Source: a virus
DNA length: 64,000 bases
Reading direction: 5' to 3' (one strand)
IMG/VR virus record: IMGVR_UViG_3300028563_000022
Span: 1 to 64,000 of that record
Both the position numbers and the translations under genes were made by a program. This document shows, piece after piece, positions 1-64,000 of the stretch. Position 1 is the first letter of the stretch; the number at the start of each line of letters is the position of its first letter. The notes beneath the pieces are model-generated. The model was not told the DNA's origin, did not search any database, and saw nothing but the letters and a program-made list of their open reading frames with translations.

Positions 1-382
1 CATAAATTTTCGCGCGACCAAAATGGGGGCAAATTATCGGCTGTGTGCATAAACCTGTGAGGGGTTTATGACAGCGGCATAAACGGTAGGCTGGTAGGTG
101 AGAAAACCCCTACGCCCCAAAAGGCCGCGTGTAAAGCCAGGGAGGCTCTCGCCAGGGCTTTCTACAGGAAAAAATGCTCCGCGAGTCTCCTCAACTGGGT
201 TTCTACAGTTGATAAATGCCCACCAGTTTTCTTGAGTTAAATTTCTACATTTTTATGCCAGAACCCGGATAAAATCCGCGCTTTTTCCACCACTGTATTG
301 CAAGATTCATAAATTCACCCGCGTATTTACATAAAAATCCCTGCTGTGGTATCAGCGTTCTGACCTTACCAGGAGATTTGCG
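1..382. other. Left non-coding region with phased short repeats
   Basis: I see no convincing gene here. An inverted repeat CATAAACC (48-55) / GGTTTATG (63-70) with a 7-nt loop is present. The octamer TTTCTACA recurs at 159-166, 200-207 and 242-249, a spacing of 41-42 bp, close to four helical turns, which suggests sites read from one face of the DNA. The end of the region supplies the AGGAG ribosome-binding site of the endolysin. Late promoter, regulatory or packaging roles are all possible and none is proven. Confidence 0.4.
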
Positions 383-1021
383 ATGCCGGATGCCATTGAT
401 TGGGGTAAAGCACTCAACAAACTCGCGCCTGATGCGCTTCCAGTGGTCCAAGCTGCGTACCCGTCGCTCCCAGCACTGTTTGAAAGCGCCCGGATCAACA
501 CCTCGATGCGCCAGATGTACTTTATTGCCCTGGCCCTGGAGGAAACTGGCGGGTTTGTCACGTTAGACGAGAATCTACACTACAGCGCCAAGGGCCTTCT
601 GGCCACTTTCCCCAAATACTTCACCGCAGCCCAGGCTACGACCTACGCCAACAACCAGGAGGCCATAGCCAACCGGGTATACGCGGGCCGAATGGGCAAC
701 ACGTCACCCGGGGATGGCTGGAAGTACCATGGCCGCGGGCCTTTCCAGCTCACTGGCCGTGCCAATTACGCTCAACTCGGGAAACTCTGCCAGCTACCCC
801 TGGAGGTCCAGCCCGAGCTCGTCAACGCCACCCGATATCTCTTCGTGGTGGCTGCCCAGTATTGGAACATGCGCAATCTATCGGTTTTTGCCGACACAGA
901 TGACCTCATCTCCTTCACCATAGCGGTCAATGGCGGCCAGATTGGCCTGGATGCCAGGAAAGTCTGGCTAGACAAGACCAAGGCGGTGGTAAATGCGCAA
1001 CTGGCTCCAGCACAGGCTTAA
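383..1021 (+). CDS. Endolysin, glycoside hydrolase family 19
   Basis: A 212-aa chitinase/lysozyme-like endolysin that would cut the glycan strands of peptidoglycan at lysis. The GH19 signatures are visible: an acidic pair E53-E54 in ALEETGGF (general acid), the YHGRGPFQLTGRANY block at about 115-129, and TIAVNGGQIGLDAR at about 179-192. There is no signal peptide, so release would need a holin; membrane proteins encoded just downstream fit. AGGAG lies upstream of the ATG. The length is typical of single-domain phage GH19 enzymes with no cell-wall-binding domain. Confidence 0.9.
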   Translation: MPDAIDWGKALNKLAPDALPVVQAAYPSLPALFESARINTSMRQMYFIALALEETGGFVTLDENLHYSAKGLLATFPKYFTAAQATTYANNQEAIANRVYAGRMGNTSPGDGWKYHGRGPFQLTGRANYAQLGKLCQLPLEVQPELVNATRYLFVVAAQYWNMRNLSVFADTDDLISFTIAVNGGQIGLDARKVWLDKTKAVVNAQLAPAQA

Positions 1022-1141
1022 CGCCGCCCATATCTACTGTCGTTTACGGGGCTGCGGCCTGCCTCGCGGGTGTTCGCTGTTCCTGGCCGCGCTGTTTGGA
1101 AAGATCACGGATCGAGGAATTTACTACCGGAGGAAGACACC

Positions 1142-1423
1142 ATGAAGCCTTGGTACTCAAGCCCCACTCTATTGGGGGCGCTTTCAAACATCGTCCCCAT
1201 CCTGGCCGTGCTCTTTCAGCACCAGATTGCGCAGTATGGGCTCACTGACACGGTGAACCAGCTCGTGCTGATGACCCTGACCGGCGGCGCGGGTGCCGTC
1301 TACCATGGCCATGCCATGAATGGGGTGGCCGTGCAGCAGCTCACTGCCACTCAGACCGCGTTGGCTTGCCCGGCTACATCTGAGGTGGGGCCTACCAGCG
1401 CACCTACCGGGGGTGCATCATGA
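1142..1423 (+). CDS. Small two-helix membrane protein, holin candidate
   Basis: A 93-aa protein with two hydrophobic stretches (about residues 7-25 and 40-56) and a Thr/Ala/Pro-rich tail. The open frame extends upstream to 1070, but the ATG at 1142 follows a GGAGG at ideal spacing, so I chose it. It sits directly after the endolysin and overlaps the next gene by 4 nt (ATGA), so it belongs to the lysis cluster. Size and topology fit a holin-like protein; I recognise no family, and the 93-aa gene at 3283 is the better holin candidate. Confidence 0.6.
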   Translation: MKPWYSSPTLLGALSNIVPILAVLFQHQIAQYGLTDTVNQLVLMTLTGGAGAVYHGHAMNGVAVQQLTATQTALACPATSEVGPTSAPTGGAS

Positions 1424-2265
1424 ATTTTGACCTTCAAGGTGCCATCAACGCCGACACCGTTGGCCGAGTTACCATCCCCGGCAACGCTGACCTCCAGGAC
1501 ATCGGGGCCGTGACCATTCCCAAGCCCATGATCGTTGAGGGCAATGGCCCCTGGACCACGAAGCTCCGGGGCACGATCACTGCGCCGGATGGCACGGGCG
1601 TCATTCTCCAGAACTTCCGCCTGGAGTCTTCCGTGGCCGGTGAGACTGGCATCACCATGGGCACCGAAGCGGTGTCCGTGAAGCCCAAGCTCTCGAACTT
1701 GGTGCTGGCCAACTTCGACACCCCCTTGGATATCCAGGGTGCGTGCGCCGCGCAGATCGAGAATGTCTATTTCGTGGACTACACGCTGAAAGGCATGAAG
1801 CTCGCCAACAAGTTCAATGGGGACCAGGGCGACAACAAGGTCGTGGACTGCGAGTTCTCCACCAGTATCCCCACAGCCGAAGCCGGCATCTTTCAGACTT
1901 CGAGCGGGGGCCTGACCATCTCGGGAAACAAGTTCCTGGGTGGCCAGCGCGCCTATGATGGCCAGTTCGACTGCGAGACCTCCGATCTGACCTTCACAGG
2001 AAACTCCTTTGAGAACCTGACCGAGGGCGCAGTTCGCGTGCTACCGGCCGAGGGCTGCCGCTTCGCCAACTTCACCATGTCTCCCAACCAGATGGCTGGT
2101 GCCTTCAATGGTGTTGACCTCACCAACGTGGATAACGTGGCCATGACCGCGAACATCTTCAATCTCCCTCCAGGCCACACCGCCATGAAACTCCGTGGAT
2201 GCACTTGCCTCCATATCCTCAATAACCCCATCCCCAGTGGTGTAACCGCCCTGGACAACCAGTGA
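1420..2265 (+). CDS. Beta-helix repeat protein
   Basis: A 281-aa protein with the rhythm of a right-handed parallel beta-helix: repeated short strands ending in N/G turns such as LTISGNKFLGG and LTFTGNSFENL. Such folds occur in tail spikes, capsid decorations and carbohydrate-active proteins. No catalytic residues could be assigned. Its position among the lysis genes, away from the tail module, is unusual for a spike. The start overlaps the previous stop (ATGA), so translation is probably coupled. Confidence 0.6.
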   Translation: MNFDLQGAINADTVGRVTIPGNADLQDIGAVTIPKPMIVEGNGPWTTKLRGTITAPDGTGVILQNFRLESSVAGETGITMGTEAVSVKPKLSNLVLANFDTPLDIQGACAAQIENVYFVDYTLKGMKLANKFNGDQGDNKVVDCEFSTSIPTAEAGIFQTSSGGLTISGNKFLGGQRAYDGQFDCETSDLTFTGNSFENLTEGAVRVLPAEGCRFANFTMSPNQMAGAFNGVDLTNVDNVAMTANIFNLPPGHTAMKLRGCTCLHILNNPIPSGVTALDNQ

Positions 2266-2273
2266 GGCCTTCC

Positions 2274-2582
2274 ATGCGTAATGCCCTCAAGTCCATTCTG
2301 TTTCTCGTGTGCTTCTGGTCCCTGTTCGCCGCCCTCGGTTGTGGCGTGTCCAAGACCAACACCTCGGCCCAGAATCAGCAGGCCGTGGCCACGGACATCG
2401 CCCAGACCATGGCTGCTGCCGCTGGCGTTCTGACCGCCATTGCCAACACTCCGCTGCCCCCTGGCGTTGCTGGCACTCCGACTGCCGAGGCCATTGAAGG
2501 CTGGGCCAAGTTTGGCGCTGCACTGGCTCCTGCATTGTCGTCGGCAGCGGGTGCCACTGCAAACCCTACCTCGGCTCAGTAG
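2274..2582 (+). CDS. Small lipoprotein, possible outer spanin
   Basis: A protein of about 102 aa starting with a basic N-terminus, a hydrophobic segment and a lipobox ending ALGC (Cys about residue 23), as expected for a secreted lipoprotein. The rest is rich in Ala, Pro and Thr. A GTG at 2262 overlaps the previous stop, but the ATG at 2274 has a GAGG six bases upstream and gives a canonical signal peptide. Small proline-containing lipoproteins in lysis cassettes are often Rz1-type outer spanins; I saw no embedded Rz partner, so that is only a suggestion. Confidence 0.6.
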   Translation: MRNALKSILFLVCFWSLFAALGCGVSKTNTSAQNQQAVATDIAQTMAAAAGVLTAIANTPLPPGVAGTPTAEAIEGWAKFGAALAPALSSAAGATANPTSAQ

Positions 2583-2608
2583 CCCTCACGCTCCCGGCTA
2601 ATGGGCGA

Positions 2609-2758
2609 ATGATAATCTACGAGGGGAAACGGCTCAGCATGATGCTTACGACCTTGCCAGACAACGGGACGAGCAAGACCTTGTGGCAATACAAGCCACT
2701 CGGTCTTGCCGTCCACACCCCCTCTTTCGCCATGCTGGTCTTGGGCTGGAGCTTCTGA
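2609..2758 (+). CDS. Possible 49-aa coupled small protein
   Basis: An open frame of 49 codons whose TGA overlaps the ATG of the next gene (TGATG), a hallmark of translational coupling. It has a short hydrophobic C-terminus. The ribosome-binding site before the first ATG is weak; an internal ATG at 2639 has GAGGGG rather far upstream. No family recognised. It may be only a leader that sets translation of the amidase-like gene. Confidence 0.35.
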   Translation: MIIYEGKRLSMMLTTLPDNGTSKTLWQYKPLGLAVHTPSFAMLVLGWSF

Positions 2759-3279
2759 TGCCCGAACTCATCACATACGAGGCCCTCCGGCCTACGCTCA
2801 CGACAGGTGACATTGTGACCTGGCTTGGTGCGGACATGCTGTCTCGCGCCATTGAGCACTACCGGCCGGGGGGCTCACACACCAGTATGGTGGTGGTGGA
2901 GCATGGCCACGTTTTCCTGGTCGAGGCTCTGGCGCATGGCCCGAGCTTGCGTCTCGCCTCAGCCCGTTTCAGTAACTACAACGGGGACATTTTCATTCAC
3001 AGGATACCCACGACCCCCTCGCAGGAAGAGTGCTTGGCCACGAATGCGCTGGTCTTTGTCGGGGAAGACCCGGGGTATGGGTTCCTGACTCTCTTCAAGC
3101 TAGCCTGGGGGAAAGTCCGCAACGTGATGACCACGCCGGTATGCTCTCAGACTGCCGCGTATTTTCTGGCCGAGCAAGGCCTGATTCCCCCGCAGTGCAA
3201 TGTTGTCTCACCCGGGGAACTGGCCGCGCTACTTCCGGCGCCCGTGCGGCTCGCACCTTACACCCAAATGGCGGACTGA
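2758..3279 (+). CDS. Permuted papain-like (NlpC/P60-type) hydrolase
   Basis: A 173-aa protein with the order typical of YiiX-like permuted NlpC/P60 enzymes: GDIVTWLG, then a catalytic-type His in SHTSMVVVEH, then a Cys in CSQTAAYFL. Such enzymes cleave peptide or amide bonds in cell walls or lipids. The ATG at 2758 has GGAG upstream and overlaps the previous stop; a longer frame opens at 2683. A second protein of the same general fold is encoded at 27127 in the tail module, so this copy may assist lysis while the other acts at entry. Confidence 0.65.
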   Translation: MPELITYEALRPTLTTGDIVTWLGADMLSRAIEHYRPGGSHTSMVVVEHGHVFLVEALAHGPSLRLASARFSNYNGDIFIHRIPTTPSQEECLATNALVFVGEDPGYGFLTLFKLAWGKVRNVMTTPVCSQTAAYFLAEQGLIPPQCNVVSPGELAALLPAPVRLAPYTQMAD

Positions 3280-3282
3280 AAA

Positions 3283-3564
3283 ATGAACCCTGATGACTTC
3301 AGCCCCGAAGCAAAGTCTCTTCTTGGCGCGGCCACCCTGGCGGTCCTCGGCGGAACCGTCAGGGCTCTCCGAACCCCTCAATGCACAACCCGGCAACTCG
3401 CCATCGAGTTCGTCACCAGCATGTTCGCGGGCGTCATTGCTTGGCTGATTATGCGTGGCTGGGGGATGTCTGACTACTCGCTTGTCGCCCTGGTGGGCGC
3501 CTCCGGGTATGTCGCGCCCCGCGTCCTGGACATCATCAGCAAGAAAGCCTGCAACCTGCTCTAG
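3283..3564 (+). CDS. Holin (LydA-like)
   Basis: A 93-aa membrane protein with two likely transmembrane helices (about residues 12-28 and 44-60) and the ending GYVAPRVLDIISKK typical of a proteobacterial phage holin family related to LydA. It would accumulate in the inner membrane and open holes that release the endolysin at a set time. It starts 3 nt after the previous stop within the lysis operon. Confidence 0.75.
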   Translation: MNPDDFSPEAKSLLGAATLAVLGGTVRALRTPQCTTRQLAIEFVTSMFAGVIAWLIMRGWGMSDYSLVALVGASGYVAPRVLDIISKKACNLL

Positions 3565-3578
3565 GAAGGAGACGCGCA

Positions 3579-3995
3579 ATGAGCCCTATCTCCTGGATCA
3601 TGTCACTCCCGTTGTTCCTACTCTGCACGGTAGTTGGCATTTGCGCGCTCCGCGCGCACCGGGCCGCCCAAGACATCATGGTAGGACACCCAAAGTCCGC
3701 TGGTCGTCTTGGCAACTTTTCCCAGCTCTCATTCATGCTGTCCATGGGTGGCATCCTGGCCCAGGCGTTGTGGGCTCTCTCGCAGGACTCCAACTACCAG
3801 CCCAACCTGGCGGATGTTGTTTCAGTCCTGTGGGGTATCCTGGTTTTCATCTGCCTACTGGTCTGGAACATAACCGTTTTTGAGACGGCCAAAGACAAAC
3901 TTGTACCAACGAGGCCTTGCCGACCGTGCCCCTGGCGCGGGGAAGGCGAGGCCCACCTCCTTCCGGCTGGCTGCTGTAACAAGTCTGGAAAATAG
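3579..3995 (+). CDS. Multi-pass membrane protein of the lysis cluster
   Basis: A 138-aa protein with three hydrophobic segments (about residues 5-25, 48-66, 80-100) and a Cys/Pro-rich tail. A strong AAGGAG precedes the ATG. It lies between the holin and the HNH gene. It may be a second holin, an antiholin or a membrane protein acting in lysis timing or exclusion; I do not recognise a family. Confidence 0.6.
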   Translation: MSPISWIMSLPLFLLCTVVGICALRAHRAAQDIMVGHPKSAGRLGNFSQLSFMLSMGGILAQALWALSQDSNYQPNLADVVSVLWGILVFICLLVWNITVFETAKDKLVPTRPCRPCPWRGEGEAHLLPAGCCNKSGK

Positions 3996-3996
3996 A

Positions 3997-4383
3997 ATGC
4001 CTCCTCGCGCCCTCCGACCCTGCAAAGGCCCCGGCTGCCGGACCACCACACGAGACAGTTCCGGGTACTGCGACGTGTGCCGCCCGGCGGCCGAGGCCAA
4101 GCAGGCGGCTGTCGAGGCTAGCCTCGAGCAGCGCAGAGGGAGTTCCTCCAAGCGGGGCTACGGGTACGCTTGGCGTGACATCCGGGAACGGGTGCTGCGG
4201 CAGCACGGAGGCCTCTGCCTCGATTGCAAAAAAGAGAAAATGTTCATTCTCGCGGTTGAGGTCCATCACATAGATGGGGACTCAGCCAATAATGATTTTT
4301 TAAACCTCGCTCCCCTGTGCCGGGCACATCATGATCTTCGTCACGGTGTCCTCAAGGGCCGCAGGAAAGCGATCAGGAGTTGA
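3997..4383 (+). CDS. HNH endonuclease next to terminase
   Basis: A 128-aa protein with an HNH fold: GLCLDCKK and PLCRAHH supply two Cys pairs and EVHHIDGD holds the His-His-Asp of the active site. Many cos-type phages encode an HNH protein beside the terminase that is needed for specific DNA cutting during packaging; position and size fit that role. The open frame continues upstream to 3880, overlapping the membrane gene, but ATG 3997 begins right after that gene's stop and gives the family's usual length. Confidence 0.85.
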   Translation: MPPRALRPCKGPGCRTTTRDSSGYCDVCRPAAEAKQAAVEASLEQRRGSSSKRGYGYAWRDIRERVLRQHGGLCLDCKKEKMFILAVEVHHIDGDSANNDFLNLAPLCRAHHDLRHGVLKGRRKAIRS

Positions 4384-4385
4384 CC

Positions 4386-4901
4386 ATGGCTGGCCGTAAA
4401 ACACTTCCCACTGAGCTCAAGTTGGCCAAGGGCACCTTGCGCAAAGGCCGGACAAACCCGGCCGAGCCGAAGGCTATCTCTGAGGAACTGCTTCTCACTT
4501 GGCAGGCCGATCCGGACGTGCAGGAATGGTTCGAGCGGTTCAAGAATTATCTGCGGGGGGAAGGGCGGTTGTCCAAATCCCACGAGGTCGTGATCTGGCA
4601 GGCCGCCCGGCGCGCCGCGGAGATCAGAGCACTCGACGCGGATATCCTGGCGAACGGCCGCACTTACTGGACCGGCGAGCAGGTAAAGCCCGACCAGGCC
4701 GAGGCCAAAAAGCCCGACTCCCTGCTGCGGGGCCTGCTCAAGGCCAACCCCGCCGTGGCCCAGAAGAACGAGGCCGAGCGGCATCTCCATGGATTGCTTT
4801 CTGAGCTGGGGCTGACCCCGGCCAGCAAGAGCAAGGTGGCCTCGGCCATATCCGGGAAGGTTCCCGAAGCCTGGGCTGGGTTCGAGTCGGTGGGGGTTTA
4901 G
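4386..4901 (+). CDS. Terminase small subunit, P27 family
   Basis: A 171-aa protein starting AGRKTLPTELKLAKGTLRKGR, closely resembling the N-terminus of P27-type small terminases, with ELGLTPASKSKV near the C-terminus as in the family. It would recognise the packaging site and regulate the large subunit. The ATG at 4386 is preceded by AGGAG; the frame opens at a TTG six bases earlier. It follows the HNH endonuclease, and two tiny genes separate it from the large subunit. Confidence 0.85.
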   Translation: MAGRKTLPTELKLAKGTLRKGRTNPAEPKAISEELLLTWQADPDVQEWFERFKNYLRGEGRLSKSHEVVIWQAARRAAEIRALDADILANGRTYWTGEQVKPDQAEAKKPDSLLRGLLKANPAVAQKNEAERHLHGLLSELGLTPASKSKVASAISGKVPEAWAGFESVGV

Positions 4902-4904
4902 CCA

Positions 4905-5075
4905 ATGGCGGTTCTGCATATACGCTGTGGGTTCTCCTGGTGGGTGCCAGTGTATTTGAACACCATAGTATTTTTCTCCTGGCTCACGGGAATGCAACCC
5001 AACATGGACAAGGTGGCTTCCTGGGTACTCAAGGGCCTCCGGCTCAGAGTCATAGGGGGAGGGGGTTCTAAATGA
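4905..5075 (+). CDS. 56-aa membrane peptide
   Basis: A short gene between the terminase subunits. It starts 4 nt after the small-terminase stop, downstream of a GGTGGGGG ribosome-binding site, and its TGA overlaps the next ATG (ATGA). The middle is hydrophobic (about residues 8-30: several Trp, Val, Phe and Leu), followed by a basic segment and a glycine-rich end. No family recognised. The tight packing on both sides argues for a real gene. Confidence 0.55.
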   Translation: MAVLHIRCGFSWWVPVYLNTIVFFSWLTGMQPNMDKVASWVLKGLRLRVIGGGGSK

Positions 5076-5278
5076 GCCAAGGAGCGGTCTACAGCCCCAT
5101 GCGCGGTGCGGCCCGATGCCCCGAATGCAAGAAATGGGCGAAGCGATTCCGCACAATGCCCTGGGACACCGAGAAGGGAACATGCCTTCGACACCATAAG
5201 TGCCCAGGGTGTGGACACACATTTAAGACCATCCAGGAAGACGCTACTTTCTCCTCAGAGAACCAACCGACTGTCTAG
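5072..5278 (+). CDS. Zinc-ribbon protein, Ogr/Delta-like
   Basis: A 68-aa protein with CPEC near residue 15 and CPGCGHTF near residue 45, a four-Cys zinc ribbon ending in the GHTF motif seen in the Ogr/Delta late-gene activators of P2/P4-type phages. It could be a late transcription activator or a small DNA-binding accessory of packaging. A G-rich ribosome-binding site (GGGGGAGGGGG) precedes the ATG. The motif GTCTGGTTAAACCAG follows its stop by 2 nt. Confidence 0.6.
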   Translation: MSQGAVYSPMRGAARCPECKKWAKRFRTMPWDTEKGTCLRHHKCPGCGHTFKTIQEDATFSSENQPTV

Positions 5279-5279
5279 T

Positions 5280-5294
5280 GTCTGGTTAAACCAG
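5280..5294 (+). promoter_or_regulatory. Dispersed operator-like motif, site 1
   Basis: GTCTGGTTAAACCAG, a near-perfect palindrome, lies 2 nt after a stop codon and 16 nt before the large terminase start. It belongs to the genome-wide GTCTTGTTTAAC family and reads in the direction of transcription. Confidence 0.55.
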
Positions 5295-5310
5295 TATTTA
5301 TCCAGCAATC

Positions 5311-7092
5311 ATGACCACGGCCGCCAAGACACCTCGGGCGAAGAAAGCTCCTTCCACCCCTCCGGTGTCTTCGGCCACGTCCACCAAACTTGCCGAAGTT
5401 CCCGTCACCTTCTCCGCTACACTCGCTGCCTACGTTGCCGCCGTCACCTCCGGCCAGATAGCCGCTTGCAAGTGGGTTCGCCTCGCTTGCAAGCGGCATC
5501 TGCGCGACCTGGAGCGCGCCAAGACAGATTCGTTCCCCTACAGGTTTGAGCCATCATTGGTAGAGCGGGTGTGCAAGTTCGCCACGAACATGCGTCACAC
5601 CAAAGGCAAATGGAGTGGTCAGAAGATCACCCTGGAGCCTTGGCAGGTTTTTATCCTTGGCTGCATCTTCGGTTGGGTGAAGAAGAAAGATGGGATGCGC
5701 CGGTTCCGCGAAGTGCTGGCGGTGATTCCGCGGAAGAACGGCAAGTCTCTGCTCGCGGCCATCATCGGGCATTATATGCTGAATGCGGATGGGGAAATGG
5801 GGGCCGAGGTTTACTCCGGCGCCACTTCCCTTGACCAGGCGATGGAGGTTTTCCGGCCCGCCTGGCTCATGGTGGACAACGACCCGGCCTTCAAAAGACA
5901 TTTTGGTCTGGACCTCGGCGGCACGAGTAAGAACCCCGGCCCAATCTACCGGCTCTCGGATGGCAGCCGCTTCGCCCCGGTGATTGGAAAGCCGGGCGAC
6001 GGCGCGAGTCCTTCCTGCGGCATCGTTGACGAATACCACGAACATAAATCCCCCGACCTCCGCGACACGCTTGTGACAGGTATGGGCGCTCGGGCCCAGC
6101 CGTTGCTCCTGACGGTGACCACTGCCGGCGTTGATATTTCCGTTCCTTGCTATGCCGACCAGAAAGACCTGGAGAAGGTGCTTGAAGGCACCCTGGAGAA
6201 GGAAACTCTCTTCGGAATAATTTTCTCAAGTGACGAGGAGGACGATTGGACGGATTTTAACTGCTGGGTCAAGGCAAATCCAAATTTTGGTATCTCTATA
6301 TTTGAAGACTTCCTGCGTGACCGCCACCAGGAGGCCATGACCACCCCGGCCCGCAAGAACGTCTTGCTCACCAAGCACCTTAACCAGTGGCAGAATGCCG
6401 GCTGTGCTTGGATGGACATGATTAAGTGGGCCGGATGTGAGGACAAGTCCCTCGATATCTCCCAGTTCGCCGGCCAGGACTGCTGGCTCGGGATGGACCT
6501 GGCCAACCGCATCGACATTGCCGCCCTGCGCATCATTTTCAGACACAAAGAAGGCTTCGCTGGTTTTGGCTTCTATTATCTCCCCGAAGACACCATCCAG
6601 CGCAAAGAGAACAGTCATTACCAGGGCTGGCTCGCGCAAGACTGGATCACGCAGACTGACGGGGCTGTGACTGACTTCGGCCGAATCAAGCAGGACATCA
6701 AAACCCTCTGCGAGAAGTTCAATGTCCGCGAACTCGCTTATGACCCCAAGGAAGCCAACTACTTCGTGCTCGACCTCCAGGGTGAACCTTGGGCCATGTT
6801 TGATTGCGTGGAGATGAACCAGGGGCCAGCACTCATGAGTGAGCCGATGAAGGCCTACGAGGGCCATGTATACGCCAAAACGTACACCCACAATGGCGAC
6901 CCGGTTCAAACCTGGATGATGTCCAACGTGGTCAAGAAGCAGGGCCGCGGCGGGGGCCCGATCAAGACCTACTACCCCACCAAGGAACGCAATGAAGCCA
7001 AGATCGACGGCCCCGTGGCCGAGATCATGGCCTTGAGTCGCGCCATCGTGGCCCAGCCCCTAGCCAACCCCGAACTTTTCCTGGACTGGTAA
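5311..7092 (+). CDS. terL: Terminase large subunit
   Basis: A 593-aa packaging motor. The ATPase half has a Walker A-like VIPRKNGKS (138-146) and Walker B IVDEYHE (238-244). The RNase H-like nuclease half carries Asp 396 in GMDLANRIDIAAL and Asp 566 in KIDGPVAEIMAL, both expected metal ligands. The overall pattern is the HK97/lambdoid TerL family. It would translocate DNA into proheads through the portal encoded next. No clear ribosome-binding site precedes the ATG, which follows an operator-like palindrome. Confidence 0.95.
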   Translation: MTTAAKTPRAKKAPSTPPVSSATSTKLAEVPVTFSATLAAYVAAVTSGQIAACKWVRLACKRHLRDLERAKTDSFPYRFEPSLVERVCKFATNMRHTKGKWSGQKITLEPWQVFILGCIFGWVKKKDGMRRFREVLAVIPRKNGKSLLAAIIGHYMLNADGEMGAEVYSGATSLDQAMEVFRPAWLMVDNDPAFKRHFGLDLGGTSKNPGPIYRLSDGSRFAPVIGKPGDGASPSCGIVDEYHEHKSPDLRDTLVTGMGARAQPLLLTVTTAGVDISVPCYADQKDLEKVLEGTLEKETLFGIIFSSDEEDDWTDFNCWVKANPNFGISIFEDFLRDRHQEAMTTPARKNVLLTKHLNQWQNAGCAWMDMIKWAGCEDKSLDISQFAGQDCWLGMDLANRIDIAALRIIFRHKEGFAGFGFYYLPEDTIQRKENSHYQGWLAQDWITQTDGAVTDFGRIKQDIKTLCEKFNVRELAYDPKEANYFVLDLQGEPWAMFDCVEMNQGPALMSEPMKAYEGHVYAKTYTHNGDPVQTWMMSNVVKKQGRGGGPIKTYYPTKERNEAKIDGPVAEIMALSRAIVAQPLANPELFLDW

Positions 7093-7093
7093 A

Positions 7094-8461
7094 ATGAAAC
7101 TCTGGCCCTTCAAGAGCAAAGAGACGAGCGCGCCGGTCAGTAACCAGCTCGGGGCGCTCCTCGACACCTACGAACTCCAAACAGAACTCAGTTCTGTGCG
7201 CAAGGAACTCGACCAGGCCAAGATGCAGAATCTTGGTGACAGCTTCTCCATGACCGACTCCAGCCGGTGGGCTGAAATGTTGGGAGGGGGGATGCACTCA
7301 GCAGGCCAGGTGGTCAACCACATCACGGCCCTGCGGTCCTCGGCCGTCTTCTCCTGCGTGCGGCTCATCTCATCCGCCATCTGCTGCGCCCCGGTGAAGG
7401 TCTACCAGCGCCAGGGTGATCTGCGGGTGCTCAATTCTGGCCATCCCTGCGCCGAGATGCTGCGGCTCACCCCCAACAGATTCATGTCGGCGGCCACGTT
7501 TTGGAAGATGTTCATGCACGACAAGCTGCTGATGGGTAATGCCTACGCGCATATCATCCGCAACCCCAGAACTGGGAAACCCCTGGCGCTGATGCCAGTG
7601 AAAGCCTGGATGGTGCAGGTCTACTTTGCCTGGGAACTGGGGTTTGACCGGCTGCCCGGGGTTGACAAAAACGAACTCTTCTATGGGTGCATGTTTGATG
7701 ATGGGAATTACAAAATATATGGCCAGAAGGACATGATCCATGTCCCGAACCTCGGCTGGAATGGTCGCGGGGGCATCTCCACCCTTCAGGCCATGGCCCA
7801 GGCAGTTGGTGTGGCCCTGGGTGCGGATCACTCCACAGCCTCCTTCTTCGCCAATGGCCTCCAGACTGCAAACGCCATCTCATTCCCCCAGACCCTCGAC
7901 AAGGATGCCTTGGACCGCCTGAAACATCACCTTGAAGAGAAGTACACCGGGGCGAAGAACCACCATAAGCCCCTCATCCTTTTTGGTGATGCCAAGATAA
8001 GTCCCATGGCCATGACGGCGGCCGACGCGCAGCTCCTTGAGTCCAGGAAGTTCAGCGTCATCGACATTTGCCGGTTCTTCGGCGTGCATCCCGTCATGGT
8101 GGGGGAAAACGAGAAGACCAGTTCTTTCGGCGGTGGTGTGGAGCAGATGGGGCGGTGGTTCAATACTCTGACCCTGAACGAGCACTTCACCTCCATCGAG
8201 CAGGAACTTGAACTCAAGCTATTCGGGTCCGATGGCAACTTTGCGGAGTTCGACGAAACGGCGATCACCCGAGGCGACCTTCAGGCCCGGGCCGACTACT
8301 ACAAGGCTGCCCTTGGCTCGATTCAGCAGCCTGGCTGGATGTCCCCGAACGAGGTTCGCACGGAAGAGGGCCAGGCGCCAAAGGCCGGGGCGGGAAACGA
8401 TGATCTTTTCAAGCCGGTAACCACCGCGCCAGACGCGCAGCCGGCACAGGGGGGAGAGTAA
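7094..8461 (+). CDS. Portal protein, HK97 family
   Basis: A 455-aa portal protein that would form the dodecameric ring at one capsid vertex through which DNA passes. Family-like segments include SAVFSCVRLISSAI, a core with YAHIIRNPRTGKP and IDICRFFGVHPVMVGE, then a Pro/Ala-rich tail. Gene order terL-portal-protease-capsid is the standard HK97 arrangement. It starts 1 nt after terL and its stop overlaps the protease start, so the block is translationally coupled. Confidence 0.93.
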   Translation: MKLWPFKSKETSAPVSNQLGALLDTYELQTELSSVRKELDQAKMQNLGDSFSMTDSSRWAEMLGGGMHSAGQVVNHITALRSSAVFSCVRLISSAICCAPVKVYQRQGDLRVLNSGHPCAEMLRLTPNRFMSAATFWKMFMHDKLLMGNAYAHIIRNPRTGKPLALMPVKAWMVQVYFAWELGFDRLPGVDKNELFYGCMFDDGNYKIYGQKDMIHVPNLGWNGRGGISTLQAMAQAVGVALGADHSTASFFANGLQTANAISFPQTLDKDALDRLKHHLEEKYTGAKNHHKPLILFGDAKISPMAMTAADAQLLESRKFSVIDICRFFGVHPVMVGENEKTSSFGGGVEQMGRWFNTLTLNEHFTSIEQELELKLFGSDGNFAEFDETAITRGDLQARADYYKAALGSIQQPGWMSPNEVRTEEGQAPKAGAGNDDLFKPVTTAPDAQPAQGGE

Positions 8462-9447
8462 TGAAAAACCGGCTGATGCGACTTTTACGCGACAATGCCA
8501 ACGCGAAGGCCCGTATGCCTCTCGCTGTCATGAAGACGGAGGCCGCACCCGATGTAGCACCCGAGGCCACGCTCTACCTTTATGACGTGATCGTTGATGA
8601 TCCGTTTTGGGGTGGTGTCGGAGCCGAGGACTTCGTTATGGCTTTGGCCGAGGCCTCCATATCCGCTGACACCATTCATCTGCGCATCAACTGCCCCGGT
8701 GGAGATGTGTTCGCGGCCAGGGCCATGGAAGCCGCCGTGCGCGGATGCTCGAAGAAGGTTGTGGCCCATGTTGATGGCTATGCAGCCTCGGCCGCCTCTT
8801 ACTTGGCCCTGGCCTGTGATGAAGTGGAGATTGCACCCGGTGCGTTCTTCATGATCCACAAAGCCTGGACCCTGGCCATGGGCAACTGTGATGACTTGGC
8901 CGCTACCTCGGCCCTCCTGGCCAAGATCGACACTACCTTGGTGAAGTCCTACGTCGCGGAGACCGGCCAGACCCCGAAGGCCATCAAAGACATGATGGCC
9001 GCCGAGACCTGGATGACCGCCGAAGAGGCAGTCGCCCTGGGCTTCGCCGACCGGATCATGGAAGATGCACCCAAGGATAAGGCCAGCGCGAAGGCCACTT
9101 GGAACCTGGCTGCCTACCAGAACGCCCCGGTCACGACTCCTAGTCCTGAAGAAGAGGACGAACCGGAAGACCCGGCTGAGACTCCACTCATCGACCCCGA
9201 AGAGGTTCCCGCGCCTGACCCGGATGACCCGGCCAACTGCGGTGGCGACCCCGAAGACTGCGGTGATCCCAAGGATGGCAAGAAACCAAAAGACGTTCTC
9301 CATGGAGAACCAGACCCCTGTACTTCCGATGCCAATGTCGGGTTAAACCCAACACAGGAATACGGCGACGAGTATTTTCAAAACCTTAACCGCCAACTCC
9401 GCATGAGGGGCGTATCCGGCGATAAGCGGAAGTCCGCACGCCAGTAG
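8461..9447 (+). CDS. ClpP-like prohead maturation protease
   Basis: A 328-aa serine protease of the S14/ClpP type. INCPGGDVFAA forms the oxyanion strand, Ser 110 sits in DGYAASAASYLA and His 133 in FFMIHKAW. It would cleave the capsid N-terminal scaffold during head maturation. After residue 225 there is a long acidic Pro/Glu/Asp-rich extension ending in basic residues; this could act as an internal scaffold or capsid-targeting tail. A copy of the GGTTAAACC motif falls within the coding region at 9337-9350. Confidence 0.92.
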   Translation: MKNRLMRLLRDNANAKARMPLAVMKTEAAPDVAPEATLYLYDVIVDDPFWGGVGAEDFVMALAEASISADTIHLRINCPGGDVFAARAMEAAVRGCSKKVVAHVDGYAASAASYLALACDEVEIAPGAFFMIHKAWTLAMGNCDDLAATSALLAKIDTTLVKSYVAETGQTPKAIKDMMAAETWMTAEEAVALGFADRIMEDAPKDKASAKATWNLAAYQNAPVTTPSPEEEDEPEDPAETPLIDPEEVPAPDPDDPANCGGDPEDCGDPKDGKKPKDVLHGEPDPCTSDANVGLNPTQEYGDEYFQNLNRQLRMRGVSGDKRKSARQ

Positions 9448-9458
9448 GAGAAGGAACT

Positions 9459-10709
9459 ATGCTTGATATTCAGGCCATGAGGGAAAAACGCGCCGCCGTT
9501 TCCCGTGAGTGCAAGGCGCTCCTCGACGACAACCAGGGGGACAAGTGGACCCCGGCGCTCGGCGAAAAATTTGATGCCCTGGTGAACGAGATCGACGATC
9601 TGGATGCGAGCATTGGCCGCTACCAGAAGATGCTCGATGTCACCGCCGAGGACATCCAGAACGCCATGGTTGGCGACGCGGCTGACCGCGCGGCCCACAA
9701 AAACCCCGAGTCCAAGAATGCTCAGGAGATGTTCCTGACCTGGATGCGCGGGGGCGTGCGTGCCCTGGACGCCGCTGTGTCCAAGCTGTCCCCCGGCATC
9801 CGCAACACCATGGACACCACCGTTGGCGCTGATGGCCAGTACACTGTGCAGTCCGTGGTTGTGGCTTCCGTCCTCGAAGCCTTGAAGCAGTACGGCGGGA
9901 TGCGCTCCGTAGCCAACATCATCGCCACTGAGCAGGGCAACCCGATGAACTGGCCCACCAGCAACGGCACCGCCGAGCTGGGCGAAATCATGGACCAGAA
10001 CACTGCGGCCACCGCCCTGGACCCCTCGTTCGGTACGTTGCCCCTGAACGTCTACAAGTACAGTTCCAAGATCGTCACGGTGCCCATCGAGCTGCTCCAG
10101 GATTCCTCGGTGGACATCGAGAGTTTCGTCCGCGCTCGCCTGGTCATGCGCCTCGGCCGCATCATGAACCAGCACTTCACCGTTGGCCTGGGTTCCGGTT
10201 CCGACCAGCCCATGGGGCTCATCACCGCTTCCGCCGCTGCCGGCGTTGGCAAGGTTGGCATCACTGGCGAGACCACAACCCTGATCTACGATGACCTGAT
10301 CGACCTGATCCATTCGGTTGACCCGGCCTATCGTGACCTCGGCAACTGCCGCTTCATGCTGAATGACCTCGTTCTTCGCTCCCTGCGCAAGATCAAGGAC
10401 TCCACCGGTCGCCCCCTGTGGGCCCCCTTCGAGGGTCCTCTGGCTGCGGGTATCTCCGGCACCCTGTGTGGCTACCCCTACACCACCAACCAGCAGATGG
10501 CCGTCATGGCTGCCAACGCCTACTCCGTGGCCTTCGGCGACATGAGCTTCTACACCATCCGCGATGTCATGCAGATGACCTTCTACCGCTTCGACGACTC
10601 CGTGTATGCCTCCAAGGGTCAGGTGGGCTTCCTCGCCATCCTGCGCTCCGGCGGCAACTTCATGGACGTGGGTGGCTCGGTCAAGGTGTTCCAGAACTCC
10701 GCGACCTAA
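9459..10709 (+). CDS. Major capsid protein, HK97 fold
   Basis: A 416-aa capsid protein. The first 90 or so residues are charged and helical, matching the delta-domain scaffold removed by the prohead protease; the rest has family-like segments such as MNWPTSNGTAELGEI, a hydrophobic P-domain helix, and the C-terminal GFLAILRSGGNFMDVGGSVKVF. AGGAG precedes the ATG. The codon choice is uniform and GC-rich, as expected for a highly expressed gene. A terminator-like hairpin follows. Confidence 0.95.
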   Translation: MLDIQAMREKRAAVSRECKALLDDNQGDKWTPALGEKFDALVNEIDDLDASIGRYQKMLDVTAEDIQNAMVGDAADRAAHKNPESKNAQEMFLTWMRGGVRALDAAVSKLSPGIRNTMDTTVGADGQYTVQSVVVASVLEALKQYGGMRSVANIIATEQGNPMNWPTSNGTAELGEIMDQNTAATALDPSFGTLPLNVYKYSSKIVTVPIELLQDSSVDIESFVRARLVMRLGRIMNQHFTVGLGSGSDQPMGLITASAAAGVGKVGITGETTTLIYDDLIDLIHSVDPAYRDLGNCRFMLNDLVLRSLRKIKDSTGRPLWAPFEGPLAAGISGTLCGYPYTTNQQMAVMAANAYSVAFGDMSFYTIRDVMQMTFYRFDDSVYASKGQVGFLAILRSGGNFMDVGGSVKVFQNSAT

Positions 10710-10716
10710 TCAAAAG

Positions 10717-10729
10717 GTCTTGTTTAACA
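10717..10729 (+). promoter_or_regulatory. Dispersed operator-like motif, site 2
   Basis: GTCTTGTTTAACA begins 8 nt after the capsid stop codon, just before a terminator-like hairpin, in the direction of transcription. No -35 box accompanies it, so it does not look like part of a promoter. Confidence 0.5.
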
Positions 10730-10742
10730 CAACAAAATATGG

Positions 10743-10768
10743 GGCCGGGTTTATCCCGGCCTCGTTTT
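10743..10768 (+). terminator. Terminator-like hairpin after the capsid gene
   Basis: GGCCGGG (10743-10749), loop TTTAT, CCCGGCC (10755-10761), then TCGTTTT. The short T-run suggests partial termination, which would leave the capsid mRNA more abundant than the downstream connector genes. Confidence 0.65.
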
Positions 10769-10782
10769 AAGGAGCCGGGAAA

Positions 10783-11022
10783 ATGAAAGCACGCGCGCTT
10801 TTGGACATTCCACACCATGGCATAAAAGCGGGGCAGTTCTTCGAGGCCGATGAGGCCCTGGTCAAGAACTTTGTGAACAGTGGTGATGCGGATGACCAGG
10901 CCCAGGAGGCCGAGGTTTATGGGGCGAACATCCCCAAAGCCAAGATCATCGCCGCGGCGTTCCCCGAAGTGGATACCACCAACGAGCCCCCGACCGACGA
11001 GAAGCCCAAAGGCAAGAAGTAA
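10783..11022 (+). CDS. Small capsid-associated hypothetical protein
   Basis: A 79-aa protein with a compact N-terminal half (ARALLDIPHHGIKAGQFFEADEALV) and a Pro/Lys-rich tail. Proteins of this size and position between capsid and connector genes are often head-decoration or accessory proteins. AAGGAG lies upstream. No firm family assignment. Confidence 0.6.
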   Translation: MKARALLDIPHHGIKAGQFFEADEALVKNFVNSGDADDQAQEAEVYGANIPKAKIIAAAFPEVDTTNEPPTDEKPKGKK

Positions 11023-11025
11023 GAC

Positions 11026-11715
11026 ATGGCCCTCCGAGTCATCACTCCCCCCTCAGTCGAGCCAATAGCCCTTGCTGACGCGAAGCTGCACGCGCGTGTG
11101 GACGATGACACCTCAGACTCATTGTTCAACATCCTCATTTCGTCCGCGCGCATCCACGGCGAGCGCCTGACGAGGAGGGCCTTTGTCACCCAGACCCTCC
11201 AGCTCACCCTGGATCGTTTTCCCACCGGCTACGCTCCCGGCAGCATAGTCGGCAACTTTCCGGGGTTCCCGAGAATATACCCCAACACCTTGCGGCGCTT
11301 GTACTCCAGGCAGCTCATAGAACTGCCGAATCCGCCGCTTCAGTCCATTACCTCCGTGCAGTATGTGGACACGACTGGCGCAACCCAGACATTGGCCCCC
11401 ACTGCATATCTCTTGGTGAATGACTCCGATACCACCCCGCCTTTCATCGTCCCGGCCTACGGCACCTCCTGGCCAGATACCCAGGACATCCCGAACTGCG
11501 TGGTCATCACCTACGTTGTTGGCTGGCCGCTTGATAATATGGGGGCTCCCACCACACCGCAGGCCATCCAGGCCTGGATGCTCGTCAGGGTGACGGGTCT
11601 GTATGGTCAGCGCGAGAACTTTGTCATCGGAACGATCCGTAAAGGGCTTCTCCAGATGGATCGCAGCTTCGTGGATTGTCTGCTCGATCCCTACGCCATT
11701 GTGGAGGTCATCTGA
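11026..11715 (+). CDS. Head-tail connector, gp6-like
   Basis: A 229-aa protein with the helical start of phage head-tail adaptors: LADAKLHARVDDDTSDSLFNILISSAR, then GERLTRRAFVTQTL. It would bind below the portal as the first connector ring. Its TGA overlaps the next ATG (TGATG). Confidence 0.8.
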   Translation: MALRVITPPSVEPIALADAKLHARVDDDTSDSLFNILISSARIHGERLTRRAFVTQTLQLTLDRFPTGYAPGSIVGNFPGFPRIYPNTLRRLYSRQLIELPNPPLQSITSVQYVDTTGATQTLAPTAYLLVNDSDTTPPFIVPAYGTSWPDTQDIPNCVVITYVVGWPLDNMGAPTTPQAIQAWMLVRVTGLYGQRENFVIGTIRKGLLQMDRSFVDCLLDPYAIVEVI

Positions 11716-12047
11716 TGGCCTCGGCAAGTGAGCTGAACGAGCGACTCCAGATTCAGGTGTTGACCAAGACGCCAACGGCTACCGGCGGCGCTGAAGAGTC
11801 ATGGGACACCGTGGCCACCGTCTGGACGCGCACCTGGGGTGCGACGGGTTCGGAGCGCCAGGTGGCCACCATGCAGCAAGACAAGCTGCGCCGGCATTTC
11901 ATAATCCGGTACTACCCAACTCTTTCGGCCATGAACCGCATCGTCTACCGAGGTGTGACCTTCAATGTGACTTGGGTGGACAACCGCTTCCCAGAAAATG
12001 AAACGTGGTTCGACGCTTACGCTCTGGATAACCAGCAGGCGCAATAA
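11715..12047 (+). CDS. Head closure / head-tail joining protein
   Basis: A 110-aa protein resembling the SPP1 gp16 / phage head-tail joining family: N-terminal ELNERLQIQVLT, a WGATGSERQ segment and a C-terminal FRYRGVTF-like strand seen here as IVYRGVTFNV. It would close the connector until the tail joins. The frame opens upstream at 11676, but the ATG at 11715 overlaps the previous stop and is the natural start. Confidence 0.78.
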   Translation: MASASELNERLQIQVLTKTPTATGGAEESWDTVATVWTRTWGATGSERQVATMQQDKLRRHFIIRYYPTLSAMNRIVYRGVTFNVTWVDNRFPENETWFDAYALDNQQAQ

Positions 12048-12484
12048 TGGCCAACAAGAGTCAAGTCACTGTCAATTTCCCGACCGATTTCCGGGACCTC
12101 TTGGGCAAGATCAACGCCGCGATTCAGGATTCCGCTTTAGAGATCGCGGGACTCATCGCCGAGGATGCCCAAGCCACCTCTGCATTCAGGGATTACACCG
12201 GCACTCCCCGGGAGTCGGAGTGGCATAAGGCCCATTTCCCGAACGCACGGACGCTACGCATCAATATCAAGGCCAAGCTCTCCAAGTACCTCGATGGGGG
12301 GGCCATTGTCGTGGCCTCCGCGCCACACGCGCATCTGGTCGAGTATGGGCATGTCTTTGTCGCTCACGGGAAGGTATGTGGTTCGGTTCCACCACACCCG
12401 TACTTGCGGCCCGCGTGTGAAGCCAGAATGGAGGAGGCCGTCATGAAGTTCGCCAATGCTATTCAAGAGACTCTGGGGTCATGA
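12047..12484 (+). CDS. HK97 gp10-like neck/tail completion protein
   Basis: A 145-aa protein with the family hallmarks APHAHLVEYGH and VPPHPYLRPA. Proteins of this family occupy the head-tail junction or help finish the tail. It overlaps its neighbours by 1 and 4 nt, as in a tightly coupled connector operon. Confidence 0.8.
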   Translation: MANKSQVTVNFPTDFRDLLGKINAAIQDSALEIAGLIAEDAQATSAFRDYTGTPRESEWHKAHFPNARTLRINIKAKLSKYLDGGAIVVASAPHAHLVEYGHVFVAHGKVCGSVPPHPYLRPACEARMEEAVMKFANAIQETLGS

Positions 12485-12876
12485 GTTCACTCTTTGCAGC
12501 CATCTATGCCATGTTCGTGGCCGCTCCAGGTGGGGTTCATAACGCGCTGTACCTGGCGCTGAATGGCAACCTGTTCAACACTGGTGCCCCACTCAATACC
12601 GCGCTGCCCCTGGCCACGATGTCCCTGGTGAACAACCAGACGGACCTATTCATGGAAAAGATACTGATGCAGTTTTCCATCTTCTCCAACACGCCAGGGG
12701 ACACGGAAATCTTGAACGCCTATGCAGCACTGATCGCGCTCTATGACAACTGTTCCCTGGCCAATGTGGGCAACCCGAGCAACTTGGGCATGGAACGCAG
12801 GCACTCGCTTCTCATGAAAGAGGATACAGTTTGGCACTACGTTGTAGAGTACGAAATTTGGGTCGAGCGTATGTAG
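12481..12876 (+). CDS. Putative tail terminator
   Basis: A 131-aa protein placed exactly where lambda-like phages carry the tail terminator (after gp10-like, before the tail tube). Sequence similarity is not obvious to me; the C-terminal VWHYVVEYEIWVERM resembles the last beta-strand of terminator-type proteins. It would cap the tail tube and bind the head connector. Confidence 0.55.
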   Translation: MSSLFAAIYAMFVAAPGGVHNALYLALNGNLFNTGAPLNTALPLATMSLVNNQTDLFMEKILMQFSIFSNTPGDTEILNAYAALIALYDNCSLANVGNPSNLGMERRHSLLMKEDTVWHYVVEYEIWVERM

Positions 12877-12877
12877 G

Positions 12878-12895
12878 AGTTCTCTCAGGAGAACT
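12878..12895 (+). terminator. Hairpin after the connector operon
   Basis: AGTTCTC, loop TCAG, GAGAACT: a perfect 7-bp stem with a tetraloop just after the stop codon at 12876. There is no T-run, so it may protect mRNA ends or attenuate rather than terminate. Confidence 0.4.
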
Positions 12896-12963
12896 GGGTT
12901 GCAAGGAATTTTGGTGTCTCAAGTGTATGCGTACCACATCAAGGGCGCATTATGCCCCAGTAT

Positions 12964-12976
12964 GTCTGGTTTAACC
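12964..12976 (+). promoter_or_regulatory. Dispersed operator-like motif, site 3
   Basis: GTCTGGTTTAACC lies 26 nt before the tail tube start, in the direction of transcription, in a 125-bp gap that otherwise holds only a hairpin. Confidence 0.5.
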
Positions 12977-13001
12977 GAACAAAACGTCTAAGGAGGCTCC
13001 T

Positions 13002-14162
13002 GTGGCCGCACCCTCGAACATTATTGGCATCGCCCGCCAGCAGACCGTCTTCGCGGTTCTGGAAACCACGCCTGGGGTGTTGGCCTTCCCGACCGCCTCC
13101 ACTCCCCAGATCATCGCAGCGGGTTTCCCGGACATGGACCAAACCCCAACTTTCACCGACTCCGAGGAAATCAAGTACACCCGGGACCTGCTCCAGCAGT
13201 TTCAGGATATGTGCCCCGCTGGCACGTTCTCGATCCCGCTGTATGCCCGGCCTTCCGGCGCACTCGGCACACCGCCCTGTGGTGACGTGATCTTCCAGTC
13301 GTTGCTCGGCGTGAAAACCGTCAACGCCGGCACCAGCGTCGTCTACACTCCGGGCATCACCAAGCCCAGCTTCTCGATGTGGTTCCTGCGGGGCAACACC
13401 CTGTTCTTCGCTTCCGGCTGCGTGGCTGAGACCATGAAGATCACGGCCACCAACAAGGGTGGCGTGAAATTCAACATCACGGGTTCCTTCCTCCAGATGG
13501 GCTGGTCGGGCCGTGACGGTGTGGCCACCGCTGCTTCCATCGGCGCCAGCACCGTGACCGTCTACGATGCCTCCAAGTACACCGTTGGCGCGGTCATCCA
13601 GGACATCACCGCCGCTGACTCCAGCACCAACGGCTACACCGTGACCGCTGTGAACACGACCACCAACGTGCTGACCGTCAGCCCCGTTCTGGTCAAGGCC
13701 TGGTCCATCAGTGACGTGATCCAGCCCTTCTTGCCAGTTGGAACCACCGTGGGCGCGCCTCTGGAATCCCGCAAGACTTCGATCACTCTGAACGCCGTCT
13801 CCAAGGTGCTCGTCTCCCTGGACCTCGACTACGAGGACAAGGTGAAGATGCTGGACGACGAAATCACTACCAGTGGCTACCCCACCGGCTGGGTGGAAAA
13901 CCTGCGCAAGACCTCCGGCACCGCGAAGTCGCACTTCCGCCAGAACGACATGGTGCAGTTCATGAACGGGTTCGCGGGTTCCAACCAGCCCGTGGTCTGC
14001 ACCTTCGGCACCGTGGCGGGGTCCATCCTGACCATATCCATGACCAACTGCAAAATGCACGTCCCCAACGTGACTGCCAACGCCCCGGTTATTGATCTGG
14101 CTGTCCAGTTCGCCGCCCTGGGCACCAACGGGGAAGACAGCATCAGCCTTACCTGGACTTAG
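13002..14162 (+). CDS. Major tail (tube) protein
   Basis: A 386-aa protein starting at GTG after a strong AAGGAGG. Thr/Ser/Val-rich beta structure and a central segment with repeated TVTVYD / YTVTAVNTTTNVLTV strands suggest an inserted Ig-like or beta-sandwich domain at about residues 175-230. It precedes the chaperone pair and the tape measure, as expected for the tube subunit. Confidence 0.85.
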   Translation: MAAPSNIIGIARQQTVFAVLETTPGVLAFPTASTPQIIAAGFPDMDQTPTFTDSEEIKYTRDLLQQFQDMCPAGTFSIPLYARPSGALGTPPCGDVIFQSLLGVKTVNAGTSVVYTPGITKPSFSMWFLRGNTLFFASGCVAETMKITATNKGGVKFNITGSFLQMGWSGRDGVATAASIGASTVTVYDASKYTVGAVIQDITAADSSTNGYTVTAVNTTTNVLTVSPVLVKAWSISDVIQPFLPVGTTVGAPLESRKTSITLNAVSKVLVSLDLDYEDKVKMLDDEITTSGYPTGWVENLRKTSGTAKSHFRQNDMVQFMNGFAGSNQPVVCTFGTVAGSILTISMTNCKMHVPNVTANAPVIDLAVQFAALGTNGEDSISLTWT

Positions 14163-14263
14163 GCCCTTCTTTGGTGCGGCTACCGTTCATGGCGGGAAAA
14201 GGAGAACCCGGCTCCCTGCCGCACCAATTAACCGGAAAAACATCCTTCGGGAGGACATCAGTC

Positions 14264-14701
14264 ATGCGTATCGGTAAAAAGATCACTCGCGTTTTCCCCA
14301 TTCCCAACGACCCGGACAAGGGCGAAGTCACCATCGTCCATCTGCTTCCCGGCGAGGTCGAAGACCTCCAGGAGAAGATGAAGGCCTTCGAGACAGTCAT
14401 GCGCCGCAATGACAAGGGTGACCTCGAACCCGAGATGCGCCAGAACTCCGATCTGGGCAACACCCGCTATCTGTTTGTCCAGGCGGCCGTCACCGACTGG
14501 AAGAACTTCAAGTTCGAGAAGGGTGAAATGATGCCCTGCAACGAGGACACCAAGCTCCGTGTGTCCCGCGAAGTCGAGATTGAGGTCACCCGTAAGGATG
14601 GCAAGACGGAAATTCTCGGCTTCCCCGCCTGGGTCAATGAGTGCCGCATAGAACTGGGCAAGATTGTCCGGGGGAACAAAGAGGCTGCCGAAAAAAACTA
14701 A
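14264..14701 (+). CDS. Tail assembly chaperone (gpG-like)
   Basis: A 145-aa product ending at TAA 14701. It lies between the tube and tape measure genes and would coat the tape measure protein during tail assembly. I chose ATG 14264, behind GGGAGG; the open frame runs up from 14171. The last sense codons form the slippery heptamer described separately, so part of translation should continue into the next frame. Confidence 0.82.
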   Translation: MRIGKKITRVFPIPNDPDKGEVTIVHLLPGEVEDLQEKMKAFETVMRRNDKGDLEPEMRQNSDLGNTRYLFVQAAVTDWKNFKFEKGEMMPCNEDTKLRVSREVEIEVTRKDGKTEILGFPAWVNECRIELGKIVRGNKEAAEKN

Positions 14702-15075
14702 TAGCGTGGGGCGAATGGGCCGTGGGTGACGCGGCCAGTTGTGAAGACTGTCGCGCCACCTGTGAACTCGATGGAGACGACCCGCCATGCGGAACATGCC
14801 CCCGCCCTACGCATCTGCTACCGGAGAATGAAAACGCATGGCACTTGTGGCAGCTCCTCGCAGGATTCAACAGACCGATAATTTCCAATCCGGCCGGTGG
14901 GGCACAACGCCTCATTCTTCAGGCTACAGATGTGGTTCGGGTATGCGAGGCCCAAGGCCAGGCGACATGGGAGGACGTGGAAATGATCCTCATGCTGGAC
15001 TCCGCGTTGTTCCCGATCCTTCAAGTGAAATGGGAGTCCGCGGCCCCGCCGAAGGAGCCCGTGGTAATGGAGTAG
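14264..15075 (+). CDS. Frameshifted tail chaperone (gpGT-like fusion)
   Basis: A -1 shift on A AAA AAC (14692-14698) moves ribosomes from the 145-codon frame into an overlapping frame that continues LIAWGEWAVGD and ends at TAG 15075, giving a protein of about 270 aa. The T-like extension has a Cys-rich patch (CEDC...C...CGTC) and a helical end with WEDVEMILMLDS. Lambda and many tailed phages make chaperones this way, with the minor longer form bridging tape measure and tube. The extension frame has no good independent start. Confidence 0.85.
14692..14698 (+). other. Programmed -1 ribosomal frameshift site
   Basis: The sequence A AAA AAC is in the correct phase (zero-frame codons GAA AAA AAC, then TAA). 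After slippage, reading resumes at CTA ATA GCG. Placement at the very end of the first chaperone frame matches the G/GT arrangement of siphophages. Confidence 0.85.
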
Positions 15076-15092
15076 GGGGACCCGGGTCCCCC
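15075..15092. terminator. Perfect GC palindrome between convergent genes
   Basis: GGGGGACCCGGGTCCCCC is an 18-nt perfect palindrome exactly between the chaperone stop and the stop of the reversed lipoprotein gene. It can form a strong stem on either strand, suiting a barrier between convergent transcripts, although neither side has a T-run. Confidence 0.45.
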
Positions 15093-15098
15093 GTCCGT

Positions 15099-15326
15099 TC
15101 AGTAGCCCTTCGCATGGAGGCATTGACTCAGGAAGTACACCTGGGAGAATTGGTTTCCCTTCGGTCCACCAACCTGCTGCGTGGCCAGGGCGTTACACTC
15201 CACATAGGCCAAGTCATAGTTGTTGCCCCCCGCAGCGCGCTGGGCGGCCATTTCCTGTGGGCTGGTAGCAGGCGCGCAGCCAGCCAGAAAACCCCCGAGC
15301 AGACACAGAGCAAGTGTGTACCGCAT
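15099..15326 (-). CDS. Reversed lipoprotein (moron)
   Basis: A 75-aa protein on the opposite strand inside the tail operon. MRYTLALCLLGGFLAGC is a textbook lipoprotein signal with lipobox LAGC. The remaining part has two further Cys and no recognised domain. The frame opens upstream, but ATG 15326 gives the canonical signal. Independent genes of this kind (morons) are often expressed from the prophage and alter the host surface, for example to block superinfection. Confidence 0.65.
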   Translation of the reverse strand: MRYTLALCLLGGFLAGCAPATSPQEMAAQRAAGGNNYDLAYVECNALATQQVGGPKGNQFSQVYFLSQCLHAKGY

Positions 15327-15351
15327 TTCAGTATCCCCGCTTTGGTTAAGT

Positions 15352-15391
15352 GTATCAGCTATCCTGCTGATACCACCCATGTAGCCGATAA
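15352..15391 (-). promoter_or_regulatory. Inverted repeat and possible promoter of the moron
   Basis: GTATCAGC (15352-15359), 6-nt loop, GCTGATAC (15366-15373) is a perfect 8-bp inverted repeat just upstream of the reversed lipoprotein. Reading leftward, TTGCCT followed 17 nt later by GTATCA overlaps this repeat and may be a weak sigma70 promoter, which would make the repeat an operator. Confidence 0.4.
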
Positions 15392-15406
15392 GGCAATGGT
15401 GTAGTC

Positions 15407-18400
15407 GTGGGTCAAGTCGTGGGTCAAGTCGGAAGCATCTATGTTGAGGTTCGCGGCGACATAAGCCAGCTTGACACAGACCTTCGCGCCGCCCGGGGCA
15501 TGGTCCGTGAAGCGGCCAATGATATCTCAGATTCGATGGCCAACGCCCTGAAGCCCAACCAGATCACCAGCGGCATCAGCTCGATGGTGGGTCGTTTCAG
15601 CGAGCTCTCCAACTACGCCAAGACTGCGGGCAAGTCCTTTGATGGCCTGGGGGTAAACCTCGGGGAACTCCAAAAGCTCACTGGCATGGCCTCGGATCAG
15701 TTTGGTAAGCTCCAGGCCCGGTTCCTCGAAGTGCAGGCAGTAAAGACCGCCGAGAATGCGCTCAAAGACATGGGCAACCGTCTTCAACTGACCTCCAGCG
15801 AAGTCCAGAAGATGGGAGAGCAGTTCAATCTGTCCAGCAACTCCATTAAGAAGGTGCAGGACGCCCTTACCGGGGCCACCAATGCTGGCAAGGGCTTTGG
15901 CAGCATCATTGAGAACACCTTTCTCTACGGCTCTGCCTATCGGCTGCTCGGTGCGATCCAGGAACTCCCGGGCGCGATCCTGGAAGCCTCGGCCAAGATG
16001 GAAGCCCTGCGCCGGTCCTTCGATGGCATTTTCGGCAATGAGGAAGGGCCCAAGCAGTTCGCCTACGCTGGCGAGATGGCCCGAAAGTATGGCAAGGACA
16101 TTGAGGGCCTGGCAGAGGGCTACAGAAAATTTTCGGCTGCGGCCGAGTTCATGGGTGTCTCGGTAGACACCACCAAGCGGGTCTTCGAGGCTGTTACCGA
16201 GGCCATCACCAAAACGGGTGGCACGTCCGAGGATGTGTCCACCTCCCTGGGTGCGCTTGAGCACATGATGTCCAAGGGCACCGTAACCGCCGAGGTTTTC
16301 CGCCGCCAATTCGCTTCTCACATTCCGGGAGCTATGAAGATCGGCGCAGAGGCCATGGGTGTCACCACCGCCGAGTTCAACCGGATGATGAAAGCGGGTG
16401 AGATCGCGTCCATGGACCTCATCCCCAAGCTCGTCGCCCCCCTGGAAAGGATGGCTGAGGGCTGGGAGAAATCCGCGGACACGGTGCTGGCCAACACCAA
16501 CCGCCTGAAGAACGACATGAAGTCCTTGGCGGACAGCGATGCCATACAGACCTGGGCCAACACCACCGTGAAGTTCATGGATAAGGTAATTAAAAAAGCG
16601 CAGGAAGTGGCTGATAGTCTAGAAAAGAACAGGAAGTTCGCCAGTCGGGATAGCTGGGGTGTGATGCCGGAGGGGGGCACAGACGACGAGAAACTTGCGG
16701 CCCTCAAGACCGTGGCGAACATGCCCGACCTTGATAAGATGAAGTTCTATAACTCCCAGCTTGAGGACTTAGGAAAAAAGCGGGAAGCCATAATTAGTGC
16801 CTACTACGCGCAAGGAGGAGGCTTAAACTCCTCTATTGGCGCCGCAATGCCCATAGACTCCCAGATGAATAACCTGGAGAGAATGAAGAAAGAACTTACC
16901 TGGGTAATGCAGTTGAAGGAGGCACTTGCTGACACAGAGAATCTTGCTAGCAAAGGCATAGAGGTAAAGACAAACACTGAGAAAGCTGAATGGCTCGCAA
17001 AGATGCTCAGTGACCTTACTGGCACTCTTTACACCGTTCATATCAGCACAGAGGTTAATACAGACCCCCTTATCAAAGCCATAAATCTAATCGACCGCCT
17101 CTACGCCAAGTCTGCGGAAAGCAAACTCGGGATGGCCACGGCGAGCATGGGTGTGCTCACACCAGAAACTCGTCAGGAACTCCAGGGGCGGATTGACGCT
17201 TCTCAGAGAGAACTCCGGGGGGCCACGGGGGATAGGGCGGTAGACCTTGCATCAGGAAGGTTGGACTCCGCGAAAGCTGCGCTGGACCACTTCGACATTT
17301 CTCTCGGGGAGGCAAAGAAGGAAGCGGCCGATGCGCAGAAAGCGGTATCAGCGCAAACGCAGTCCCGCGTTGACCCCTACTATGGAACGAGCCCCGGAGA
17401 GTTCCTGGGCTTGGGGGATAAGGCCAACGCCCGGACCTCAAAGTATTGGTCGGATTTCAACAAGAGTGGCATCTCCGCTAAAATGCTCGACCCTGACCCA
17501 GGTATCGCGCAGGTAGCCCGGGCCAAATGGGCGGCCATCAGCCAGGAATTGGCTGATGGCATCCAGAAGGATAAGGATGCTGCGGCCAAGAAGGCCATGG
17601 GCGCCGCGCGCCATGACCTCCAGGTTGAGAAGCTCGGCGACACGGTTGACAACTACATCAACAAGAGTCTGAGCGGGGCAAACAGCGACCCCCTTCAAGC
17701 GAAGTTCGACGACATCCACCAGAAGGTCCAGGGCCTCTTGTCCAGGGCCAAGGAACTTTCCCTCCAGGGGGGCGTTTCGGTCCAGGAGTTCACGGACAAG
17801 CTGAAGCCAGCGGAAGAAGCTGCAAGGCAACTGGCCGCCCAGAACCAGATCGAGACTCTCTTTCCCTACCTGAAGAAGGACGCCGCACTCCAGGGCTTCT
17901 GGAATGACATCTATTTCCACTACGACTACATGGACGCCGCAGCCAAGAAGCTGGGCACCACCGTCAAGGAAATGTGGGATAAGATGAGTGGGGTGGGGGT
18001 CTACAAGGTGGACCTGAGCAACCTCAAGAGCGCCATGGCCTACGCCGGCAACTTCGGGGATTATTCCAAAGCTTACAAAGCGGTGAGTGCCAAAGAGTAT
18101 CAGGACAATGGAGAGCAGGAACAAAAAGTATGGTTAGACCTCGCAAATACTTATGACACCTTGTCTTCCAAGATGCTCGAAACCCGCTCGGCCATGTACG
18201 ACCGCGTGGTGGCCAAGGCCAAAGCTGCTGGCTATGATGAAGCCACAGCCACCAAGTACGCGCAGCTCGCACAGGAAAAGGATGCCCAGGCCAATCTCGC
18301 CAAGAGCCTGAACTACGCAGGCAGCTTTGGGGAGTACGCCGGAGGCCGGGCGCTCCAGGATACTGGGGTAGGGACCAAGCTGAGCAAGAGCCTGGACGAT

Positions 18401-21292
18401 TGGGAGAAATACTACAAAGACCTCAAGTCCATGGCTGAAACCTGGGAGAATGACGCCAGGAGTAGTGTTGCTGGTTTTCTGGACGCTGCAATCAGCGGGA
18501 ATACCAAGAAGGCCGAAGAGTCCTGGAAGGACATGCTGGCCAAGATGCGCAAGGACTTGTTGGACGCCCTCGTCACGATGACGATGGACGTGGCCAAGCA
18601 CAACATCTTCCAGCCTCTAGCGGCAGGGGTGCTGGGCGCAGCGGTTCCCGGTGCCAGCGATAAAGCGAGTGCAGCCAATGGCCTAGCAGGCACCCAGTCA
18701 ACTCTTTCCGCCATGCTCCCCGCTACCAGGCAGTATGGTTTAACAGGACTTATCGGGGGAACTGCCGGGGCGCCTTCCCTCATCAGCGCCCTGACCTCCA
18801 ACTCCGGGAGTTCCGGCAGTTCCAATGCTTCCTCCTCGTTCTTGACTGGCGGTGGAGGGGGATCGGACGCGAGTTCCTACTCCAGTGGCTTGTCCATGGT
18901 GGTGAGCGCGGGGGGAATGACCTCGGACCAGCAGGCCCAGGCCGCTACCCTCGTTTCGCAGTATGGCATCTCGCCGGATGTGGCCACCCAGATTGCCATG
19001 TCCAGCGGCTCACCTTTTGGGGCGAGCACGGGTGCGGATAAGTCAACCTCGTCTTCTTCCTCTGGTTCTGATCTTCTTTCTGACCTTGGCTACGCCAAGA
19101 GCTTATACAGCCTCGCCACCAGCGGGTCTTCCGCTGCCACATCTTTGGGCTCTTGGACCCCCGCTGCGGGTGCCGACTATTCCACTTGGACCGCCGGTTC
19201 TGGTGGGGCGACGGGCACTGCGACTGGCTCGACGCTCATGGGTGTGGCCGGTTCTGCTCTCGCAGCTGGTGGAATTGGGTACCTGGCCGGCGGCTACATG
19301 GAGCCCCAGGGTTCCGGAGCCAGTATCGCGGGTGGCCTAACAGGCGCAGCCGTTGGTGGGACGCTGGCACTGACAGGATTGGAGACGGGACTCGCCGCCA
19401 CCGGCTACGGGGCTATTGCCGCCCTCGCGATAGCCGCCATCACGGCCTTAGCCTCTCCATCCACCGAGTCAACCAATCCCAACGGAAGCAACGGGAACAC
19501 CATTTCGATTCCAGCTGGGACGGCGCTCCAGGGATACTCCCCCCTGTGGGGCTATGAGGGCTTCACACAGACGACGACCGGATCATTTGGTTCTGGCGGC
19601 ACGAAGCATTTCACGGAGCCGACCACCGCTGACCCTGCGCTGACCAAGCAATGGAACCAGGCCATGAACACCCAAACCGCCGGCCTCACTGGCGGCCTGA
19701 ATGCCCTTGGTGTGGGAACTTCCGCGCTCGATAACTACAGCTTCCCCGTAGACTTCGACATCAACTCGTCGAATCTCCAGCAGGCGGCCGTCAATATAAG
19801 CACGGACATGGCCAAGACGGCGATCCAGGCGAGTGCGCTCTCTCAGTCCTTCCAAAATGCACTTGAGCCCGGCGAAGACTACATCGACGAAATCACCCGC
19901 ATATCCGCAGCTTATGCGACCACCAATGTCGCCGCACAGCAAGCCGGAACAAGTCTGGCGGCCCTGTCCGGTAGCAGCGACTCAGTTGGGCAAGGTGACT
20001 GGGCCAGTCAGGTCGGGGCACTCATGGGTGGGAACTCGAATGTCTCAACAGCATTCCAGAATATCGCCAATGCGCAGTCCAAGCCCGCGTTGGCCGCCTC
20101 CAACCTGAGTGCCTATGGCTCCCAGGCTGACACCGCCATCAGCCTGATTGGAAACCCGGACCTGAACAAGTCCAACTTCTGGGGCAGCTACGGCCAGGCC
20201 ATGCAAAGCCCCATGGACCCGGCCACCTTCCAAGCCTGGGCCAACGCCGCCGCGTGGATGGGTCAGTTTAACGCCGCCGAGCAGCAGGCTGGCGCGACGA
20301 TCCAGCAGGTCAACAACCTCCAGATTCAGGGACTTCAGGCCCAGCTCCAGGCCGTGCAGAGCGTCAAGGTCATGGTTGATGGCCTCGATCAGAGTGTCCA
20401 GAGTGCCTATTCCTCAGTCAACGCTCTGAGCAACACACTGACCTCGACTCTCCAAGGGCTCCAGTGGAGTTCCTCCCTGAGCCCCAACACGCCCATGCAG
20501 ACCTACAGTCAGCAGAGCGCGTATTACCAGCAGCTCAAGGGGAACGTGGCTGGGGAAGACCCGAGCAGCATCACCTACAGCCAGGACATCCAGAAGCTCA
20601 CTTCATTTGCTCAGACCTTCCTGACCACGAGCAAGTCGGTCAATGGCATGAGCCAGGCGTATTACAATGACTACAACGATGTTACTCAGACGCTCCAGAA
20701 CTTACAAACGCCCATTGACGCTCAGCTCGCGGCCCTCAAAAGCCAACTCCAGGACCAGGATGCCCTGGTCAACTCGGCCAATGAGCAGATCACCCAGCTC
20801 CAGCTCGCCAACACGAGCATCTCCCTGACCAATACTGCGATCACGGTGCTCGGCCAGGACACCGTGACGGGCTTCAATAACCTGTCCAGCGCCATGGCCC
20901 AGATCGCGGGTGTCGTGACAACCCTCCAGGCTCAGTACAGCTTAACAACCATCCTCGGTCAGACCCTTGGTCTTCCCGGCTTCGCAGCTGGTGGTTACCA
21001 TACCGGAGGCTGGCGCATCGTTGGTGAGAATGGCCCCGAACTGGAAGCCACTGGCGCCGCGACGATATTCAACGCGCAAACGACGAAGGCCATTTTCAGC
21101 GGCGGCCAGCCTGCGGCGTCCAAGAGCTCATCGGGTCCCGATCTTTCCCACGCTGCACTCATCCAGAGCAACAAGATTGCGGCCCAGGGCCACAAGGCCG
21201 TGGCCGGCGGCATCGCGGAGTCCAACCGGCATCTCGCCGGGCTCCACAACCACGCGAAGCTCGCCGCTGCGCGGCCCGCGAGGGCCAGATAG
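15407..21292 (+). CDS. Tail tape measure protein
   Basis: A 1961-aa protein, by far the longest gene, which sets tail length and passes into the host envelope during DNA entry. The N-terminal 400 residues are helical with the tape-measure core (GTVTAEVFRRQFASHIPGA). Two long coiled regions follow, then a Ser/Gly-rich stretch and hydrophobic helices near 1280-1370 that could cross the inner membrane. The end has GGYHTGGWRIVGENGPE, common in tape measure proteins. The start is uncertain: a 12-bp direct duplication offers GTG at 15407 or 15419. Confidence 0.92.
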   Translation: MGQVVGQVGSIYVEVRGDISQLDTDLRAARGMVREAANDISDSMANALKPNQITSGISSMVGRFSELSNYAKTAGKSFDGLGVNLGELQKLTGMASDQFGKLQARFLEVQAVKTAENALKDMGNRLQLTSSEVQKMGEQFNLSSNSIKKVQDALTGATNAGKGFGSIIENTFLYGSAYRLLGAIQELPGAILEASAKMEALRRSFDGIFGNEEGPKQFAYAGEMARKYGKDIEGLAEGYRKFSAAAEFMGVSVDTTKRVFEAVTEAITKTGGTSEDVSTSLGALEHMMSKGTVTAEVFRRQFASHIPGAMKIGAEAMGVTTAEFNRMMKAGEIASMDLIPKLVAPLERMAEGWEKSADTVLANTNRLKNDMKSLADSDAIQTWANTTVKFMDKVIKKAQEVADSLEKNRKFASRDSWGVMPEGGTDDEKLAALKTVANMPDLDKMKFYNSQLEDLGKKREAIISAYYAQGGGLNSSIGAAMPIDSQMNNLERMKKELTWVMQLKEALADTENLASKGIEVKTNTEKAEWLAKMLSDLTGTLYTVHISTEVNTDPLIKAINLIDRLYAKSAESKLGMATASMGVLTPETRQELQGRIDASQRELRGATGDRAVDLASGRLDSAKAALDHFDISLGEAKKEAADAQKAVSAQTQSRVDPYYGTSPGEFLGLGDKANARTSKYWSDFNKSGISAKMLDPDPGIAQVARAKWAAISQELADGIQKDKDAAAKKAMGAARHDLQVEKLGDTVDNYINKSLSGANSDPLQAKFDDIHQKVQGLLSRAKELSLQGGVSVQEFTDKLKPAEEAARQLAAQNQIETLFPYLKKDAALQGFWNDIYFHYDYMDAAAKKLGTTVKEMWDKMSGVGVYKVDLSNLKSAMAYAGNFGDYSKAYKAVSAKEYQDNGEQEQKVWLDLANTYDTLSSKMLETRSAMYDRVVAKAKAAGYDEATATKYAQLAQEKDAQANLAKSLNYAGSFGEYAGGRALQDTGVGTKLSKSLDDWEKYYKDLKSMAETWENDARSSVAGFLDAAISGNTKKAEESWKDMLAKMRKDLLDALVTMTMDVAKHNIFQPLAAGVLGAAVPGASDKASAANGLAGTQSTLSAMLPATRQYGLTGLIGGTAGAPSLISALTSNSGSSGSSNASSSFLTGGGGGSDASSYSSGLSMVVSAGGMTSDQQAQAATLVSQYGISPDVATQIAMSSGSPFGASTGADKSTSSSSSGSDLLSDLGYAKSLYSLATSGSSAATSLGSWTPAAGADYSTWTAGSGGATGTATGSTLMGVAGSALAAGGIGYLAGGYMEPQGSGASIAGGLTGAAVGGTLALTGLETGLAATGYGAIAALAIAAITALASPSTESTNPNGSNGNTISIPAGTALQGYSPLWGYEGFTQTTTGSFGSGGTKHFTEPTTADPALTKQWNQAMNTQTAGLTGGLNALGVGTSALDNYSFPVDFDINSSNLQQAAVNISTDMAKTAIQASALSQSFQNALEPGEDYIDEITRISAAYATTNVAAQQAGTSLAALSGSSDSVGQGDWASQVGALMGGNSNVSTAFQNIANAQSKPALAASNLSAYGSQADTAISLIGNPDLNKSNFWGSYGQAMQSPMDPATFQAWANAAAWMGQFNAAEQQAGATIQQVNNLQIQGLQAQLQAVQSVKVMVDGLDQSVQSAYSSVNALSNTLTSTLQGLQWSSSLSPNTPMQTYSQQSAYYQQLKGNVAGEDPSSITYSQDIQKLTSFAQTFLTTSKSVNGMSQAYYNDYNDVTQTLQNLQTPIDAQLAALKSQLQDQDALVNSANEQITQLQLANTSISLTNTAITVLGQDTVTGFNNLSSAMAQIAGVVTTLQAQYSLTTILGQTLGLPGFAAGGYHTGGWRIVGENGPELEATGAATIFNAQTTKAIFSGGQPAASKSSSGPDLSHAALIQSNKIAAQGHKAVAGGIAESNRHLAGLHNHAKLAAARPARAR

Positions 21293-21294
21293 CC

Positions 21295-23484
21295 ATGCTC
21301 ATCTACCTCATGGAGATGACCTACTACGACGCCACGAGCCTGGTGCCCGTAACGCTTTACTACTCCTCCGGCCAGCAGGGCTACACCACGTTGCCCACCG
21401 ACGCACCAGCCAACCAGTTCTATGAGCCGAGGCTCAAGGTGCCGCTGAACTACCAGTGTTCCACCTTCAAGGATGGCCTCAAAGGAGGCTCGGCCGATGG
21501 CGGGTATGGTGTGGCCGAACTCCTGAACCTCGATGGCTTCTTTGACCAGTTCTTGACTCAGAACTGGGATGGTCACCCGGTTCGCTTGCTCTACGGTGAC
21601 GACGCGGGGCCCTACGCGAATTTCAATGTCCTACTCACAGGGGTGATGTGCCAACCCGAGTTCACCTGGCGCATGATGAACTTGAAGGTGCGGGATTACA
21701 CCGAATTTTTCGACAAGCCCATCTCGCAGTTCAATTACCTCGGGAATAACGTGGCCGGGGTTGGCATCGAGGGAACACCCACCGACCTTATGGGTAAGAG
21801 CAAGCCTATGGCTTTCGGCGCGTGTCCCAACGTCACGCCCTCCTGGGTGTCGCAGAGTGGCCTGATCTACCAAGTCCACAATGGGCCAATCAAGGCTGTG
21901 GATGCCGTCTACAGCAATGGTATTTCTCTCCCGCTGGACACGAGCATAGGGACTGGCGGGGATTGCGCCAATCTGGCTGCCTTGCAGGCAGCGACCCCTG
22001 GAGCCGGGAAGTACATAACCTGTCTGGCCATCGGCTGCTTCGCCACCTCGGGCGGTGCGGCGTCCACAGCAATCACCGCAGACATCCGTGGCGACAATAC
22101 AGGGGGTGTCTACGTCAGCACCGTGGCGGATATTTGCCAGCGGATAGTCACCACCTACACGCAGCGCCCGCGGAAGAACTACCTCCCTTGGTCCGAGGCC
22201 TTTGGCTCCGGGGCTTGGACAAGCAGCGGCTTTTCTGTCGTGTTAAACCCGGCAGTCACTCCGCCTATCGCCGGAATGGGCCTGGCCCAGCTCACCGGGG
22301 CCGCCAACAGCAGCTTCTCCTATACGCTGGCCTTGGGCACCGGGATGTTCTGTTTTTCGCCACACCTTCAGGGTGCGGGTTCAGTAAGGCTCATGATTTC
22401 AGACCCCGCGAACGAAGCCAACAACGTCTCGGCGGATTTCAACCTGGCCACGGGTATCTGGTCCAATGTGCTGGCTAATGGCCTGGCTGTGGGCCCGCAG
22501 TACACCGCAACAGGGTTCATAACTGCGGCCGGCGTAATCCAGACCCCCAACGGCTTCTGGCGCTGCTGGGTCGCGGGGCAACCGAACTCTTCCTTCACCA
22601 ATCTGAAGGTCAAGGTCATCACCCTGGATGGCTCCCCCATCGTCATCGGTGGCAGCCAGGTTGAGGCCTATTCCAGCCCGGCGCTCTACACCGGGCCAAC
22701 AACCGGCACTGCGGCCGGGTCGGATAGCACGGGTTCGTACTACGCGATTGGGTATGATCCAATTCAAGGACCGGGCATCAACGCCGCGAGTTTCGCCGCG
22801 TTCAAGACCGTAGCCCCATACGAGGTGAACTTCTACGTGGCCGCAGGGGACACCACGACCTCTGGGGATGTCATGAATGCCCTCTGTCAGAGCGTTGGTG
22901 GCTGGTGGGGATTCGACCGCAGCGGCAACATGGTGGTGGGCCAGTTCAATAAGCCTTTGGGCACGGCCACGCCGGTCCAGACCTTCACCCCCTGGTATAT
23001 CCTCCAAGACACATTCGACAGGTCAGCGCCGTTTGACAGCAAAGATGGTGCCCCTGCTTTCCGGGTGGTCCTCCAGTGCGTTTGCAACTGGACCCCGCAG
23101 GCCCAGTCTACCCTGGCTTCGAGCCTGTGGCTTGGGAACCCTACGCGGGTCGCTTGGTTGGCCCAGCAGTGGCGCCAGGCCAGGTATGAAGACATCACGA
23201 TCCTCTACCAGCATCCTTTAGCTTGTGAGCTGGATTTCACTACGTACCTCACTCAGCAGGCCGATGCCACGGCTGAGTGCCAACGCCTTCTGGCCATGTA
23301 CTCGGGCCACATGGACAAGTTCACATTTACAACAAAGATGGATTACGCTATCGGTGTGACTGTTGGTTCGATAGTGAACATCATGATTCCGCGCTTTGGG
23401 CTTACAAACGGAAAGAACTTTCAGGTTATTAGTATGACAGAAGCGCACGAAACAGGGCACGTAACAATCGGCGTACTGGGTTAA
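21295..23484 (+). CDS. Large tail-tip protein
   Basis: A 729-aa protein directly after the tape measure, where siphophages encode distal tail or hub proteins. Residues 1-180 have regular beta structure; about 290-450 has the strand pattern of a concanavalin/lectin-like domain (WSEAFGSGAWTSSGFSV onward), a possible carbohydrate-binding insert; the C-terminus has a hub-like EAHETGHVTIGVLG. I cannot place it in a named family. Confidence 0.6.
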   Translation: MLIYLMEMTYYDATSLVPVTLYYSSGQQGYTTLPTDAPANQFYEPRLKVPLNYQCSTFKDGLKGGSADGGYGVAELLNLDGFFDQFLTQNWDGHPVRLLYGDDAGPYANFNVLLTGVMCQPEFTWRMMNLKVRDYTEFFDKPISQFNYLGNNVAGVGIEGTPTDLMGKSKPMAFGACPNVTPSWVSQSGLIYQVHNGPIKAVDAVYSNGISLPLDTSIGTGGDCANLAALQAATPGAGKYITCLAIGCFATSGGAASTAITADIRGDNTGGVYVSTVADICQRIVTTYTQRPRKNYLPWSEAFGSGAWTSSGFSVVLNPAVTPPIAGMGLAQLTGAANSSFSYTLALGTGMFCFSPHLQGAGSVRLMISDPANEANNVSADFNLATGIWSNVLANGLAVGPQYTATGFITAAGVIQTPNGFWRCWVAGQPNSSFTNLKVKVITLDGSPIVIGGSQVEAYSSPALYTGPTTGTAAGSDSTGSYYAIGYDPIQGPGINAASFAAFKTVAPYEVNFYVAAGDTTTSGDVMNALCQSVGGWWGFDRSGNMVVGQFNKPLGTATPVQTFTPWYILQDTFDRSAPFDSKDGAPAFRVVLQCVCNWTPQAQSTLASSLWLGNPTRVAWLAQQWRQARYEDITILYQHPLACELDFTTYLTQQADATAECQRLLAMYSGHMDKFTFTTKMDYAIGVTVGSIVNIMIPRFGLTNGKNFQVISMTEAHETGHVTIGVLG

Positions 23485-23486
23485 TC

Positions 23487-24401
23487 ATGGCGAAGTGCAT
23501 GTTGGCTTTCCCGAACAGGAGTGACACGGGCATCGTGACAGGTGCTCCTTTCGCTGCTGGGCTTCCGGCCGCCAACTTGCAAACTCGTTTTCTCTCTCAG
23601 TACGCGCGCACCACCTCAACTGTCTTGTTTAACCCGACTCCGGCCCTTCCTGACGGATCACAGTGTTCGATGGTCGTGAACGTGAATTTCGGACTAGCGC
23701 GGTATGTGACGGCCCTGGCCCTGGTGAAGCATAATTTCAGTCTCTCGTCCCAGGCCAGGCTCATTCTTTGGACAGATGCCACCCAGACCACCGCTCTGTA
23801 TGACTCCGCTTGGCAGCCCGTCTGGCCCCGCTGGTATGATACTACCTCACTGCGTTGGAAATCGAGCAACTTCCTTTTCGGTCGGATAAGCCTCGATGAT
23901 TTTGGGAATGTGCCAGCCATCTTCCTCCAGGTCATCCAGGCAAGCAGTGGCTCGGCGTCCGCCTTCTCGGCCCAGTATGCCAGCATCTACGTAAGTGACC
24001 CGACGAACACCGCCGGGTTCCTCCAGGCCGGGCGCCTTTATATGGCTGAGGATTGGACCCCGACGCACAATTTCACCTACGGCAACGCCTCCATAAGCTG
24101 GGTTGATCCCTCCGTTGTGGATACCGCGCTCGGCGGGACGGAGTATTTTGAGCCACGGAGCATGTACCGCGAGGTCACCTTCACGTTGCCATACTTGGGC
24201 CTTGTGGAAGGTGTCTCAAAGGCCTTCGGGCTGACCCGCAACCGGGGTGTAACAGGTGACTTCCTATTTATATGGGACCCGGCTGTTCCGCAGCTCATGC
24301 AACAAAGGTCCTTTGTTGGGCGCTTGGAATCCATCAATCCTCTTGATTACCCAATGTTCAATCTGACTTCCATGGCATTCAAGATCAAGGAGCTCGTATA
24401 A
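23487..24401 (+). CDS. Tail-tip structural protein
   Basis: A 304-aa protein starting 3 nt after the previous gene and sharing its stop region with the next start. Mainly beta structure with repeated aromatic strands. Context suggests a distal tail or baseplate component. A copy of the dispersed motif (GTCTTGTTTAACCCGAC, 23632-23648) lies inside the coding sequence, unlike most copies, which sit between genes. Confidence 0.55.
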   Translation: MAKCMLAFPNRSDTGIVTGAPFAAGLPAANLQTRFLSQYARTTSTVLFNPTPALPDGSQCSMVVNVNFGLARYVTALALVKHNFSLSSQARLILWTDATQTTALYDSAWQPVWPRWYDTTSLRWKSSNFLFGRISLDDFGNVPAIFLQVIQASSGSASAFSAQYASIYVSDPTNTAGFLQAGRLYMAEDWTPTHNFTYGNASISWVDPSVVDTALGGTEYFEPRSMYREVTFTLPYLGLVEGVSKAFGLTRNRGVTGDFLFIWDPAVPQLMQQRSFVGRLESINPLDYPMFNLTSMAFKIKELV

Positions 24402-25048
24402 TGGCTGTCACGCTTGCCGCAACGGCGGCTATCCGCTGCTCGCTCGGGTATAATGGCACGGGGAATGGAGTTTGCGGCTGGAATAATGAGCCTTACGACC
24501 CAAACACCAATCCAGGCGGGATGGATGGCAACGGGGTGGGAATAAACTGGGTCAACATGGCGGCTGACCTCGTGGCCTTGGGTGCCAGCTCGGCCATGGC
24601 TGCATCCATCGCGGCGAGCTATTCGGCCAACTCTACCGGCTGGACCGTGGAAACGCACACGCCGATCCAGTTCATTTCATCCACACAGTTTTCCGTAGGC
24701 GGCGGCGTTGACCTGAGCATGAGCATTTACAAGGTCAACCGGGCGCTAGCCCTCACGCAGTCGAGCAGCGGCTACTGCTACGTGAGCGGGGCCAGCTACA
24801 ACTCGGGAACCGGGAAAACGACTGTCACCGTCATGGGCGGCGTCGCTGTCGACAGTGGGCTCTCGGCGCTCAGCTTCGGGCAAGACCCGGCCAACGACCC
24901 GTATACATCGGCGCTCGTCGGAGCAACGGCGACCACTTCGGGAACGAGTGGACCGGTCCCGGCCGCCCTCGCAGGCCAAGAAAACTCTCACCTCTGCGGT
25001 GACGCAACATTCCACGACGCGGCAGTCGACGCGCAAATCTGGAGTTAG
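24401..25048 (+). CDS. Tail-associated hypothetical protein
   Basis: A 215-aa protein, Ser/Thr/Gly-rich with short beta strands and low charge, typical of virion surface proteins. It overlaps the previous gene by 1 nt. No domain recognised. Confidence 0.5.
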   Translation: MAVTLAATAAIRCSLGYNGTGNGVCGWNNEPYDPNTNPGGMDGNGVGINWVNMAADLVALGASSAMAASIAASYSANSTGWTVETHTPIQFISSTQFSVGGGVDLSMSIYKVNRALALTQSSSGYCYVSGASYNSGTGKTTVTVMGGVAVDSGLSALSFGQDPANDPYTSALVGATATTSGTSGPVPAALAGQENSHLCGDATFHDAAVDAQIWS

Positions 25049-25051
25049 ACC

Positions 25052-25765
25052 ATGGCACTCAGAGTACCCCTTTCCGCCGCTCCGACTGGCAATGTCGGCA
25101 TGAGCCCGGCCTACAACACGAGCAACAACACTGCCTTCGTGCTCGGAACGAATCTTTCCGACTTCCATGTTGCGGCCGGAACCGATGAGATGAATGTCGA
25201 GGTGTGCAATATCGACACAGCCCCCCACCAGCTCGTGGGTGCTTTCCACTACGGGGCCATCGTCTCGCCGGATGACACGTTTTACCAGACCATCGCGCCA
25301 CAGAGCGGATGGCAGCGCATCATTGCCGGAGAGATCATGCTCGCTGGCCTGGGCCTGGCATTCGGTACTCAGCTCTCAACGGACAACGGATTTCTCAACT
25401 TCCGAGGCTTCGCAAACCGGATCATGGGCGACGCGCGCAAACTGCCACTCAGCCAGGCCGGGGCCTACAACAAGAATATCAAGCTGGCCGCCACTGCTAC
25501 GGACCTTCATTACGCCGTGACGGGTACGGCTCAGATGGATGAAATCTACGTCAACCTGACCAATACGAGCACGAACCCGGTCAAGGTCACGCTGAACGTC
25601 GGGGGAACCACCTCGGTTTGCCAGACCATCCTAACCATTCCGGGCCAGACAGGATGGAACGTGGGCCTTGTTGGGGAATCCCTCAACAATGGATTGCATG
25701 TGTCCGCCCTGGCCGCGACTGCCAATGTCATAAACGCCCGGGGCTGGGCCAACAGGATTTCCTAA
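25052..25765 (+). CDS. Tail protein with internally duplicated domain
   Basis: A 237-aa protein whose two halves look related: each ends in a GW...GE..L..GL...A...N..N.RG.ANRI pattern (FRGFANRI and ARGWANRI). This suggests duplication of a beta-sandwich of about 80-110 residues, as seen in fibre or receptor-binding proteins. Its TAA overlaps the next ATG. Confidence 0.5.
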   Translation: MALRVPLSAAPTGNVGMSPAYNTSNNTAFVLGTNLSDFHVAAGTDEMNVEVCNIDTAPHQLVGAFHYGAIVSPDDTFYQTIAPQSGWQRIIAGEIMLAGLGLAFGTQLSTDNGFLNFRGFANRIMGDARKLPLSQAGAYNKNIKLAATATDLHYAVTGTAQMDEIYVNLTNTSTNPVKVTLNVGGTTSVCQTILTIPGQTGWNVGLVGESLNNGLHVSALAATANVINARGWANRIS

Positions 25766-26502
25766 TGAACATGGGACGCAGAACACTTGGGCCGGTGGGC
25801 GGCAGCGGGGCCTTAACAGGGATGCAATATGAGCCCCTGGCCATCGTTATTGATTCTCCAGGCCAGTTCCATATCTCCGGTAATGTAACCTCAAGATACG
25901 TGCCCGGAAGAACATTTGTTATTAACCCTTTTACTTCCCGCTTGTCTCACGTGGTATCATCTGATTATGGATCTACCCTGGCGGGGAATACGTCTATATT
26001 TCTATCCGATACTATACTATTTTCAGGACAGTCATGTATTGCGTATTTACAGGGTCTAATTGATCTAACTACTAACCTTATGCTTGGCGCATCTGGCTTG
26101 TCATCTGGAGATTATGGCGGAAGTGTAAGCGGGAATATGTTTGATGGAAACATAGGCACGTCAACATACTGGCAAACTGCAAATACACCAGTTGTCTCTG
26201 GAACAACATACGCTGGCGGGTGTGCCTCGGCTTCGTTTCCAATGTCATGGTTCAAGCTATATAATCTTGACTCAGCACATACTCTTTCATCAATACTACT
26301 TCAGTATTACGGGAATGACACAACTAATCAAACCGGAAGTTCCTGGAACAGCGCGGGTACATTTAATCCGGTAACCACGCTATCCAGTCAATTGTTCTTC
26401 CTCCCGGCATCCGTAGGTGCGCATCGAAACTGGAGGCTGCTTGCAAATGTGAGTGCCGGTTCTGCTGATTGGGTAATATGTGAATTCCAGGGAGGTGCGT
26501 AG
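25765..26502 (+). CDS. Tail appendage protein with AT-rich body
   Basis: A 245-aa protein. ATG 25765 overlaps the previous stop, though the frame opens earlier. The first 45 codons have the GC-rich usage of the neighbours, while about 25900-26480 is clearly AT-rich. The body is Ser/Thr/Asn-rich beta structure with a discoidin-like feel (YWQTANTPVVSGTTYAGG...FKLYNLDSAHTLSSILLQYYGND). This is compatible with a recently swapped receptor-binding domain on a conserved stub. Confidence 0.5.
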   Translation: MNMGRRTLGPVGGSGALTGMQYEPLAIVIDSPGQFHISGNVTSRYVPGRTFVINPFTSRLSHVVSSDYGSTLAGNTSIFLSDTILFSGQSCIAYLQGLIDLTTNLMLGASGLSSGDYGGSVSGNMFDGNIGTSTYWQTANTPVVSGTTYAGGCASASFPMSWFKLYNLDSAHTLSSILLQYYGNDTTNQTGSSWNSAGTFNPVTTLSSQLFFLPASVGAHRNWRLLANVSAGSADWVICEFQGGA

Positions 26503-27116
26503 TGGTATTCCTCATACTCAATAGTGTCATTATAGCTGGTCCAGCCGCTTACAATGATGCAGCCATAAGACAAGAACTTTATGTTGCCAACTTTACACAG
26601 GTGGCCGGGAATTTCCACGCCCCTGATGGCTCTGTCACTCCGGTCCCAACGGCTGACCTCACAATGCCTCTTGGCCTGGGGAGTGGCTATGTCCTCGCGC
26701 CTGTCGTTTATGCGCCTAGCAATCCCCCCACAGGCGAGGTCTTGGTGAGCTGGACCCCGGTCCTGGCCGCCGGGGTTGTGACCATGAACCCAGTCTATGG
26801 GCCAGCGCCTGTGGCCTCTACATCTCCCCCCGCGCCGACCTTGGCTCAACTCCAACAGAACGCAATCACGGAGCTGGAGGGCAAGATCGACGCCTACGCC
26901 CAGACGCAATACTCCAACATAAAACGTACCGGAATTATGATGCAGGTTTCCGGATACACGGCAACAGACCTGGAAAATCTCAACACGTTTATAACGGAGA
27001 CCCTCGCGCTCCAGGCTTCCATAGCGACACAAATCAACGCCTGCGCGGATACCACAAGCTTGAACGCGATCTTGGCCAGTCTGCAAACCCAATATGCGCA
27101 ATACCTGACTTCTTGA
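26502..27116 (+). CDS. Possible tail fibre assembly/accessory protein
   Basis: A 204-aa protein starting at GTG that overlaps the previous stop. An N-terminal beta domain is followed by a Pro-rich linker (about 100-115) and a helical C-terminus (LAQLQQNAITELEGKIDAYAQTQY), a layout reminiscent of tail-fibre assembly or DUF4376-like proteins. The assignment rests mainly on this layout and location. Confidence 0.45.
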   Translation: MVFLILNSVIIAGPAAYNDAAIRQELYVANFTQVAGNFHAPDGSVTPVPTADLTMPLGLGSGYVLAPVVYAPSNPPTGEVLVSWTPVLAAGVVTMNPVYGPAPVASTSPPAPTLAQLQQNAITELEGKIDAYAQTQYSNIKRTGIMMQVSGYTATDLENLNTFITETLALQASIATQINACADTTSLNAILASLQTQYAQYLTS

Positions 27117-27126
27117 GGAGGTAATC

Positions 27127-27726
27127 ATGCAGTTTCCACCTCTTTGGCCGCCCAGGGCCGGTGACCTTTTCTTCCTGCAATATGACGCCAGCGACCCCAC
27201 GGATGCCACCTGGCTCAACAAAGAGATGCTCTCCATTGAATCTGGCCGTGAGCTCGACGGGAAGGCCACCATAATCCATGTCGGCATCATCATCACCGAT
27301 GCCGGGGACGTGCTCGAAACGACCTCCGGAGAAACCACGATTGACGACCTGGCCAAGGTCTACGCCGGGAGCCTCATCACCATCATGCGCTGGGATGGCA
27401 TGACGCCGGAGCGTGCCCAGGCCGCCTATCAGGCTGTGCAGGGGCAGGTTGGTAAGCCATACCCTATCGGCCGACTGCTCACCGCATGGCTCGGAATCCC
27501 TGGCCATGATGCGAAGTCGGCCGCCATGGAGTGCGATGTCTTGGCCGCGTTCTATGAAGTGGGCGCGGGTGCAAAACTCCAGCAGGACCCCTGGGATTAC
27601 CTGCCTGAGTCACTGTACCGCGAACTCCTCAGCTCACCGTCCTGGAAGGTGGTCTTCACCGGCTCCATGCGCGTGGCTGGACTGGTCACCGGCAGCGGCC
27701 AGGACAACGCCCTGGTGAGGGCCTGA
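27127..27726 (+). CDS. Second papain-like hydrolase, tail module
   Basis: A 199-aa protein with permuted NlpC/P60-like order: AGDLFFLQ, a His in IIHVGIIIT, then a Cys in MECDVLAAFYEVG. Being encoded among tail-tip genes, it may be carried in the virion to cut peptidoglycan at entry. AGGAGG precedes the ATG. Similar in plan to the enzyme at 2758 but clearly diverged. Confidence 0.6.
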   Translation: MQFPPLWPPRAGDLFFLQYDASDPTDATWLNKEMLSIESGRELDGKATIIHVGIIITDAGDVLETTSGETTIDDLAKVYAGSLITIMRWDGMTPERAQAAYQAVQGQVGKPYPIGRLLTAWLGIPGHDAKSAAMECDVLAAFYEVGAGAKLQQDPWDYLPESLYRELLSSPSWKVVFTGSMRVAGLVTGSGQDNALVRA

Positions 27727-27728
27727 CC

Positions 27729-27911
27729 ATGGCCTATGAGAATGACCCGGCCTTCCCCGAGTATCTGGAGCACATTCAGCACGAGCATCCGGATTGGCCG
27801 AAGGAAAAGCAGTGCTGGGCAGCCGGGAATCGGGTTCGTCGTTTCTATGGGTTCATGGGCGCGCGCCTAGAGGCCGGAATTTCACACGAACACGCCCACG
27901 AAGGAGAATAG
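27729..27911 (+). CDS. Small hypothetical protein
   Basis: A 60-aa acidic, His-rich protein (HIQHEHPDW; HEHAHEGE) of unknown function, starting 2 nt after the hydrolase gene and followed at 3 nt by the next gene. The packing supports it as real. Confidence 0.5.
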   Translation: MAYENDPAFPEYLEHIQHEHPDWPKEKQCWAAGNRVRRFYGFMGARLEAGISHEHAHEGE

Positions 27912-27914
27912 CCC

Positions 27915-28235
27915 ATGTCCATCCCCGTTCTTCCGCCTCTCATCTTTGAGGACACTGTGGCCGAAGGCGAGGAGGCCAAGGATTTTTACGTGGACTGGGG
28001 ACCCTACCTTGCCGCCCAAGTCCCGCTCATTTTAGCGGACACCATTGCGACATCGAGCTGGTCAACGCCGACCAACGCCACGGTAGGGACAAAGGGGAAC
28101 GACACCACCCACACGTGGTTTTGGGTAAGCAATCCTACGACGGCCCTGGACAATATTCAGATGAAAAACACCATCACCACGGCAGGTGGCCGTACGTACA
28201 CGCTTCCCGTTCAGATCAACATCAGCCAGCATTAG
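27915..28235 (+). CDS. Small beta-rich virion protein
   Basis: A 106-aa protein with an Ig-like strand pattern (WSTPTNATVGTKGNDTTHTWFWVSNPT) and a QINISQH ending typical of small phage proteins that carry one beta-sandwich. AAGGAG lies upstream. Probably an accessory tail protein. Confidence 0.5.
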   Translation: MSIPVLPPLIFEDTVAEGEEAKDFYVDWGPYLAAQVPLILADTIATSSWSTPTNATVGTKGNDTTHTWFWVSNPTTALDNIQMKNTITTAGGRTYTLPVQINISQH

Positions 28236-28246
28236 GAGATGCCATC

Positions 28247-28666
28247 ATGAGCAAGTCCGATACTTTTGAAGCCGACGTTCTGAAGGACGAATTTCAGGGA
28301 ACTGCTTTTAGTTGGAATGCCGATACAGTGCTTTACGTTGCATTACATTCGGCCGATCCGACCGACGCGGGCAGCGAGTCTTCCAACGAGGTGGCCTACA
28401 CCGGGTATGCCCGCGTGGCGGTAAACCGCACCTCCGGTGCGTGGACTATCTCCGGGACAAACCCGACAACTGCCACGAATGCAGCTGATATTCTTTTCCC
28501 GAAATGTACGGGGGGCTCTGCGACGGCAACGTATTTTTCCATTGGAGTTGCCTCGACTGGAGCTACTGAAATCCTCCATTCGGGTGCTTTAACCTCTTCT
28601 ATGTCGATCTCGACGAACATTACCCCCAGGCTCGCGGCCGGGCAGGTTACGATCACCGAGGACTAG
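28247..28666 (+). CDS. Phage tail fibre-family small protein
   Basis: A 139-aa protein with a pattern I recognise from conserved siphophage tail-region proteins: DTVLYVALHSADPT, EVAYTGYARVAV, GGSATATYFSIGVAS. I chose ATG 28247 after TTAGGAGATG; the frame is open upstream across the previous gene. Likely part of the tail-tip complex. Confidence 0.6.
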   Translation: MSKSDTFEADVLKDEFQGTAFSWNADTVLYVALHSADPTDAGSESSNEVAYTGYARVAVNRTSGAWTISGTNPTTATNAADILFPKCTGGSATATYFSIGVASTGATEILHSGALTSSMSISTNITPRLAAGQVTITED

Positions 28667-28669
28667 CCT

Positions 28670-30169
28670 GTGACCACTGAGGTCATAAAAATTGTCGATA
28701 CGGCGGGGGGGGGTGACTATACCACCCTCCTCGCCGCGCTTACGGCCAACGCCCAAGATCTGACCGCGACGGACAAGATACTGCATATAAAATGCCGTCG
28801 CGGTTCGGGTGGCGGTCAAGACACCTCTATAAATGGCAGTAGTAATCAGTTTGCGGGCTACACAACTGATGCAACTCGTTATGTATTCATAGAAGGAGAC
28901 CCCCTTACAGGAAATAACGCAACACCACTTTGGTCAAATACGAAATATACATTATATCAAGGTGGTAACTGGAATCAGTTTGGCATTCCAGGTGGATTCA
29001 ATTTTATTATACAAGGGCTTCAAGTATATTGCGATGGCTTTATTGCAGGATTTATAGGAGGGCCTGGATACTCTAGTGTTGGGTCTACTGCAATAGTTAA
29101 TAACTGCTTCATATATAAACCAAATCCATCTTCCACCTATGGGGGTCCTTCAGCTTTTGGTTGGAGTGATGTTCGTTCAATATTAACAATAACCAATACC
29201 ATTGTGGTTGGTTTTTACCAGGGAGATACCTCAAGTGGTAACGCTGGAAAGGCATTTGATGGGGGAAATTGTATTTTCAGAAATTGTTTAGCCTATAACT
29301 GCGATATGGGTTTTAATTGTGGGGGCTCTGGAGTTGCAACTAACTGCATAGCGGTTAATTCGAGTGTAATTATCTCAGGGACGATGGCAGGATTCTATTA
29401 CGCCACAACCGGACAGGTTAATAACTGCGTTTCCAGTGACACTACAGCTACCTCATTCGGAGGAGCCGGAAACAAGGCTAACCAAGTCCCAATTTTCGTC
29501 AATGTTGCCGGATTGGACTTCCATTTGTCCCCCTCGGACACCGTAGCCCAAGGCGCGGGCACCAATTTGTCCGCCTACTTTACCACTGACATGGACGGCG
29601 ACACGATCACCAGCTGGTCAATGGGTGCAGATGCGCAGGTAGGTGGAGGAACGACCTACGCCGACGGCCACGGCACCGCAGCCGGAACGTCCTCAGCCTC
29701 TTCCGGCGATGCTCCCTTGCTCGACGGTGCGGGCACGGCCTCGGGCCTTGGAAGCGCTACGGCAACAGGTGATGAGATCCTTGACGGAAGTGGATCAGCA
29801 GCAGGCACGAGCGCTGCTTCCTCTGGAGACTCACCCATCCTGGACGGCGCTGGAACCGCTGCGGGTGCGTCCTTGGCCCAGGCCGGTGATGATGAGATAC
29901 TTGACGGATCAGGATCCGCCTCAGGGACGTCCACAGTCACCGTCGGCATAGATGGCTTCGCGGACGGCTCGGGATCGGCCACAGGCGCATCCACAGCTAC
30001 CGGCAAGCTCGACGATGCCGGAGCAGCCAGCCCCAACCCCCAGAGCCCCAGGTGGAGGCGTGTTGCGCCCGTGCAGAAAAGCCGGATCGTTACCCTCAAA
30101 ACGATGCCAAAGCGCGTTGTGACCCCAATACAGCATAGCAGGCTTGTAACCGTGGCCGCGCCCGCGTGA
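28670..30169 (+). CDS. Beta-helix tail spike/fibre with Gly-Ala repeats
   Basis: A 499-aa protein (GTG start). Residues 1-310 read as a parallel beta-helix with many N-G turns (GVATNCIAVNSSVIISG) and are AT-rich at the DNA level (about 28790-29480). From about 325 to 445 follow imperfect repeats of 20-25 aa around DGSGSAAGTS and GDEILDGAG, encoded by GC-rich DNA, then a basic end. Beta-helix plus repeat stalk suggests a host-recognition spike. Confidence 0.6.
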   Translation: MTTEVIKIVDTAGGGDYTTLLAALTANAQDLTATDKILHIKCRRGSGGGQDTSINGSSNQFAGYTTDATRYVFIEGDPLTGNNATPLWSNTKYTLYQGGNWNQFGIPGGFNFIIQGLQVYCDGFIAGFIGGPGYSSVGSTAIVNNCFIYKPNPSSTYGGPSAFGWSDVRSILTITNTIVVGFYQGDTSSGNAGKAFDGGNCIFRNCLAYNCDMGFNCGGSGVATNCIAVNSSVIISGTMAGFYYATTGQVNNCVSSDTTATSFGGAGNKANQVPIFVNVAGLDFHLSPSDTVAQGAGTNLSAYFTTDMDGDTITSWSMGADAQVGGGTTYADGHGTAAGTSSASSGDAPLLDGAGTASGLGSATATGDEILDGSGSAAGTSAASSGDSPILDGAGTAAGASLAQAGDDEILDGSGSASGTSTVTVGIDGFADGSGSATGASTATGKLDDAGAASPNPQSPRWRRVAPVQKSRIVTLKTMPKRVVTPIQHSRLVTVAAPA

Positions 30170-30196
30170 TTGCCACACCCGCCAGATAAGGGACTT

Positions 30197-31456
30197 ATGC
30201 GCGCACCTGTTATCTCACCGGAAAAGGCCACCGCGCTCCTTGAAGAGTGTGGGGGAAACGTAGCGATGGCGGCGCGGAAGTCGGGGCTTTCCCGGCGCAC
30301 GCTTCGGCGCCGCGCTGGCCCAAGGAAACTTGGACCTGAAGGCAGGTTCCAGGCCGAGTTCAGCACAGACTCCTGCGCCATTGAGTCCAAGTCCACCCGG
30401 ATCATGACTCTGGAGCAAGCCTTGGCCAACGCCCAGGTAGACTTGACTACCTGGCAGGTTGACCGCCATGTGATAAATAAATGGGAAGTCGGGATGAAGG
30501 ACCCCGACGGCCGGGGTGTCCTCGTCGAACCCCTGTTCCAGGTCAAGGTCTGGCTCAAGCGTAAAACCCAGACCCCTCTGGAAGTGGCACTCCGGGAAAT
30601 AACGAGCAAACTGCGCAGAAATCCGCTGAGGCATCCGCCCATTATCCATGGGGATTTGACCGACCCCCATTGCCTGGAAATCAGTCTGTACGACCACCAC
30701 TTCGGCAAGCTGGCCTGGGATAAGGAAACCGGCAACGACTATGACGTGGACATCGCCGAGCGCATCTACATGGAGGCCGTGGTTGATTTATTGGCCAAGG
30801 CCAGCGGATTTCCCGTCAGCGAAATCCTGTTCCCGGTTGGCCAGGACTTCCTCCATGTGAACAACGCTGAGTTCACGACTGCCAAGGGCACGAGCCAGGA
30901 CGTGGATAGCCGTTTGCCCCGGATCATGAAGACCGCCGCCAAGGCGGTCATTTGGGCTTTGGACCGCTGCCGCGAAGTTGCCCCGGTTCGAGTCATCTGG
31001 GTGCCGGGAAACCATGACCCCCTGACCAGTTTCTTCTTCTGCTGGTACCTGGAGGCTTATTTCAAAGGTTGCCCCGAAGTCACCATCGACGTGTCGGAGA
31101 CCGCCAGGAAGTATCACCGCTATGGGGTGAACCTGCTCGGATTCACGCATGGGAATGAGGAAGCGCACAGGGATTTGCCAACCATCATGGCCGCCGAGCG
31201 CAAGCAGGACTGGGCCGAGTGCTTCCAGTATGAGTGGCACGTGGGCCATCTGCACAAGCGCAAGGAAACTCGGTACTCTGCCGGCGACACTTTCGGCGGG
31301 GTAGGGGTCCGGGTTCTGCCCTCGTTGTCAGGGACGGACGCCTGGCACTACAAGAAGGGCTATGTTGGTGGCAACAGGGCGGCCGAGGCCTACCTCTGGA
31401 GCTTGACGAGAGGGTACTCAGGACATTTTTCTAGTTCCATCAACGATAATATGTAG
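30197..31456 (+). CDS. Metallophosphoesterase with N-terminal HTH
   Basis: A 419-aa protein. The N-terminus carries a Fis-like helix-turn-helix (LLEECGGNVAMAARKSGLSRRTLRRR). The body has calcineurin-type motifs: DHHFGK, GQDFLHVNN, PGNHD, GFTHGNEE and GHLHK, which provide two metal sites. Such enzymes hydrolyse phosphodiesters; phage examples are seen near structural genes. ATG 30197 has AAGGGA upstream; a TTG at 30170 is the longer option. It ends the rightward late operon beside attP. Confidence 0.75.
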   Translation: MRAPVISPEKATALLEECGGNVAMAARKSGLSRRTLRRRAGPRKLGPEGRFQAEFSTDSCAIESKSTRIMTLEQALANAQVDLTTWQVDRHVINKWEVGMKDPDGRGVLVEPLFQVKVWLKRKTQTPLEVALREITSKLRRNPLRHPPIIHGDLTDPHCLEISLYDHHFGKLAWDKETGNDYDVDIAERIYMEAVVDLLAKASGFPVSEILFPVGQDFLHVNNAEFTTAKGTSQDVDSRLPRIMKTAAKAVIWALDRCREVAPVRVIWVPGNHDPLTSFFFCWYLEAYFKGCPEVTIDVSETARKYHRYGVNLLGFTHGNEEAHRDLPTIMAAERKQDWAECFQYEWHVGHLHKRKETRYSAGDTFGGVGVRVLPSLSGTDAWHYKKGYVGGNRAAEAYLWSLTRGYSGHFSSSINDNM

Positions 31457-31634
31457 TCAATTTTGTAGTCAATCAGAAAGTAGTCAAATTAAAAACTAGT
31501 TATATCTGCTAGTTACATGGCCTATCAACATCGCGGGTCATGATATCCTTTGCGTGTATCATCAGGTACTTAGGCCTCTTTGTTTGTAGTCAATTCTGAC
31601 GGGCTCAGTGGCTTGGCGGGGATTTTGTAGTCAA
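31452..31634. promoter_or_regulatory. attP: Putative attP with integrase arm-type repeats
   Basis: Five direct copies of GTAGTCAA (most as TGTAGTCAA) lie around the integrase 3' end: 31452-31460, 31464-31472, 31480-31487, 31585-31593 and 31626-31634, the last two inside the int coding region. Between them is a perfect inverted repeat AACTAG (31494-31499) / CTAGTT (31509-31514) that could be a core-type site. Arm-site clusters flanking a core next to int are characteristic of tyrosine integrase attP sites. The exact crossover core cannot be fixed without a host attB. Confidence 0.6.
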
Positions 31635-32643
31635 TTGTAGGAAGCATGTTGACCGCCTCCAGCTTCGCCCGGGGAATGACGTGTTGGTAGGTGTTCAGGG
31701 TTTGAGTTGGCTTCTTGTGACCCATCATGTCGGACACTGACCGCAAGTCCGCTCCGTTGCCCAGGGTGTATGTGGCGAAGTAATGCCGCAAGTCATAGGG
31801 CCGCAGGCGCCGGGTGATACCCGCGCGCTTCAGGGTGTTGTGCCAGCCAATCCAGCCTGACTTGGTTATCGGGCGCCCGAAGTAATGGACGATGTGCCCT
31901 TGGCCACCATCCTCATCCCGCCACACGGCCAGAAACCCACGTAACTGATCGGTCAGGGGGATGAATCGCGCGGGTATGCCCCGCTTCTTCGCACTGGTGA
32001 TGCGTAGAATCCCTTCATTGAAGTCCACATCATCCCAGGTCAGGCTGAACAGTTCCTTGCGCCCGGGGCGCACGCCGGTAAGCGCGGACAGCACCGCCAG
32101 GCGGAAGGTACTGGGCTTGGCATGTCGGAGGATAGCATGGAACTCCTCCTGGGTCGGCGGGTAGATGACATCGCGGTCATCCGGCAGCAGCGTGACACGC
32201 ACGGGCTTATCCAGGAGGTCAGCGTTGTAAGCATAGTTCAGGATCGACTTCACCAGGGCCAGGTGCTTGTTGATGGAGACATTCTTGATCTTCGTTTCTC
32301 GACAGGCATCCACCACGGCCTGGATGTGCTCTGTGGTGATCTTCTTCAGGAGGACTGTCCCGAGGATTGGCAGAATGTATTTGTTCAGGGTGTAGCCATC
32401 ACCGGACAGGGTGGTGCTGACAAAATCCTTAGAGGAGTAGTATGCCGGGAGGATACTGGCGAAGGTCTTATGGGAAACGGTAGGGGGCAGATTGGCCGCG
32501 GGCCGATGCTTCTTATTGTACTTGATCTGGGCGAGCTTCAGCTCAACTTCTTCCTCAGAGTCACCCTTTACCGGCTGCACACGGCCGGTGTGGTCCCGGT
32601 ACGTTCCGTACCAGCCCTTGCACCCTTTCTTTTGGTAGGCCAT
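31570..32643 (-). CDS. int: Tyrosine integrase
   Basis: A 357-aa site-specific recombinase. An arm-binding N-terminal region (about 1-55) precedes a SAM-like core-binding domain (about 57-145) and the catalytic domain with Arg 192 (LTGVRPG), Lys about 219, RPYDLRH (Arg 286, with Tyr in place of the first His of HxxR, as in many phage integrases), His 309 (MMGHKK) and nucleophile Tyr 319 (NTYQ). It would insert the phage at attB by recombination at the adjacent attP. Confidence 0.93.
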   Translation of the reverse strand: MAYQKKGCKGWYGTYRDHTGRVQPVKGDSEEEVELKLAQIKYNKKHRPAANLPPTVSHKTFASILPAYYSSKDFVSTTLSGDGYTLNKYILPILGTVLLKKITTEHIQAVVDACRETKIKNVSINKHLALVKSILNYAYNADLLDKPVRVTLLPDDRDVIYPPTQEEFHAILRHAKPSTFRLAVLSALTGVRPGRKELFSLTWDDVDFNEGILRITSAKKRGIPARFIPLTDQLRGFLAVWRDEDGGQGHIVHYFGRPITKSGWIGWHNTLKRAGITRRLRPYDLRHYFATYTLGNGADLRSVSDMMGHKKPTQTLNTYQHVIPRAKLEAVNMLPTIDYKIPAKPLSPSELTTNKEA

Positions 32644-32888
32644 TTGTCACTTGTTAGAGCCATTTTCCCGCTGCTGTCAATGAAAACCCGACAAGGCTTG
32701 GCGGTCTTCGCGGGCCGGTGGCCCTCCGGGTCGGCCATGAACTCGTCCAGGGTGGACGCGGCATAGCGGTTGTTTGGCCCGCAAGTGGCGATGACGTAGG
32801 TGCCAATCCACTTTTTGAATTGCTCCACAGTGGCCCCGCAGTAGCGCGAGGCACCGTAAGCATCGAAGAAGGGGCCATGGATACTCAC
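32568..32888 (-). CDS. Excisionase-like small DNA-binding protein
   Basis: A 106-aa protein from a GTG, overlapping the integrase start by 76 nt in another frame. Residues 9-55 (YGASRYCGATVEQFKKWI ... NNRYAASTLDEFMA) look like a winged helix-turn-helix of the excisionase/HTH_17 type. Overlap with int is common for recombination directionality factors. The C-terminal third may be constrained mainly by the overlapping integrase frame. Confidence 0.5.
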   Translation of the reverse strand: MSIHGPFFDAYGASRYCGATVEQFKKWIGTYVIATCGPNNRYAASTLDEFMADPEGHRPAKTAKPCRVFIDSSGKMALTSDKWPTKRKGARAGTERTGTTPAVCSR

Positions 32889-32954
32889 GATTGCACCGCC
32901 ATCATGCGGCTATTATGATGGCCCACGCGAGTAGGGGAGCCTTGGTGTTGGCGG

Positions 32955-33188
32955 TCATGGCTTGCCCTCCCGTGCGGCCTTGAGGTCTTCCAAAGCGACC
33001 CCTAGAGCCGACACATTGTCCACCGGAAATTCGACGCTTGTTGCTATCCCATCCGGTTCCCCCCAGGCATCACCGGGTCCGTTTATAAGTGTGTCCGCCG
33101 CTGCGATCACGGCATCCTTCGCGTCCTCAATGCGCTTGAGCTTGGCTTGGTGCAGGTCAGACAGATATCCAAGTACAGCAGCGTCCAT
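32955..33188 (-). CDS. Small helical early protein
   Basis: A 77-aa helical protein, last of a run of four coupled genes; its ATG overlaps the stop of the upstream gene (TGATG). The C-terminus (ALEDLKAAREGKP) resembles the ends of its longer neighbours. Function unknown. Confidence 0.5.
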   Translation of the reverse strand: MDAAVLGYLSDLHQAKLKRIEDAKDAVIAAADTLINGPGDAWGEPDGIATSVEFPVDNVSALGVALEDLKAAREGKP

Positions 33189-33565
33189 CACTCCATCTCC
33201 TCCCCCAGCGCGGCGCGGGCTACTGTAATAAGTGCGTCATAAGCATACTCAAAATCGCAGTCTTCTGGTCTTGAGAAAGTATTCTCTTCCACTTCATTTA
33301 CCTTGTACTGCTTCGCAATATCTCCCATCGCCTCCCGGTACTTGTCCGCCCGTGTGGTTGCCTTATCTCTCCCCCTTAGACATTCATCCAACCTCTTTCG
33401 CTCCTCAAGGATAGTATTGTTCAGCCTCGCAATGCTATTCTGTTGGTCAAGGTAACGCTGCTCTGCGGCAGAAAGCTGGGCGCGAAGTGATTCACAAGAT
33501 GGGCACCCGGTCATTGATGTTATCATTTCAGCAGTCCCTCCAAGGTAGATTTTCCCTGTTCCCAT
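33188..33565 (-). CDS. Coiled-coil early protein (Ea22-like)
   Basis: A 125-aa protein: CPSC near the N-terminus, a coiled coil (LRAQLSAAEQRYLDQ...), RADKYREAM and a C-terminal ARAALGEEME. The shared LRAQL, RADK and RAAL blocks make it a paralogue of the next two upstream genes. In layout it resembles the Ea22-like proteins of lambdoid early regions. The stop of the upstream gene overlaps its ATG. Confidence 0.55.
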   Translation of the reverse strand: MGTGKIYLGGTAEMITSMTGCPSCESLRAQLSAAEQRYLDQQNSIARLNNTILEERKRLDECLRGRDKATTRADKYREAMGDIAKQYKVNEVEENTFSRPEDCDFEYAYDALITVARAALGEEME

Positions 33566-33939
33566 CACACCACCTTCCCGGCATCGGCCAGCGCGGCGCG
33601 GAGTGCCAAGAGCTTATCCGCCCCAACTCGGCAAATACCTCTGTCCACTTCTAGGTCTTCATCAGCATCGTCCATAACGGCTATTGCTGCCTGCTTCAGC
33701 TTATCCGCCCTCGCGGTGGCCCGCTGTAGCTGAATGTCCATTTCCTTTAGGATGGAATCCCTATTGCGTCTTGTTCCGGACAGAGTCCGTTGGCACTCGA
33801 CAAGTTGCTCCTGTGCGGCGGCAAGCTGGGCGCGGAGGGAGGCTACATAGTCTTCATGGTAGCACATCCCCGACTGGTCTCCAGGAGCGGAACAACAGTA
33901 GTCTCCGCCACCCTTCTGTGTGAATCTGATTGGTTCCAT
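33565..33939 (-). CDS. Coiled-coil early protein, paralogue
   Basis: A 124-aa protein with a Cys-rich start (DYCCSAPG ... MCYHEDY), a coiled coil beginning SLRAQLAAAQEQL, then RADKLKQAA and LRAALADAG. Homologous blocks are shared with both neighbours, including the DNA word CAGCGCGGCGCGG near the 3' end. Confidence 0.55.
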   Translation of the reverse strand: MEPIRFTQKGGGDYCCSAPGDQSGMCYHEDYVASLRAQLAAAQEQLVECQRTLSGTRRNRDSILKEMDIQLQRATARADKLKQAAIAVMDDADEDLEVDRGICRVGADKLLALRAALADAGKVV

Positions 33940-34433
33940 CACTCCACCTCACCGGCCAGCGCGGCGCGGGCCTTTTCGTGCATGTTGCGTTTGGGCAAGC
34001 ACTGCGACACATAGTTTTTAGAATTCGCGTAGAACTCTAGCGCACTCTTGTACTTGTCCACCCTCTGGGTGACCACATCGCGCTGACCTTTGACCGCAAG
34101 GATTACTCGGCTGAAGTCATCCCGCTCCCTCTCGCGCTCCTCAACTCCCAGGCGTAACGCGGTATTTTCTTCGCAGCAGTCCAGGTATTTTCGCGTGAGG
34201 TGGTATTGTATATCCACCAACTGCCTCTTGCACTCCTCCAGCTCCTTCACCACCTTTCCAAACGTCGGCATAACCGGCGCATCCTCCGGCCGTAGCACGG
34301 TGGGCCAGGGATTCGTGCCCGTAAGATGGTCAACCAGGGTTGTGAGTGCTTGGCGCTCCTCGGGCGTGGCTTGCAACACAAGTTCGGGGTGCCCGAGGAT
34401 GAAATTGACGTTATCTAGTATTGAGTTTTCCAT
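33939..34433 (-). CDS. Coiled-coil early protein, paralogue
   Basis: A 164-aa protein, longest of the coiled-coil cassette. The N-terminal 65 residues are distinct (PEERQALTTLVDHLTG), then a charged coiled coil and the shared RVDKYKSAL and ARAALAGEVE blocks. Overlap with the next gene is TGATG. Likely produced by tandem duplication followed by divergence. Confidence 0.55.
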   Translation of the reverse strand: MENSILDNVNFILGHPELVLQATPEERQALTTLVDHLTGTNPWPTVLRPEDAPVMPTFGKVVKELEECKRQLVDIQYHLTRKYLDCCEENTALRLGVEERERERDDFSRVILAVKGQRDVVTQRVDKYKSALEFYANSKNYVSQCLPKRNMHEKARAALAGEVE

Positions 34434-34436
34434 CGG

Positions 34437-34943
34437 TTACCACACCCCTGCTGCATGTTTCAGCGTTTCACCCTTCGCCATGCCTACGTCAATCTTCTCA
34501 TCCGCGAGCCACTCCGGGTCATAAACTGTGTAGAGCGCCTGCAAGTCATCGGCGAGTTCGCGCCACACGATGCGGCGGTCCACCGGGCATGTTGGCAGAC
34601 TGTCCCGGATGTCCTCCACCCAGACTTGTAGCGCCTTGCAGTAATCAATGGCGTTGGCCCCGGACCCGTACTGCTGGTCCAGGATGTTCTGGAGAGCGTT
34701 CAGTGATTTGCCGTACTGTTTGGAGGCCTTGGCATCGAGCAGCCAGCGGCCATCTTCACCAAAGCGTTGACAGGCAAACCCCGAGGCCTGGCCCACATTG
34801 CGCTTGAGGCACTTGAGCAGGACCGTCATTTCATCCGGGGCTTCCAGGCCAGCTTGCTTGAATGAAGCCAAGCAAGCGTCGATGACTCCCTGGATCAGGT
34901 CGCAGCAGAGAAGCTGCCGGCGCACGGATTTGGACATATTCAT
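34437..34943 (-). CDS. Hypothetical helical early protein
   Basis: A 168-aa helical protein with several Cys and Trp residues and no recognised domain. Its start overlaps the stop of the upstream gene (ATGA), so it is part of the leftward early operon. Confidence 0.5.
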   Translation of the reverse strand: MNMSKSVRRQLLCCDLIQGVIDACLASFKQAGLEAPDEMTVLLKCLKRNVGQASGFACQRFGEDGRWLLDAKASKQYGKSLNALQNILDQQYGSGANAIDYCKALQVWVEDIRDSLPTCPVDRRIVWRELADDLQALYTVYDPEWLADEKIDVGMAKGETLKHAAGVW

Positions 34944-35212
34944 TGGAAACTCCTGGTGAAGAAGTCTTCTTTGGCGGGGATGTAGCGGCCGCCGCCAGCT
35001 GGATACCTCTCCAAAGACCCATAAAGTTCTTCAATGTTAAAGTCCGGAGTTATGGGCACCGTTCGCGGGATGGGTTTGTATCCTTTCCGGCTCGGAGTTT
35101 GGCCCTGGGTTCGAGAATAACGGGCAGATATCTTGTGCTGCCTAGCCCATCCCTTGGCCGCTCTGGTGCAAAGTCGCACTCCCTCCATGACTTCTACCCA
35201 GGGGTCTTTCAT
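34940..35212 (-). CDS. Hypothetical basic protein
   Basis: A 90-aa basic protein (many Arg and Lys in the middle, TQGQTPSRKGYKPIPR). It overlaps genes on both sides by 4 nt. Function unknown; the charge suggests nucleic-acid contact. Confidence 0.45.
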   Translation of the reverse strand: MKDPWVEVMEGVRLCTRAAKGWARQHKISARYSRTQGQTPSRKGYKPIPRTVPITPDFNIEELYGSLERYPAGGGRYIPAKEDFFTRSFQ

Positions 35213-35397
35213 TTTCCTGTCCCCATCTTCTGAAAAGGGTTCACGGGCGTCCGGTCGGCCATCTGGTTGAGACTTGCTATCCCGTCTCGGTAGCTAACCA
35301 GTTCATATTGCTGCTGGGCCAACCAACCCAAACCAAGGATCACCGCGAGCATAAAGAGCAGTGGGGCAAAGAACTGAAACTTCTCTGATGTGTTCAT
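35209..35397 (-). CDS. Small membrane protein
   Basis: A 62-aa protein with one clear transmembrane helix (about residues 9-27, FFAPLLFMLAVILGLGWLA) followed by a short polar tail. Coupled to the next gene by a 4-nt overlap. Confidence 0.5.
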   Translation of the reverse strand: MNTSEKFQFFAPLLFMLAVILGLGWLAQQQYELVSYRDGIASLNQMADRTPVNPFQKMGTGK

Positions 35398-35408
35398 GGC
35401 CGTTCTCC

Positions 35409-35750
35409 CTACAATCCCGCCGTAGCCCAGCGGGATTCAGTTTCATCTTCGAGCTCCGCGATCCTTGCTCGGAGCAGGGCAATCTCTTCCCACGAAATTT
35501 TGAGTTCTTCCTGGATGGCACGATGGGACAGCAGGGCTATGCGCCGCTGTTCCGCCGCCGCGCAGCCGCAGGAAATCACCAGACCGCGGCGAAGGTGTGG
35601 ACTCGGAACCAGCTTCTCGCCACCACACCGGCACTTGCATCGCCAGACCACGCTGCCCGAGTAGGCACGCTTCTCTGTGGCCTCGATGACAGTCAAGCGG
35701 CCGTACTTGCGGCCGGTCAGGTCCACGGAGTTCTTGGCAAGCTTTTTCAT
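35409..35750 (-). CDS. HNH-associated DNA-binding domain protein without nuclease
   Basis: A 113-aa protein starting with the module found at the N-terminus of many phage HNH endonucleases: DLTGRKYGRLTVIE ... WRCKCRCGG ... ISCGC, a small Cys-rich fold. No HNH motif follows; instead there is a coiled-coil end. It may be a remnant of a homing endonuclease or a reused DNA-binding protein. The same module occurs in the nuclease nested in the polymerase intein (40762-41586). Confidence 0.55.
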   Translation of the reverse strand: MKKLAKNSVDLTGRKYGRLTVIEATEKRAYSGSVVWRCKCRCGGEKLVPSPHLRRGLVISCGCAAAEQRRIALLSHRAIQEELKISWEEIALLRARIAELEDETESRWATAGL

Positions 35751-35752
35751 GG

Positions 35753-35872
35753 CTAGACCTTATTGGTCTTCTTGGGTTCTATCCCGGCCATGGCCCGGGC
35801 CTCAGCGATTAGCTTGGTCACATCGAACACTTTCAGCTTCCGTTCGGGTAGGGGCTCTTTCTTGTCGGTCAT
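35753..35872 (-). CDS. 39-aa small protein
   Basis: A short ORF with a GGGAG ribosome-binding site eight bases before its ATG. The product is charged (MTDKKEPLPERKLKVFDVTK) with a helical second half. It fills the space between the operator-like motif at 35924 and the next gene. No family known. Confidence 0.45.
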   Translation of the reverse strand: MTDKKEPLPERKLKVFDVTKLIAEARAMAGIEPKKTNKV

Positions 35873-35923
35873 GACTCACTCCCATGCTGCCGCCCTACGA
35901 AGCCGGGCGGCGGGGCTTTTATT

Positions 35924-35935
35924 GTTAAACAAGAC
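35924..35935 (-). promoter_or_regulatory. Dispersed operator-like motif, site 4
   Basis: GTCTTGTTTAAC read leftward, ending the 7-nt gap after the RdgC-like stop codon. A GC hairpin (GCCGCCC/GGGCGGC, 35889-35912) lies between it and the next gene. Confidence 0.55.
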
Positions 35936-35941
35936 AAACGC

Positions 35942-36904
35942 TTAGAAGTCGGAGGACGTGGTGATGACCCCAGCGTGTGTCTTATATGCGGTGTGCAGGA
36001 TGTCCACGACCTGGCTGACCAAGAAGACCTTCTCCAGGAAAGCCCCATCAGGATCGTCGGAGTCAGGCTTGACGATGGGGGTCTTGAGGCCCGTGATCCC
36101 GAGGTCACCCGCGCGGGTGGTCAGGGTGAACTCCGCGCCCGACTCGGCTTCCATGACGATGGTGGCCTTGACCACCTTGCCATCGGTCAGCGGGGCCGAG
36201 AGTGTGGTGAGCTCGATGCTCTCGGGGGCCTCCAGGGTCATGGCCGCCTTGTCAGTGTCCGAGACCACCACGGCCTTGTTGGGCACGAAGAGGCGCCCAC
36301 AGGTGAGTTCCATGGTCTTGGTGAACACATCGGTCAGAAAGCCCGAGGCATCGTCCAGGAGGTCGCGCCCATTAGCCAGGACATCAGGGGTCTGCTCGAT
36401 GAGCTGGTCGTCAAACATGGCACCCCAGATAGCCTGGAAGAGGTTCTTGACACTTTTGGAAGCGGAGCAGAGCAGTACCGTGTTCTCAGTGGGGTCAACC
36501 ACCACGTCGAACACCGCCGGCGCGGGTTCCATCTTGGCCAGGAGCCGCAGGGTCACTTGATCCTTGATTTCCTGCTTGCGGTCCTTGGAGATGAACTTCT
36601 TGCTGGACCGGGACTGCGAGTCAGCCAGTTCGGCTTCCAGAGCCAGCTTGTACTTCTTCTTGAGCACCGCGCCGGGGATGCGCCGGGTGTCGATGCGCAG
36701 AGAGAAGGCCATGAAGCGGCCCTTCTCCGGCGGCGATTTCTTCCAGGAGTTGTCCATGTAGTCGTCGATGTTGACGAAGCCGAACGAGAGGGCATCGCTG
36801 GTGGTGTCGATGGGGTTGAACGCGGCCTTGAGCAGGGCCTCGGCGTCTGGGGTGTAAGTGGCCTTGTAGACCGTCAAGGCCGTGGACTTGGACATGAGTG
36901 ACAT
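35942..36904 (-). CDS. RdgC-like recombination-associated protein
   Basis: A 320-aa protein. The segments MAFSLRIDTRRIPGAVLKKKY, SKDRKQEIKDQVTLRLLAKM and FDVVVDPTENTVLLCSASKS match the core of RdgC, a ring-shaped DNA-binding protein that limits RecA activity. Phages use such proteins in recombination-dependent replication. ATG 36904 has GGAG eight bases upstream; the frame extends to 36958 across an operator-like motif. Confidence 0.65.
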   Translation of the reverse strand: MSLMSKSTALTVYKATYTPDAEALLKAAFNPIDTTSDALSFGFVNIDDYMDNSWKKSPPEKGRFMAFSLRIDTRRIPGAVLKKKYKLALEAELADSQSRSSKKFISKDRKQEIKDQVTLRLLAKMEPAPAVFDVVVDPTENTVLLCSASKSVKNLFQAIWGAMFDDQLIEQTPDVLANGRDLLDDASGFLTDVFTKTMELTCGRLFVPNKAVVVSDTDKAAMTLEAPESIELTTLSAPLTDGKVVKATIVMEAESGAEFTLTTRAGDLGITGLKTPIVKPDSDDPDGAFLEKVFLVSQVVDILHTAYKTHAGVITTSSDF

Positions 36905-36948
36905 TGGTTTTCTCCGGTTCGTGTTTCGTTTCGTTGAAGCCTTTGTAT

Positions 36949-36960
36949 TGTTAAACAAGA
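36949..36960 (-). promoter_or_regulatory. Dispersed operator-like motif, site 5
   Basis: ATCTTGTTTAAC(A) read leftward, a one-base variant, 4 nt after the stop codon at 36964 and 45 nt before the RdgC-like start. Confidence 0.5.
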
Positions 36961-36963
36961 TTT

Positions 36964-37311
36964 CTAGTCAACAGGTTTTTTCGCTTTGGTTAAAGATTTT
37001 CTCTCGTAGGTGTCCTGGCTCACCCCGATGATTTCGGACTTCTGCCGGGCCACTTCCCGGGCTTCGGCCATATCCGCCACGCAGAGGTCGATGCTTTGCT
37101 TCCGGCCCTTGGCCATGAAGTCGTTTACGAACCGAGGGCCGTAGCCACGAATGATGATCCATTTCCCTTGAAGATGCGCCATGTCCTGGCTGACAGAGCA
37201 AGTCAGCCCCGGCAGGATCGGGTTGCCATCAACGCCGATTGTTCCCGTGTGGTGGCCGGGGATGTATGCGGTTATCTGGACGGCTAGGGCCAGGGCGGTG
37301 AAGGCACTCAT
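36964..37311 (-). CDS. 3D-domain (double-psi barrel) secreted protein
   Basis: A 115-aa protein beginning with a hydrophobic stretch (MSAFTALALAVQITAYIPG) that may be a signal or anchor. The pattern MAHLQGKWIIIRGYGPRFVNDFMAKGRKQSIDLCVADMAEAR is typical of 3D domains, double-psi beta barrels found in lytic transglycosylases and cell-wall proteins. The conserved Asp residues are present. Its start overlaps the kinase stop (ATGA). It may act on or bind peptidoglycan. Confidence 0.55.
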   Translation of the reverse strand: MSAFTALALAVQITAYIPGHHTGTIGVDGNPILPGLTCSVSQDMAHLQGKWIIIRGYGPRFVNDFMAKGRKQSIDLCVADMAEAREVARQKSEIIGVSQDTYERKSLTKAKKPVD

Positions 37312-37853
37312 CCTGTAGCGTCCTTGTAACTCATGATCCGCCCGGCACATTCCCTTATCTTCCCGTATCCCAGCGAAACCACCATATCCCAGAGAGTGTA
37401 CTCATCGAGGTCTGTTTCGCTGGCGTGGTTGGCACTCGGGCCGGGCGTCCAATTCTCGTGGGGGTTGATGCGGATGCAGATGGCGTGGAGGTCTCGCATG
37501 ACTTCAAGTTCTGACATGAACCGCATGTCATCCACGACAAGAAAGCATCCGGGCATGAGCTGGCAGCGTTCGGCCATCTTGCGGCTCCAGTAGTCTTTAT
37601 CAGAGGCCCGGCGGATTTCCGTACCCCACCATTGGAGGATTTCCCGGCCAGTCATCCGCCGGTTGCCGATTTGGAACTCCTCAGACTTGAACTCCTGGGT
37701 GTAAACGTCCCGGAGATACACGTTCAGCAACGCCGCCACTTCCTCTCTCAGAGCATCCGCGAAGGAGATTCTGTGCCCTGGACGAATCTGGAGCAGTTCA
37801 TCCGCCAGGGTGGTCTTTCCACAGCCCATTTTCCCGCTGAGCGCAATAATCAT
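37308..37853 (-). CDS. Deoxynucleoside monophosphate kinase
   Basis: A 181-aa P-loop kinase with Walker A GKMGCGKTT near the N-terminus, an RISFADALREEV substrate-binding stretch and VVDDMRF as the Walker B/lid element, similar to T4 gp1-type dNMP kinases. It would phosphorylate dNMPs for phage DNA synthesis. Overlaps ThyX by 4 nt, so the two nucleotide enzymes are coupled. Confidence 0.75.
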   Translation of the reverse strand: MIIALSGKMGCGKTTLADELLQIRPGHRISFADALREEVAALLNVYLRDVYTQEFKSEEFQIGNRRMTGREILQWWGTEIRRASDKDYWSRKMAERCQLMPGCFLVVDDMRFMSELEVMRDLHAICIRINPHENWTPGPSANHASETDLDEYTLWDMVVSLGYGKIRECAGRIMSYKDATG

Positions 37854-38629
37854 TTGGAATCCTCCTTCACCTGAATATCTTCAAACAGAACCGCCTCATC
37901 GCCGCGCTTCAGTTCCTTGAGCAACGGGGTCATGATCCGGCGCATTTCAGGATGGGCGGCCGGGGCCGTGCGCAGCTTGAAGATGTGGCGCCACTCCCGG
38001 GCGTTGGCCGTGACGACAATCTCCGTCTTGGTGGAGTTGGGCAGCACCTCGCGGGCCTGCTCGGGGCGCCAGCCGGCGTCAAGGAGGCCCAGGTACTTCA
38101 TCTCATCGTAATTCATAGCGTTCAGCCATGCGTAGTCACCACCGTCTGACACGGCGGCTTCGTGGTCCTCGTTCCACTCGTCTCTGCGCAAAGGCCACTC
38201 ACCCAGCAGGGCCTCGCCGCACCACACCGGCCGGATTACCACCAGCCCCTTCTTCTCGTAGTTCACATATCGGGTGCTTTCCTGGCTGAAGGCGCAGAGC
38301 CGGTGGCGCACGATCTCGTGGGTGACGCCGCGGTTCGTGATGAAGCGCACGGACATCATGGAGTGTTCCAGGACGGACTCATGGCCACGCTTGAGGAGCA
38401 TACAGATGAACTGGCTGGGTGGGTGTAAAGAGCACCCAGAGCAACTGTCATTGTCAGGGTTGGCACCATTTGCAGCACAGGAACCCTCAGCCACTACCCC
38501 CATAGAGTCTTTCGGCGCGGAACAAGTCCCCTTAGCCTCAGACTTGTAGCAGGTACGTCCAGCCAGTTCGATCAGGGCCGGGTCGATGTGCATGGCCAGG
38601 ATTTCATGTGATGGGTCAATGATGAGCAT
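37850..38629 (-). CDS. thyX: Flavin-dependent thymidylate synthase
   Basis: A 259-aa ThyX that would convert dUMP to dTMP with FAD and methylene-tetrahydrofolate. The signature is clear: ESVLEHSMMSVRFITNRGVTHEIVRHR, then SQESTRYVNY. ATG 38629 follows AGGAGG; the frame extends upstream without need. Unusually, between CYKSEAKG and QFICMLLKRGHESVLEH there is an insertion (about residues 34-72) with four Cys (36, 51, 63, 66), where other ThyX proteins have a short helix. Confidence 0.9.
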   Translation of the reverse strand: MLIIDPSHEILAMHIDPALIELAGRTCYKSEAKGTCSAPKDSMGVVAEGSCAANGANPDNDSCSGCSLHPPSQFICMLLKRGHESVLEHSMMSVRFITNRGVTHEIVRHRLCAFSQESTRYVNYEKKGLVVIRPVWCGEALLGEWPLRRDEWNEDHEAAVSDGGDYAWLNAMNYDEMKYLGLLDAGWRPEQAREVLPNSTKTEIVVTANAREWRHIFKLRTAPAAHPEMRRIMTPLLKELKRGDEAVLFEDIQVKEDSK

Positions 38630-38737
38630 GGTTTCCTCCTGAGTTTCTTTGAGCCGTTTACCCTCTTGACCACCTCGGCCGATTCGCCTATCAATAGGGC
38701 TCCTGGCACCGCTCATGTTTCGTGTTTCTTGATCCTG

Positions 38738-38764
38738 CCCCCGCACAGATTGTCTGTGCGGGGG
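38738..38764. other. Perfect hairpin that matches a TIGR spacer pair
   Basis: A 12-bp perfect stem CCCCCGCACAGA / TCTGTGCGGGGG with a TTG loop, between the DUF1937-like gene and thyX. On the plus strand it is followed by TTTGTCATTT, but the flanking genes run leftward, where no T-run follows. Its core, CGCACAGATTGTCTGTGC (38742-38759), equals the two 9-nt spacers of the last unit of the main array (51209-51217 plus 51227-51235) joined end to end. Confidence 0.85.
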
Positions 38765-38772
38765 TTTGTCAT

Positions 38773-39105
38773 TTATGGCTGATGGAAGATGATCGTTTTC
38801 CCACTCTCCCGAGCCCACTTGATCTCGTCTTTCACGCCGCGGGAGTGTTCCCAGCCAGGGAGACAGAGGACGCGCAACTGGTCACAGGCTTCAAGGTGAA
38901 CCTTGTCTTGGGCGCCCCAAAACTCCCAAGTCCTGCAAGAGAACGGGAGCCAGGGGAGCAGAGCGTGGCCGTGGGTTATGGGGCTGAAGACCACATGCCC
39001 TTCAAGCATGAGTTCTGCGGCCTTGGCACTTAACGCCTCCGCGCGACTGTTTCGGATTGCCTCGTCATCGTGGGTGTAGGGCCCGGCCAGATAGATTCGT
39101 TTCAT
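38773..39105 (-). CDS. DUF1937-like nucleoside-processing protein
   Basis: A 110-aa protein with MKRIYLAGPYTH at the start and VVFSPITHGHAL, a pattern shared with DUF1937 and nucleoside 2-deoxyribosyltransferase-like folds. It probably acts in nucleotide metabolism or DNA base modification. ATG 39105 overlaps the upstream stop (ATGA) and follows GAGGAAAG. Confidence 0.65.
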   Translation of the reverse strand: MKRIYLAGPYTHDDEAIRNSRAEALSAKAAELMLEGHVVFSPITHGHALLPWLPFSCRTWEFWGAQDKVHLEACDQLRVLCLPGWEHSRGVKDEIKWARESGKTIIFHQP

Positions 39106-39983
39106 GCTGCTTTCCTCGCGTCTCTGTATTGTTCCCATGTGGTCGTCTTATAAGCGGCCTTCATGTTCACCCACCGGGCGAACGCCTTTTGCTCCGGTTC
39201 TGGTTCCGCATTGGTTGTGAAATCCCTGTACGGCTGGGCGAACGGATCAAGGTCCATGCCCTTGAGAAACCGAATCCGCTCCAGCGCGTCAGGGATGTCC
39301 TTTACCAGCGTGTAAACAAAGTATCGGCGGGGGGTTACGTTGTGCCAGCGCAGGAGCGTTACGGCCTTCTGGATGCTCTCCATCTGCCCTTTGCGGTCAC
39401 AGGCCAAGCGCAGGGGAGACAGCCACTTGAGGGCTGCAAGCCGGCGGGCGATCCCATCATCAATCAGCCGTGCGTCTAGGCCCTGGTTGAAGTCTACCTT
39501 GACCCCAAGCCGGGCCATCTTCTCAATCTGCTCAATCCCGTGAGGGTGGGCCAGGACGTTGTTGTCCATGAGCACCACATCCTTGTGGGCCAGGAACTCC
39601 TCAACGTCAGCGTGTGGCCTGATCTGTCCTTCCTTGCTGGGAACGATGCACCAGGGACAGGCGTTGGGGCATCCACGGGTCAGGAACCCCTGCGAGTGCG
39701 TGGAACTGTAGAGCCCGTAGTCAGGCATGGAGTGTTCAGCTTCATCCGGCAACCACGTTTCCAGGCCGTAGCCAGTGCCCCCACGCTGCACACCGCTGAA
39801 AAGCTGCTGATCCTCTGGAGTCCAAGTGAACACCTTGGAAGAGTAGACCATATCCGCCCACAGCAAGGGCTCGTACCACCCCACGGTGTCTCCCTTGGCC
39901 TTGTGCCAAGCGGACAGCTTCATAAGGGCCAAGTTGGGAAACTTGCCCCCGTCTGCATCGTGTAGGTGGATTAACAGGCTCAT
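39102..39983 (-). CDS. Radical SAM enzyme
   Basis: A 293-aa protein with the radical SAM cluster motif CxxxCxxC in TRGCPNACPWCIVPSKEG (about residue 105), then a TIM-barrel-like pattern including VVLMDNNVLAHP and VDFNQGLDARL. Enzymes of this class use a 4Fe-4S cluster to start radical chemistry; phage examples can modify DNA bases, nucleotides or RNA. It is coupled to the polymerase and DUF1937 genes by 4-nt overlaps, suggesting a role in nucleotide or DNA modification. Confidence 0.8.
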   Translation of the reverse strand: MSLLIHLHDADGGKFPNLALMKLSAWHKAKGDTVGWYEPLLWADMVYSSKVFTWTPEDQQLFSGVQRGGTGYGLETWLPDEAEHSMPDYGLYSSTHSQGFLTRGCPNACPWCIVPSKEGQIRPHADVEEFLAHKDVVLMDNNVLAHPHGIEQIEKMARLGVKVDFNQGLDARLIDDGIARRLAALKWLSPLRLACDRKGQMESIQKAVTLLRWHNVTPRRYFVYTLVKDIPDALERIRFLKGMDLDPFAQPYRDFTTNAEPEPEQKAFARWVNMKAAYKTTTWEQYRDARKAA

Positions 39984-42900
39984 TTTTTGTACCTATTTGC
40001 ACGGTAGCCCTCGGCAGCAATCGGGCACCCAACGGCCCAAGCCGGAGGCTCGGACATGATGGCCTCGTATTCCTCGACCGAACCGAAGCCGATGGGCACC
40101 TCAGACACCGCTTCGTCATGGACATGGATGACCGGGGGATAGCCGTGGTCTTCCAAGCGAATCAGGGCGTCGGTGAGGATGTCCCGGCTGGCTGCTTGGG
40201 TACAATTTTCGCATAACAATCCACCATATAGATGATGCGGCATGAATTTATTTGTCATGCTATCAAGACCCCAAAACGTCACCACAGCCTTCTTCTGGCC
40301 CCAGGGGGTTTCCTTCTCTTTGACATCAGGCTTGTAGTAATGGAGGCACCGGCCGCTGGGGAGTTTGCACCGGAGGAACCGGCCATCGGACAGGTACTTG
40401 ATGCTCCGATAACCCCAGACCTTCCCCGGCTCGCGCACGGCATTGATGCAGGCCTCTTCCAGCCCAGCCCAGAGAGCAACGATGTACGGACGCTTCTGGC
40501 GCCAGAGCTGCTTGATTATGTCGCAGGCAGTGGCCGCGTCGTGGGACATGACTCCGGGGTTCTTCTTGACGTAGTTGAGTGCGGTCTTGGTGGCCTGTTC
40601 CATGACTCCGTAGGGGGTGAGGGGGAAGATGTGTTCTGGGAGGGATTCGAGGTCTATGCCATAGTTCTTGGCCATGGCCGCGTAGGCTCCAACGCCTCCT
40701 TGGTACCCACAGTTATGGACGAGGCAATCGGAGACTGTGAACCTGTTTCTTTGGCCAGCGTTCAGGATATCGTATACCCGAGCTGTGCGAGTCGGAGGCG
40801 TATCCTCTCCCAGCCCTTCCGTTTGTCCAGAACTGCTTTGTACGCCAAACCTATGATGGCCTCCTTCGGATACCCCGCCAGAAGATACTTGGTCGTTCTC
40901 CCGAGACTGTAGGGGCTGCTGGTCGTCGCCCATTCTGCATCGGGGGTAGTTATCTTCGATCGGCGTTGGTTGCGCTGATTCTCCCTTCTGGTAATGTACC
41001 GCAGGTTCCCCGGCTCGTAATGGCCATTGTTGTCTATCCGATCCAGTTCCATCTCCCTGTGCAGCCCCAAGGTTTCCTGAATCCAGAGTGCAGCTTGCAG
41101 AACTGTGGGGAACTTGAATTGAATCCCCCTGGCGCCGTAGTTCGGCCAACCTTGGTCCTTGGTGTTCTGGCATCGACTCTTTGCGGAGGTCATCCGTTTT
41201 GTGAGCCAGAGCGGAACCCTCCGAGGTTGAGAGCACGCTTGACAACCTTTGCTTATCCCCCGAGTTAAATTGCCTAGAAATGTCCAGCCCGTTTTCCCAC
41301 ATCCTGTGCAGCGAACAGCCACATACACTTCCGCCCAACCTCGGTGGTATCTGCGCTCCGGGGATATTATCTCCACCCACCCGTAGCGGCGTCCCACCTG
41401 CTCCTGATTGAAGGAGATGTTGTCCGCAGGAGGCGGCGAATCCAAGCTGTACTTGCTGACATTCCCCGAGGATGCCGGGACTGGCCCACACGGTATGGTC
41501 TTCTGTTGCTGTGAGACCTTGGTAAGTAATAACGGAACGAATACCCCTGGAAATAACACCATCATGAGCAACGAACGCGGTTCCATCCCACACCTTCATG
41601 TTAATTGTGACGTGTTGGATAGGAACAAGTCCAGCATCAGTTAAAACTTGTTCGTCTTCAGCGATACATGCGAGTTCTACTGTCTTCCCGATCTGCCTTT
41701 CTGCTTTCGTGACTTCCGGGGCAGTCTTGTTGAACATCTGCGCCGCAGCTATTTTGTATATGTCCTGCTTGTTCCAAAATGCCTCAAGCACGGATTCTTC
41801 CCCTGCGATCCAGGCGTTGACCCGGGCCTCGATGGAGGAGAAGTCCGCAGAGATGAGGTCATGGCCGGGCTTGGCTATCAGCATCCCCCGGATGCACGTT
41901 GACGCCGCCCCAAGGGTGTCCTCGAAGAGGGTGGTGAACCAGTCATCGAACCCGTTCTCGTGGGCTGCTGCTACGCAGTGTTCTATGTCAGAAAATAGGC
42001 CACGCGGGAGATTTTGTGGCTGGAATATGCGGCCACTGAATCTTCCCGTGGCTGCGCCATGATACCTCATCGTCCCCCTGATACGTCCATCCGAGGACGC
42101 GGCCCGGCGCAGCGCGTCATACTTGGCCGTGCTGGCCCGGCCGAGCTGCTGGCGTATCTCCAGAAAGCGTCGAGCATGTTCTGGCAAGCCCCCCCTCATT
42201 AAGGCCTCGGCCACGCTGTTCTTGGTCAGGTCCACCAGCCCCACACCCATCAGGGCCAGCCACTTCAAGCTCTTGTCAATCTTCTTGGGGGAGTCCACCG
42301 CGCCGCTGGTCAGGACCTTGGTCTCAGCGAGCAGCTTCTCCTCGTACTTTCCGATCTCCAAGATGAAGACATTCACCGAGGCCTGGTCAATCTGTATGCC
42401 CCGGGCGTTGATCTCCTGGTCCAGTTGCCACACTTTAAGTTCGGATGCAGGAAGGTCGGGAAGCGCCTGGGATACCGCGTGCTCCGTCTCAACGTCCTGG
42501 AGGCAGTATTCACACAGGCGCACGATGTCTTCGGGCTTCTCGTGCCAGAGGTAATACGCAGGAGCGCCATAAGGAGGCTCGATCATTCCATCGGGTTTAA
42601 CCAGACATCCTGCTGCCTCAAGTTCCGCGCGCTCCTTCTTCAGCGGTTTCCTGGGCTTGCACATTTTCATCATGAGCCGGTTGCCGGCCATGTCTTTCTG
42701 GATGGGGAGCTCCAGGGCCTTGGCCGCCTGGTCGAGAGAGCGGGGCAGGGCGTGGTAGGCACACTTGGCCAGGGAGCAACGGAGCTTCTTGGGGTCAGGT
42801 TCGGGCCAGCCATACTTGCGGGTGGCACACCAGGACCAAACCGCGCGCTCGAAGCCCGCGTTGTGGCATTCAATTTCGTCGGCCTTGCGGAGGAGGTCAA

Positions 42901-43126
42901 AAAGGTCATCATCCTCCAGAATTTGGTCCGCAAAGTCAGTGCCTTCTGGCGGGTCTGTGCGCAGGATGCGCTCGGCCCATTCAGGCACCCAGATTCTTGG
43001 CGTTCCGCCATCCACTTTCACGGCGCAGCACATGATCTCTGTAAAAGGGTGTTCGGCGTAAACCCACTCGCCACATTTCTTCAGATCGCAGGGGCTTCGG
43101 GTTTCGTAGTCCAGTGTTAAGCGCAT
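39980..43126 (-). CDS. Family A DNA polymerase with intein
   Basis: A 1048-aa precursor; removal of a 319-aa intein leaves about 729 aa. The N-terminus has a 3'-5' exonuclease motif (LTLDYETRSP). Polymerase motif A is LISADFSSIEARV, motif B is RQIGKTVELA/CGYQGG, and motif C is VIHVHDEAV. The intein sits exactly inside motif B, between A and C. ATG 43126 overlaps the methyltransferase stop and follows AAGGA; the frame extends to 43177. It would be the phage replicative polymerase. Confidence 0.92.
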   Translation of the reverse strand: MRLTLDYETRSPCDLKKCGEWVYAEHPFTEIMCCAVKVDGGTPRIWVPEWAERILRTDPPEGTDFADQILEDDDLFDLLRKADEIECHNAGFERAVWSWCATRKYGWPEPDPKKLRCSLAKCAYHALPRSLDQAAKALELPIQKDMAGNRLMMKMCKPRKPLKKERAELEAAGCLVKPDGMIEPPYGAPAYYLWHEKPEDIVRLCEYCLQDVETEHAVSQALPDLPASELKVWQLDQEINARGIQIDQASVNVFILEIGKYEEKLLAETKVLTSGAVDSPKKIDKSLKWLALMGVGLVDLTKNSVAEALMRGGLPEHARRFLEIRQQLGRASTAKYDALRRAASSDGRIRGTMRYHGAATGRFSGRIFQPQNLPRGLFSDIEHCVAAAHENGFDDWFTTLFEDTLGAASTCIRGMLIAKPGHDLISADFSSIEARVNAWIAGEESVLEAFWNKQDIYKIAAAQMFNKTAPEVTKAERQIGKTVELACIAEDEQVLTDAGLVPIQHVTINMKVWDGTAFVAHDGVISRGIRSVITYQGLTATEDHTVWASPGILGECQQVQLGFAASCGQHLLQSGAGGTPLRVGGDNIPGAQIPPRLGGSVCGCSLHRMWENGLDISRQFNSGDKQRLSSVLSTSEGSALAHKTDDLRKESMPEHQGPRLAELRRQGDSIQVPHSSASCTLDSGNLGAAQGDGTGSDRQQWPLRAGEPAVHYQKGESAQPTPIEDNYPRCRMGDDQQPLQSRENDQVSSGGVSEGGHHRFGVQSSSGQTEGLGEDTPPTRTARVYDILNAGQRNRFTVSDCLVHNCGYQGGVGAYAAMAKNYGIDLESLPEHIFPLTPYGVMEQATKTALNYVKKNPGVMSHDAATACDIIKQLWRQKRPYIVALWAGLEEACINAVREPGKVWGYRSIKYLSDGRFLRCKLPSGRCLHYYKPDVKEKETPWGQKKAVVTFWGLDSMTNKFMPHHLYGGLLCENCTQAASRDILTDALIRLEDHGYPPVIHVHDEAVSEVPIGFGSVEEYEAIMSEPPAWAVGCPIAAEGYRANRYKK
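40712..41668 (-). mobile_element. Intein in polymerase motif B
   Basis: The intein starts at Cys (codon 41668-41666; block A CIAEDEQVLTDAGLVPI), has block B GLTATEDHTVWA with the conserved Thr and His, and ends with block F ARVYDILNAGQRNRFTVSD and block G VHN followed by Cys +1 (codon 40711-40709). Splicing would restore ELACGYQGG. The 319-aa frame contains no in-frame endonuclease; between blocks B and F it is low-complexity, because that DNA encodes an HNH protein in another frame. Confidence 0.88.
40762..41586 (-). CDS. HNH homing endonuclease nested out of frame in the intein
   Basis: An open frame lying wholly inside the intein but in a different reading frame from the polymerase. From about 41421 it encodes a typical phage HNH protein: QVGRRYGWVEII, Cys-rich VRCTGCGKTGW ... 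KGCQACSQ, then MELDRIDNNGHYEPGNLRYITRRENQRNQR, the H-N-H core. The upstream part of the frame (residues 1-50) looks like a shadow of intein coding. The true start is unclear; GTG 41397 has AGGAG only 3 nt upstream. Its end overlaps splicing block F. Confidence 0.8.
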   Translation of the reverse strand: MEPRSLLMMVLFPGVFVPLLLTKVSQQQKTIPCGPVPASSGNVSKYSLDSPPPADNISFNQEQVGRRYGWVEIISPERRYHRGWAEVYVAVRCTGCGKTGWTFLGNLTRGISKGCQACSQPRRVPLWLTKRMTSAKSRCQNTKDQGWPNYGARGIQFKFPTVLQAALWIQETLGLHREMELDRIDNNGHYEPGNLRYITRRENQRNQRRSKITTPDAEWATTSSPYSLGRTTKYLLAGYPKEAIIGLAYKAVLDKRKGWERIRLRLAQLGYTIS

Positions 43127-44604
43127 TTCAGTTCCTTCATCCTTGCGAGCACCATGTTTATGCGGCGGCCAATCCAACGGACAACCGGAACCGCGAAACT
43201 GTTTCCTATTGCTTTGTATCGTGGTCCATCAGGACAGAGTTCAGCAGGTTTTCCGCGCCATGGAATAAGTGTGTGGTTGCGGGGCATCCCCTGCAAAAAC
43301 TCGCACTCGACTGGAGTTAATCTTCTCACTTGCATGGCGATGACACAGCAGGGCGCGGCGTCGCCGCGCCCTGTCTTCCCCGCCTCGGCCTTCAGCGCGT
43401 TCACGATCCCGGCCGGGCCTCCGCGGTCATTGCGGGCGAAGCGCGGCTCGAAGGTAATGGCGGGGGGATGCACTCCGGCGGCCAAGGGGTGGCAGGGGTC
43501 GCCAGGCTTTGGATTGCACCTATTCGTTGCACTGGTTATCTGCGTGGTGTCAAAAGCCACGGCCACGGAGTTCTTGCTGCCCATCGAGGGTGAGAGGTCT
43601 TCCGTGCTGGCGCATTGCGTACCGGACAGGTTGGCGGGAAAGGCCACCGGAACCAGAGGCGTGCCCCGGCCGGTTCCATCCTCAGAGGCATCGAAGCCTT
43701 CGCCGCGAAGGCTGTGCGTAACGCAGAAGGTTTCGCTCTCGAAGTCCAGCCTCCCATGCGGTCCCGCATGGGAGGTGCGCGCCGTGGCCACGTCAATGGG
43801 GCCGGAGCAGTTGTTGCCACCGAAAGCTACGACTTGGAGGCTGTCACAGGTATCTACATCTGTCCCATAGGGTCGGTCCCCTCCGGTGTTATTGCCGCCT
43901 GCTCTAACGCACGGTGCAGCATCTCCGGCAACTTCTTTCCCCGTTTCTCGGCTCGGCGCAGAATCCCGGCGCAGGCCTTCGGACTCAAAAAGAATCGGGG
44001 GTCTATTGGACCAGTCTCCAAAATCTGCGAGAGCGAACACGCGGCGGCGTCGTTGCGGAACTCCGAAGAACTGTGCGTCCATACAGCTCCACTCTGCGAA
44101 CCCGTCAGGGCCGATAGCAACTCCGGTGTTTTGCCACCCTTTTTCTGGAATGGGGATTCCGCAGCCAACCATTTCTCCAAGTACAGCCGCAAAGTCTGCA
44201 CCTTGTTTACTGGAGAAGAGGCCGGGGACGTTCTCGATGAGTAAGAACCGGAGGTCGCAATGCTTACGGGCAAACCGAACAATATCCATAGCCGTAAAGA
44301 ATAAACCACTGCGGGTTGGGGTATCTGTTTTAGCATCAACAAGTCCTCTTCTATTTCCGGCGACGGATAAGTCCTGGCAAGGAAAGCCGCCTACTATAAG
44401 ATCAACGTGGCCGAGCTGCTTTACCCTTTCCTCGGTGATCTTGGTGATGTCCCCGAGGTTTGGGATGTTCGGAAAGCGATGGGCCAATACCGCAGAGGGG
44501 AAGGGTTCTATCTCCGCGAAAGCCACGGCTTCCCACCCCAAAGGTGCCCAGGCCAACGTGGCGGCTTCTATGCCACTGAACAGGGACAAATACCGGAGGC
44601 CCAC
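43117..44604 (-). CDS. C5-cytosine DNA methyltransferase
   Basis: A 495-aa enzyme. Motif I is LSLFSGIEAATLAW, motif IV with catalytic Cys is GGFPCQDLS, motif VI ENV, motif VIII QRRRRVF, and the C-terminal motif X is AIGNSFAVPVVRWI. A long segment between motifs VIII and IX (about residues 215-420) is Gly/Thr-rich and probably forms an enlarged target-recognition region. No restriction enzyme is nearby, so it likely protects phage DNA from host restriction. It overlaps the polymerase by 10 nt. Confidence 0.92.
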   Translation of the reverse strand: MGLRYLSLFSGIEAATLAWAPLGWEAVAFAEIEPFPSAVLAHRFPNIPNLGDITKITEERVKQLGHVDLIVGGFPCQDLSVAGNRRGLVDAKTDTPTRSGLFFTAMDIVRFARKHCDLRFLLIENVPGLFSSKQGADFAAVLGEMVGCGIPIPEKGWQNTGVAIGPDGFAEWSCMDAQFFGVPQRRRRVFALADFGDWSNRPPILFESEGLRRDSAPSRETGKEVAGDAAPCVRAGGNNTGGDRPYGTDVDTCDSLQVVAFGGNNCSGPIDVATARTSHAGPHGRLDFESETFCVTHSLRGEGFDASEDGTGRGTPLVPVAFPANLSGTQCASTEDLSPSMGSKNSVAVAFDTTQITSATNRCNPKPGDPCHPLAAGVHPPAITFEPRFARNDRGGPAGIVNALKAEAGKTGRGDAAPCCVIAMQVRRLTPVECEFLQGMPRNHTLIPWRGKPAELCPDGPRYKAIGNSFAVPVVRWIGRRINMVLARMKELKCA

Positions 44605-44925
44605 CTACTGCACCGTTTCCTTCTTCTCACTCCCAAAAGAAACTGAACCAGCCATCAACGAATTGGCTATCCCAGCCAGCGCGTCACCATGGATGCGAAG
44701 CAGTTCCGCATTGCGCAGAACATTCCCAAGTTCCGTCTGGACGCGCTGCATCACCGTGACTTTATCCAGGTTGCCCAAGGCATAGAGTGCCATGACCACA
44801 TGGATTGGGAGCCAGGGTTCGACGCATACCAGCATATCCAGGGCCAGCTTCACTGTGATGCCCTTCTGGACGGATAGCTCATTCGCCAATGTGAGAGCTT
44901 CTAAAGCTGTATTTATGTTGCCCAT
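44605..44925 (-). CDS. Hypothetical helical protein
   Basis: A 106-aa all-helical protein (LALDMLVCVEPWLPIHVVMALYAL in the middle). Its start overlaps the upstream stop and it ends just before the methyltransferase ATG. No known family. Confidence 0.5.
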   Translation of the reverse strand: MGNINTALEALTLANELSVQKGITVKLALDMLVCVEPWLPIHVVMALYALGNLDKVTVMQRVQTELGNVLRNAELLRIHGDALAGIANSLMAGSVSFGSEKKETVQ

Positions 44926-45119
44926 CAGATAAGCTCCTTGTCTTCAGCCAGCCATTCCGGGATGGATACTTCTATTTCATCGCCTTCTTCTGCCGCGCCT
45001 ATCCAGTCGATTTGAGATTTTGGGAGCCAGTATTCGGTTCCCTCGAAGAGGGTTAGAATGGCCATGTCCGTTTCGCGGATGAACTCCATGTCGAATTTGT
45101 GTTTGGTGTGACCCGCCAT
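44925..45119 (-). CDS. Hypothetical small acidic protein
   Basis: A 64-aa protein with a compact beta-like pattern (MAILTLFEGTEYWLPKSQIDWI) and an acidic end (DEIEVSIPEWLAEDKELI). The ATG at 45119 starts 1 nt after the previous stop. Function unknown. Confidence 0.5.
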   Translation of the reverse strand: MAGHTKHKFDMEFIRETDMAILTLFEGTEYWLPKSQIDWIGAAEEGDEIEVSIPEWLAEDKELI

Positions 45120-45120
45120 A

Positions 45121-45249
45121 CTAGCCACCAAAGATCGCATGGTATGCAATCATGACGTTAGAAATGGCTGATGCAACCATCAAAAGGATAAGACCAACCA
45201 AGCCACCTATGACTGTGAAGAAAAGAATGTCCTCTCTGTTGACTCTCAC
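45121..45249 (-). CDS. Small membrane protein
   Basis: A protein of about 42 aa starting at GTG 45249 behind AAGGAGG, with a single strong transmembrane helix (FFTVIGGLVGLILLMVASAI). Function unknown. Confidence 0.5.
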   Translation of the reverse strand: MRVNREDILFFTVIGGLVGLILLMVASAISNVMIAYHAIFGG

Positions 45250-45318
45250 GCTAACCTCCTTGGTTTGAAGCAGTCCCGGAACAGACGCTCCGGGACCGTT
45301 CATCAAACAGAGGAGACT

Positions 45319-45675
45319 TTAAGCCGCGTTCTTCTCGTCGGCTGCCATCTTGAGTTTCAGATCGCGCTTCAGGCTGATGCTGACCTTGAGTCTGGCCGTG
45401 TACATGGCCGGGATGGTCAGCGCGGCGCCGGTCAGGGGGTTGTTGCCAGGGCGGGACTTGCGCGTGGTTAAGGTGAGCACACCGAGACCAAGGAGCATGA
45501 CGTTCTCGCCCTCCATCAGGGCCGAGTGGATTTCAGCGCCGATGGCTTCCATGACGTGGGTGACCGCCATGGCGGTCGGGAACATGGTTCCCTCAGACTT
45601 CAGGCGCGCCACCACGCGCTTCGCCAGCTCGGGCTTTATGACGGTGGGGGTGTTGCTGATGGGCATCTTATTCAT
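45319..45675 (-). CDS. HU/IHF-family DNA-binding protein
   Basis: A 118-aa protein with the HU signature GLGVLTLTTRKSRPGNNPLTGAAL followed by a beta-arm sequence. It would bend and compact phage DNA or assist replication and recombination, including possibly integrase action. An operator-like motif lies just upstream. Confidence 0.85.
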   Translation of the reverse strand: MNKMPISNTPTVIKPELAKRVVARLKSEGTMFPTAMAVTHVMEAIGAEIHSALMEGENVMLLGLGVLTLTTRKSRPGNNPLTGAALTIPAMYTARLKVSISLKRDLKLKMAADEKNAA

Positions 45676-45689
45676 CCTTATTTTGTTCT

Positions 45690-45701
45690 GTTAAACAAGA
45701 C
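45690..45701 (-). promoter_or_regulatory. Dispersed operator-like motif, site 6
   Basis: GTCTTGTTTAAC read leftward; embedded in TTTGT-N13-ACAAA symmetry. It lies 4 nt after the DUF2815 stop and 15 nt before the HU-like start. Confidence 0.6.
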
Positions 45702-45704
45702 AAA

Positions 45705-46433
45705 TTAGAAGTCTTCGGTGGACACGACGCCAGTGGCCGCGGCGGCGTTGGGGTCAATGGACCCATCGTTCCAGGCGCCGAAGGCTTCCTCGACCGGGCC
45801 AGCCGCGCCGCCGAAGCGGGTGCCATCGTCTTTGATGATCTGGAGGTGGTTCAGCCCGAAGGACACGCCAGGGCCGCCAGTCTTGTGCTCATAGGCGAAG
45901 GCGTTGATCTGGGCCCGGGCGATCAGGCCGCCATAGACCTTGCTCGGCTCGGTGATGTGGTTGCGCATGGCGTCCACGACACCGGGCTTGCGGTCGGCGT
46001 TGGCCCCGGCCTTGGCAAAGAAAACACCCTTGAACCCGTCCCAGGAGACGGTGTTGCCGTCACGGATGGGCCAGCCATCCTTGCCGTTCATGGACACATG
46101 GGTCAGCGGGTCAATGGCGCGCAGAATGCCGGGCCATTTGGTCTTGTCGTCGCCCCACTTTTCCTTGCAGGCGGTGACGGCCGCGCGGCGAAGCTGGATG
46201 GCCAGGGTCGGGTCCTTGGCGTAATCGGCCTTGATCTTCTCGAACATGGCCGGGTCCATTCCGCCGGGACAGGTGATCCCGCCATCCTCACCCTTGGGAT
46301 AGAAGGGGGCCTGGTCGATGAAGATCATCTGGATTGAGAAGGTTTCCTTGTCGGAACCCGCAACCGCCCTGGGCTTGAACACGGTGGGGAAGCTCAGACG
46401 GAAGAACGGGGTGACAATGGGTTCGGTAGACAT
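45705..46433 (-). CDS. DUF2815-family ssDNA-binding protein
   Basis: A 242-aa protein with the family start FFRLSFPTVFKPRAVAG ... FSIQMIF. DUF2815 proteins are thought to be phage single-stranded DNA-binding proteins related in fold to T7 gp2.5. The C-terminal tail ends in acidic and aromatic residues (VSTEDF), as expected for an SSB tail that recruits partners. It lies next to the DUF2800 protein, a usual pairing in phage replication clusters. Confidence 0.75.
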   Translation of the reverse strand: MSTEPIVTPFFRLSFPTVFKPRAVAGSDKETFSIQMIFIDQAPFYPKGEDGGITCPGGMDPAMFEKIKADYAKDPTLAIQLRRAAVTACKEKWGDDKTKWPGILRAIDPLTHVSMNGKDGWPIRDGNTVSWDGFKGVFFAKAGANADRKPGVVDAMRNHITEPSKVYGGLIARAQINAFAYEHKTGGPGVSFGLNHLQIIKDDGTRFGGAAGPVEEAFGAWNDGSIDPNAAAATGVVSTEDF

Positions 46434-46457
46434 TTCGTGTTTCTCCTGTTTTGTTTT

Positions 46458-46469
46458 GTTAAACCAGAC
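46458..46469 (-). promoter_or_regulatory. Dispersed operator-like motif, site 7
   Basis: GTCTGGTTTAAC read leftward, with outer TTTGT/ACAAA symmetry. It sits 10 nt after the DUF2800 stop and 25 nt before the DUF2815 start. Confidence 0.6.
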
Positions 46470-46478
46470 AAACTGGGG

Positions 46479-47780
46479 TTAGAAGTCATCCGCTGAAGCA
46501 ACGGCCAGTGGTGCGCCGGGTTCCACTTCGGTGAAATCTGCATCGAACACTTCACTCGCGGCCAAAGCGATAGCTGGCCTTGGGTCAGCCAAGGGAACCA
46601 TGGCGTGCTTGCCCTCGGGCCGCACGGTTAAGGTATTGAGAACCGCGCGCACGTCTTTCGCTGACTTTAAGTCCCGGCTCTTGCCGGAATCAGCGAGGGC
46701 CTTCAGCGCCTTCTCAGCTTGGGCGGGGGACTTGACCCTCACGTCCAGGGCCTCCTGCTTCAGGTGGTTCATCAGGATGCTCGTAGCGTGCTTCTCGTCC
46801 GCGTATTTGCGGTTGCCGGCGCGACCTTGCACCATCTTGAACTCGAAGCCATCTTCGCCGGGTATGAACTTCCCGGATTCCAGACCCTCCCGTCCAAACT
46901 CCCTGACGTTCTTAAACCAGGGCTCAACGATCTCAGCCAGGGTGAGCAGCCGGGAAACCTGCTCGGGGGTCATGGTTGTCAGGTCCGGGAGGACGTGTGT
47001 GGTCGCCACGGGCAAGAAGTCGTCATCAAAAGCGATCTCGGCGGCCTTCATAGTGGTCTTGCGAAGCTCAGGGCACATGGCAGAGGCAGGGCAGAACACA
47101 CACCAATCGCCAGCCTTACAAATAGCGTTGGGGTTCTCGGTGTCATAAGCAGCGGGTTTCAGGGTGTTCATGGCCCAGGCCATGAGGGCCGTCCGGGTGG
47201 TGGTCCAGCGGCGCACGCCGCCATCTTTGCGGCCACCACGAGGCTGGATAATCACGATCTCGACCTCTTCCAGGTCTTCGAGCCACGCCGCGCCCACGGC
47301 ATAGATCATGGCCTGGGTGTTTTCGTCGGCACCCACAACCACGCCGCGGCCGTGCTTGTAGTCGGACACGATCAGTTTATGGAAGGGAATGACAATCACA
47401 TCATCGGCGGTTCCCCCCAGCTCGGGGTGGATTTCAGGAAGCGTGAACTTGTGCTCCACCCGGTGTTCCGCTCCTGGGAACTCCTTGAGCGTATCCCGAA
47501 TGAAGTCCAGGCGGACCTGGACGGCCTCGGCCATTTCTTCGGTCACTTCAAATGAATTGCCTTCAACTTCAATGACATGGCCAAGATGATCCGAAGCGTC
47601 ATTTCCCTCCTTAAAGCACAGTTCCCCAAGGGTATGGGCTGCGGTTCCTTCCTGGGCGAAGACGGTTGACTTGTTGGCGAATTGGGCCGCGAGCGCCCGG
47701 GACCTGGGGCAATTGATCCACCGCTTCGACGCACTGGCTGAAAGCGGGTAATGGTCAGGGGTTGGGTTTGTTGTGGGCAT
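46479..47780 (-). CDS. DUF2800 protein, PD-(D/E)XK nuclease-like
   Basis: A 433-aa protein starting with the family pattern SASASKRWINCPRSRALAAQF ... AQEGTAAHTLGELCF. The central GGTADDVIV ... IVSDYKHGRG fits a PD-(D/E)XK catalytic core (Asp 140s, Asp/Lys), and a Cys cluster (CKAGDWCVFCPASAMC) resembles the Cas4/AddB iron-sulphur region. It probably works with the DUF2815 SSB in replication or recombination. ATG 47780 is preferred over 47792. Confidence 0.75.
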   Translation of the reverse strand: MPTTNPTPDHYPLSASASKRWINCPRSRALAAQFANKSTVFAQEGTAAHTLGELCFKEGNDASDHLGHVIEVEGNSFEVTEEMAEAVQVRLDFIRDTLKEFPGAEHRVEHKFTLPEIHPELGGTADDVIVIPFHKLIVSDYKHGRGVVVGADENTQAMIYAVGAAWLEDLEEVEIVIIQPRGGRKDGGVRRWTTTRTALMAWAMNTLKPAAYDTENPNAICKAGDWCVFCPASAMCPELRKTTMKAAEIAFDDDFLPVATTHVLPDLTTMTPEQVSRLLTLAEIVEPWFKNVREFGREGLESGKFIPGEDGFEFKMVQGRAGNRKYADEKHATSILMNHLKQEALDVRVKSPAQAEKALKALADSGKSRDLKSAKDVRAVLNTLTVRPEGKHAMVPLADPRPAIALAASEVFDADFTEVEPGAPLAVASADDF

Positions 47781-47782
47781 GG

Positions 47783-48073
47783 CTAGTAGCACCCCAGGGA
47801 GCAGTATCCGAGGGGGATAATGCGTTCCAGGTTTCCCTCTTCGTTTTCACAGAAACCCACGGGGGTATTCGGAAAGTATTTGGCACCGATGATGAGGTTT
47901 GCATCTTCGGGTTCGGCCCAGAGCATACAGCCCCGGGCGAGGCAGAGACAATCTGGGTCAGGACTACCCTCAGCGAAACATCGGTTAACGGTCACCCCAA
48001 CAGTGTTCGTCTCGCTGGTTGTCCGCGCCTGGGGACACCACTTCGTTTTGGCTTCTTCGGCGGTACAGAGCAT
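47783..48073 (-). CDS. Cys-rich small protein
   Basis: A 96-aa protein beginning MLCTAEEAKTKWCPQART with several further Cys (CLCLARGC, GYCSLGCY), likely metal-binding. Short proteins with this start are frequent in proteobacterial phage early operons; their function is unknown. ATG 48073 follows a GGGAGG-type site. Confidence 0.55.
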   Translation of the reverse strand: MLCTAEEAKTKWCPQARTTSETNTVGVTVNRCFAEGSPDPDCLCLARGCMLWAEPEDANLIIGAKYFPNTPVGFCENEEGNLERIIPLGYCSLGCY

Positions 48074-48075
48074 GG

Positions 48076-48279
48076 TTATTTCCTCCCATCGGGGGTGAGC
48101 AGCGCGATCAGCCCCACGAGGATCAGAAGCAGGATTACCAACCCCAATCCACCCCAGAAAGGCAGCGTAATCCACCACCAGGACCAATCAATCACGTTGC
48201 ACAGCTTAAGACCTACGAAGGCCACGCCGAGCAGGCTGAGTGTGCTGATCCCGGATTTGGTTTGGTTATTCTCTGCCAT
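48076..48279 (-). CDS. Small membrane protein
   Basis: A 67-aa protein with two hydrophobic stretches (about 12-30 and 36-60) and a short polar end (TPDGRK). It begins 2 nt after the upstream stop and is followed within 2 nt by the Cys-rich gene. Confidence 0.5.
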   Translation of the reverse strand: MAENNQTKSGISTLSLLGVAFVGLKLCNVIDWSWWWITLPFWGGLGLVILLLILVGLIALLTPDGRK

Positions 48280-48281
48280 GG

Positions 48282-49121
48282 CTACTGCACCCCACCTTCA
48301 CGAGCGATGTCATGGACCACAGCGATCCATAAACAAGGGTCCATCACCGGCAGCGTGACCTTGGCGATCTGCTCCGGGGTCATGCCGGGCTGAATTCCAC
48401 GCAAACGGATCAACTCCATGGCGCGGTCCTTGGTCAACACCCCATTGTTGACGCAGGAGGCCAGGTATGCGCGGGCCACCTCGATCTTGGGGGGCTTGTT
48501 CTCAGTGACGTTCTTGATGAGCTCCTCCGCATCATTCAAAGTGAGGGGCTTGCCGGTGGCCTGGGCCCGGATGAAAGCGGAAAGGGCTACAGTGATGCTG
48601 CATTGGTCCGGCTGCGTGATGACTTCTTCGGCCGGCGGGGTGGTGGCTGCGCTGTGCGCGGGGCCTTCTTCCTCTGTAGGCAACTCGGGAGTTCCCGCGA
48701 CGGGATTCGCAGCAGCGGCCAGTTCCAGAGCCTTCTCACACTGGCGAGTGGACCACTTGTCTGAGTTGGCCTTGAGCTGGGCCTCGATGTCACCCATATC
48801 CAGGCCGGAGGCTTCGACAGCAGCGATGGCCTTGTTCCGCAGCGCGGTCATCTCCTCTTTGGTGGGCCGGTTGCGCTTGGCATCTTCCGAGGTGGTGGCC
48901 TGGAGTTCAGGGCCGGATTCGCCAACGATCTTGACCTCGGCCACGCTGGAGCTGACAAGTTCCTGGGCATCGGGGTCAGAGTTGTGTGTGAGTGCTTCAC
49001 TGAAGTTCATGATTGTGCGATCCTGGATTTCAGCGGTCTTCTCCAGCGCACCAGCAATGCGCTCCAGGGCGTCCACCCCGCGAACGAAGCTGTTCACGAG
49101 CAAATCAATTTGTCCTAGCAT
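48282..49121 (-). CDS. Hypothetical early protein
   Basis: A 279-aa protein with helical ends and a Pro/Glu-rich middle (about 150-175). Residues 85-140 (EEMTALRNKAIAAVEASGLDMGDIEAQ) look like a small three-helix module. No family recognised. It sits between two operator-like motifs and upstream of the SSB/nuclease pair. Confidence 0.5.
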   Translation of the reverse strand: MLGQIDLLVNSFVRGVDALERIAGALEKTAEIQDRTIMNFSEALTHNSDPDAQELVSSSVAEVKIVGESGPELQATTSEDAKRNRPTKEEMTALRNKAIAAVEASGLDMGDIEAQLKANSDKWSTRQCEKALELAAAANPVAGTPELPTEEEGPAHSAATTPPAEEVITQPDQCSITVALSAFIRAQATGKPLTLNDAEELIKNVTENKPPKIEVARAYLASCVNNGVLTKDRAMELIRLRGIQPGMTPEQIAKVTLPVMDPCLWIAVVHDIAREGGVQ

Positions 49122-49141
49122 TTCGTGTCTCCTGTTGTTTC

Positions 49142-49153
49142 GTTAAACAAGAC
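49142..49153 (-). promoter_or_regulatory. Dispersed operator-like motif, site 8
   Basis: GTCTTGTTTAAC read leftward, 9 nt after the stop at 49162 and 21 nt before the start at 49121. Confidence 0.55.
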
Positions 49154-49161
49154 TTTTATGT

Positions 49162-49401
49162 TTACTGAGGCCGGCAGCGGTTTCGAACATGATTGACCAG
49201 AAGCCCTGACCGGATAACCCGGTATGTCGTCCGGCGCTTCAGACTGCGGCGCCCGAAGCCAAAGCCCGCAGCTTGGGCCTTATTGTACCCATGCGCACGG
49301 AGGAACCCATTGATGAAGTCCTTTTTCCGCTGGCTGGCAAGCCCTCGGTGTTCAGCTTCACGTTCTGCATACGTCATTTTGCTTTTCTTCTGTTTGGCCA
49401 C
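49162..49401 (-). CDS. Hypothetical basic protein
   Basis: A 79-aa very basic protein (GTG start) with AGFGFGRRSLKRRTTYRVIR near the C-terminus, suggesting nucleic-acid binding. AGAGG precedes the start. Confidence 0.45.
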   Translation of the reverse strand: MAKQKKSKMTYAEREAEHRGLASQRKKDFINGFLRAHGYNKAQAAGFGFGRRSLKRRTTYRVIRSGLLVNHVRNRCRPQ

Positions 49402-49406
49402 GGTTA

Positions 49407-49664
49407 TTACCTCTTTGGGGCCATGGTATCGAAGCCAGGTGTGTGGCTATTATCAAGCGCCACTCGTTCCTGGTATACTTGCACCATGCGTTGCTCATCA
49501 AACCAATTTGAATCACGCAGGGCACCGTCCGCACCGCATTCTGGGGCAATCAGAAGTTGATTGCAGCCGGAAATGTACTGGACAAACCCCGTGGCAATCC
49601 CAGTAAAGCCGGTAATTTTGTCCCGGAACTTGTACCCGAGCTTCTCTGCTCCCTTCGTTTCCAT
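49407..49664 (-). CDS. Conserved small phage protein
   Basis: An 85-aa protein with KLGYKFRDKITGFTGIATGFVQYISGCNQLLI, a pattern seen in many phage hypothetical proteins (a small beta barrel). ATG 49664 gives the usual start; the frame is open upstream. Function unknown. Confidence 0.55.
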   Translation of the reverse strand: METKGAEKLGYKFRDKITGFTGIATGFVQYISGCNQLLIAPECGADGALRDSNWFDEQRMVQVYQERVALDNSHTPGFDTMAPKR

Positions 49665-49690
49665 GATTCTTTTCTCCGTGTTATAATTTT

Positions 49691-49870
49691 CTATTCCTGG
49701 ACCCATTCAACAATGGATGACCGCCTCGTCTCGTCAAGTCCTTTCCAATTCTGGAGCACCATGCCCCGGATGCGGGCCATACACGGGTCACACGCCGCCG
49801 GGTCGGGCACAATGCAGAAGGGGTTCCTACCATTCGACGGCCGCAAGGGTGGGGCAATCGGGGATTCCAT
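49691..49870 (-). CDS. 59-aa Cys-containing protein
   Basis: A short ORF with CGGAG eight bases before the ATG. The product contains FCIVPDPAACDPCMARIRG, a three-Cys motif that may bind metal, followed by a helical end. It lies between an operator-like motif and the next gene and fills what would otherwise be a 270-bp gap. Confidence 0.55.
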   Translation of the reverse strand: MESPIAPPLRPSNGRNPFCIVPDPAACDPCMARIRGMVLQNWKGLDETRRSSIVEWVQE

Positions 49871-49905
49871 GGATGGCTCCGTGATTTATTGGTTTAATGA
49901 ATATG

Positions 49906-49917
49906 GTTAAACACGAC
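49906..49917 (-). promoter_or_regulatory. Dispersed operator-like motif, site 9
   Basis: GTCGTGTTTAAC read leftward, a one-base variant, 16 nt after the stop at 49933 and 36 nt before the start at 49870. Confidence 0.5.
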
Positions 49918-49932
49918 AAATGGTCAAGGGGT

Positions 49933-50559
49933 TTAGCACACCACAGCGCGGGCAGCATGGAAAGGCTTGGGGTTCTTGGCCTTCGTGACCGTGGCCTTCA
50001 ATTTCTGAACCTGCTCCTTCAGCTCCCTGTTCTCCTCCTCCAGAAGCAGCCGCACCTCGTGTTCCTTCTGGTACATCGCCTGCCAGTCGTTGACCTGCTT
50101 CGTGATGGGCGCGGTCGCCTTGGCGAAGCGGGTCAGAACAGAGTCAAGGATGGCCGCGGGCACGGGGGACTTGCGCTTGTCTTGGGCGGACTGGATGGCC
50201 GCAAACACCTTGGGCATCTTCTCTTCCCCACAGCGACGGAGCGCCCGGACCACGAAGCCGCTACCGAACTGCTCTGACTCCTCGGGGAAGAGAAAGAAGG
50301 CCTGGCGCAGGCTATTGTAGAAGGCGAAGGTCAGGTTGAAGCGATCCTTCAGATACGTCGAGAAATCAGAGCCCCTATGGCCCGGGCTCTCCTTGAAACG
50401 AGAGGTGCGCTCCAGATAGAAGAGGGCACTGATGAACTGGCGCTGTGCGCTGTTCGCGGCCAAGCGGCCAGCTTCCACCGCGGTTTCAATTGATTGGATG
50501 TCCGAGTCATTGTAAAGAGACTTTAACTCTGTGAGGCTCATTGTCTTCTTGGTATCCAT
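49933..50559 (-). CDS. Helical protein with C-terminal coiled coil
   Basis: A 208-aa protein immediately downstream of the main repeat array. The N-terminal 150 residues are helical with many aromatic residues (DFSTYLKDRFNLTFAFYNSLRQAFF), and 150-195 form a coiled coil with a basic end. I recognise no family. Because it shares the leftward transcript with the TIGR-Tas locus, a role in array processing or as a partner protein deserves a test. Confidence 0.5.
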   Translation of the reverse strand: MDTKKTMSLTELKSLYNDSDIQSIETAVEAGRLAANSAQRQFISALFYLERTSRFKESPGHRGSDFSTYLKDRFNLTFAFYNSLRQAFFLFPEESEQFGSGFVVRALRRCGEEKMPKVFAAIQSAQDKRKSPVPAAILDSVLTRFAKATAPITKQVNDWQAMYQKEHEVRLLLEEENRELKEQVQKLKATVTKAKNPKPFHAARAVVC

Positions 50560-50589
50560 TTTCTTGCTCCGGTTTGTTAAAGGGTTTTT

Positions 50590-51237
50590 AGACGCAGGGG
50601 CTTTTTGGGTTTAACAGGTTGATTGACTCGCAGTTCGGTTCTAGATTTAAAACGCCAATTTACTCGCAGGGGCACACTAGGTTTAACCACAAACCTGACT
50701 CGCAACTCCACGCTAGGTTTTACAGCTACCTTTACTCGCAATTTTTGATTAGGTTTAACGCCATGAATTACTCGAATGCCTGAAATAAGTTTTAAGGAAT
50801 GCCTTACTCGCAGTCCCAAAATAAGTTTTACAGTTTGCCTTACTCGCATTCCCAAAATAAGTTTTACGGTTTGCCTTACTCGCAGTCCCGCTCTAGGTTT
50901 AAGGTGTTCAATTACTCGCAAGGTAAGGATAGGCTTAATATCCCGTTTTACTCGCAGTTATCCCGTAGGTTTAATGCATTGCGTTACTCGCATTTTATAC
51001 ATAGGCTTAAATCCAGCTCTTACTCGCAGCACCCGATTAGGTTTTAAAGGCTTATTTACTCGCACAGAGTTGGTAGATTTAATTCCACTCTTTACTCGCA
51101 ATTTTTGATTAGGTTTAAATTCACCAATTACTCGCATATATCCTTTAGGTTTCAATTACGCAGTTACTCGCACGACCACACTAGGTTTAACACCTCGATT
51201 TACTCGCACGCACAGATTAGGTTTTATGTCTGTGCTT
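50590..51237 (-). repeat. Main TIGR array, 18 units of 36 bp
   Basis: Eighteen back-to-back 36-bp units: edge TTACTCGCA (ACTCGCA plus the preceding TT), 9-nt spacer S1, loop TAGGTTTAA or a variant, 9-nt spacer S2 (plus-strand sense). Spacers S1/S2 by unit: U0 GGGGCTTTT/CAGGTTGAT; U1 GTTCGGTTC/AACGCCAAT; U2 GGGGCACAC/CCACAAACC; U3 ACTCCACGC/CAGCTACCT; U4 ATTTTTGAT/CGCCATGAA; U5 TGCCTGAAA/AGGAATGCC; U6 GTCCCAAAA/CAGTTTGCC; U7 TTCCCAAAA/CGGTTTGCC; U8 GTCCCGCTC/GGTGTTCAA; U9 AGGTAAGGA/TATCCCGTT; U10 GTTATCCCG/TGCATTGCG; U11 TTTTATACA/ATCCAGCTC; U12 GCACCCGAT/AAGGCTTAT; U13 CAGAGTTGG/TTCCACTCT; U14 ATTTTTGAT/ATTCACCAA; U15 TATATCCTT/ATTACGCAG; U16 CGACCACAC/CACCTCGAT; U17 CGCACAGAT/TGTCTGTGC. The geometry equals that of TIGR arrays, which yield 36-nt two-spacer guide RNAs. 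The transcribed strand is inferred from neighbours. Confidence 0.88.
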
Positions 51238-51249
51238 ACTCAAAAGTTC

Positions 51250-52107
51250 CTACGCCGCTTTTTCAGCAACGCCTTCAAAGTACGGGGGCTTGATGTAGTG
51301 GTCTTCGCTGTGCCCCATGATCGTGAAGGCGTAGGGCAGCGACACCGGCTTTCCATCGAGTGTCCGTGCCACGGTCCACATGTGTGCCAAGAACAGGCGC
51401 CCGGCCTCATTTCTGGCCATGTTCATGCGGTGCATCTTCGTGGCGTCCGGGTGGGTCTTCAACCGCTTCACAATCCGGGCGTCATAGAAGTCCCGATACA
51501 GGCACTTCTCCGGAGACAGCTTCATGAAGGATGTCCCAATAAGGTAGGCCAAGGTACGGCCGGCGGTAGACCAGTCGCATACCACTCCAGCTTTACGCTT
51601 AGGCTTCCGGCCCTCAGCATCGCAGTGGACGCCCATGAACTTCCACCAGGAGGAGATGCAGGGGAAGTCACGTTCGACGACCTTGTACTTCGTGTTGCCC
51701 TCACCTTTGGAACTCTTCTGGCAGGTCTCGCACCAGAAGGTGCCTTCCTGCTTTATCAACCCCGTGCCACACTCACACACCGGCACGAACTTGTAGTAGT
51801 ACATGACAATGAGCTTGGCCCCAAAGGAAGGTCCGATGCCGGGGACCTGCTTCAGCCATTGGGTCCACAAGGGCCAATGGATCAGCTCCTTTTCCATGCG
51901 CCGGACGAGGGCCCCTTTGACAGCCTCAAGACCCTTCGTGCCATTCTCGCCTCCGAGCAAGAAGTCATTCTTGGGGTTTACCTCGGGGTTCATCTGGAGA
52001 AGGCGTTGCTTGGTCCCGGTGATGAGGTCTGTGATGCCATCGTAAGTGCGCACCATGAACTTCAAGTAATTGATCGCTTCGATGTTTTCCTGGCTTGTTG
52101 GTTTCAT
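51250..52107 (-). CDS. Tas protein, Nop-domain, nuclease-less (TasA-type)
   Basis: A 285-aa protein embedded between two parts of the array. Residues 1-85 are helical; VPGIGP (88-93) opens a helix-hairpin-helix; FPCISSWWKFMGVH (148-161) and GRTLAYLIGTSFMK (183-196) correspond to the C-terminal part of IS110/IS116 transposases, the region that resembles the Nop fold of box C/D proteins. A zinc-ribbon-like insert (Cys 111, 113, 126, 129) lies in the middle. There is no DEDD/RuvC or HNH domain. In TIGR-Tas systems the Nop-domain protein binds the two-spacer guide; lacking a nuclease, this one would bind rather than cut DNA. Confidence 0.8.
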   Translation of the reverse strand: MKPTSQENIEAINYLKFMVRTYDGITDLITGTKQRLLQMNPEVNPKNDFLLGGENGTKGLEAVKGALVRRMEKELIHWPLWTQWLKQVPGIGPSFGAKLIVMYYYKFVPVCECGTGLIKQEGTFWCETCQKSSKGEGNTKYKVVERDFPCISSWWKFMGVHCDAEGRKPKRKAGVVCDWSTAGRTLAYLIGTSFMKLSPEKCLYRDFYDARIVKRLKTHPDATKMHRMNMARNEAGRLFLAHMWTVARTLDGKPVSLPYAFTIMGHSEDHYIKPPYFEGVAEKAA

Positions 52108-52136
52108 GTTCTGATCCTTTTAATTAGAGGGTTGGG

Positions 52137-52340
52137 GTTCGCACTCTGGGCTTCGGTTTAAAATAGGCAATCGCTCGCATCGGCTTTATGGGTTTCAGTT
52201 ATCCGTTTACTCGCAACCCCGTTCTAGATTTAAAGTGTTTTTTTACTCGTACTGGCATCTTAGATTTAAAGGTTATCATTACTCGCATTGCTTGCTTGGG
52301 TTTGACAAAGCGCCTCACTCTGTTCTTACTTTAAGTTTAA
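52137..52340 (-). repeat. Second TIGR array segment, about six units
   Basis: The same 36-bp plan continues upstream of the tas gene (leftward sense): unit starts at 52137, 52173, 52209, 52245, 52281 and a decayed one at 52317. S1/S2 pairs: V0 CTCTGGGCT/AATAGGCAA; V1 TCGGCTTTA/GTTATCCGT; V2 ACCCCGTTC/AGTGTTTTT; V3 CTGGCATCT/AGGTTATCA; V4 TTGCTTGCT/CAAAGCGCC. Edges and loops are more degenerate than in the main array (GTTCGCA, GCTCGCA, ACTCGTA; TCGGTTTAA, TGGGTTTCA, TGGGTTTGA), so this may be the older end. It lies between the probable promoter and the tas start. Confidence 0.82.
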
Positions 52341-52372
52341 CCCCGCCGGCACACCCGCCGCTCACGACCCTT

Positions 52373-52401
52373 AAATATTGTTAAACAAGACTTTCTGTCA
52401 A
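52373..52401 (-). promoter_or_regulatory. Promoter with internal operator for the TIGR-Tas locus
   Basis: Reading leftward: TTGACA (52401-52396), 17 nt, then ATATTT (52378-52373). The spacer contains a full copy of the dispersed motif GTCTTGTTTAAC (52391-52380). A repressor bound there would block RNA polymerase. Transcription would run through the second array segment, tas, the main array and beyond. Confidence 0.6.
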
Positions 52402-52523
52402 GCTAATTTCTATAACCAAAGCTACTTTTCTTAAAACAGGGCGCGACATTTTAATAATATCGTTGAATAACGGGTATTTATATAACCAAACTTTACAAAC
52501 CAGGTGATACCACAGCCCGCGTA

Positions 52524-53630
52524 TCATTTTACTAGCCCAAACCTCTTGAGTCTGCCTTGGAGCGCCGGGTAGCTGATACCCAAGGCTTCTGCTGTGCGCA
52601 TCCGGTTCCCCTTGTTGGCTTCTAGGGCTTCAACCAAGAGTGAACGCTTGGCCTCCCACAACTTGGCCTTGGCCAAGCGTTTTGCTTCCAGAGCCTCGAC
52701 CGCAGCCGAACGCCTAGCCAAGCGTTCGGCCAAGCGTTTGTGTTTTGCTTCCAGAGCCTCGACCGCAGCCGAACGCCTAGCCAAGCGTTCGGCCAAGCGT
52801 TTGTGTTTTGCTTCCAGAGCCTCGACCGCAGCCGAACGCCTAGCCAAGCGTTTGTGTTTTGCTTCCAGAGCCTCGACCTTGGCTAAGCGCATTGCCTCCT
52901 GAGCCTGAGCCTCAGCCAAGCGTTTGGCCTCAGTCACCCTGGAATCCGTGGGGGACACGCGCCACCCGGTTGAGGGGGGCTCAATAAACACCCCACGAAT
53001 CATGGAATTGTCAGACACTTTACAGGTTTCCACCCGAGACAGGGTTCCTTCTGGGGTAAGAACCAGAGCATAATGGGTGCCAGAAATAGCCGCAGCGGAT
53101 GTCTCCAGATTCACCAGGAAGACCCCCCAATCGTTGGTTATCATGGCGAGCTTGGCCATTGGGCCCCAGGAACTCTGGTACTGCTCACGGGGCAACCAGA
53201 TATCCTGGGTGTAACTCTCTTCAGTGATGACTTGTCCGTCCTGAGAAACCCCGGCCACCATCTTCTTAATGTAGATGAAGCGCATGATCTTTTCCACGGC
53301 TTCCTGGCCACCAAGCAGGTCATAACCACGCTGCCGGAACTCCTCTATGGAACACGCGCCAATCTTCATTGCTGCGCGCTCCATGACATCCTGCCGGGCG
53401 GTATATACCCCATCAAAGAGCTGGTAGACATGAGAGCGGGACACACCGAGGTTGGTGGCCATGTCAGGAGCTTTCAGTCCTTTCTCCATGGCGACAAAAG
53501 AGAGCTGCGCGAGCCACGCGACATAGGCCGGGTCTTTGATCCGCGGATTCTCCTCAATAACCTTCAAAAACGCTTCGTACCACTCCGAGTGGAGCTGGTC
53601 CGGCGTCCGTCCTTTTCTCTTGATCTTCAT
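52524..53630 (-). CDS. Repressor-like regulator with two HTH domains
   Basis: A 368-aa protein. Residues 53-79 (APDMATNLGVSRSHVYQLF) form an XRE-type helix-turn-helix. About 125-220 resembles the fold of S24/CI repressors (ISGTHYALVLTPEGTLSRVE) but lacks the catalytic Ser motif. Next comes a repetitive coiled coil built from 21-aa units (VEALEAKHKRLAERLARRSAA), and the end is a Fis-type HTH (NKGNRMRTAEALGISYPALQGRLKRF). ATG 53630 has GAGGAGA upstream. It is divergent from a Cro-like gene, the position of a lysogeny repressor. Activity as repressor is inferred. Confidence 0.65.
   Translation of the reverse strand: MKIKRKGRTPDQLHSEWYEAFLKVIEENPRIKDPAYVAWLAQLSFVAMEKGLKAPDMATNLGVSRSHVYQLFDGVYTARQDVMERAAMKIGACSIEEFRQRGYDLLGGQEAVEKIMRFIYIKKMVAGVSQDGQVITEESYTQDIWLPREQYQSSWGPMAKLAMITNDWGVFLVNLETSAAAISGTHYALVLTPEGTLSRVETCKVSDNSMIRGVFIEPPSTGWRVSPTDSRVTEAKRLAEAQAQEAMRLAKVEALEAKHKRLARRSAAVEALEAKHKRLAERLARRSAAVEALEAKHKRLAERLARRSAAVEALEAKRLAKAKLWEAKRSLLVEALEANKGNRMRTAEALGISYPALQGRLKRFGLVK
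52681..52857 (-). repeat. Coding minisatellite, 63-bp units
   Basis: DNA units start at 52681, 52744 and 52807, followed by a partial unit at 52858. Copies are identical over 63 bp except that the third lacks 12 bp. Identity at every base, synonymous sites included, indicates very recent expansion or ongoing slippage. Each unit adds 21 residues of coiled coil (six heptads per two units), lengthening the arm between the regulator's two DNA-binding domains without changing frame. Confidence 0.85.
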
Positions 53631-53680
53631 GGCTTGTCTCCTCGGGAAATTAAAGTTGACACTCGCATGTGTTCGGCCCC

Positions 53681-53715
53681 TCATTATCATTATTTTTGCT
53701 CCTGTCAAACAAAAA
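53681..53715 (-). promoter_or_regulatory. Repressor promoter with operator-like overlap
   Basis: Reading leftward: TTGACA (53708-53703), 16 nt, TAATGA (53686-53681), about 50 bp before the regulator ATG. A variant of the dispersed motif (TTTTTGTTTGACA, complement of 53703-53715) covers the -35 box, as expected for autoregulation. The rest of the 170-bp divergent region is AT-rich and contains the near-palindrome ACAAAATTTGT. Confidence 0.55.
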
Positions 53716-53799
53716 GTTTCTTTTTAGGAGACAAAATTTGTGTTGTTTCGCAATAATTTTTAGTGACAACGATCTTGACTGGGGGTAGGTATCCTCCTC

Positions 53800-54021
53800 A
53801 TGAACAAGAAGAAATTGTCCGCGCGGCAGAAAGCCGCCAGGGTGGGGCTGTCCTACGCGCAATACTGCGCCATAATTTCTCACCGGGGGCGACCCTCGTA
53901 TGAGTCAGCCCGGAAGGTCGCGTTGGTCGAGGGGGTGCATGTCCTGCATCTGCTGGACCCTATACGGTATGATGAGGCTGGGAAGCCGCTGAAGATCGTG
54001 AAAAACTTGGAAGCTGAGTAG
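53800..54021 (+). CDS. Small Cro-like HTH protein
   Basis: A 73-aa basic protein with an HTH-like stretch (ARQKAARVGLSYAQYCAIISHRGRPSYESARKVALVEGVHVL). It is transcribed away from the large regulator, starts the rightward replication operon and is spaced as Cro is in lambdoid switches. TCCTCC-rich sequence precedes the ATG, so the ribosome-binding site is not obvious (GGTAGG). Confidence 0.6.
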   Translation: MNKKKLSARQKAARVGLSYAQYCAIISHRGRPSYESARKVALVEGVHVLHLLDPIRYDEAGKPLKIVKNLEAE

Positions 54022-54065
54022 CTTATATGTCTGGTAATACGAAACAAATATGGGTCAGGTAGATC

Positions 54066-56318
54066 ATGGGCCCAGAACAAACGAACAAGCTGCTCAAGGA
54101 AGCAATTAAATACGCGGCTAGGGGATGGCCCATATTCCCTTGTCACCGACTGGATGAAGAACCCGAGGCCTTCCAGCAGCGGTTGACCCAGACGGCAGAG
54201 GCCAAGAGAAAGGAGCTAAAACCCTATAAGGCAAAAAGCCCCTATGTCCTCGGTGGTTGCTACGCTGCCACATCAGACCAGCAGCAAGTTACCGCATGGT
54301 GGACCCGCTGGCCTGATGCGATGATAGGACTGGCCACAGGGCCTCGATCTGGTGTCTGGGTTCTGGACATTGACTTGCCGGATGGCATGGCCTCTTTGGC
54401 AGCGTTGGAAGAATCAAATTCACCACTTCCTGACACCGTGGAACAGCGAACCGGGAGTGGTGGCCGGCAACTCTTCTTCACCTGGCCAACAGATGGGCGA
54501 TACATCGGCACCAGCGTGGCTACCCTTGGCAAAAACCTAGATGTCCGGGGGAATGGTGGCTATGTCATCATCCCACCGAGTCCACACCCATGCGGTGATG
54601 AATACACCTGGGTAAAAACACCAAAGCGAGGCACGAAGTTTTCAGCGGCCCCTGACTGGCTGGTTGATCTATCTAAAAAGACACCGCCAAAAGCGAAGGA
54701 AGACAAGACCGAGGCGGTCATAGACCTAGACCAAGATTGGAATATTATGGACTCGGTGGCTTATCTTCAGGAGACAGCACCGCCTTCCATTGAAGGCTAC
54801 GGGGGCAACGACAATGCCTTCAAAGTAGCTGCGGTACTGAGAGACAAAGGCGTCTCGGAGCTCACGGGGCTGGAACTCATGCTCAGGGTTTGGAATGACC
54901 GCTGTGAACCACCATGGGAAGCCGAGGAGCTGGGTGTTATTGTCAATAACGCCTATCACTACGCCCACCACTGCGCCCCGGGAGGTATGACAGCCGAAGC
55001 AGCGTTTGCCCCTTGCTGGACTCCTCCTGAAGAAGCCGTCCTCCCAACCACTCCAGAAGACGTGCGGCCCGGCTGGATCACATATGATGAGTTTGAGGCC
55101 CGCATGGAAGCGAGTAAAGGCCGCGGGCCACTGGCTCATTCCGTCGCGGACATCGACCCCGAAGGCATACCCAACCGGGACTGGATCATGAAGGGCCGGT
55201 TTATCCCGCAGTTCGTGACCGTCACGGTGGCGCCGGGCGGCGGGTCGAAGTCCACCTTATCCACGCTTGAGGCAATCGCGGTGGCCACGGGCAAGAACCT
55301 CACCGGGATGGAGGTTATCAAGTCCGGCGGTGTCTGGTTATACAATGCAGAAGACCCGACTGATGAGCTCGAACGCAAGTTCGTGGCGGCCTGCATCCAT
55401 CATGGGCTGGACCCGCGGACTTTGGGGAATTTGTTCTACCGCTCCGGCCAGGACGAGAAGGCCCTGGTATTCGTCAAGAATGACCCCACTCATGGGCTCA
55501 TGGTCCACCAGGCTGTCGTGGATGCCATGATTAAGTACATCCGTGACCATGGGATCGTCCTGCTGATCCTGGACCCATTTGTCAGGACTCACCGGGTCAA
55601 CGAGAATGACAACATGCAAATCGACTCGGTGGTGGCGGTGCTCAGCCGGATCGCCAACGTCACCCACTGCGCCATCCACATAGTCCACCATACCCGGAAG
55701 CGGGGCAATGAAGGTGGTCAGGGGGACATGGATACCGCGCGTGGTGCGTCCTCAAATGTCTCGGCCGCACGTGTTGTCCACACACTGAACACCATGACCG
55801 AGAAGGAAGCCAAGGAGTATGGCATCCCGCAGGACCAGGCCAGCTTCTATGTCCGCATGGATGATGCCAAGGCAAACTTCATAGCCCCCACTCGCGGGAC
55901 TGTCTGGTTCAAGCGCGCGGGTATCAAGCTGGCCGGGGGAACAGACGACATCGGCGTCCTCCGGCACGTCGAACTCGGGAAGATTGAGAAGGTCACGGAA
56001 GACCTAACCCAGGGCGCGGATGAGCTTATGCGGGCAATAGCGGGCTTTGTGGCACCTGGCACATCCAAATCGCTGAATGCTGTTGTAGAGTTCATCCTGG
56101 CTGAAGGTTCGGCGCTGCCTTTTCTCGGGGCCAAGACCCCCTCGCGCCCGACACTGATGCGACGACTTGAGGAGTGGTACTTGCGTGAGCCGGTAGTCAT
56201 CGACGGGGTGGTCCTATCCTTCTCGTCGGAGACAGCAGGAGCGTACAATCGGCGCACAATTGCCTGTGAATTAGGAACACGGAAGCCGGAAAAGGCACAA
56301 ACAGAAGTTGTAAGTTAG
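54066..56318 (+). CDS. Primase-polymerase / helicase fusion
   Basis: A 750-aa replication protein. The N-terminal 230 residues are a prim-pol-type domain with the metal-binding DID at 101-103 (VWVLDIDLPDG) and GSGGRQLFF. The C-terminal half is a RepA/AAA-type helicase with Walker A VAPGGGSKS (388-396), ILDPF as Walker B and a HIVHHTRK motif. It would make primers and unwind DNA at the phage origin, presumably in the repeat-rich region just downstream. Confidence 0.85.
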   Translation: MGPEQTNKLLKEAIKYAARGWPIFPCHRLDEEPEAFQQRLTQTAEAKRKELKPYKAKSPYVLGGCYAATSDQQQVTAWWTRWPDAMIGLATGPRSGVWVLDIDLPDGMASLAALEESNSPLPDTVEQRTGSGGRQLFFTWPTDGRYIGTSVATLGKNLDVRGNGGYVIIPPSPHPCGDEYTWVKTPKRGTKFSAAPDWLVDLSKKTPPKAKEDKTEAVIDLDQDWNIMDSVAYLQETAPPSIEGYGGNDNAFKVAAVLRDKGVSELTGLELMLRVWNDRCEPPWEAEELGVIVNNAYHYAHHCAPGGMTAEAAFAPCWTPPEEAVLPTTPEDVRPGWITYDEFEARMEASKGRGPLAHSVADIDPEGIPNRDWIMKGRFIPQFVTVTVAPGGGSKSTLSTLEAIAVATGKNLTGMEVIKSGGVWLYNAEDPTDELERKFVAACIHHGLDPRTLGNLFYRSGQDEKALVFVKNDPTHGLMVHQAVVDAMIKYIRDHGIVLLILDPFVRTHRVNENDNMQIDSVVAVLSRIANVTHCAIHIVHHTRKRGNEGGQGDMDTARGASSNVSAARVVHTLNTMTEKEAKEYGIPQDQASFYVRMDDAKANFIAPTRGTVWFKRAGIKLAGGTDDIGVLRHVELGKIEKVTEDLTQGADELMRAIAGFVAPGTSKSLNAVVEFILAEGSALPFLGAKTPSRPTLMRRLEEWYLREPVVIDGVVLSFSSETAGAYNRRTIACELGTRKPEKAQTEVVS

Positions 56319-56360
56319 AAACGTACAAAGGGAATATTCAATGATTTCAGCCGTGTTCAA

Positions 56361-56391
56361 ATGTTCAAAATGCTCCCGGGCGTTTGAACAT
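56361..56391. repeat. Inverted repeat beside iteron 1
   Basis: ATGTTCAAA (56361-56369), 13-nt loop with CCCGGG, TTTGAACAT (56383-56391): a perfect 9-bp inverted repeat directly after the first iteron copy. It could be a binding site for a dimeric initiator or a cruciform. Confidence 0.5.
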
Positions 56392-56433
56392 TTATTTGTC
56401 AATTATTTCAGCCGTGTTCAAAAACTCGAAAAA

Positions 56434-56460
56434 TGTACGTCGCATACGTACACATTTTTT
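56434..56460 (+). terminator. Terminator after primase-helicase
   Basis: TGTACGT, loop CGCAT, ACGTACA, then CATTTTTT. A 7-bp perfect stem (extendable with mismatches) followed by a six-T run is a good intrinsic terminator for the rightward replication transcript. Confidence 0.65.
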
Positions 56461-56739
56461 GAGAAAAGTTAATAAATTCAGCCGTGTTCAAATGTTCAAA
56501 TGTTCACCCCGTAGGGGTACGGGTCTTAACCGCTTCGCTGGACCACTGCCCCCCGGGAGCTTACGCATCCCCGAGTGTGAACATGGCTAAGCAAACTCTA
56601 TGCCAACCGAGCCGGAAGAATACCGGCCTCGAAAGGGAGGATATAAAAACTAGGGGTTACCCTACCTTGAATCGAAGGGATTTTATATCAGGTAAAGGAT
56701 AAAAGTTAAGTTCCATACACGGAAAAGGAGCAGCGTAAC

Positions 56740-57207
56740 ATGATTACAGTGGTAGTACCAGGAACACCGATTGCAAAGAAACGCCCCCGGTTTGCCGTTC
56801 GCGGCGGCAAAGGCCACGTCTACTCGGACCAGGAAACCGAGGAAGGCAAGTTGTTATGGGAACTCAGGCAGCAGTTCAAAGGCGAGCCGCTGGAAGGCGC
56901 GCTCCAGGTCCAGATCACTTTTTACTTCGTTCCGCTGAAAGGGGATAAGGCGAAAGTCCGGGCCGCGAAGCTGAACGGTGAGGAAGGCCACACGAAAAAA
57001 CCCGATGTGGACAACCTGATAAAATTTTACTTTGACGTGATGAATGGGCTCATCTGGGTGGATGACAGCCAGGTCGTGGCCGTCTTCGGCGAAAAACGTT
57101 TCGCCGAACAGGCCAGGACGGAGATCATCATCAAGCGCATGGGAGAGTGTGATTTGGAAGCTACCCAGACTGCCGAGGCCGAACTCGCCTGTGCGAGTGA
57201 TTTTTAG
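56740..57207 (+). CDS. rusA: RusA-like Holliday junction resolvase
   Basis: A 155-aa endonuclease with the RusA pattern: PGTPIAKKRPRF at the start and the acidic active-site block HTKKPDVDNLIKFYFDVMNGLIWVDDSQV. It would resolve branched DNA during replication, recombination or packaging. AAAGGAG precedes the ATG. The downstream stop is followed by a partial iteron-like TTTTAGCCGTGCTCA. Confidence 0.9.
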   Translation: MITVVVPGTPIAKKRPRFAVRGGKGHVYSDQETEEGKLLWELRQQFKGEPLEGALQVQITFYFVPLKGDKAKVRAAKLNGEEGHTKKPDVDNLIKFYFDVMNGLIWVDDSQVVAVFGEKRFAEQARTEIIIKRMGECDLEATQTAEAELACASDF

Positions 57208-57332
57208 CCGTGCTCAGTTATGCAGGTGCCCCCGTGCTTTTAGTTTGGCGGGGGCACCACGGGCTTCTGAGGGGTAACGAGGACACTGGAGTCACGGAGT
57301 AGGGTTAGAACGCGTTGTAGGTCAAATTTAAG

Positions 57333-57399
57333 CGAGTCGGGTTTAACCTGGCAAAAGAGAGCCCCGACTCGTTTTTGAACGAGTCGGGGTTTCGGTTTT
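57333..57399. terminator. Strong terminator with competing upstream segment
   Basis: CCCCGACTCGTT (57362-57373), loop TTTG, AACGAGTCGGGG (57378-57389), then TTTCGGTTTTC: a 12-bp perfect stem serving the convergent ends of rusA and the SNF2 helicase. An extra copy of CGAGTCGGG at 57333-57341 can pair with the first arm instead, enclosing a GGGTTTAACC motif. The two pairings exclude each other, as in attenuators. Confidence 0.65.
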
Positions 57400-57484
57400 C
57401 TTGTGACTTATTTGCTGTGAAGGGGCTTCGGCTGATGAGGTGAAAGCGGGTAAAAGGTTAATTATTTCAGCCGTGTTCAAATGT

Positions 57485-59092
57485 TCAAATGCCCAATTTC
57501 GAGTCCAGAATCTTTCCGATGTCATGGGCCTTCCCAGCCGCGCAACTCAGGATCGTGGCGTCCAGCGACTCCGCGACCACCAACACATGGATGTAGACAC
57601 CATGCGCCTGGCCAATCCTGTGGCAACGGTCCACGGCCTGCTCATTCTCACCCGGCACCCATGAACCCTCGGCCAACACCACGTTCGATGAGCTCGTCAA
57701 AGTCAGGCCAGTCCCGGCCGCCTGGAGATTGCCAACAAACACTTGGCAAGAGGCGTCATTCTGGAAAGCATCCACCGCGGCCTGGCGTTTCGTGTCGTTC
57801 AATCCACCAAGTACCATGACCGCGCCATAGGGTTTTAACCCCTCGGTCAAAAGCTGGATCACATCCCGGTGCCAGCCGAAGACCACGACTTTCTTGGCAC
57901 CGTCTTTAAGCAGCCCCTTGACGTACTCGATGACCAACGGGGCCTTGGCGATGCCCATTTCTCGCCGGACTTCGGCCAGGGGTGAACCCGCCGGCACGCC
58001 GCTGTTCAGAATCTCCCGGGCGCTAAAGGGTTTTTCCTTGTCCAGTACCTTCTTGGTCTGAGCATCAGCGTCGAAAACTACCATTTTATGGAGCTTCGCC
58101 GGGAGCTGTTTCAAAACATCTGCCTTGCTCCTGCGGACCATGAACCCGGCGCGCAACCGCAACCCGAGCTCAGTTTCATTCCGACTACCTTTTACCCGGT
58201 AGTCATATTGGTCCCACATGAAATAGCTGAATCTGTCCGCGAACTCCTCGAAGCCCCGGCAGTCGGCGATCAGGTGAGGTGCGCACGCCCGCAGAATGGG
58301 CCACAGCTCGGCCGCCCGGTTTGGTGCTGGGGTGCCACTCAGAAAAAGGATTTGGCCCGCGGCGTTGACCAGTGGCTCGACGTACCGGGTGCCAAGGATT
58401 TTCTTGGACCGCTTGGACTTGGGCTCCTTCAGTGCATGGGCCTCGTCAAAGATCATCAGGTCATAAGGACCAAAGGCCCGCAATTTCTCCGCGTGCTTGA
58501 CCGCAGCCTCGTAAGACACCACGGTCCAGGTCGGATTCGTTTCACTTCGGAGTAATTTATTCTTCAAAGACCGAAAGATTGCTGTGTAGGGGTTGTTGAT
58601 CCCCCAAAGGGCCACTTCCCTGGTCCAGTTGATCCGCAAGTGAGCGGGGCATACGACCAGGACATTCCTGTCCTTCTTGACGTTGGCCACTCCTATCGCC
58701 TGGGCTGTTTTCCCCAGGCCCGGCTCGTCGGCAATGTAGGCAACTTTCAGGCTATGCGCATACTCGACCCCGGCCCGCTGGTATGGGTAAAGTTCCATCC
58801 CTTCGGGCAGGGGTACTTTGAAGTTTGAGGTCTCTGCGTAGGACATTTCCAATCGCTGCCGAAAGGCAGCAAGCTCGGGCAATCGAGGTGCCAAGCGGTA
58901 AGCGATGGCCTGGTCACTGGTGGCGTACTCGTGATGCAACGGGCTCATCTTGTACCCGGCGGACTTGGCGATGCCCCGATCCACAAACGCCCCGCGCCAG
59001 ACATACAGGCCCGTGCGGAAGCCATCCGAGGCTTTCGGATAGAACGTCACCTGTTCGGTACGGTCGGAGACTATGGCTTGATCGGTGCTCAT
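57485..59092 (-). CDS. SNF2-family helicase
   Basis: A 535-aa superfamily 2 ATPase of the SNF2 type: motif I ADEPGLGKTAQAIG, motif II DEAHAL, motif III LSGTPAPN, then the C-terminal helicase lobe with LQAAGTGLTLTSSSNVV and motif VI QAVDRCHRIGQ. Such phage proteins remodel protein-DNA complexes during replication or late transcription. It runs opposite to the replication operon; its 3' end borders the fourth iteron copy. Confidence 0.9.
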   Translation of the reverse strand: MSTDQAIVSDRTEQVTFYPKASDGFRTGLYVWRGAFVDRGIAKSAGYKMSPLHHEYATSDQAIAYRLAPRLPELAAFRQRLEMSYAETSNFKVPLPEGMELYPYQRAGVEYAHSLKVAYIADEPGLGKTAQAIGVANVKKDRNVLVVCPAHLRINWTREVALWGINNPYTAIFRSLKNKLLRSETNPTWTVVSYEAAVKHAEKLRAFGPYDLMIFDEAHALKEPKSKRSKKILGTRYVEPLVNAAGQILFLSGTPAPNRAAELWPILRACAPHLIADCRGFEEFADRFSYFMWDQYDYRVKGSRNETELGLRLRAGFMVRRSKADVLKQLPAKLHKMVVFDADAQTKKVLDKEKPFSAREILNSGVPAGSPLAEVRREMGIAKAPLVIEYVKGLLKDGAKKVVVFGWHRDVIQLLTEGLKPYGAVMVLGGLNDTKRQAAVDAFQNDASCQVFVGNLQAAGTGLTLTSSSNVVLAEGSWVPGENEQAVDRCHRIGQAHGVYIHVLVVAESLDATILSCAAGKAHDIGKILDSKLGI

Positions 59093-59141
59093 GATGATCC
59101 CCTTGGCCCTCCTTTAATTTTGATCCTGACCATCCGGGAAT

Positions 59142-59354
59142 TTACTCACTTTGCTGCTTAATTTCAGCCAGTAACTCCGTCGCGTATCCACCAAAGTGCC
59201 AGAAATCATGCTCACGGTCATAAAAATCAGTAGTACCCCAATACTCCACAACACCATTTTGTTTTACCCTGACACGACGATCACCTTTTCCGTGTCCTAA
59301 GTGCTTGCGGATACGAGTGGCGTCAGCACGGCTAACTGCGGAAGTATTTCCCAT
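59142..59354 (-). CDS. Small hypothetical protein
   Basis: A 70-aa basic protein with a helix (ADATRIRKHLG) followed by a beta-rich half (RRVRVKQNGVVEYWG). ATG 59354 follows GGGGGATT. Its leader carries the hairpin-plus-CAGGATTG element seen before several genes of this cluster. Function unknown. Confidence 0.5.
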   Translation of the reverse strand: MGNTSAVSRADATRIRKHLGHGKGDRRVRVKQNGVVEYWGTTDFYDREHDFWHFGGYATELLAEIKQQSE

Positions 59355-59423
59355 GGCAATCCCCCATTTGTTTTCAATCCTGTTTTCAAACGAAAAACCT
59401 TTCGACACAATCACTGTGTAGGG

Positions 59424-59705
59424 CTATTCCACTATCTCGAACATAGGCGCTGTGACCATGCAAGCCGTTCGGCCCGTTCTTTGATTCACGATTCGCACAC
59501 TCGAAACGTGTGGCACTCCATTTTTGGAGTCCGCCAGGTGGGCATTCGTGCCACCTGTTAAAAATGACAGGTTCATGGATATCCGAAACGCTTCGGCGTT
59601 TTTCTCAGTTGGGCGCCCATGGGATTTGATATCCCATGAACAGGATTGCAAGCCCGTTTGTGTCTTGTACTCGACCCGGTACTTAGGCAGGTAGGTATTT
59701 CCCAT
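59424..59705 (-). CDS. Small hypothetical protein
   Basis: A 93-aa protein (MGNTYLPKYRVEYKTQTG...). The ATG at 59705 has GGGAGA at good spacing; ATGs at 59711 and further up are possible. Beta-rich, with no known domain. The shared leader element lies at 59728-59741. Confidence 0.5.
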   Translation of the reverse strand: MGNTYLPKYRVEYKTQTGLQSCSWDIKSHGRPTEKNAEAFRISMNLSFLTGGTNAHLADSKNGVPHVSSVRIVNQRTGRTACMVTAPMFEIVE

Positions 59706-59780
59706 GTTCATTCTCCCTTTACAAGTGTGTTTCCAATCCCGTGCCCGGTCACGAGCCGACACTCGCGGCCGGTCAAGCGG

Positions 59781-60092
59781 TCAAGAAACGTGCTTTTTGT
59801 CATGTGTGGTCATCCAGTCCTGACACTGGCCAATCCACCATTTCCAGGGGTTGTTTTTCACGAGCACCACGGTGTCCATTGCCGGGTGTTCCCGGACCAC
59901 GTACCAGCATACCGTTTGCCCGTTTGCGCGGATGTGATCCACGCCTTGGCCGCTGAGTAAGGCACTCAGAACATGGAATGCTTGTTTCTGGTGGCCAAGT
60001 TGAATGGTTTTCATGATGTACCGCGCGGCCTGAATCCGTTCCTTGCTCACGGTAAAAATGTTCGTGAGCTCCTTTTCTGAAGGGACTCGCAT
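59781..60092 (-). CDS. Small hypothetical protein
   Basis: A 103-aa protein, helical in the first half and aromatic-rich later (WYVVREHP, NPWKWWIGQCQDW). AGGAG precedes the start. No family recognised. Confidence 0.5.
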   Translation of the reverse strand: MRVPSEKELTNIFTVSKERIQAARYIMKTIQLGHQKQAFHVLSALLSGQGVDHIRANGQTVCWYVVREHPAMDTVVLVKNNPWKWWIGQCQDWMTTHDKKHVS

Positions 60093-60152
60093 AGATTGCT
60101 CCTGTTTCGTTTTGCTTTTGAAAATCCTTGTTAAATGGTTGCTGCGTAGGGT

Positions 60153-60263
60153 TTAACCATACTTTCGGAGGGCGAGCCTGATGCCTTCGGCAAGCCGTAG
60201 ACAATAAACGTAATGATTACGGTATGTTATGCGGTATCCTGGGCCGATGTGTTTGACCCCCAT
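60153..60263 (-). CDS. 36-aa basic peptide gene
   Basis: A short gene with AGAGGAG before its ATG; the product is basic and aromatic (GVKHIGPGYRITYRNHYVYC...). Its promoter-proximal part and first 20 or so codons were duplicated upstream as part of a 95-bp tandem repeat, giving a truncated copy at 60287-60358 that ends after 23 codons. Confidence 0.45.
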   Translation of the reverse strand: MGVKHIGPGYRITYRNHYVYCLRLAEGIRLALRKYG

Positions 60264-60389
60264 GGTGTTTTGCTCCTCTTTTCGGGTTAAACAAGACAAT
60301 AAACGTAATGATTACGGTATGTTATGCGGTATCCTGGGCCGATGTGTTTGACCCCCATGGTGTTTTGCTCCTCTTTTCGGGTTAAACAA
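60200..60389. repeat. Perfect 95-bp tandem duplication
   Basis: Two identical 95-bp copies, 60200-60294 and 60295-60389. Each includes an operator-like motif (60286-60297 and 60381-60392), a ribosome-binding site, an ATG and the first 23 codons of a small gene. Sequence identity implies a very recent event. The duplication doubles the operator and creates a truncated peptide frame. Confidence 0.9.
60286..60297 (-). promoter_or_regulatory. Dispersed operator-like motif, site 11
   Basis: GTCTTGTTTAAC read leftward, inside the duplicated region, 23 nt before the start of the 36-aa gene. Confidence 0.55.
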
Positions 60390-60392
60390 GAC
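60381..60392 (-). promoter_or_regulatory. Dispersed operator-like motif, site 12
   Basis: GTCTTGTTTAAC read leftward, second copy created by the 95-bp duplication; its first base touches the stop codon of the gene ending at 60392. Confidence 0.55.
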
Positions 60393-60787
60393 TATTCAAG
60401 GTACAAAATACCGTCGTCGCCAACGGTTAGATTCAACTCGCCATAACTCTTGGCCAAGTCCGATAGCTTGTGCGCGCCATAAGTCCCGTACACGTCAGGA
60501 TTATCCCAAAAACCGGCGCCGTGGCCATTGCGGGTTAACCAAAAGTCATGCCCGGCTTGCTCCATTTTATCTTCGCCAAGAAACGCCGCGACGGAGTGGC
60601 CAAGTATTTGCCGGTTGAGAAATCCGAGACAATCCCGCCTGGCCAGGTCTAGCGCGTCTGGGTGAAGGTCTTCAGGGGCGTAGTTTTCATCTATCGGGTT
60701 CCCGCCGTCTGGCGTGCTTTCGTCGTTTGAGCTCCAAAGCGCCGCGGTCAAGTATGCGTTTAGAAATTCGGTGTTTTCCTGTTCCAT
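60392..60787 (-). CDS. Conserved phage protein of unknown function
   Basis: A 131-aa acidic protein with HDFWLTRNGHGAGFWDNP, a motif I recognise from hypothetical proteins in many phages and plasmids. Position in an accessory cluster with ArdA suggests a host take-over or anti-defence role, but none is known. Confidence 0.6.
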   Translation of the reverse strand: MEQENTEFLNAYLTAALWSSNDESTPDGGNPIDENYAPEDLHPDALDLARRDCLGFLNRQILGHSVAAFLGEDKMEQAGHDFWLTRNGHGAGFWDNPDVYGTYGAHKLSDLAKSYGELNLTVGDDGILYLE

Positions 60788-60791
60788 GGTG

Positions 60792-61037
60792 TTAGGTCCT
60801 CGGATTGAAGTAATTAGGCCGGTTCAAAAATTCATGTTTATCCGTCGCGGCGTCGTAGTCCTTGGCGCCTTGAATATAACCGGCGGAAAACTCTTTTAAT
60901 GGTGTTTTGCGCCACTCGCCCGGACGCATTTTATAGAAAACAAGCCGGGCGGACTCCCCGTCAATTATCTTGCCAAAAGCAGCGTCCATTGACCCCTCGC
61001 GCTTTCCAAGGTGAAAGTGGTAGCTTTCGGTGTTCAT
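60792..61037 (-). CDS. Small hypothetical protein
   Basis: An 81-aa protein (MNTESYHFHLGKREG...) with a helix-rich middle and aromatic C-terminus. ATG 61037 is preferred because it fits the spacing from the previous stop. Function unknown. Confidence 0.5.
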   Translation of the reverse strand: MNTESYHFHLGKREGSMDAAFGKIIDGESARLVFYKMRPGEWRKTPLKEFSAGYIQGAKDYDAATDKHEFLNRPNYFNPRT

Positions 61038-61041
61038 GATG

Positions 61042-61296
61042 TTACCGCTCCTCACGGGTTAGGCCGATGTAAAGCCCTCCGCGGTGCCAGGTAAGAACAT
61101 ATCGGGCGCCGTGTTTCCATGTGGTGAAAAACAAGCGGTCTCCTTCACCCCATGGCGCGGCGTACTCCGGCACCTCTTCCCCTGTTTCCCATTGTTTCAG
61201 GTATTCCACGGCCGCCATCTCGCCCTTGCTTTCGAGTATTTCAAGGGGTTCAAGCGCGTCTTCCCCTTGGGCAAGCACAATACTAGAGTATTGCAT
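61042..61296 (-). CDS. Small hypothetical protein
   Basis: An 84-aa protein: acidic helix at the start (EPLEILESKGEMAAVEYLKQWE), then a beta hairpin pattern (RLFFTTWKHGARYVLTWHRGGLYIGL). AAAGGAG precedes the start. Function unknown. Confidence 0.5.
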   Translation of the reverse strand: MQYSSIVLAQGEDALEPLEILESKGEMAAVEYLKQWETGEEVPEYAAPWGEGDRLFFTTWKHGARYVLTWHRGGLYIGLTREER

Positions 61297-61387
61297 GTTA
61301 AACGCTCCTTTCCTGTTAAACGTGTTTCCAATCCTGTTTCTTGCCAGGCAAGTACATATGGCCCGGCAAGTGTAGCAGGCTTAGAAA

Positions 61388-62017
61388 CTAGCCGATCAAA
61401 TGGTGAATCGGGTTACCGTAGCAGTCGAAACGGTATTCGTTGGCGTCGCAAGACTCCTTTACCGCTTCGTCTGTAAACTGGTATTCATAATCCTCGCGGC
61501 CGTTTCTCAGCGCCTTTTCTGCAATGTCCTTTACATAGTCTTCAATATATTCTTCAACCTTATGTAAAAGTGCTTCAAAGCCTGTAAGCTTTTCGGGCGC
61601 ATAATGCGGGTTATAGGGGAAAGGATCGTTGTAATCTGTTTCGAGTTCCACTTTTAGCCCGTAGTCTTGCCCATACCGTTGCGAGCGGATACCAACGGAA
61701 AGCGTCATAAGCCCATGGTCAATCCAGGCGAGCAAGCAACGGGCTTGCCGGTCTGTAAGAGCGGAGACTATGGCCTTGCATACAAGGGCTTTTTCTTCCT
61801 TTACTTCCCCGTCAAACGCAATTGACCATGCCCGGTCAATATCCCATGTTAGGGACTTGGCGTTAATCTCAAGCCCGTAGTATTCTAAATCGTTTTCGAT
61901 TGTGTCTGAAACGGTCTCGATAACAAAGTCATCATTAACCCAGTAACGCACTTTGTCTTTTGCTTCGTCGTTTAACTCGGAAAACTCAAACGCTTGAATA
62001 TTTGCTAATGTTGGCAT
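61388..62017 (-). CDS. Acidic phage/plasmid protein, unknown function
   Basis: A 209-aa acidic protein starting MPTLANIQAFEFSELNDEAKDKVRYW, a start I have seen in accessory proteins of phages and plasmids. Strongly negative charge could point to a DNA-mimic or inhibitor protein, like its ArdA neighbour, but this is speculation. AAAGGAGC precedes the ATG. Confidence 0.5.
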   Translation of the reverse strand: MPTLANIQAFEFSELNDEAKDKVRYWVNDDFVIETVSDTIENDLEYYGLEINAKSLTWDIDRAWSIAFDGEVKEEKALVCKAIVSALTDRQARCLLAWIDHGLMTLSVGIRSQRYGQDYGLKVELETDYNDPFPYNPHYAPEKLTGFEALLHKVEEYIEDYVKDIAEKALRNGREDYEYQFTDEAVKESCDANEYRFDCYGNPIHHLIG

Positions 62018-62100
62018 GTTGATTGCTCCTTTCTTTACTGTTTATGTTTTAACCCTGTTCGATGCCCGGACCTTTGTTTCAAGTTCGGGCAATCTGTAGG

Positions 62101-62112
62101 GTTAAACCAGAT
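62101..62112 (-). promoter_or_regulatory. Dispersed operator-like motif, site 13
   Basis: ATCTGGTTTAAC read leftward, a variant directly after the ArdA stop codon. Confidence 0.45.
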
Positions 62113-62786
62113 TAAACGTACCGATTGAAAACCGCGACATTTCCATTTTCCAAACGCTCGCTCGAATAATCGTTTATGAACAGGTCCCGAGAAAACTTTT
62201 CATAATCAAAATAGTATTGCAGGTTTTCAGGTACACTTGACAACATGCCAGTGTCGTCAACAAGTGAGTAGGTGAAATCGAGCTCGCTGTCATACTCGCC
62301 TTGAAATGCTTCCTCAAAATTGTTTATTGCATCGTCCAAGTCTCCCCGATCCGAAAGGAAAGCAAGAAACGCTTCCGCGTTTTCGCCGTGCTCGGTTATG
62401 GCGGCCGCGAGTTTTACCACTTCAGGGATGCCCGAATATTCCTGAAGACGGTAGGAACCGAATCCCTCGAAATCGTGAATTGCAAACTCTTCCGCGCTTC
62501 CGTAGGGCTCGGAACAGGTAACGCTCGCGCTTTCCTCACAATCCGGGCAGACTGCCGGTTGATCCGTGCCGTTGGCTGTCTGGGTGAAAGTGGTCCCGCA
62601 ATCCTCACAAGTACAATCCCGGCGGATTACGTTTGGAAACTTCGACCCTTTGAGCATAAGGTTTATTTCTTTGTAAACGTCGTCTTCGTCCTTTCCATCC
62701 AGGTCGATCCAGGTGCCATGCAGACGGCCGTTGTTGTAGTCTGCCAGACTGGATACATATATGCGGGGTTCAAGTGCGTTTCCCAT
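62112..62786 (-). CDS. ardA: ArdA-type antirestriction protein with zinc insert
   Basis: A 224-aa protein. PRIYVSSLADYNNGRLHGTWIDL (8-29) and AIHDFEGFG with a long acidic C-terminal half (FEEAFQGEYDSELDF, DYEKFSRDLF) match ArdA, a B-DNA mimic that blocks type I restriction-modification enzymes. Standard ArdA is about 165 aa; here a block at about 55-95 adds CTCEDC and CPDC pairs (Cys 60, 63, 80, 83), a zinc ribbon. ATG 62786 starts the conserved region; the frame extends to 62876. Confidence 0.82.
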   Translation of the reverse strand: MGNALEPRIYVSSLADYNNGRLHGTWIDLDGKDEDDVYKEINLMLKGSKFPNVIRRDCTCEDCGTTFTQTANGTDQPAVCPDCEESASVTCSEPYGSAEEFAIHDFEGFGSYRLQEYSGIPEVVKLAAAITEHGENAEAFLAFLSDRGDLDDAINNFEEAFQGEYDSELDFTYSLVDDTGMLSSVPENLQYYFDYEKFSRDLFINDYSSERLENGNVAVFNRYV

Positions 62787-62830
62787 TTTATCTGCTCCTC
62801 GTGTTAAGTGTTTATGTTCCTGTCCTGTTT

Positions 62831-62856
62831 CAAGCCGGGCGTTTGTTCCCGGCTTG
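62831..62856 (-). promoter_or_regulatory. Leader hairpin upstream of ardA
   Basis: CAAGCCGGG / CCCGGCTTG, a perfect 9-bp stem with 8-nt loop, followed in the leftward sense by GAAACAGGACAGGAACA and the ardA ribosome-binding site. Similar hairpin plus CAGGATTG-type leaders precede the genes starting at 59354, 59705, 61296 and 62017. Confidence 0.55.
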
Positions 62857-62872
62857 CGTAGCAGGGCAAGAC

Positions 62873-63139
62873 TCATACGGGGAAATTTACCATTGCTTGT
62901 TCTTTGTCTATTGTTATGTGGTATTGTATGTGCTTGTTACTAACTTCTGTTCCTATAACCCTTCTCCATTTCCCATGAACGAGCACAAGGTATACTGTCT
63001 TGAATGTACTTTGACGCGGGGTTATGTGTAACAGGCGCTTTTCTGGGAGTGCCTTTATCTTGGCCTCGACCATTTCTGTTAGTTTCGGTTTCGGTGGAAA
63101 TGAATCATCAAAGTATCCAAAGTGTACGTATGCTTCCAT
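62873..63139 (-). CDS. Small hypothetical protein
   Basis: An 88-aa protein with mixed alpha/beta pattern (FKTVYLVLVHGKWRRVIGTEV). GGAG precedes the ATG. It lies in the AT-rich accessory cluster; function unknown. Confidence 0.5.
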   Translation of the reverse strand: MEAYVHFGYFDDSFPPKPKLTEMVEAKIKALPEKRLLHITPRQSTFKTVYLVLVHGKWRRVIGTEVSNKHIQYHITIDKEQAMVNFPV

Positions 63140-63144
63140 GATAT

Positions 63145-63507
63145 TTACTCCTCTTCTCCATACACTTCATCTAGGTACTTCTCTTTTTTATACACTATAT
63201 CTAGGTACTCGTTGCACGCTTCAACCGTGCCGAAGACAGTCCAGTCGGTACAGTCAAGGTATCCGGGCGCGCTCATACGGCAACCATATCCCTCGGCAAT
63301 CTCCAGACTGTACATGCCAGAAGCGCCGCAAGAGAAGTAGTCATTTACAAGGGTAAAGTCGTCTTCGTCTGTCATGCGCTCCACTTCGTCAAAGGCCTTG
63401 TCAATGTCAGTCATGAACACGTCAAGCGGAGCGCATTCAACGCCGTTTGTTCCGTCTGCTATCAGCCACCATATCTTTTCGGTTATTTCTTTTTGCATGA
63501 ATGACAT
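63145..63507 (-). CDS. Small acidic hypothetical protein
   Basis: A 120-aa acidic protein (MSFMQKEITEKIWWLIADG...) with several Cys and Tyr. ATG 63507 has GGAG upstream; the frame is open further up. Its acidity and place beside ArdA are compatible with anti-defence, without direct evidence. Confidence 0.5.
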   Translation of the reverse strand: MSFMQKEITEKIWWLIADGTNGVECAPLDVFMTDIDKAFDEVERMTDEDDFTLVNDYFSCGASGMYSLEIAEGYGCRMSAPGYLDCTDWTVFGTVEACNEYLDIVYKKEKYLDEVYGEEE

Positions 63508-63532
63508 CTTGTTTGCTCCTTTCGTTTGTTCT

Positions 63533-63544
63533 GTTAAACAAGAC
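63533..63544 (-). promoter_or_regulatory. Dispersed operator-like motif, site 14
   Basis: GTCTTGTTTAAC read leftward, 4 nt after the stop of the zinc-ribbon gene and 26 nt before the next start. Confidence 0.55.
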
Positions 63545-63547
63545 AAT

Positions 63548-63754
63548 TTAATCGAAAGCCGTTGCGCATGTTTCGCAATACGTTTCACCCTGGCTTGTGC
63601 TGGTCATGTTCCAAGTCTGGTCAACCTTGCCACAACAAAGGCAGGTAGAGCGCATGACACTGGCACACTTACGGCAGAAACAAGCGCCGTCTTCCCTGGT
63701 GGCGCTCCGGTTGTCATCGATGCTCTTTCCGCAAGACTCGCAATTGGTTTTCAT
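63548..63754 (-). CDS. Small multi-zinc-ribbon protein
   Basis: A 68-aa protein with four CxxC pairs (CESC, CRKC, CLCC, CETC), enough for two zinc ribbons. Likely a small nucleic-acid or protein-binding adaptor. Function unknown. Confidence 0.6.
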   Translation of the reverse strand: MKTNCESCGKSIDDNRSATREDGACFCRKCASVMRSTCLCCGKVDQTWNMTSTSQGETYCETCATAFD

Positions 63755-63769
63755 GGTGTTTGCTCCTGC

Positions 63770-63895
63770 CTAGCGGATAAGAGCGATTACAAGACCGCCA
63801 ACCGCCAACCACGTCATACCCAAGACCGCCAGTAGACAAACTGCGGGCCCGGCGTATTCGTCCAGAAAAGCCAGTGTGTTTTTAATCGTGTTCAT
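63770..63895 (-). CDS. 41-aa membrane peptide
   Basis: A short gene with GGAG nine bases before ATG. After a polar start (MNTIKNTLAFLDEY) comes one long hydrophobic helix (VCLLAVLGMTWLAVGGLVIALI). It is the first gene after a strong leftward promoter. Function unknown. Confidence 0.55.
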   Translation of the reverse strand: MNTIKNTLAFLDEYAGPAVCLLAVLGMTWLAVGGLVIALIR

Positions 63896-63945
63896 GGTGT
63901 CGTCTCCTGCCTGGTGGCGTTTGTGTTTGTTGATCCGTTGGCTAA

Positions 63946-63974
63946 TATCTAAGCCTGATTTTTATGACCGTCAA
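63946..63974 (-). promoter_or_regulatory. Strong leftward sigma70 promoter
   Basis: Reading leftward: TTGACG (63974-63969), a 17-nt spacer, TAGATA (63951-63946). Start of transcription would fall about 45 nt before the first small gene, driving the accessory cluster with ardA, as expected for early anti-defence genes. Confidence 0.7.
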
Positions 63975-64000
63975 GGGTTTTTCTTGTCTCACCATACAAA

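Follow-up and report, generated by a model that had tools for sequence, protein, structure and literature searches.

In textbook inteins, the homing nuclease is an in-frame domain. A conserved site of nuclease insertion between splicing blocks B and F is discussed in PMC6801210, and the work of Dassa et al. (2009), as cited there, describes fractured genes, in which split inteins have a free-standing nuclease gene between their halves. Out-of-frame HNH nucleases are known from the ShiLan-type insertions of phage DNA methylases (PMC11855218, 2025), for which neither a splicing domain nor a ribosome-binding site is reported. This ShiLan-type nuclease is the closest published relative of the locus analysed here. 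Our literature search found no description of an intein whose nuclease is out of frame, although a preprint on non-canonical actinophage inteins may cover it.

The window, the whole stretch of 64,000 nucleotides that we analysed, makes up most of a 64,276-base viral record. It very probably contains a mobile intein that is overprinted, in another frame, by its homing nuclease, and we regard this as the best explanation of the locus as a whole. The polymerase gene and its intein comprise the following features.

39980..43126, minus strand: PolA-family DNA polymerase precursor gene (N-extein, intein and C-extein), 1048 aa; Pfam DNA_pol_A 4.9e-22, PHROG DNA polymerase 2.8e-96
40712..41668, minus strand: 319-aa intein in the polymerase frame, between ELA and CGYQGG; identified from blocks A, B, F and G, AlphaFold, Foldseek and intein-free alleles
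41609..41668, minus strand: splicing block A (Cys1; CIAEDEQVLTDAGLVPI); alignment, with C1, L9 and G13 invariant
41483..41518, minus strand: splicing block B (GLTATEDHTVWA); alignment, with T55 and H58 invariant
40712..40783, minus strand: splicing blocks F and G (RVYDILNAGQRNRFTVSDCLVHN); alignment
40799..41398, minus strand: intein linker in the polymerase frame, predicted disordered and overprinted by the nuclease; AlphaFold pLDDT about 45, residues 91-290

The preliminary description had placed a 319-aa intein in the polymerase, and its coordinates and minus-strand assignment proved right, with all four splicing blocks intact. The polymerase sequence reads ...GKTVELA before the intein and CGYQGG... 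after it. Residue 1 of the intein is a Cys (41668-41666), block B includes TATEDHTVW, block F is RVYDILNAGQRNRFTV, and block G is CLVHN followed by C, so that in the window a penultimate His precedes the final Asn319 (40714-40712) and the +1 extein residue is a Cys. The element therefore has the N-terminal Cys, the TxxH of block B, the C-terminal Asn and the nucleophilic +1 residue of an intein. AlphaFold models residues 1-89 and 291-319 at a pLDDT of about 95 as a confident HINT domain, for which the best Foldseek matches are inteins (AceL NrdHF, NpuDnaE, gp41-1 and Ssp DnaB) with probabilities of 0.99-1.00, at E-values of only 3.6e-3 and weaker. Intein-free alleles at the same site (L082 and L086) run uninterrupted across it. 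Insertion in motif B is particular to the polymerase site; the same intein family also occurs in helicases and other genes. The polymerase frame of the window is unbroken, rather than divided into two genes as in a split intein. Read in the polymerase frame, the central part of the intein resembles nothing recognisable, and the region between blocks B and F is predicted to be disordered; the missing in-frame endonuclease was a point of the preliminary description, and the HNH protein does lie in the +1 frame. Directly upstream of the polymerase is a DNA cytosine methyltransferase-like ORF (43117-44604), the 3' end of which overlaps the polymerase start by about ten bases.

The nuclease occupies two nested intervals.

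40762..41586, minus strand: HNH nuclease ORF, +1 frame relative to the polymerase, wholly within the intein, 274 aa; PHROG HNH matches, prophage homologues, stop avoidance in both frames
40762..41430, minus strand: conserved HNH protein, a zinc ribbon (4 Cys) followed by the DRIDNNGHYEPGN catalytic motif; alignments, AlphaFold pLDDT 87.6

The complete HNH ORF that had been noticed inside the intein is thus borne out by PHROG HNH families (up to 1.2e-19) at a +1 offset; curated Pfam and NCBIfam families gave no match. It shares 52% identity with the nested HNH proteins of other prophages, and the part homologous to other HNH proteins begins near 41430-41400. Alignments show invariant C41, C44, C63 and C66 and motif columns 130-142 (a DRIxNNGHYExGN-type motif), that is, an HNH-type catalytic motif with a DNA-binding module, and the window copy retains all four zinc cysteines and the complete motif with no stop. 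The AlphaFold model of the protein is confident (mean pLDDT 87.6); a Foldseek search of this model against the PDB gave no significant match.

Both frames are open by more than chance; the preliminary description had noted that they stay open for over 800 nt. Neither coding frame has a stop over the window's HNH core, where the third forward frame has 8; across 22 loci, stops in that third frame number 7-23 per locus. With a +1 overlap, any HNH codon ending in T before AAN, AGN or GAN creates a stop in the polymerase frame. None of the 43 window junctions at which a synonymous T was possible carries it (11.6 expected), and in the 22 loci intein-frame stops occur at 0 of about 1,070 risky junctions, where 375 are expected. 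For stop avoidance, single AT-rich loci alone reach a probability of about 1e-15; a probability summed over loci is not to be taken literally, because related sequences are not independent. When the window HNH was synonymously re-coded, the polymerase frame opened in 1 of 20,000 trials. A chance ORF was rejected on the third-frame stop counts and these trials. Comparison of substitutions among homologues, as the preliminary description had proposed, gave HNH-frame changes in close pairs of 38, 25 and 159 at codon positions 1, 2 and 3. These changes fall mostly at the third position, and the nuclease is therefore under ordinary purifying selection; that position is the first of the intein frame, so the linker sequence is free as long as its frame stays open. 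Judged by stop avoidance and substitution pattern together, both reading frames are under selection.

The family search covered viral and genome collections and phage records, with the HNH protein, the polymerase and the N-terminal part of the intein as queries. It yielded 115 distinct inteins (the window and 114 others) with the HNH in +1 and a fully open host frame, and about 8 with the HNH in +2, made up of 4 tallied and the cultured phages EP23, SO-1, Ent3 and MR14. L201, a mini-intein with an unrelated downstream HNH, was left out of the +2 count. There were 11 split inteins overlapped by an HNH and about 10 mini-inteins. None of the related distinct inteins tallied has its HNH in the intein frame; the sole row scored so (L186, Salmonella phage SS3e) was discounted, since the frames of that record are broken and its close relatives are +2. 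The layout recurs in more than 100 phage inteins and is therefore a real, largely unrecognised mobile-element design.

Intein hosts are PolA, ResIII/DEAD helicases, a DnaB-like helicase and, for the +2 form, terminase, and the sources include prophages or phages of Streptococcus, Gardnerella, Anaerococcus and Peptoniphilus, a Vibrio phage and Caulobacter phage RW. The terminase intein of Streptomyces plasmid pS1D4-14.2 (L277:2001-2834), with its HNH in +2, is annotated in RefSeq as an HNH and a truncated terminase, not as one intein-containing gene. Roughly 145 Salmonella phage records match the intein, and the two checked closely (LP31 and Ent3) have the +2 form. At the same PolA site, the start of the intein is 57-70% identical to that of the window, whereas the adjoining N-extein is only 38-44% identical, and this excess of intein over extein similarity between distant hosts points to horizontal movement of the intein. 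No exact DNA match was found for a sibling or an empty allele of the window phage, nor did blastn find close relatives of it. Three other arrangements were seen. One polymerase ORF has a uracil-DNA glycosylase domain fused ahead of PolA, and the overprinted intein is present (L028:1312-5409). Another locus has two serial inteins, one split with its HNH in +1 and one unsplit with its HNH in +2 (L181:1125-2995). A Hyphomicrobiales contig (L112:3902-5129) carries an out-of-frame HNH ORF within a 1691-aa ORF, in which no intein was detected and which resembles a ShiLan-type insertion.

How the nuclease is translated can be read from the distribution of stops. Upstream, +1-frame stops occur at the expected rate (290 against 263 expected), but over the stretch that begins 24 codons ahead of the conserved HNH Gly there are 0 where 39 are expected; translation therefore enters before that point. 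A start at the [M/L]V codons just before this Gly, with GGA directly upstream, was considered and rejected because the absence of +1-frame stops extends further upstream than these codons. Between blocks A and B lies an intein motif, KEVIxY[DAEG], which many members spell AAGGAGGTNAT...TATG, placing a Shine-Dalgarno (SD) sequence within the Lys-Glu-Val-Ile codons and an ATG across the TAT Tyr codon and the next G. The SD energy at these ATGs averages -7.1 kcal/mol, compared with -1.9 kcal/mol for the remaining ATGs of the +1 frame, and the motif Tyr favours TAT over TAC (37:14, compared with 132:158). Of 63 representatives, 42 have an ATG between blocks A and B whose SD reaches -5 kcal/mol or better (null 3.9%), and 17 have one whose SD reaches -10 kcal/mol or better (null 0). 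About a third of representatives lack a strong SD-ATG in the tested interval. Other members have an ATG in [DNH]-Val codons or just past a late in-frame stop, and an ATG with an SD of -6.0 to -7.7 is present in each of the +2 phages L100, L101, L188 and L272. An SD-ATG is also found in 3 of 11 mini-inteins, which may be recent deletion products.

The window copy is without the strong SD-ATG of its relatives. Since TACCAA stands where the TATG would usually be, its start is a matter of candidates only, the best of which appear to be ATG 41586 and TTG 41571 (-5.5); TTG 41445 (-0.2) is a further one.

41584..41586, minus strand: candidate HNH start ATG of the window copy; AAGG (41596-41593) at 6-nt spacing, weak SD of -3.9 kcal/mol

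The missing canonical SD-ATG would also suit a window nuclease that is an unexpressed relic, about to decay into a mini-intein, and the Streptococcus phage Javan422 exemplifies such decay. The window HNH, however, keeps its four zinc cysteines, its full catalytic motif and a stop-free frame, and has the alternative ATG with AAGG at six bases; we consider a relic rather improbable. Another route to the protein would be +1 ribosomal frameshifting after block B, giving a fusion of N-extein, N-intein and HNH. This would accommodate the lack of +1-frame stops that begins about 24 codons ahead of the HNH core, and the fact that some members have no start codon between that point and the core. Yet a search for a conserved slippery site or programmed +1 site recognised none, the members that lack a start codon there, such as L114, L126, L132 and L142, have an ATG further upstream in the same open frame with an SD of -6 to -12 kcal/mol, the late in-frame stop generally precedes an ATG or GTG by two to three codons, and the excess of SD-ATGs over the null is very large. 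Frameshifting is accordingly a distinctly unlikely source of the nuclease, and internal initiation, to which the family-wide start signals point, is most likely the means by which the HNH is expressed. The preliminary description had offered both routes to a separate protein; the first of them, internal initiation, is favoured across the family, and for the window copy it comes down to the candidate starts above.

An indel was the other concern. The window phage is known from one assembly, and an old record of a related phage, SS3e, appears broken into polymerase, HNH and polymerase, as might be expected if a sequencing or assembly error had displaced a nuclease that is truly in frame. The 115 distinct inteins, drawn from environmental, prophage and finished genomes, nevertheless share the same +1 offset with both frames open. 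The preliminary description had named such an indel, or homologues with an in-frame nuclease, as grounds for abandoning its reading; we found nothing in support of the former and 0 of the latter against 115 in +1, and we give the indel hardly any credence. Intron HNH genes often overlap exon frames, and the insertion in Sodalis phage SO-1 (gp38/gp39, L275) is annotated as a type I intron with an intron ORF. A group I intron is nonetheless a vanishingly small prospect here, as the host frame has splicing blocks and a HINT fold and is kept stop-free, and a search for an intron RNA core gave no Rfam match at an E of 1 or better.

The relatives of the overprinted intein also include reduced and divided forms. 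Mini-inteins have 1-8 stops in the +1 frame. The 169-aa intein of Javan422 (L269:1501-2007) has intact splicing blocks and a truncated out-of-frame HNH; most of the HNH has been deleted, yet the polymerase frame is still open, and by its sequence this intein is a decay intermediate. In the split branch (PolA inteins L027, L031, L032, L175, L176, L179, L180, L182, L183 and L184), the overlapping HNH gene contains the end of the N-half ORF; the C-half begins at a start codon of its own immediately ahead of block F, in most cases an SD-ATG. This suggests a possible route from single-chain to split inteins. The HNH tree places nested forms in no fewer than two separate positions among the free-standing HNH proteins, and one of these positions holds both +1 and +2 forms; two is a rough minimum because several tree supports are weak. 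The PolA inteins of phage APSE-7 and Caulobacter phage RW (L270 and L271) have an HNH of a different lineage, also in +1, likely an independent capture. We lean, with some reserve, towards regarding overprinted inteins as a distinct, widespread and recurrently evolved class, in which HINT inteins took up two or more HNH lineages out of frame, at two offsets, and translation signals for the nuclease evolved within splicing-domain codons, and which bridges mini-inteins, full-length inteins and fractured split inteins.

The preferred explanation, a mobile intein with an overprinted nuclease, draws on the open and selected frames, the HINT fold, the nuclease motifs, the start signals embedded across the family and the excess of intein over extein similarity. 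Ribosomes in the polymerase frame would yield a precursor that contains a HINT intein and an extended disordered loop; the intein is expected to splice itself out of this precursor, leaving an intact polymerase. Ribosomes starting within the intein, at a start codon in the intein codons ahead of block B, would instead translate the +1 frame into a separate zinc-ribbon/HNH nuclease. This nuclease probably spreads the intein: in co-infection it is expected to cut intein-free polymerase alleles, and repair would copy the whole unit in. Selection preserves both the nuclease protein and a stop-free polymerase frame through it. In this explanation we infer splicing, internal initiation in the window copy, DNA cleavage and homing, and it is a fair inference that homing is separated from splicing. 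Two functions would be drawn from the same bases in two frames, and the dose of nuclease could therefore be set by translation initiation, independently of splicing. The family offers a natural example of overlapping genes whose origin, maintenance and loss can be traced in relatives (mini-intein, overprinted, decayed and split), and it implies that the annotation of phage genomes overlooks nucleases, among others in the Salmonella phage records matched by the intein.

The locus shares features with each of the known systems. Like PI-SceI-type full-length inteins, it has a HINT domain with a nuclease between blocks B and F; in those inteins the spliced-out protein carries the nuclease as an in-frame domain, whereas in the window the nuclease would be a separate, out-of-frame protein. 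The fractured genes, as far as they are outlined in PMC6801210, likewise have a nuclease that is a separate product between intein halves, and one branch of the family (L027, L031, L032, L175 and others) is split in this way, but the window and 114 other members have a single unbroken intein frame through the nuclease gene. Salmonella Jerseyviruses and Dhillonviruses (vB_SenS-Ent3, LP31 and EP23) also have a PolA intein with an overprinted HNH, and the intein is annotated in Ent3; in these phages, however, the HNH is in +2 and no HNH feature is annotated. The ShiLan-type insertions resemble the window in that a zinc-finger HNH is encoded in a different frame of the inserted DNA and the host frame remains open, and in their sporadic distribution. 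They differ in that the ShiLan insertion is thought to stay in the protein, whereas the window nuclease is surrounded by a HINT intein and so by the splicing domain that ShiLan-type insertions lack, and in that most relatives of the window have an SD and ATG for the nuclease, of which none is reported for ShiLan.

What the first reader, a model, noticed from the sequence alone, without database searches (positions are those of the whole stretch)
50590..52340. A TIGR-Tas RNA-guided locus in a phage, with the tas gene inside its array
Seen directly: 18 units of exactly 36 bp with two conserved 9-mers (TTACTCGCA and TAGGTTTAA) alternating with two variable 9-mers, then a 285-aa gene, then about six further units in the same format. 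Established knowledge: TIGR arrays are processed to 36-nt guides with two spacers and are paired with Nop-domain Tas proteins related to IS110 transposases and box C/D proteins. The protein here resembles the C-terminal part of IS110 proteins and has no nuclease domain, so it would be a binding-only (TasA-type) system. Splitting of the array around the gene, the zinc-ribbon insert and the upstream operator-controlled promoter are features worth describing.
Basis: partly seen in the sequence, partly recalled or inferred. Interest (0 to 1): 0.97.

Follow-up and report, generated by a model that had tools for sequence, protein, structure and literature searches.

The report
Phage TIGR-TasA operon with partner gene
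An uncultured temperate phage carries a TIGR-Tas RNA-guided DNA-binding system of a previously undescribed sub-type, in which the guide array sits in an operon with a zinc-ribbon Tas protein and a conserved second protein that matches nothing in the databases, so the system is probably more than one protein plus guides.

Summary
In detail: 18 units of 36 bp lie downstream of a 285-aa gene and five recognisable (plus one degenerate) units lie upstream. All are best read on the minus strand, in the sense of the gene. The interpretation also holds. The protein is a nuclease-less Tas (TasA type): its family profile matches solved TasR (E 1.6e-37) and TasH (E 5.7e-8), and 23 of 30 homologous loci carry 35-37-bp-period arrays. 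An array on both sides of tas is already described for TIGR-Tas. What looks new lies outside the given coordinates. The window belongs to a well-supported clade of 23 Tas proteins that all carry a four-cysteine zinc ribbon. In 21 of the 23 there is a partner gene ('gene3', 208 aa here); in at least 15 it starts straight after the array's truncated last edge repeat, without a terminator. Gene3 is absent from 29 other Tas loci, is unrelated to ParB by every test run, and has no match in Pfam, PHROGs, PADLOC, PDB or isolate phages. Two related modules (tasA 93% identical) share almost no spacers. No targets were found, in the phage itself or elsewhere. Verdict: a new variant of a known kind.

The parts
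52374..52401 (-). promoter-like site (TTGACA, 16 nt, AATATT) upstream of the whole operon
   Evidence: consensus match only
52406..52420 (.). candidate operator copy 1 (ATTTCTATAACCAAA)
   Evidence: 14/15 identical to copy 2, 70 bp apart; no other exact copy in the window
52476..52490 (.). candidate operator copy 2 (ATTTATATAACCAAA)
52135..52323 (-). upstream TIGR array, 5 recognisable units; one edge (TGCGAGCGA) and loops TGAAACCCA/TCAAACCCA match or nearly match the consensus of related viruses
51250..52107 (-). tasA, 285 aa, Nop-domain Tas protein without nuclease domain
51721..51777 (-). zinc-ribbon insert of TasA (C111, C113, C126, C129), conserved in all 23 members of the clade, absent from 29 other Tas proteins
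50588..51244 (-). downstream TIGR array, 18 units of 36 bp (edge TGCGAGTAA, spacer A, loop TTAAACCTA, spacer B); first and last edges truncated
49933..50559 (-). gene3: conserved partner gene, 208 aa, predicted all-helical with C-terminal coiled coil (159-195); starts about 33 nt after the last truncated edge TGCG, with RBS, no terminator between

Best explanation
This is a TIGR-TasA RNA-guided DNA-binding system of a distinct sub-type, built as one operon: array, tasA (with zinc ribbon), array, gene3. Inferred from the characterised systems: one minus-strand transcript starts near 52370; the arrays are cut in the middle of each edge repeat into 36-nt tigRNAs (half edge, spacer A, loop, spacer B, half edge); a TasA dimer holds each tigRNA; spacers A and B pair with opposite strands of an 18-bp target (top strand A + revcomp(B)), opening and bending it without cutting. 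Cutting at the last truncated edge would free the gene3 message. Gene3 (helical, coiled-coil, probably dimeric) most likely acts with the TasA complex, as a partner at the bound target or as regulator of guide making. The likeliest use is cleavage-free interference with other mobile elements (block of replication or expression, or loss). Shown here: family, anatomy, strand, operon order, clade, co-inheritance of gene3, spacer turnover in two relatives. Inferred: transcription, processing, binding, dimerisation, function (about 0.45 for interference). The overall confidence below is for the family, sub-type and general mode of action, not for the biological use.
For: TasA family: profile match to TasR 9mty (E 1.6e-37) and TasH 21kl (E 5.7e-8); Foldseek top hits TasR and TasH; phrog_4285 E 1.2e-19. 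Arrays beside 23 of 30 homologs. A 27%-identical Microcystis phage homolog has an array with edge ATGCGAGCC and loop ACGAAACCC ending in a terminator-like hairpin on the tas-sense strand, which fixes the orientation. No nuclease: about 65 residues precede the region aligned to TasR residue 156. Sub-type: Zn clade SH-aLRT 98, gene3 in 21 of 23 members and 0 of 29 others; gene3 and TasA distances correlate (Mantel rho 0.70, p 0.0005). In at least 15 of 21 loci the array ends at truncated TGCG/TGTG just before the gene3 RBS. Interference rather than self-regulation: no self-targets above chance; L038 and L039 have tasA 92.9% and gene3 86.8% identical but spacers at chance identity (26%) and unrelated flanks.
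Against: No natural target was found: own record, 518 kb of related loci, and four units of L033 against the MAG holding it, all at chance level, so 'interference' rests on indirect evidence. The AlphaFold model of TasA is poor (pLDDT 55.6). The window's loop box D has drifted (TT or TA instead of TG), so box C/D covariation between edge and loop is not clean here. Gene3 could be an ordinary regulator or a passenger of the module; two Zn-clade loci (L044, L057) lack it.
Confidence: 0.82

Rival explanations
1. Ordinary TIGR-TasA locus: gene3 is an unrelated phage regulator that only shares the transcript, so nothing here goes beyond the published family.
For: TasA acts without partners in the published work (PMC12045711); gene3 looks like a generic helical, coiled-coil protein and two Zn-clade loci lack it.
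Against: All gene3 homologs found lie in Zn-TasA loci and none elsewhere; viruses with unrelated flanks keep the pair; distances co-vary.
Confidence: 0.3
2. RNA-guided regulation of the phage's own genes, or DNA bending to help its integrase (31570-32643, -).
For: The locus lies next to a repressor-like HTH gene (52524-53708) and the phage has an integrase; the published authors suggest integrase help for TasA.
Against: No unit has a self-target with <=2 mismatches in the phage; hits at 3-4 mismatches equal shuffled pairings. 23 different guides and near-complete spacer replacement between relatives do not fit fixed own sites.
Confidence: 0.12
3. IS110-type element remnant or plain tandem repeats, not a guide system.
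For: PHROG and PDB names say 'transposase'.
Against: No Pfam transposase domain, no N-terminal catalytic domain, dual-repeat array with fixed 9-nt spacers conserved next to homologs.
Confidence: 0.02
4. Gene3 is the ParB-like partner (TasParB) already reported next to some tasA genes.
For: Same arrangement: operon with tasA, arrays upstream, between and downstream, diverse flanks, C-terminal dimerisation proposed (PMC12045711).
Against: TasParB was annotated by HHpred hits to ParB domains including ParB-like CTPases; gene3 is all-helical with no ParB hit in Pfam, PDB or Foldseek and no hhalign signal to two ParB proteins. The TasParB sequence itself was not available to compare.
Confidence: 0.12

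Closest known systems
TIGR-TasA (FpTIGR, Flavonifractor plautii; PMC12045711)
   Same: solo Nop-domain Tas, dual 9-nt repeats with 9-nt spacers, 36-bp unit, truncated end edges
   Different: zinc-ribbon insert in TasA; conserved partner gene3; array inside an operon without terminator; drifted box D in the loop repeats of this window
TIGR-TasR (TaTIGR; 9mty)
   Same: sequence and fold similarity of the Nop domain, array format
   Different: no RuvC domain in the window protein
TIGR-TasH (Salicola phage CGphi29 type; 21kl, 9w02)
   Same: Nop domain similarity
   Different: no HNH domain; the Cys4 insert lies in the middle of the protein and contains no His
TasA-TasParB operons (PMC12045711, fig. 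S14)
   Same: tasA in operon with a second gene, arrays before, between and after
   Different: gene3 shows no ParB-type domain by any test here
IS110 transposase / box C/D Nop proteins
   Same: Nop-type RNA-binding domain (established knowledge)
   Different: no DEDD domain, no bridge RNA; guides come as an array

Membership tests
TIGR-Tas | array of two alternating 8-12-nt repeats separated by about 9-nt spacers | tested here: met
TIGR-Tas | adjacent gene for a Nop-domain Tas protein | tested here: met
   profile to TasR E 1.6e-37 and TasH E 5.7e-8; Foldseek top hits TasR, TasH from a low-confidence model; NCBIfam TIGR_Tas_endo below its cut-off
TIGR-Tas | array begins and ends with truncated edge repeats | tested here: met
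   first edge retains ..GAGTAA, last is TGCGTCTAA
TIGR-Tas | terminator after the array (typical) | tested here: not met
   array runs into gene3 RBS; no terminator-like site between; typical rather than defining
TIGR-Tas | box D (UG) and box C (CCA) matching between edge and loop | tested here: inconclusive
   clade consensus TGCGAGCSA / TGAAACCCA fits; window loops read mostly TT or TA at box D
TIGR-Tas | 36-nt processed tigRNAs bound to Tas | not testable with these tools
   needs RNA sequencing
TIGR-Tas | tandem-spacer DNA targeting | not testable with these tools
   target searches found nothing above chance
TasA type | no nuclease domain | tested here: met
   no Pfam domain; N-terminal part too short for RuvC relative to TasR; no HNH motif
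IS110 family | N-terminal DEDD domain plus transposase C-terminal domain | tested here: not met
   no Pfam hit even at E 1 for the window protein
TasParB / ParB-Srx superfamily (gene3) | ParB domain | tested here: not met
   published TasParB sequence itself not compared
CRISPR-Cas | 25-36-nt repeats and cas genes | tested here: not met
   9-nt repeats; no cas or defence-system match for tasA or gene3 in PADLOC-DB

The most novel reading that the evidence does not exclude
Zn-ribbon TasA and gene3 form a two-protein, nuclease-free RNA-guided complex, a separate TIGR sub-type in which gene3 is an essential partner and tigRNA processing releases its message; its guides are replaced wholesale between close relatives, halves being exchanged independently, as expected of guides that track changing targets.
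Probability: 0.35. Interest if true: 0.85.

Novelty: new variant of a known kind. Interest (0 to 1): 0.72.

Why it matters
The role of nuclease-less TasA and the way TIGR arrays change are stated open questions in the founding paper. A clade-wide partner protein with no known relatives gives a concrete handle on TasA function. The likely reason it was not reported is that its members are only about 28% identical (median), below the 50% clustering used there. The L038/L039 comparison, with genes about 90% alike but spacers at random identity, and the identical half-units paired with unrelated halves are direct evidence of fast spacer turnover and of half-unit exchange, which bears on how arrays evolve.

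Tried and rejected
Single-protein scan for tasA in viral contigs found nothing and the one for gene3 gave no confirmed hit; alignments did. Self-target search with correct, opposite-strand and re-paired spacers: chance level. Cross-target search, 251 units against 518 kb: 2 hits at 1 mismatch and 23 at 2; order-swapped control 0 and 12; my chance estimate is about 0.6 and 15; not convincing. Four L033 units against the MAG holding it: one 2-mismatch hit, chance. Foldseek of gene3 against PDB and viral models: nothing. Gene3 against ParB and DUF1016 by hhalign: nothing. RNAalifold of five units: no meaningful structure. A spacers resembling reverse-complemented B spacers (direct-repeat-like targets) in units 6 and 10: p about 0.05, not pursued. 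Isolate phages: no close relative of the module; plasmids: no tasA match. Exact-match scans of viral contigs for 18-mer targets were not run: about one or more chance hits per pattern expected.

Full report
Observation. The locus is as described. On the minus strand, the sense of the gene, there are five recognisable units (starts at + coordinates 52279 down to 52135), the 285-aa ORF (52107-51250), and 18 units of exactly 36 bp (51235-50588) with edge TGCGAGTAA, 9-nt spacer A, loop TTAAACCTA and 9-nt spacer B. At >=14/18 matches to edge+loop the 64 kb contain 22 hits, all inside the locus and none on the other strand. The window is almost all of a 64,276-bp IMG/VR virus record. It has terminase and portal genes and a tyrosine-type integrase, so a temperate tailed phage.

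Identity of the protein. Pfam finds nothing. phmmer against PDB finds a single chain, 9mty (TasR), E 1.8e-21. A six-member family profile finds TasR at 1.6e-37 and TasH at 5.7e-8. NCBIfam's TIGR_Tas_endo gives 78.4 bits, under its cut-off of 100. The AlphaFold model is poor (pLDDT 55.6), yet its best Foldseek matches are TasR and TasH. The region before the Nop part is about 65 residues against 155 in TasR, and no HNH motif is present, so this is the TasA type. Of 30 homologous loci fetched from viral and genome contigs, 23 have a 35-37-bp-period array nearby (my count from that table). In Microcystis phage Mvi-JY20 (27% identity) the array reads ATGCGAGCC / ACGAAACCC in the tas sense and ends in a hairpin plus T-run, which fixes orientation and edge/loop assignment for the window.

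What is different here. The window's TasA carries a Cys4 zinc-ribbon insert (C111, C113, C126, C129). A tree of 52 Tas proteins places all 23 proteins with this motif on one side of a branch with SH-aLRT 98. The gene immediately downstream of the array (49933-50559, 208 aa, 'gene3') has homologs in the same place in a virus-like contig of a Methanoperedens MAG (L033) and in L004, L034 and L036, and next to the tasA locus in L035. After a wider scan, 21 of 23 Zn-clade loci have gene3 and 0 of 29 other Tas loci do; the flanks searched were limited to a few kb and some contigs end early. Every gene3 homolog found lies beside a Zn-TasA gene. In at least 15 of the 21 the array ends in a truncated edge, TGCG or TGTG, followed within a few tens of bases by a Shine-Dalgarno sequence and the gene3 start codon, with no terminator. 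In L044 the same junction leads into an unrelated 87-aa ORF. In L059 gene3 lies upstream of tas. Gene3 distances track TasA distances (Mantel rho 0.70, p 0.0005; median identity 28% for gene3 and 48% for TasA).

Gene3 itself. The model (pLDDT 79.5) is all-helical with a C-terminal coiled coil at 159-195. It has no specific match in Pfam, PHROGs, PADLOC, NCBIfam, PDB sequences, PDB folds or viral folds; the weak hits are coiled-coil noise. hhalign against two ParB proteins and two DUF1016-type proteins is at noise level. The published TasParB partner was annotated by ParB-domain matches, including ParB-like CTPases (PMC12045711), so gene3 appears to be a different partner, but the TasParB sequence could not be compared directly.

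How the arrays change. L038 and L039 carry modules with tasA 92.9% and gene3 86.8% identical at DNA level and unrelated flanks. Their repeats agree at 82-87% while spacers agree at 26%, the chance level. Only one unit is clearly shared (15/18) and one more looks partly shared. In the window, units 16 and 17 are near-duplicates and unit 18 is a weaker relative. Units 9 and 19 have the same spacer B with unrelated spacer A. Across 251 units of 22 loci, three such identical half-units occur against 0.03 expected. So spacers change much faster than the genes, and halves can move independently. By contrast L050 and L060 (99.3% identical over the module) share essentially the same spacers.

Targets. 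Using the published geometry as I derive it (top strand = spacer A + revcomp spacer B, gap 0-2; PMC12045711), no unit matches the phage's own genome with <=2 mismatches, and counts at 3-4 mismatches equal re-paired controls. Cross-searches and four units against the L033 MAG were also at chance. The natural target remains unknown.

Mechanism. Shown: family, sub-type, operon order and strand, absence of nuclease, co-inheritance, spacer turnover in relatives. Inferred from TIGR-Tas biochemistry: one transcript, cutting in each edge repeat to 36-nt tigRNAs, TasA dimer binding both strands of an 18-bp site without cutting. Inferred with less support: release of the gene3 message by the last cut, gene3 acting with TasA, and use in cleavage-free interference with other mobile elements (about 0.45). 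Fixed self-regulation fits the turnover and the lack of self-targets less well.

Verdict. The partner gene, the zinc-ribbon clade and the terminator-less array-gene3 junction make this a new variant of a known kind.

Noticed in passing
window 52679-52852: Perfect 63-bp tandem repeat (2.8 copies) inside the 3' coding part of the repressor-like HTH gene (52524-53708, -), extending a coiled-coil segment between an HTH_3-like and a Fis-type HTH.
   Followed up: no
window 60199-60392: Perfect 95-bp direct duplication (2.0 copies).
   Followed up: no
window 14173-14239 (+): Rfam int-alpA RNA match (RF02996, 37.7 bits, just over its gathering score).
   Followed up: no
window 62112-62876 (-): Anti-restriction protein (phrog_2059); the phage also carries ThyX (37850-38818), a C5 cytosine methylase (43117-44604) and an SNF2-type helicase (57485-59092).
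   Followed up: no
L038 5600-8012 and L039 5600-7958: Closely related TIGR modules in otherwise unrelated flanks, with almost all spacers replaced.
   Followed up: yes
L044 7000-7307: Array-to-RBS junction kept but gene3 replaced by an 87-aa ORF of unknown function.
   Followed up: partly
L035 3163-4983 and 5960-6354: A DNA-methyltransferase-like gene (3974-4768) lies between tasA and gene3, with array parts at both ends of the module; perhaps an insertion into the array.
   Followed up: no
L004 (2160-2440), L016, L017, L036 array regions: Edge and loop repeats across distant Tas clades keep the cores GCGAG and GAAAC, so a sequence model of the two cores at fixed spacing could find arrays without the gene.
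   Followed up: no

Follow-up and report, generated by a model that had tools for sequence, protein, structure and literature searches.

In TIGR-TasA systems, arrays are processed into 36-nt tigRNAs, which are bound by Tas (Faure et al. 2025, PMC12045711), and TIGR arrays typically begin with a 5'-truncated edge repeat (PMC12045711). TasR and TasH bind with spacer A paired to one DNA strand and spacer B, next to it, to the other; gaps of 0-2 bp are tolerated (PMC12045711). No adaptation genes are known for TIGR, the natural targets of TIGR-Tas and the origin of its spacers are unknown, and TasA, which lacks a nuclease, has no clear role (PMC12045711). Spacers traceable beyond chance to a site in their own genome offer a direct lead on both TIGR targets and spacer origin.

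The locus analysed here lies in a viral stretch of 64,000 nucleotides, referred to below as the window, and is an ordinary TIGR-TasA: a nuclease-free Nop protein with two flanking dual-repeat arrays (Table 1). By phmmer, phrog and Foldseek, the protein is a Tas (Nop-domain) protein. It matches TasR (PDB 9mty) with an E-value of 1.8e-21 in phmmer and phrog_4285 with an E-value of 1.2e-19, and the best solved Foldseek matches of its AlphaFold2 model (pLDDT 85) are TasR 9mty (E 1.4e-10) and TasH 9vzx (E 4.3e-8), followed by IS110-type recombinases (IS621, ISCro4) and, weakly, Nop5p. No Pfam match to a RuvC or HNH nuclease domain was found, and the model, which begins in a coiled coil and has only a small beta insertion, agrees with the initial annotation that the effector has no nuclease domain; the protein is therefore a TasA. 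A zinc-ribbon-like insertion (CxC...CxxC, about residues 105-145) separates the PGIG motif from the C-terminal domain. It is present in two of the 24 aligned Tas proteins, the other being that of locus L055 (L055:1336-2187), the nearest relative found of the window TasA (about 46% identity). Close relatives of the phage were found neither via tasA, nor via the array pattern, which gave 48 loci with one match each, mostly by chance, nor via thyX, and none was recovered by a plasmid search or by searching for the U17 unit in viral contigs.

Table 1. Coordinates of the TIGR-TasA locus and of the intergenic hairpin region in the window.
Feature	Position	Strand	Remarks
thyX, flavin-dependent thymidylate synthase	37850..38629	-	Pfam Thy1, E 4e-44; downstream of the hairpin on the minus strand
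Perfect hairpin, 12-bp arms, 3-nt loop	38738..38764		Intergenic; core 38742-38759 equals the 18 bp of U17; -24 kcal/mol
DUF1937 / nucleoside 2-deoxyribosyltransferase-like gene	38773..39138	-	Pfam DUF1937, E 4.6e-18; phrog_355, E 4.3e-19
Long dual-repeat TIGR array, 18 units of 36 nt	50588..51241	-	Downstream of tasA; edge TGCGAGTAA, loop TTAAACCTA (TAAAACCTA in U17)
U17 unit, first in sense orientation	51209..51235	-	Spacer A GCACAGACA 51227-51235; loop TAAAACCTA 51218-51226; spacer B ATCTGTGCG 51209-51217
5'-truncated edge repeat GAGTAA, opening the long array	51236..51241	-	Directly behind the tasA stop codon
tasA, 285-aa Nop-type Tas protein without nuclease domain	51250..52107	-	Between the two arrays
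Short dual-repeat TIGR array, 5 units	52135..52323	-	Upstream of tasA

Next to tas, edge and loop repeats alternate, separated by 9-nt spacers and with a period of about 36 nt, in 23 units distributed over the two arrays. In related arrays, read in the sense of tas, the edge is [AT]GCGAGCCA and the loop AGAAAACCA or TGAAACCTA; in the window, edge TGCGAGTAA and loop TTAAACCTA are read on the minus strand, which is also the sense of tasA. Since it is the minus strand that agrees with the repeats of the relatives in tas sense, the arrays are read from it, and transcription of the array from the plus strand was rejected. The guide is therefore the reverse complement of the letters first reported, and the first unit behind tasA is U17. 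As regards the edge and loop assignment of U17 in the initial annotation, the 9/9/9/9 register stood, while strand and unit order had to be reversed, U17 being first and not last. On the plus strand, U17 reads TTACTCGCA (51200-51208), CGCACAGAT (51209-51217), TAGGTTTTA (51218-51226), TGTCTGTGC (51227-51235) and TTACTC (51236-51241). In TIGR-TasA, edge and loop carry covarying box D (start) and box C (end) motifs. The repeats of the window start with TG or TT and end in TAA or CTA, those of the relatives start with TG or AG and end in CCA; edge and loop of the window are alike but not identical in these start and end motifs. TIGR-TasA arrays characteristically close with a 3'-truncated edge and a rho-independent terminator; the long array, which runs into the next gene at 50559, has no terminator-like site at its 3' end.

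Three adjacent units of the long array (50768-50875; in minus sense GGCAAACCG/TTTTGGGAA, GGCAAACTG/TTTTGGGAC and GGCATTCCT/TTTCAGGCA) are near-duplicates sharing their own loop variant, TAAAACTTA, with a similar series in L138; by appearance, they are duplicates or variants of a single target. Units 50732-50767 and 51092-51127 share an identical spacer (ATTTTTGAT on the plus strand, ATCAAAAAT as spacer B in sense) with different partner spacers, so the halves of a unit can be exchanged independently. Concerning other repeats and RNA elements of the window, about four copies of TTTCAGCCGTGTTCAAATGTTCAAA, possibly an operator or replication iterons, are found in intergenic DNA at 56340-56500 and 57460-57490, and a perfect 95-bp tandem duplication (two copies, ending in TTCGGGTTAAACA) lies at 60199-60392. 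Perfect 63-bp tandem repeats (2.8 copies, 52679-52852) give a repeated coiled segment to the product of the minus-strand gene 52524-53708, which has a Fis-type C-terminal HTH, and a match to the Rfam int-alpA RNA, barely over the gathering score, was obtained at 14173-14239 in the structural gene region.

Joined without the loop repeat, the two 9-nt spacers of U17 give the 18-mer CGCACAGATTGTCTGTGC, whose single exact occurrence, in the window as in the whole 64,276-base record, is at 38742-38759 on the plus strand. The letters and coordinates first reported for this gapless joining, inside a perfect hairpin between the DUF1937-like gene and thyX, are correct. Identity ends exactly at both spacer borders (nucleotide A vs. 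C on the left, T vs. G on the right), and the match belongs to the same class, A and B continuous, whichever strand is read. The initial annotation held an exact 18-nt match to be very unlikely by chance, and the calculations bear it out: allowing for base composition, 4.1e-5 exact A+B matches are expected from 23 units, and random spacer pairs gave no exact A+B match in 199,985 trials, or two when all four joinings were counted. Among the approximately 64,000 gapped words of the window (9 nt, a 9-nt skip, 9 nt), just one has an exact contiguous 18-mer elsewhere, namely U17, in repeat register. None of the other units among the 23 matched the window with better than two mismatches (four joinings, gaps of -2 to +3). 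The U17 match is thus real, not due to chance, and needs a cause.

The matched hairpin, one of a handful of perfect 12-bp hairpins in the window, lies 8 nt beyond the stop codon of the DUF1937 gene and is followed by a T-rich tail on the plus strand only. It had been considered that it might prove a widespread repeat unrelated to the array, but the 18-mer had no occurrence across 2.9 million viral contigs and none in 49 related TIGR records, relaxed spacing included. The looser pattern CCGCACAGA-N2-6-TCTGTGCGG was found in 8 viral contigs with unrelated flanks, which is about chance level by our estimate. Judging from these searches, the hairpin is not a widespread or common element. Another hairpin, CCCCGACTCGTTTTTGAACGAGTCGGGG at 57359-57392, is strong, bidirectional and terminator-like and lies between convergent genes; its arm AACGAGTCG resembles the TIGR edge repeats of other phages.

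By the known TasR/TasH rule, 38742-38759 is not a target. Given the 8-nt 3' overhangs, the expected target strand would read A and then the reverse complement of B, A+rc(B). Neither this order nor the opposite one, rc(B)+A, which was searched as well, was found for U17 in the window with up to 3 mismatches and gaps of -2 to +3. At the 38742 site, both spacers match the same strand, contrary to the opposite-strand tandem rule of TasR and TasH. The proposal that the two spacers describe one continuous target therefore conflicts with the A+rc(B) rule (PMC12045711), and it has no generality in related arrays. The site is nearly palindromic, as first noted, and the suggestion built on this, that each spacer could pair with either strand, holds imperfectly (8/9 for B, 7/9 for A) and at overlapping, not tandem, positions. 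An A+rc(B) target would be a direct repeat, whereas the site is an inverted repeat, so that the second pairing falls on the same half and not on the neighbouring one; a rescue of the two-strand geometry by the palindrome was rejected on this ground. The dsDNA geometry of TasR and TasH cannot be met at the hairpin.

The comparison set, obtained from scans for related loci, comprised 1,152 units from 69 loci, and self-matches were searched in 2.9 Mb of their own DNA outside the arrays, most remaining parts of the larger contigs included. With four joinings and eight gaps, no exact self-match was found for any of the 1,151 other units, U17 being the sole match, and the numbers of one- and two-mismatch self-matches were close to those of re-paired spacers. 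When all units were compared with all contigs, 4 exact matches in 12 classes were obtained vs. 1 in shuffles, with no favoured geometry. Self-matching is accordingly no habit of TIGR arrays, since neither own-DNA matching nor cross-matching is enriched; general self-targeting with any joining or gap was discarded, as was targeting among TIGR-bearing phages, for which the cross-matching of the 2.9 Mb gave no enrichment. The check proposed at the outset, searching the 23 spacer pairs as joined 18-mers against the phage, returned U17 alone, and the related arrays' own pairs, searched likewise, added nothing to it; that other pairs would never match contiguous 18-mers in related genomes, named beforehand as an outcome that would count against the idea, is largely what was observed. 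The match was first taken to point to self-targeting, which it does not demonstrate, the known geometry being absent and no other unit matching its own genome. The negative result is itself useful: TIGR arrays in general do not choose spacers by self-matching. With no second self-matching unit among the 1,152, no acquisition rule is visible.

U17 is also unusual in its folding. Its run of complementarity between A and B is 7 bases, the longest among the 1,152 units and equalled by no other, where about 0.6 units with a run of at least 7 are expected from re-pairing. Such a run, unique to U17, is as expected if the unit derives from a hairpin. Its predicted RNA fold (-11.4 kcal/mol vs. an array mean of -3.9; z -3.07) is the most self-paired of the array; the RNA should fold on itself and would hide both spacers, which makes its use as a guide doubtful. 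Across 120 array starts, self-complementarity is not a general trait of the first unit, and hairpin first units as a rule were ruled out on this basis. Three pairs of related phages (L116/L117, L115/L114 and L109/L121) have ordered shared TIGR units with interior gains and losses and point changes in spacers, and the first unit is kept wherever array starts are comparable (L116/L117, L109/L121). The first position of U17 is therefore no mark of recency; that the newest unit stands at the array start was rejected, since L116 and L117 share their first unit while interior units turn over. These ordered comparisons form a starting set for the study of TIGR array evolution.

Several explanations of the match were weighed. 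The one we prefer, tentatively and at somewhat less than an even chance, is that U17 is a spacer pair copied, in a TIGR-TasA system, from the phage's own hairpin between thyX and the DUF1937 gene. The continuous inner 18 nt of the hairpin would have become spacers A and B, split by the loop repeat, and U17 would have arisen by capture and not by drift. The hairpin is the likelier source, as it runs 4-5 bp past the match on both sides, from which we infer the direction of copying. Against this reading stand the single self-match among 1,152 units, the lack of known adaptation genes for TIGR (PMC12045711), the retention of first units in related arrays, and the failure of the searches to recover a relative showing the unit before and after. 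Rather unlikely, in comparison, is the initial proposal of functional self-targeting, in which the U17 tigRNA brings TasA to 38742-38759 and controls the DUF1937/thyX junction without cleavage. Selection for guide-target pairing would be expected to preserve such an 18/18 identity, genes of nucleotide metabolism flank the site on both sides, and self-binding would be non-lethal because TasA has no nuclease; however, the known geometry of A and B in tandem on opposite strands (PMC12045711) is lacking at the site, the U17 RNA is strongly self-paired, and such a match is seen in no other array. That U17 is aimed at a competitor phage or a host sharing the hairpin, the self-match being incidental to the shared sequence, seems improbable: TIGR arrays have no known prey and the near-duplicate units resemble variants for conserved targets, but the 18-mer is absent from the viral contigs and related TIGR records searched, the similar hairpins in 8 contigs fit chance, and the geometry problem stays.

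U17 might instead be kept as an RNA hairpin and not as a guide, capping the 3' end of the tasA message much as the other hairpin follows the DUF1937 stop codon. Each of the two hairpins follows a minus-strand stop codon at a distance of 8-15 nt, U17 folds well and its first edge is truncated. We give this little credence, since first units at the 120 array starts show no general self-complementarity and since a match ending at the spacer borders around an intact loop repeat would be left unexplained. As for chance, the match is single, its site was singled out after inspection, and a few exact matches to unrelated contigs do occur across 69 loci and many geometries; coincidence is nevertheless very improbable given an expectation of 4e-5 for the A+B geometry in the window, a sole gapped match among about 64,000 words that falls on a unit, and its landing on one of few perfect 12-bp hairpins.

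If the spacer pair is active, TasA-tigRNA would act at the single-stranded hairpin, in replicating DNA or in RNA, without cutting and with both spacers on the plus strand; this would be a mode undescribed for Tas proteins, namely same-strand pairing on ssDNA or RNA. If it is inactive, U17 would be a fossil of spacer formation. A broader reading, which we consider unlikely, would make U17 the first visible source of a TIGR spacer pair, new units being formed from a continuous 18-nt stretch, in this case a hairpin, that the loop repeat cuts in two, and TasA pairing with only one strand of DNA or RNA of the phage that encodes it, in place of the two-strand geometry of TasR and TasH. The disagreement between same-strand, continuous joining and the known targeting rule makes a sharp test possible.

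Compared with known systems, the locus is closest to TIGR-TasA (Faure et al. 2025, PMC12045711), with which it shares a phage-borne, solo Nop-domain protein without nuclease, flanked by dual-repeat arrays whose 36-nt units alternate edge and loop repeats with spacers, each 9 nt long, and a 5'-truncated first edge. It differs in one unit, whose spacers, once joined, are identical to an uninterrupted 18-mer of the same genome, in edge and loop repeats ending in TAA/CTA and not in CCA, and in the zinc-ribbon-like insertion, which only L055 has as well. TIGR-TasR and TIGR-TasH (PDB 9mty, 9vzx, 9w04) have the same Nop fold and tigRNA arrays, and the window protein matches them best in both sequence and fold. 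Their proteins, however, include a RuvC or HNH nuclease, and target binding places A and B on opposite strands, a layout that the 38742 site does not offer. Box C/D sRNPs and IS110 bridge RNAs are alike in their Nop-type RNA-binding fold (IS621, ISCro4 and, weakly, Nop5p in Foldseek), and have another RNA architecture and function. In CRISPR, self-targeting spacers are guides that match the genome carrying them. The U17 guide likewise matches its own genome, but as one split guide, in a system with no known adaptation genes and no PAM, and outside the known binding geometry.
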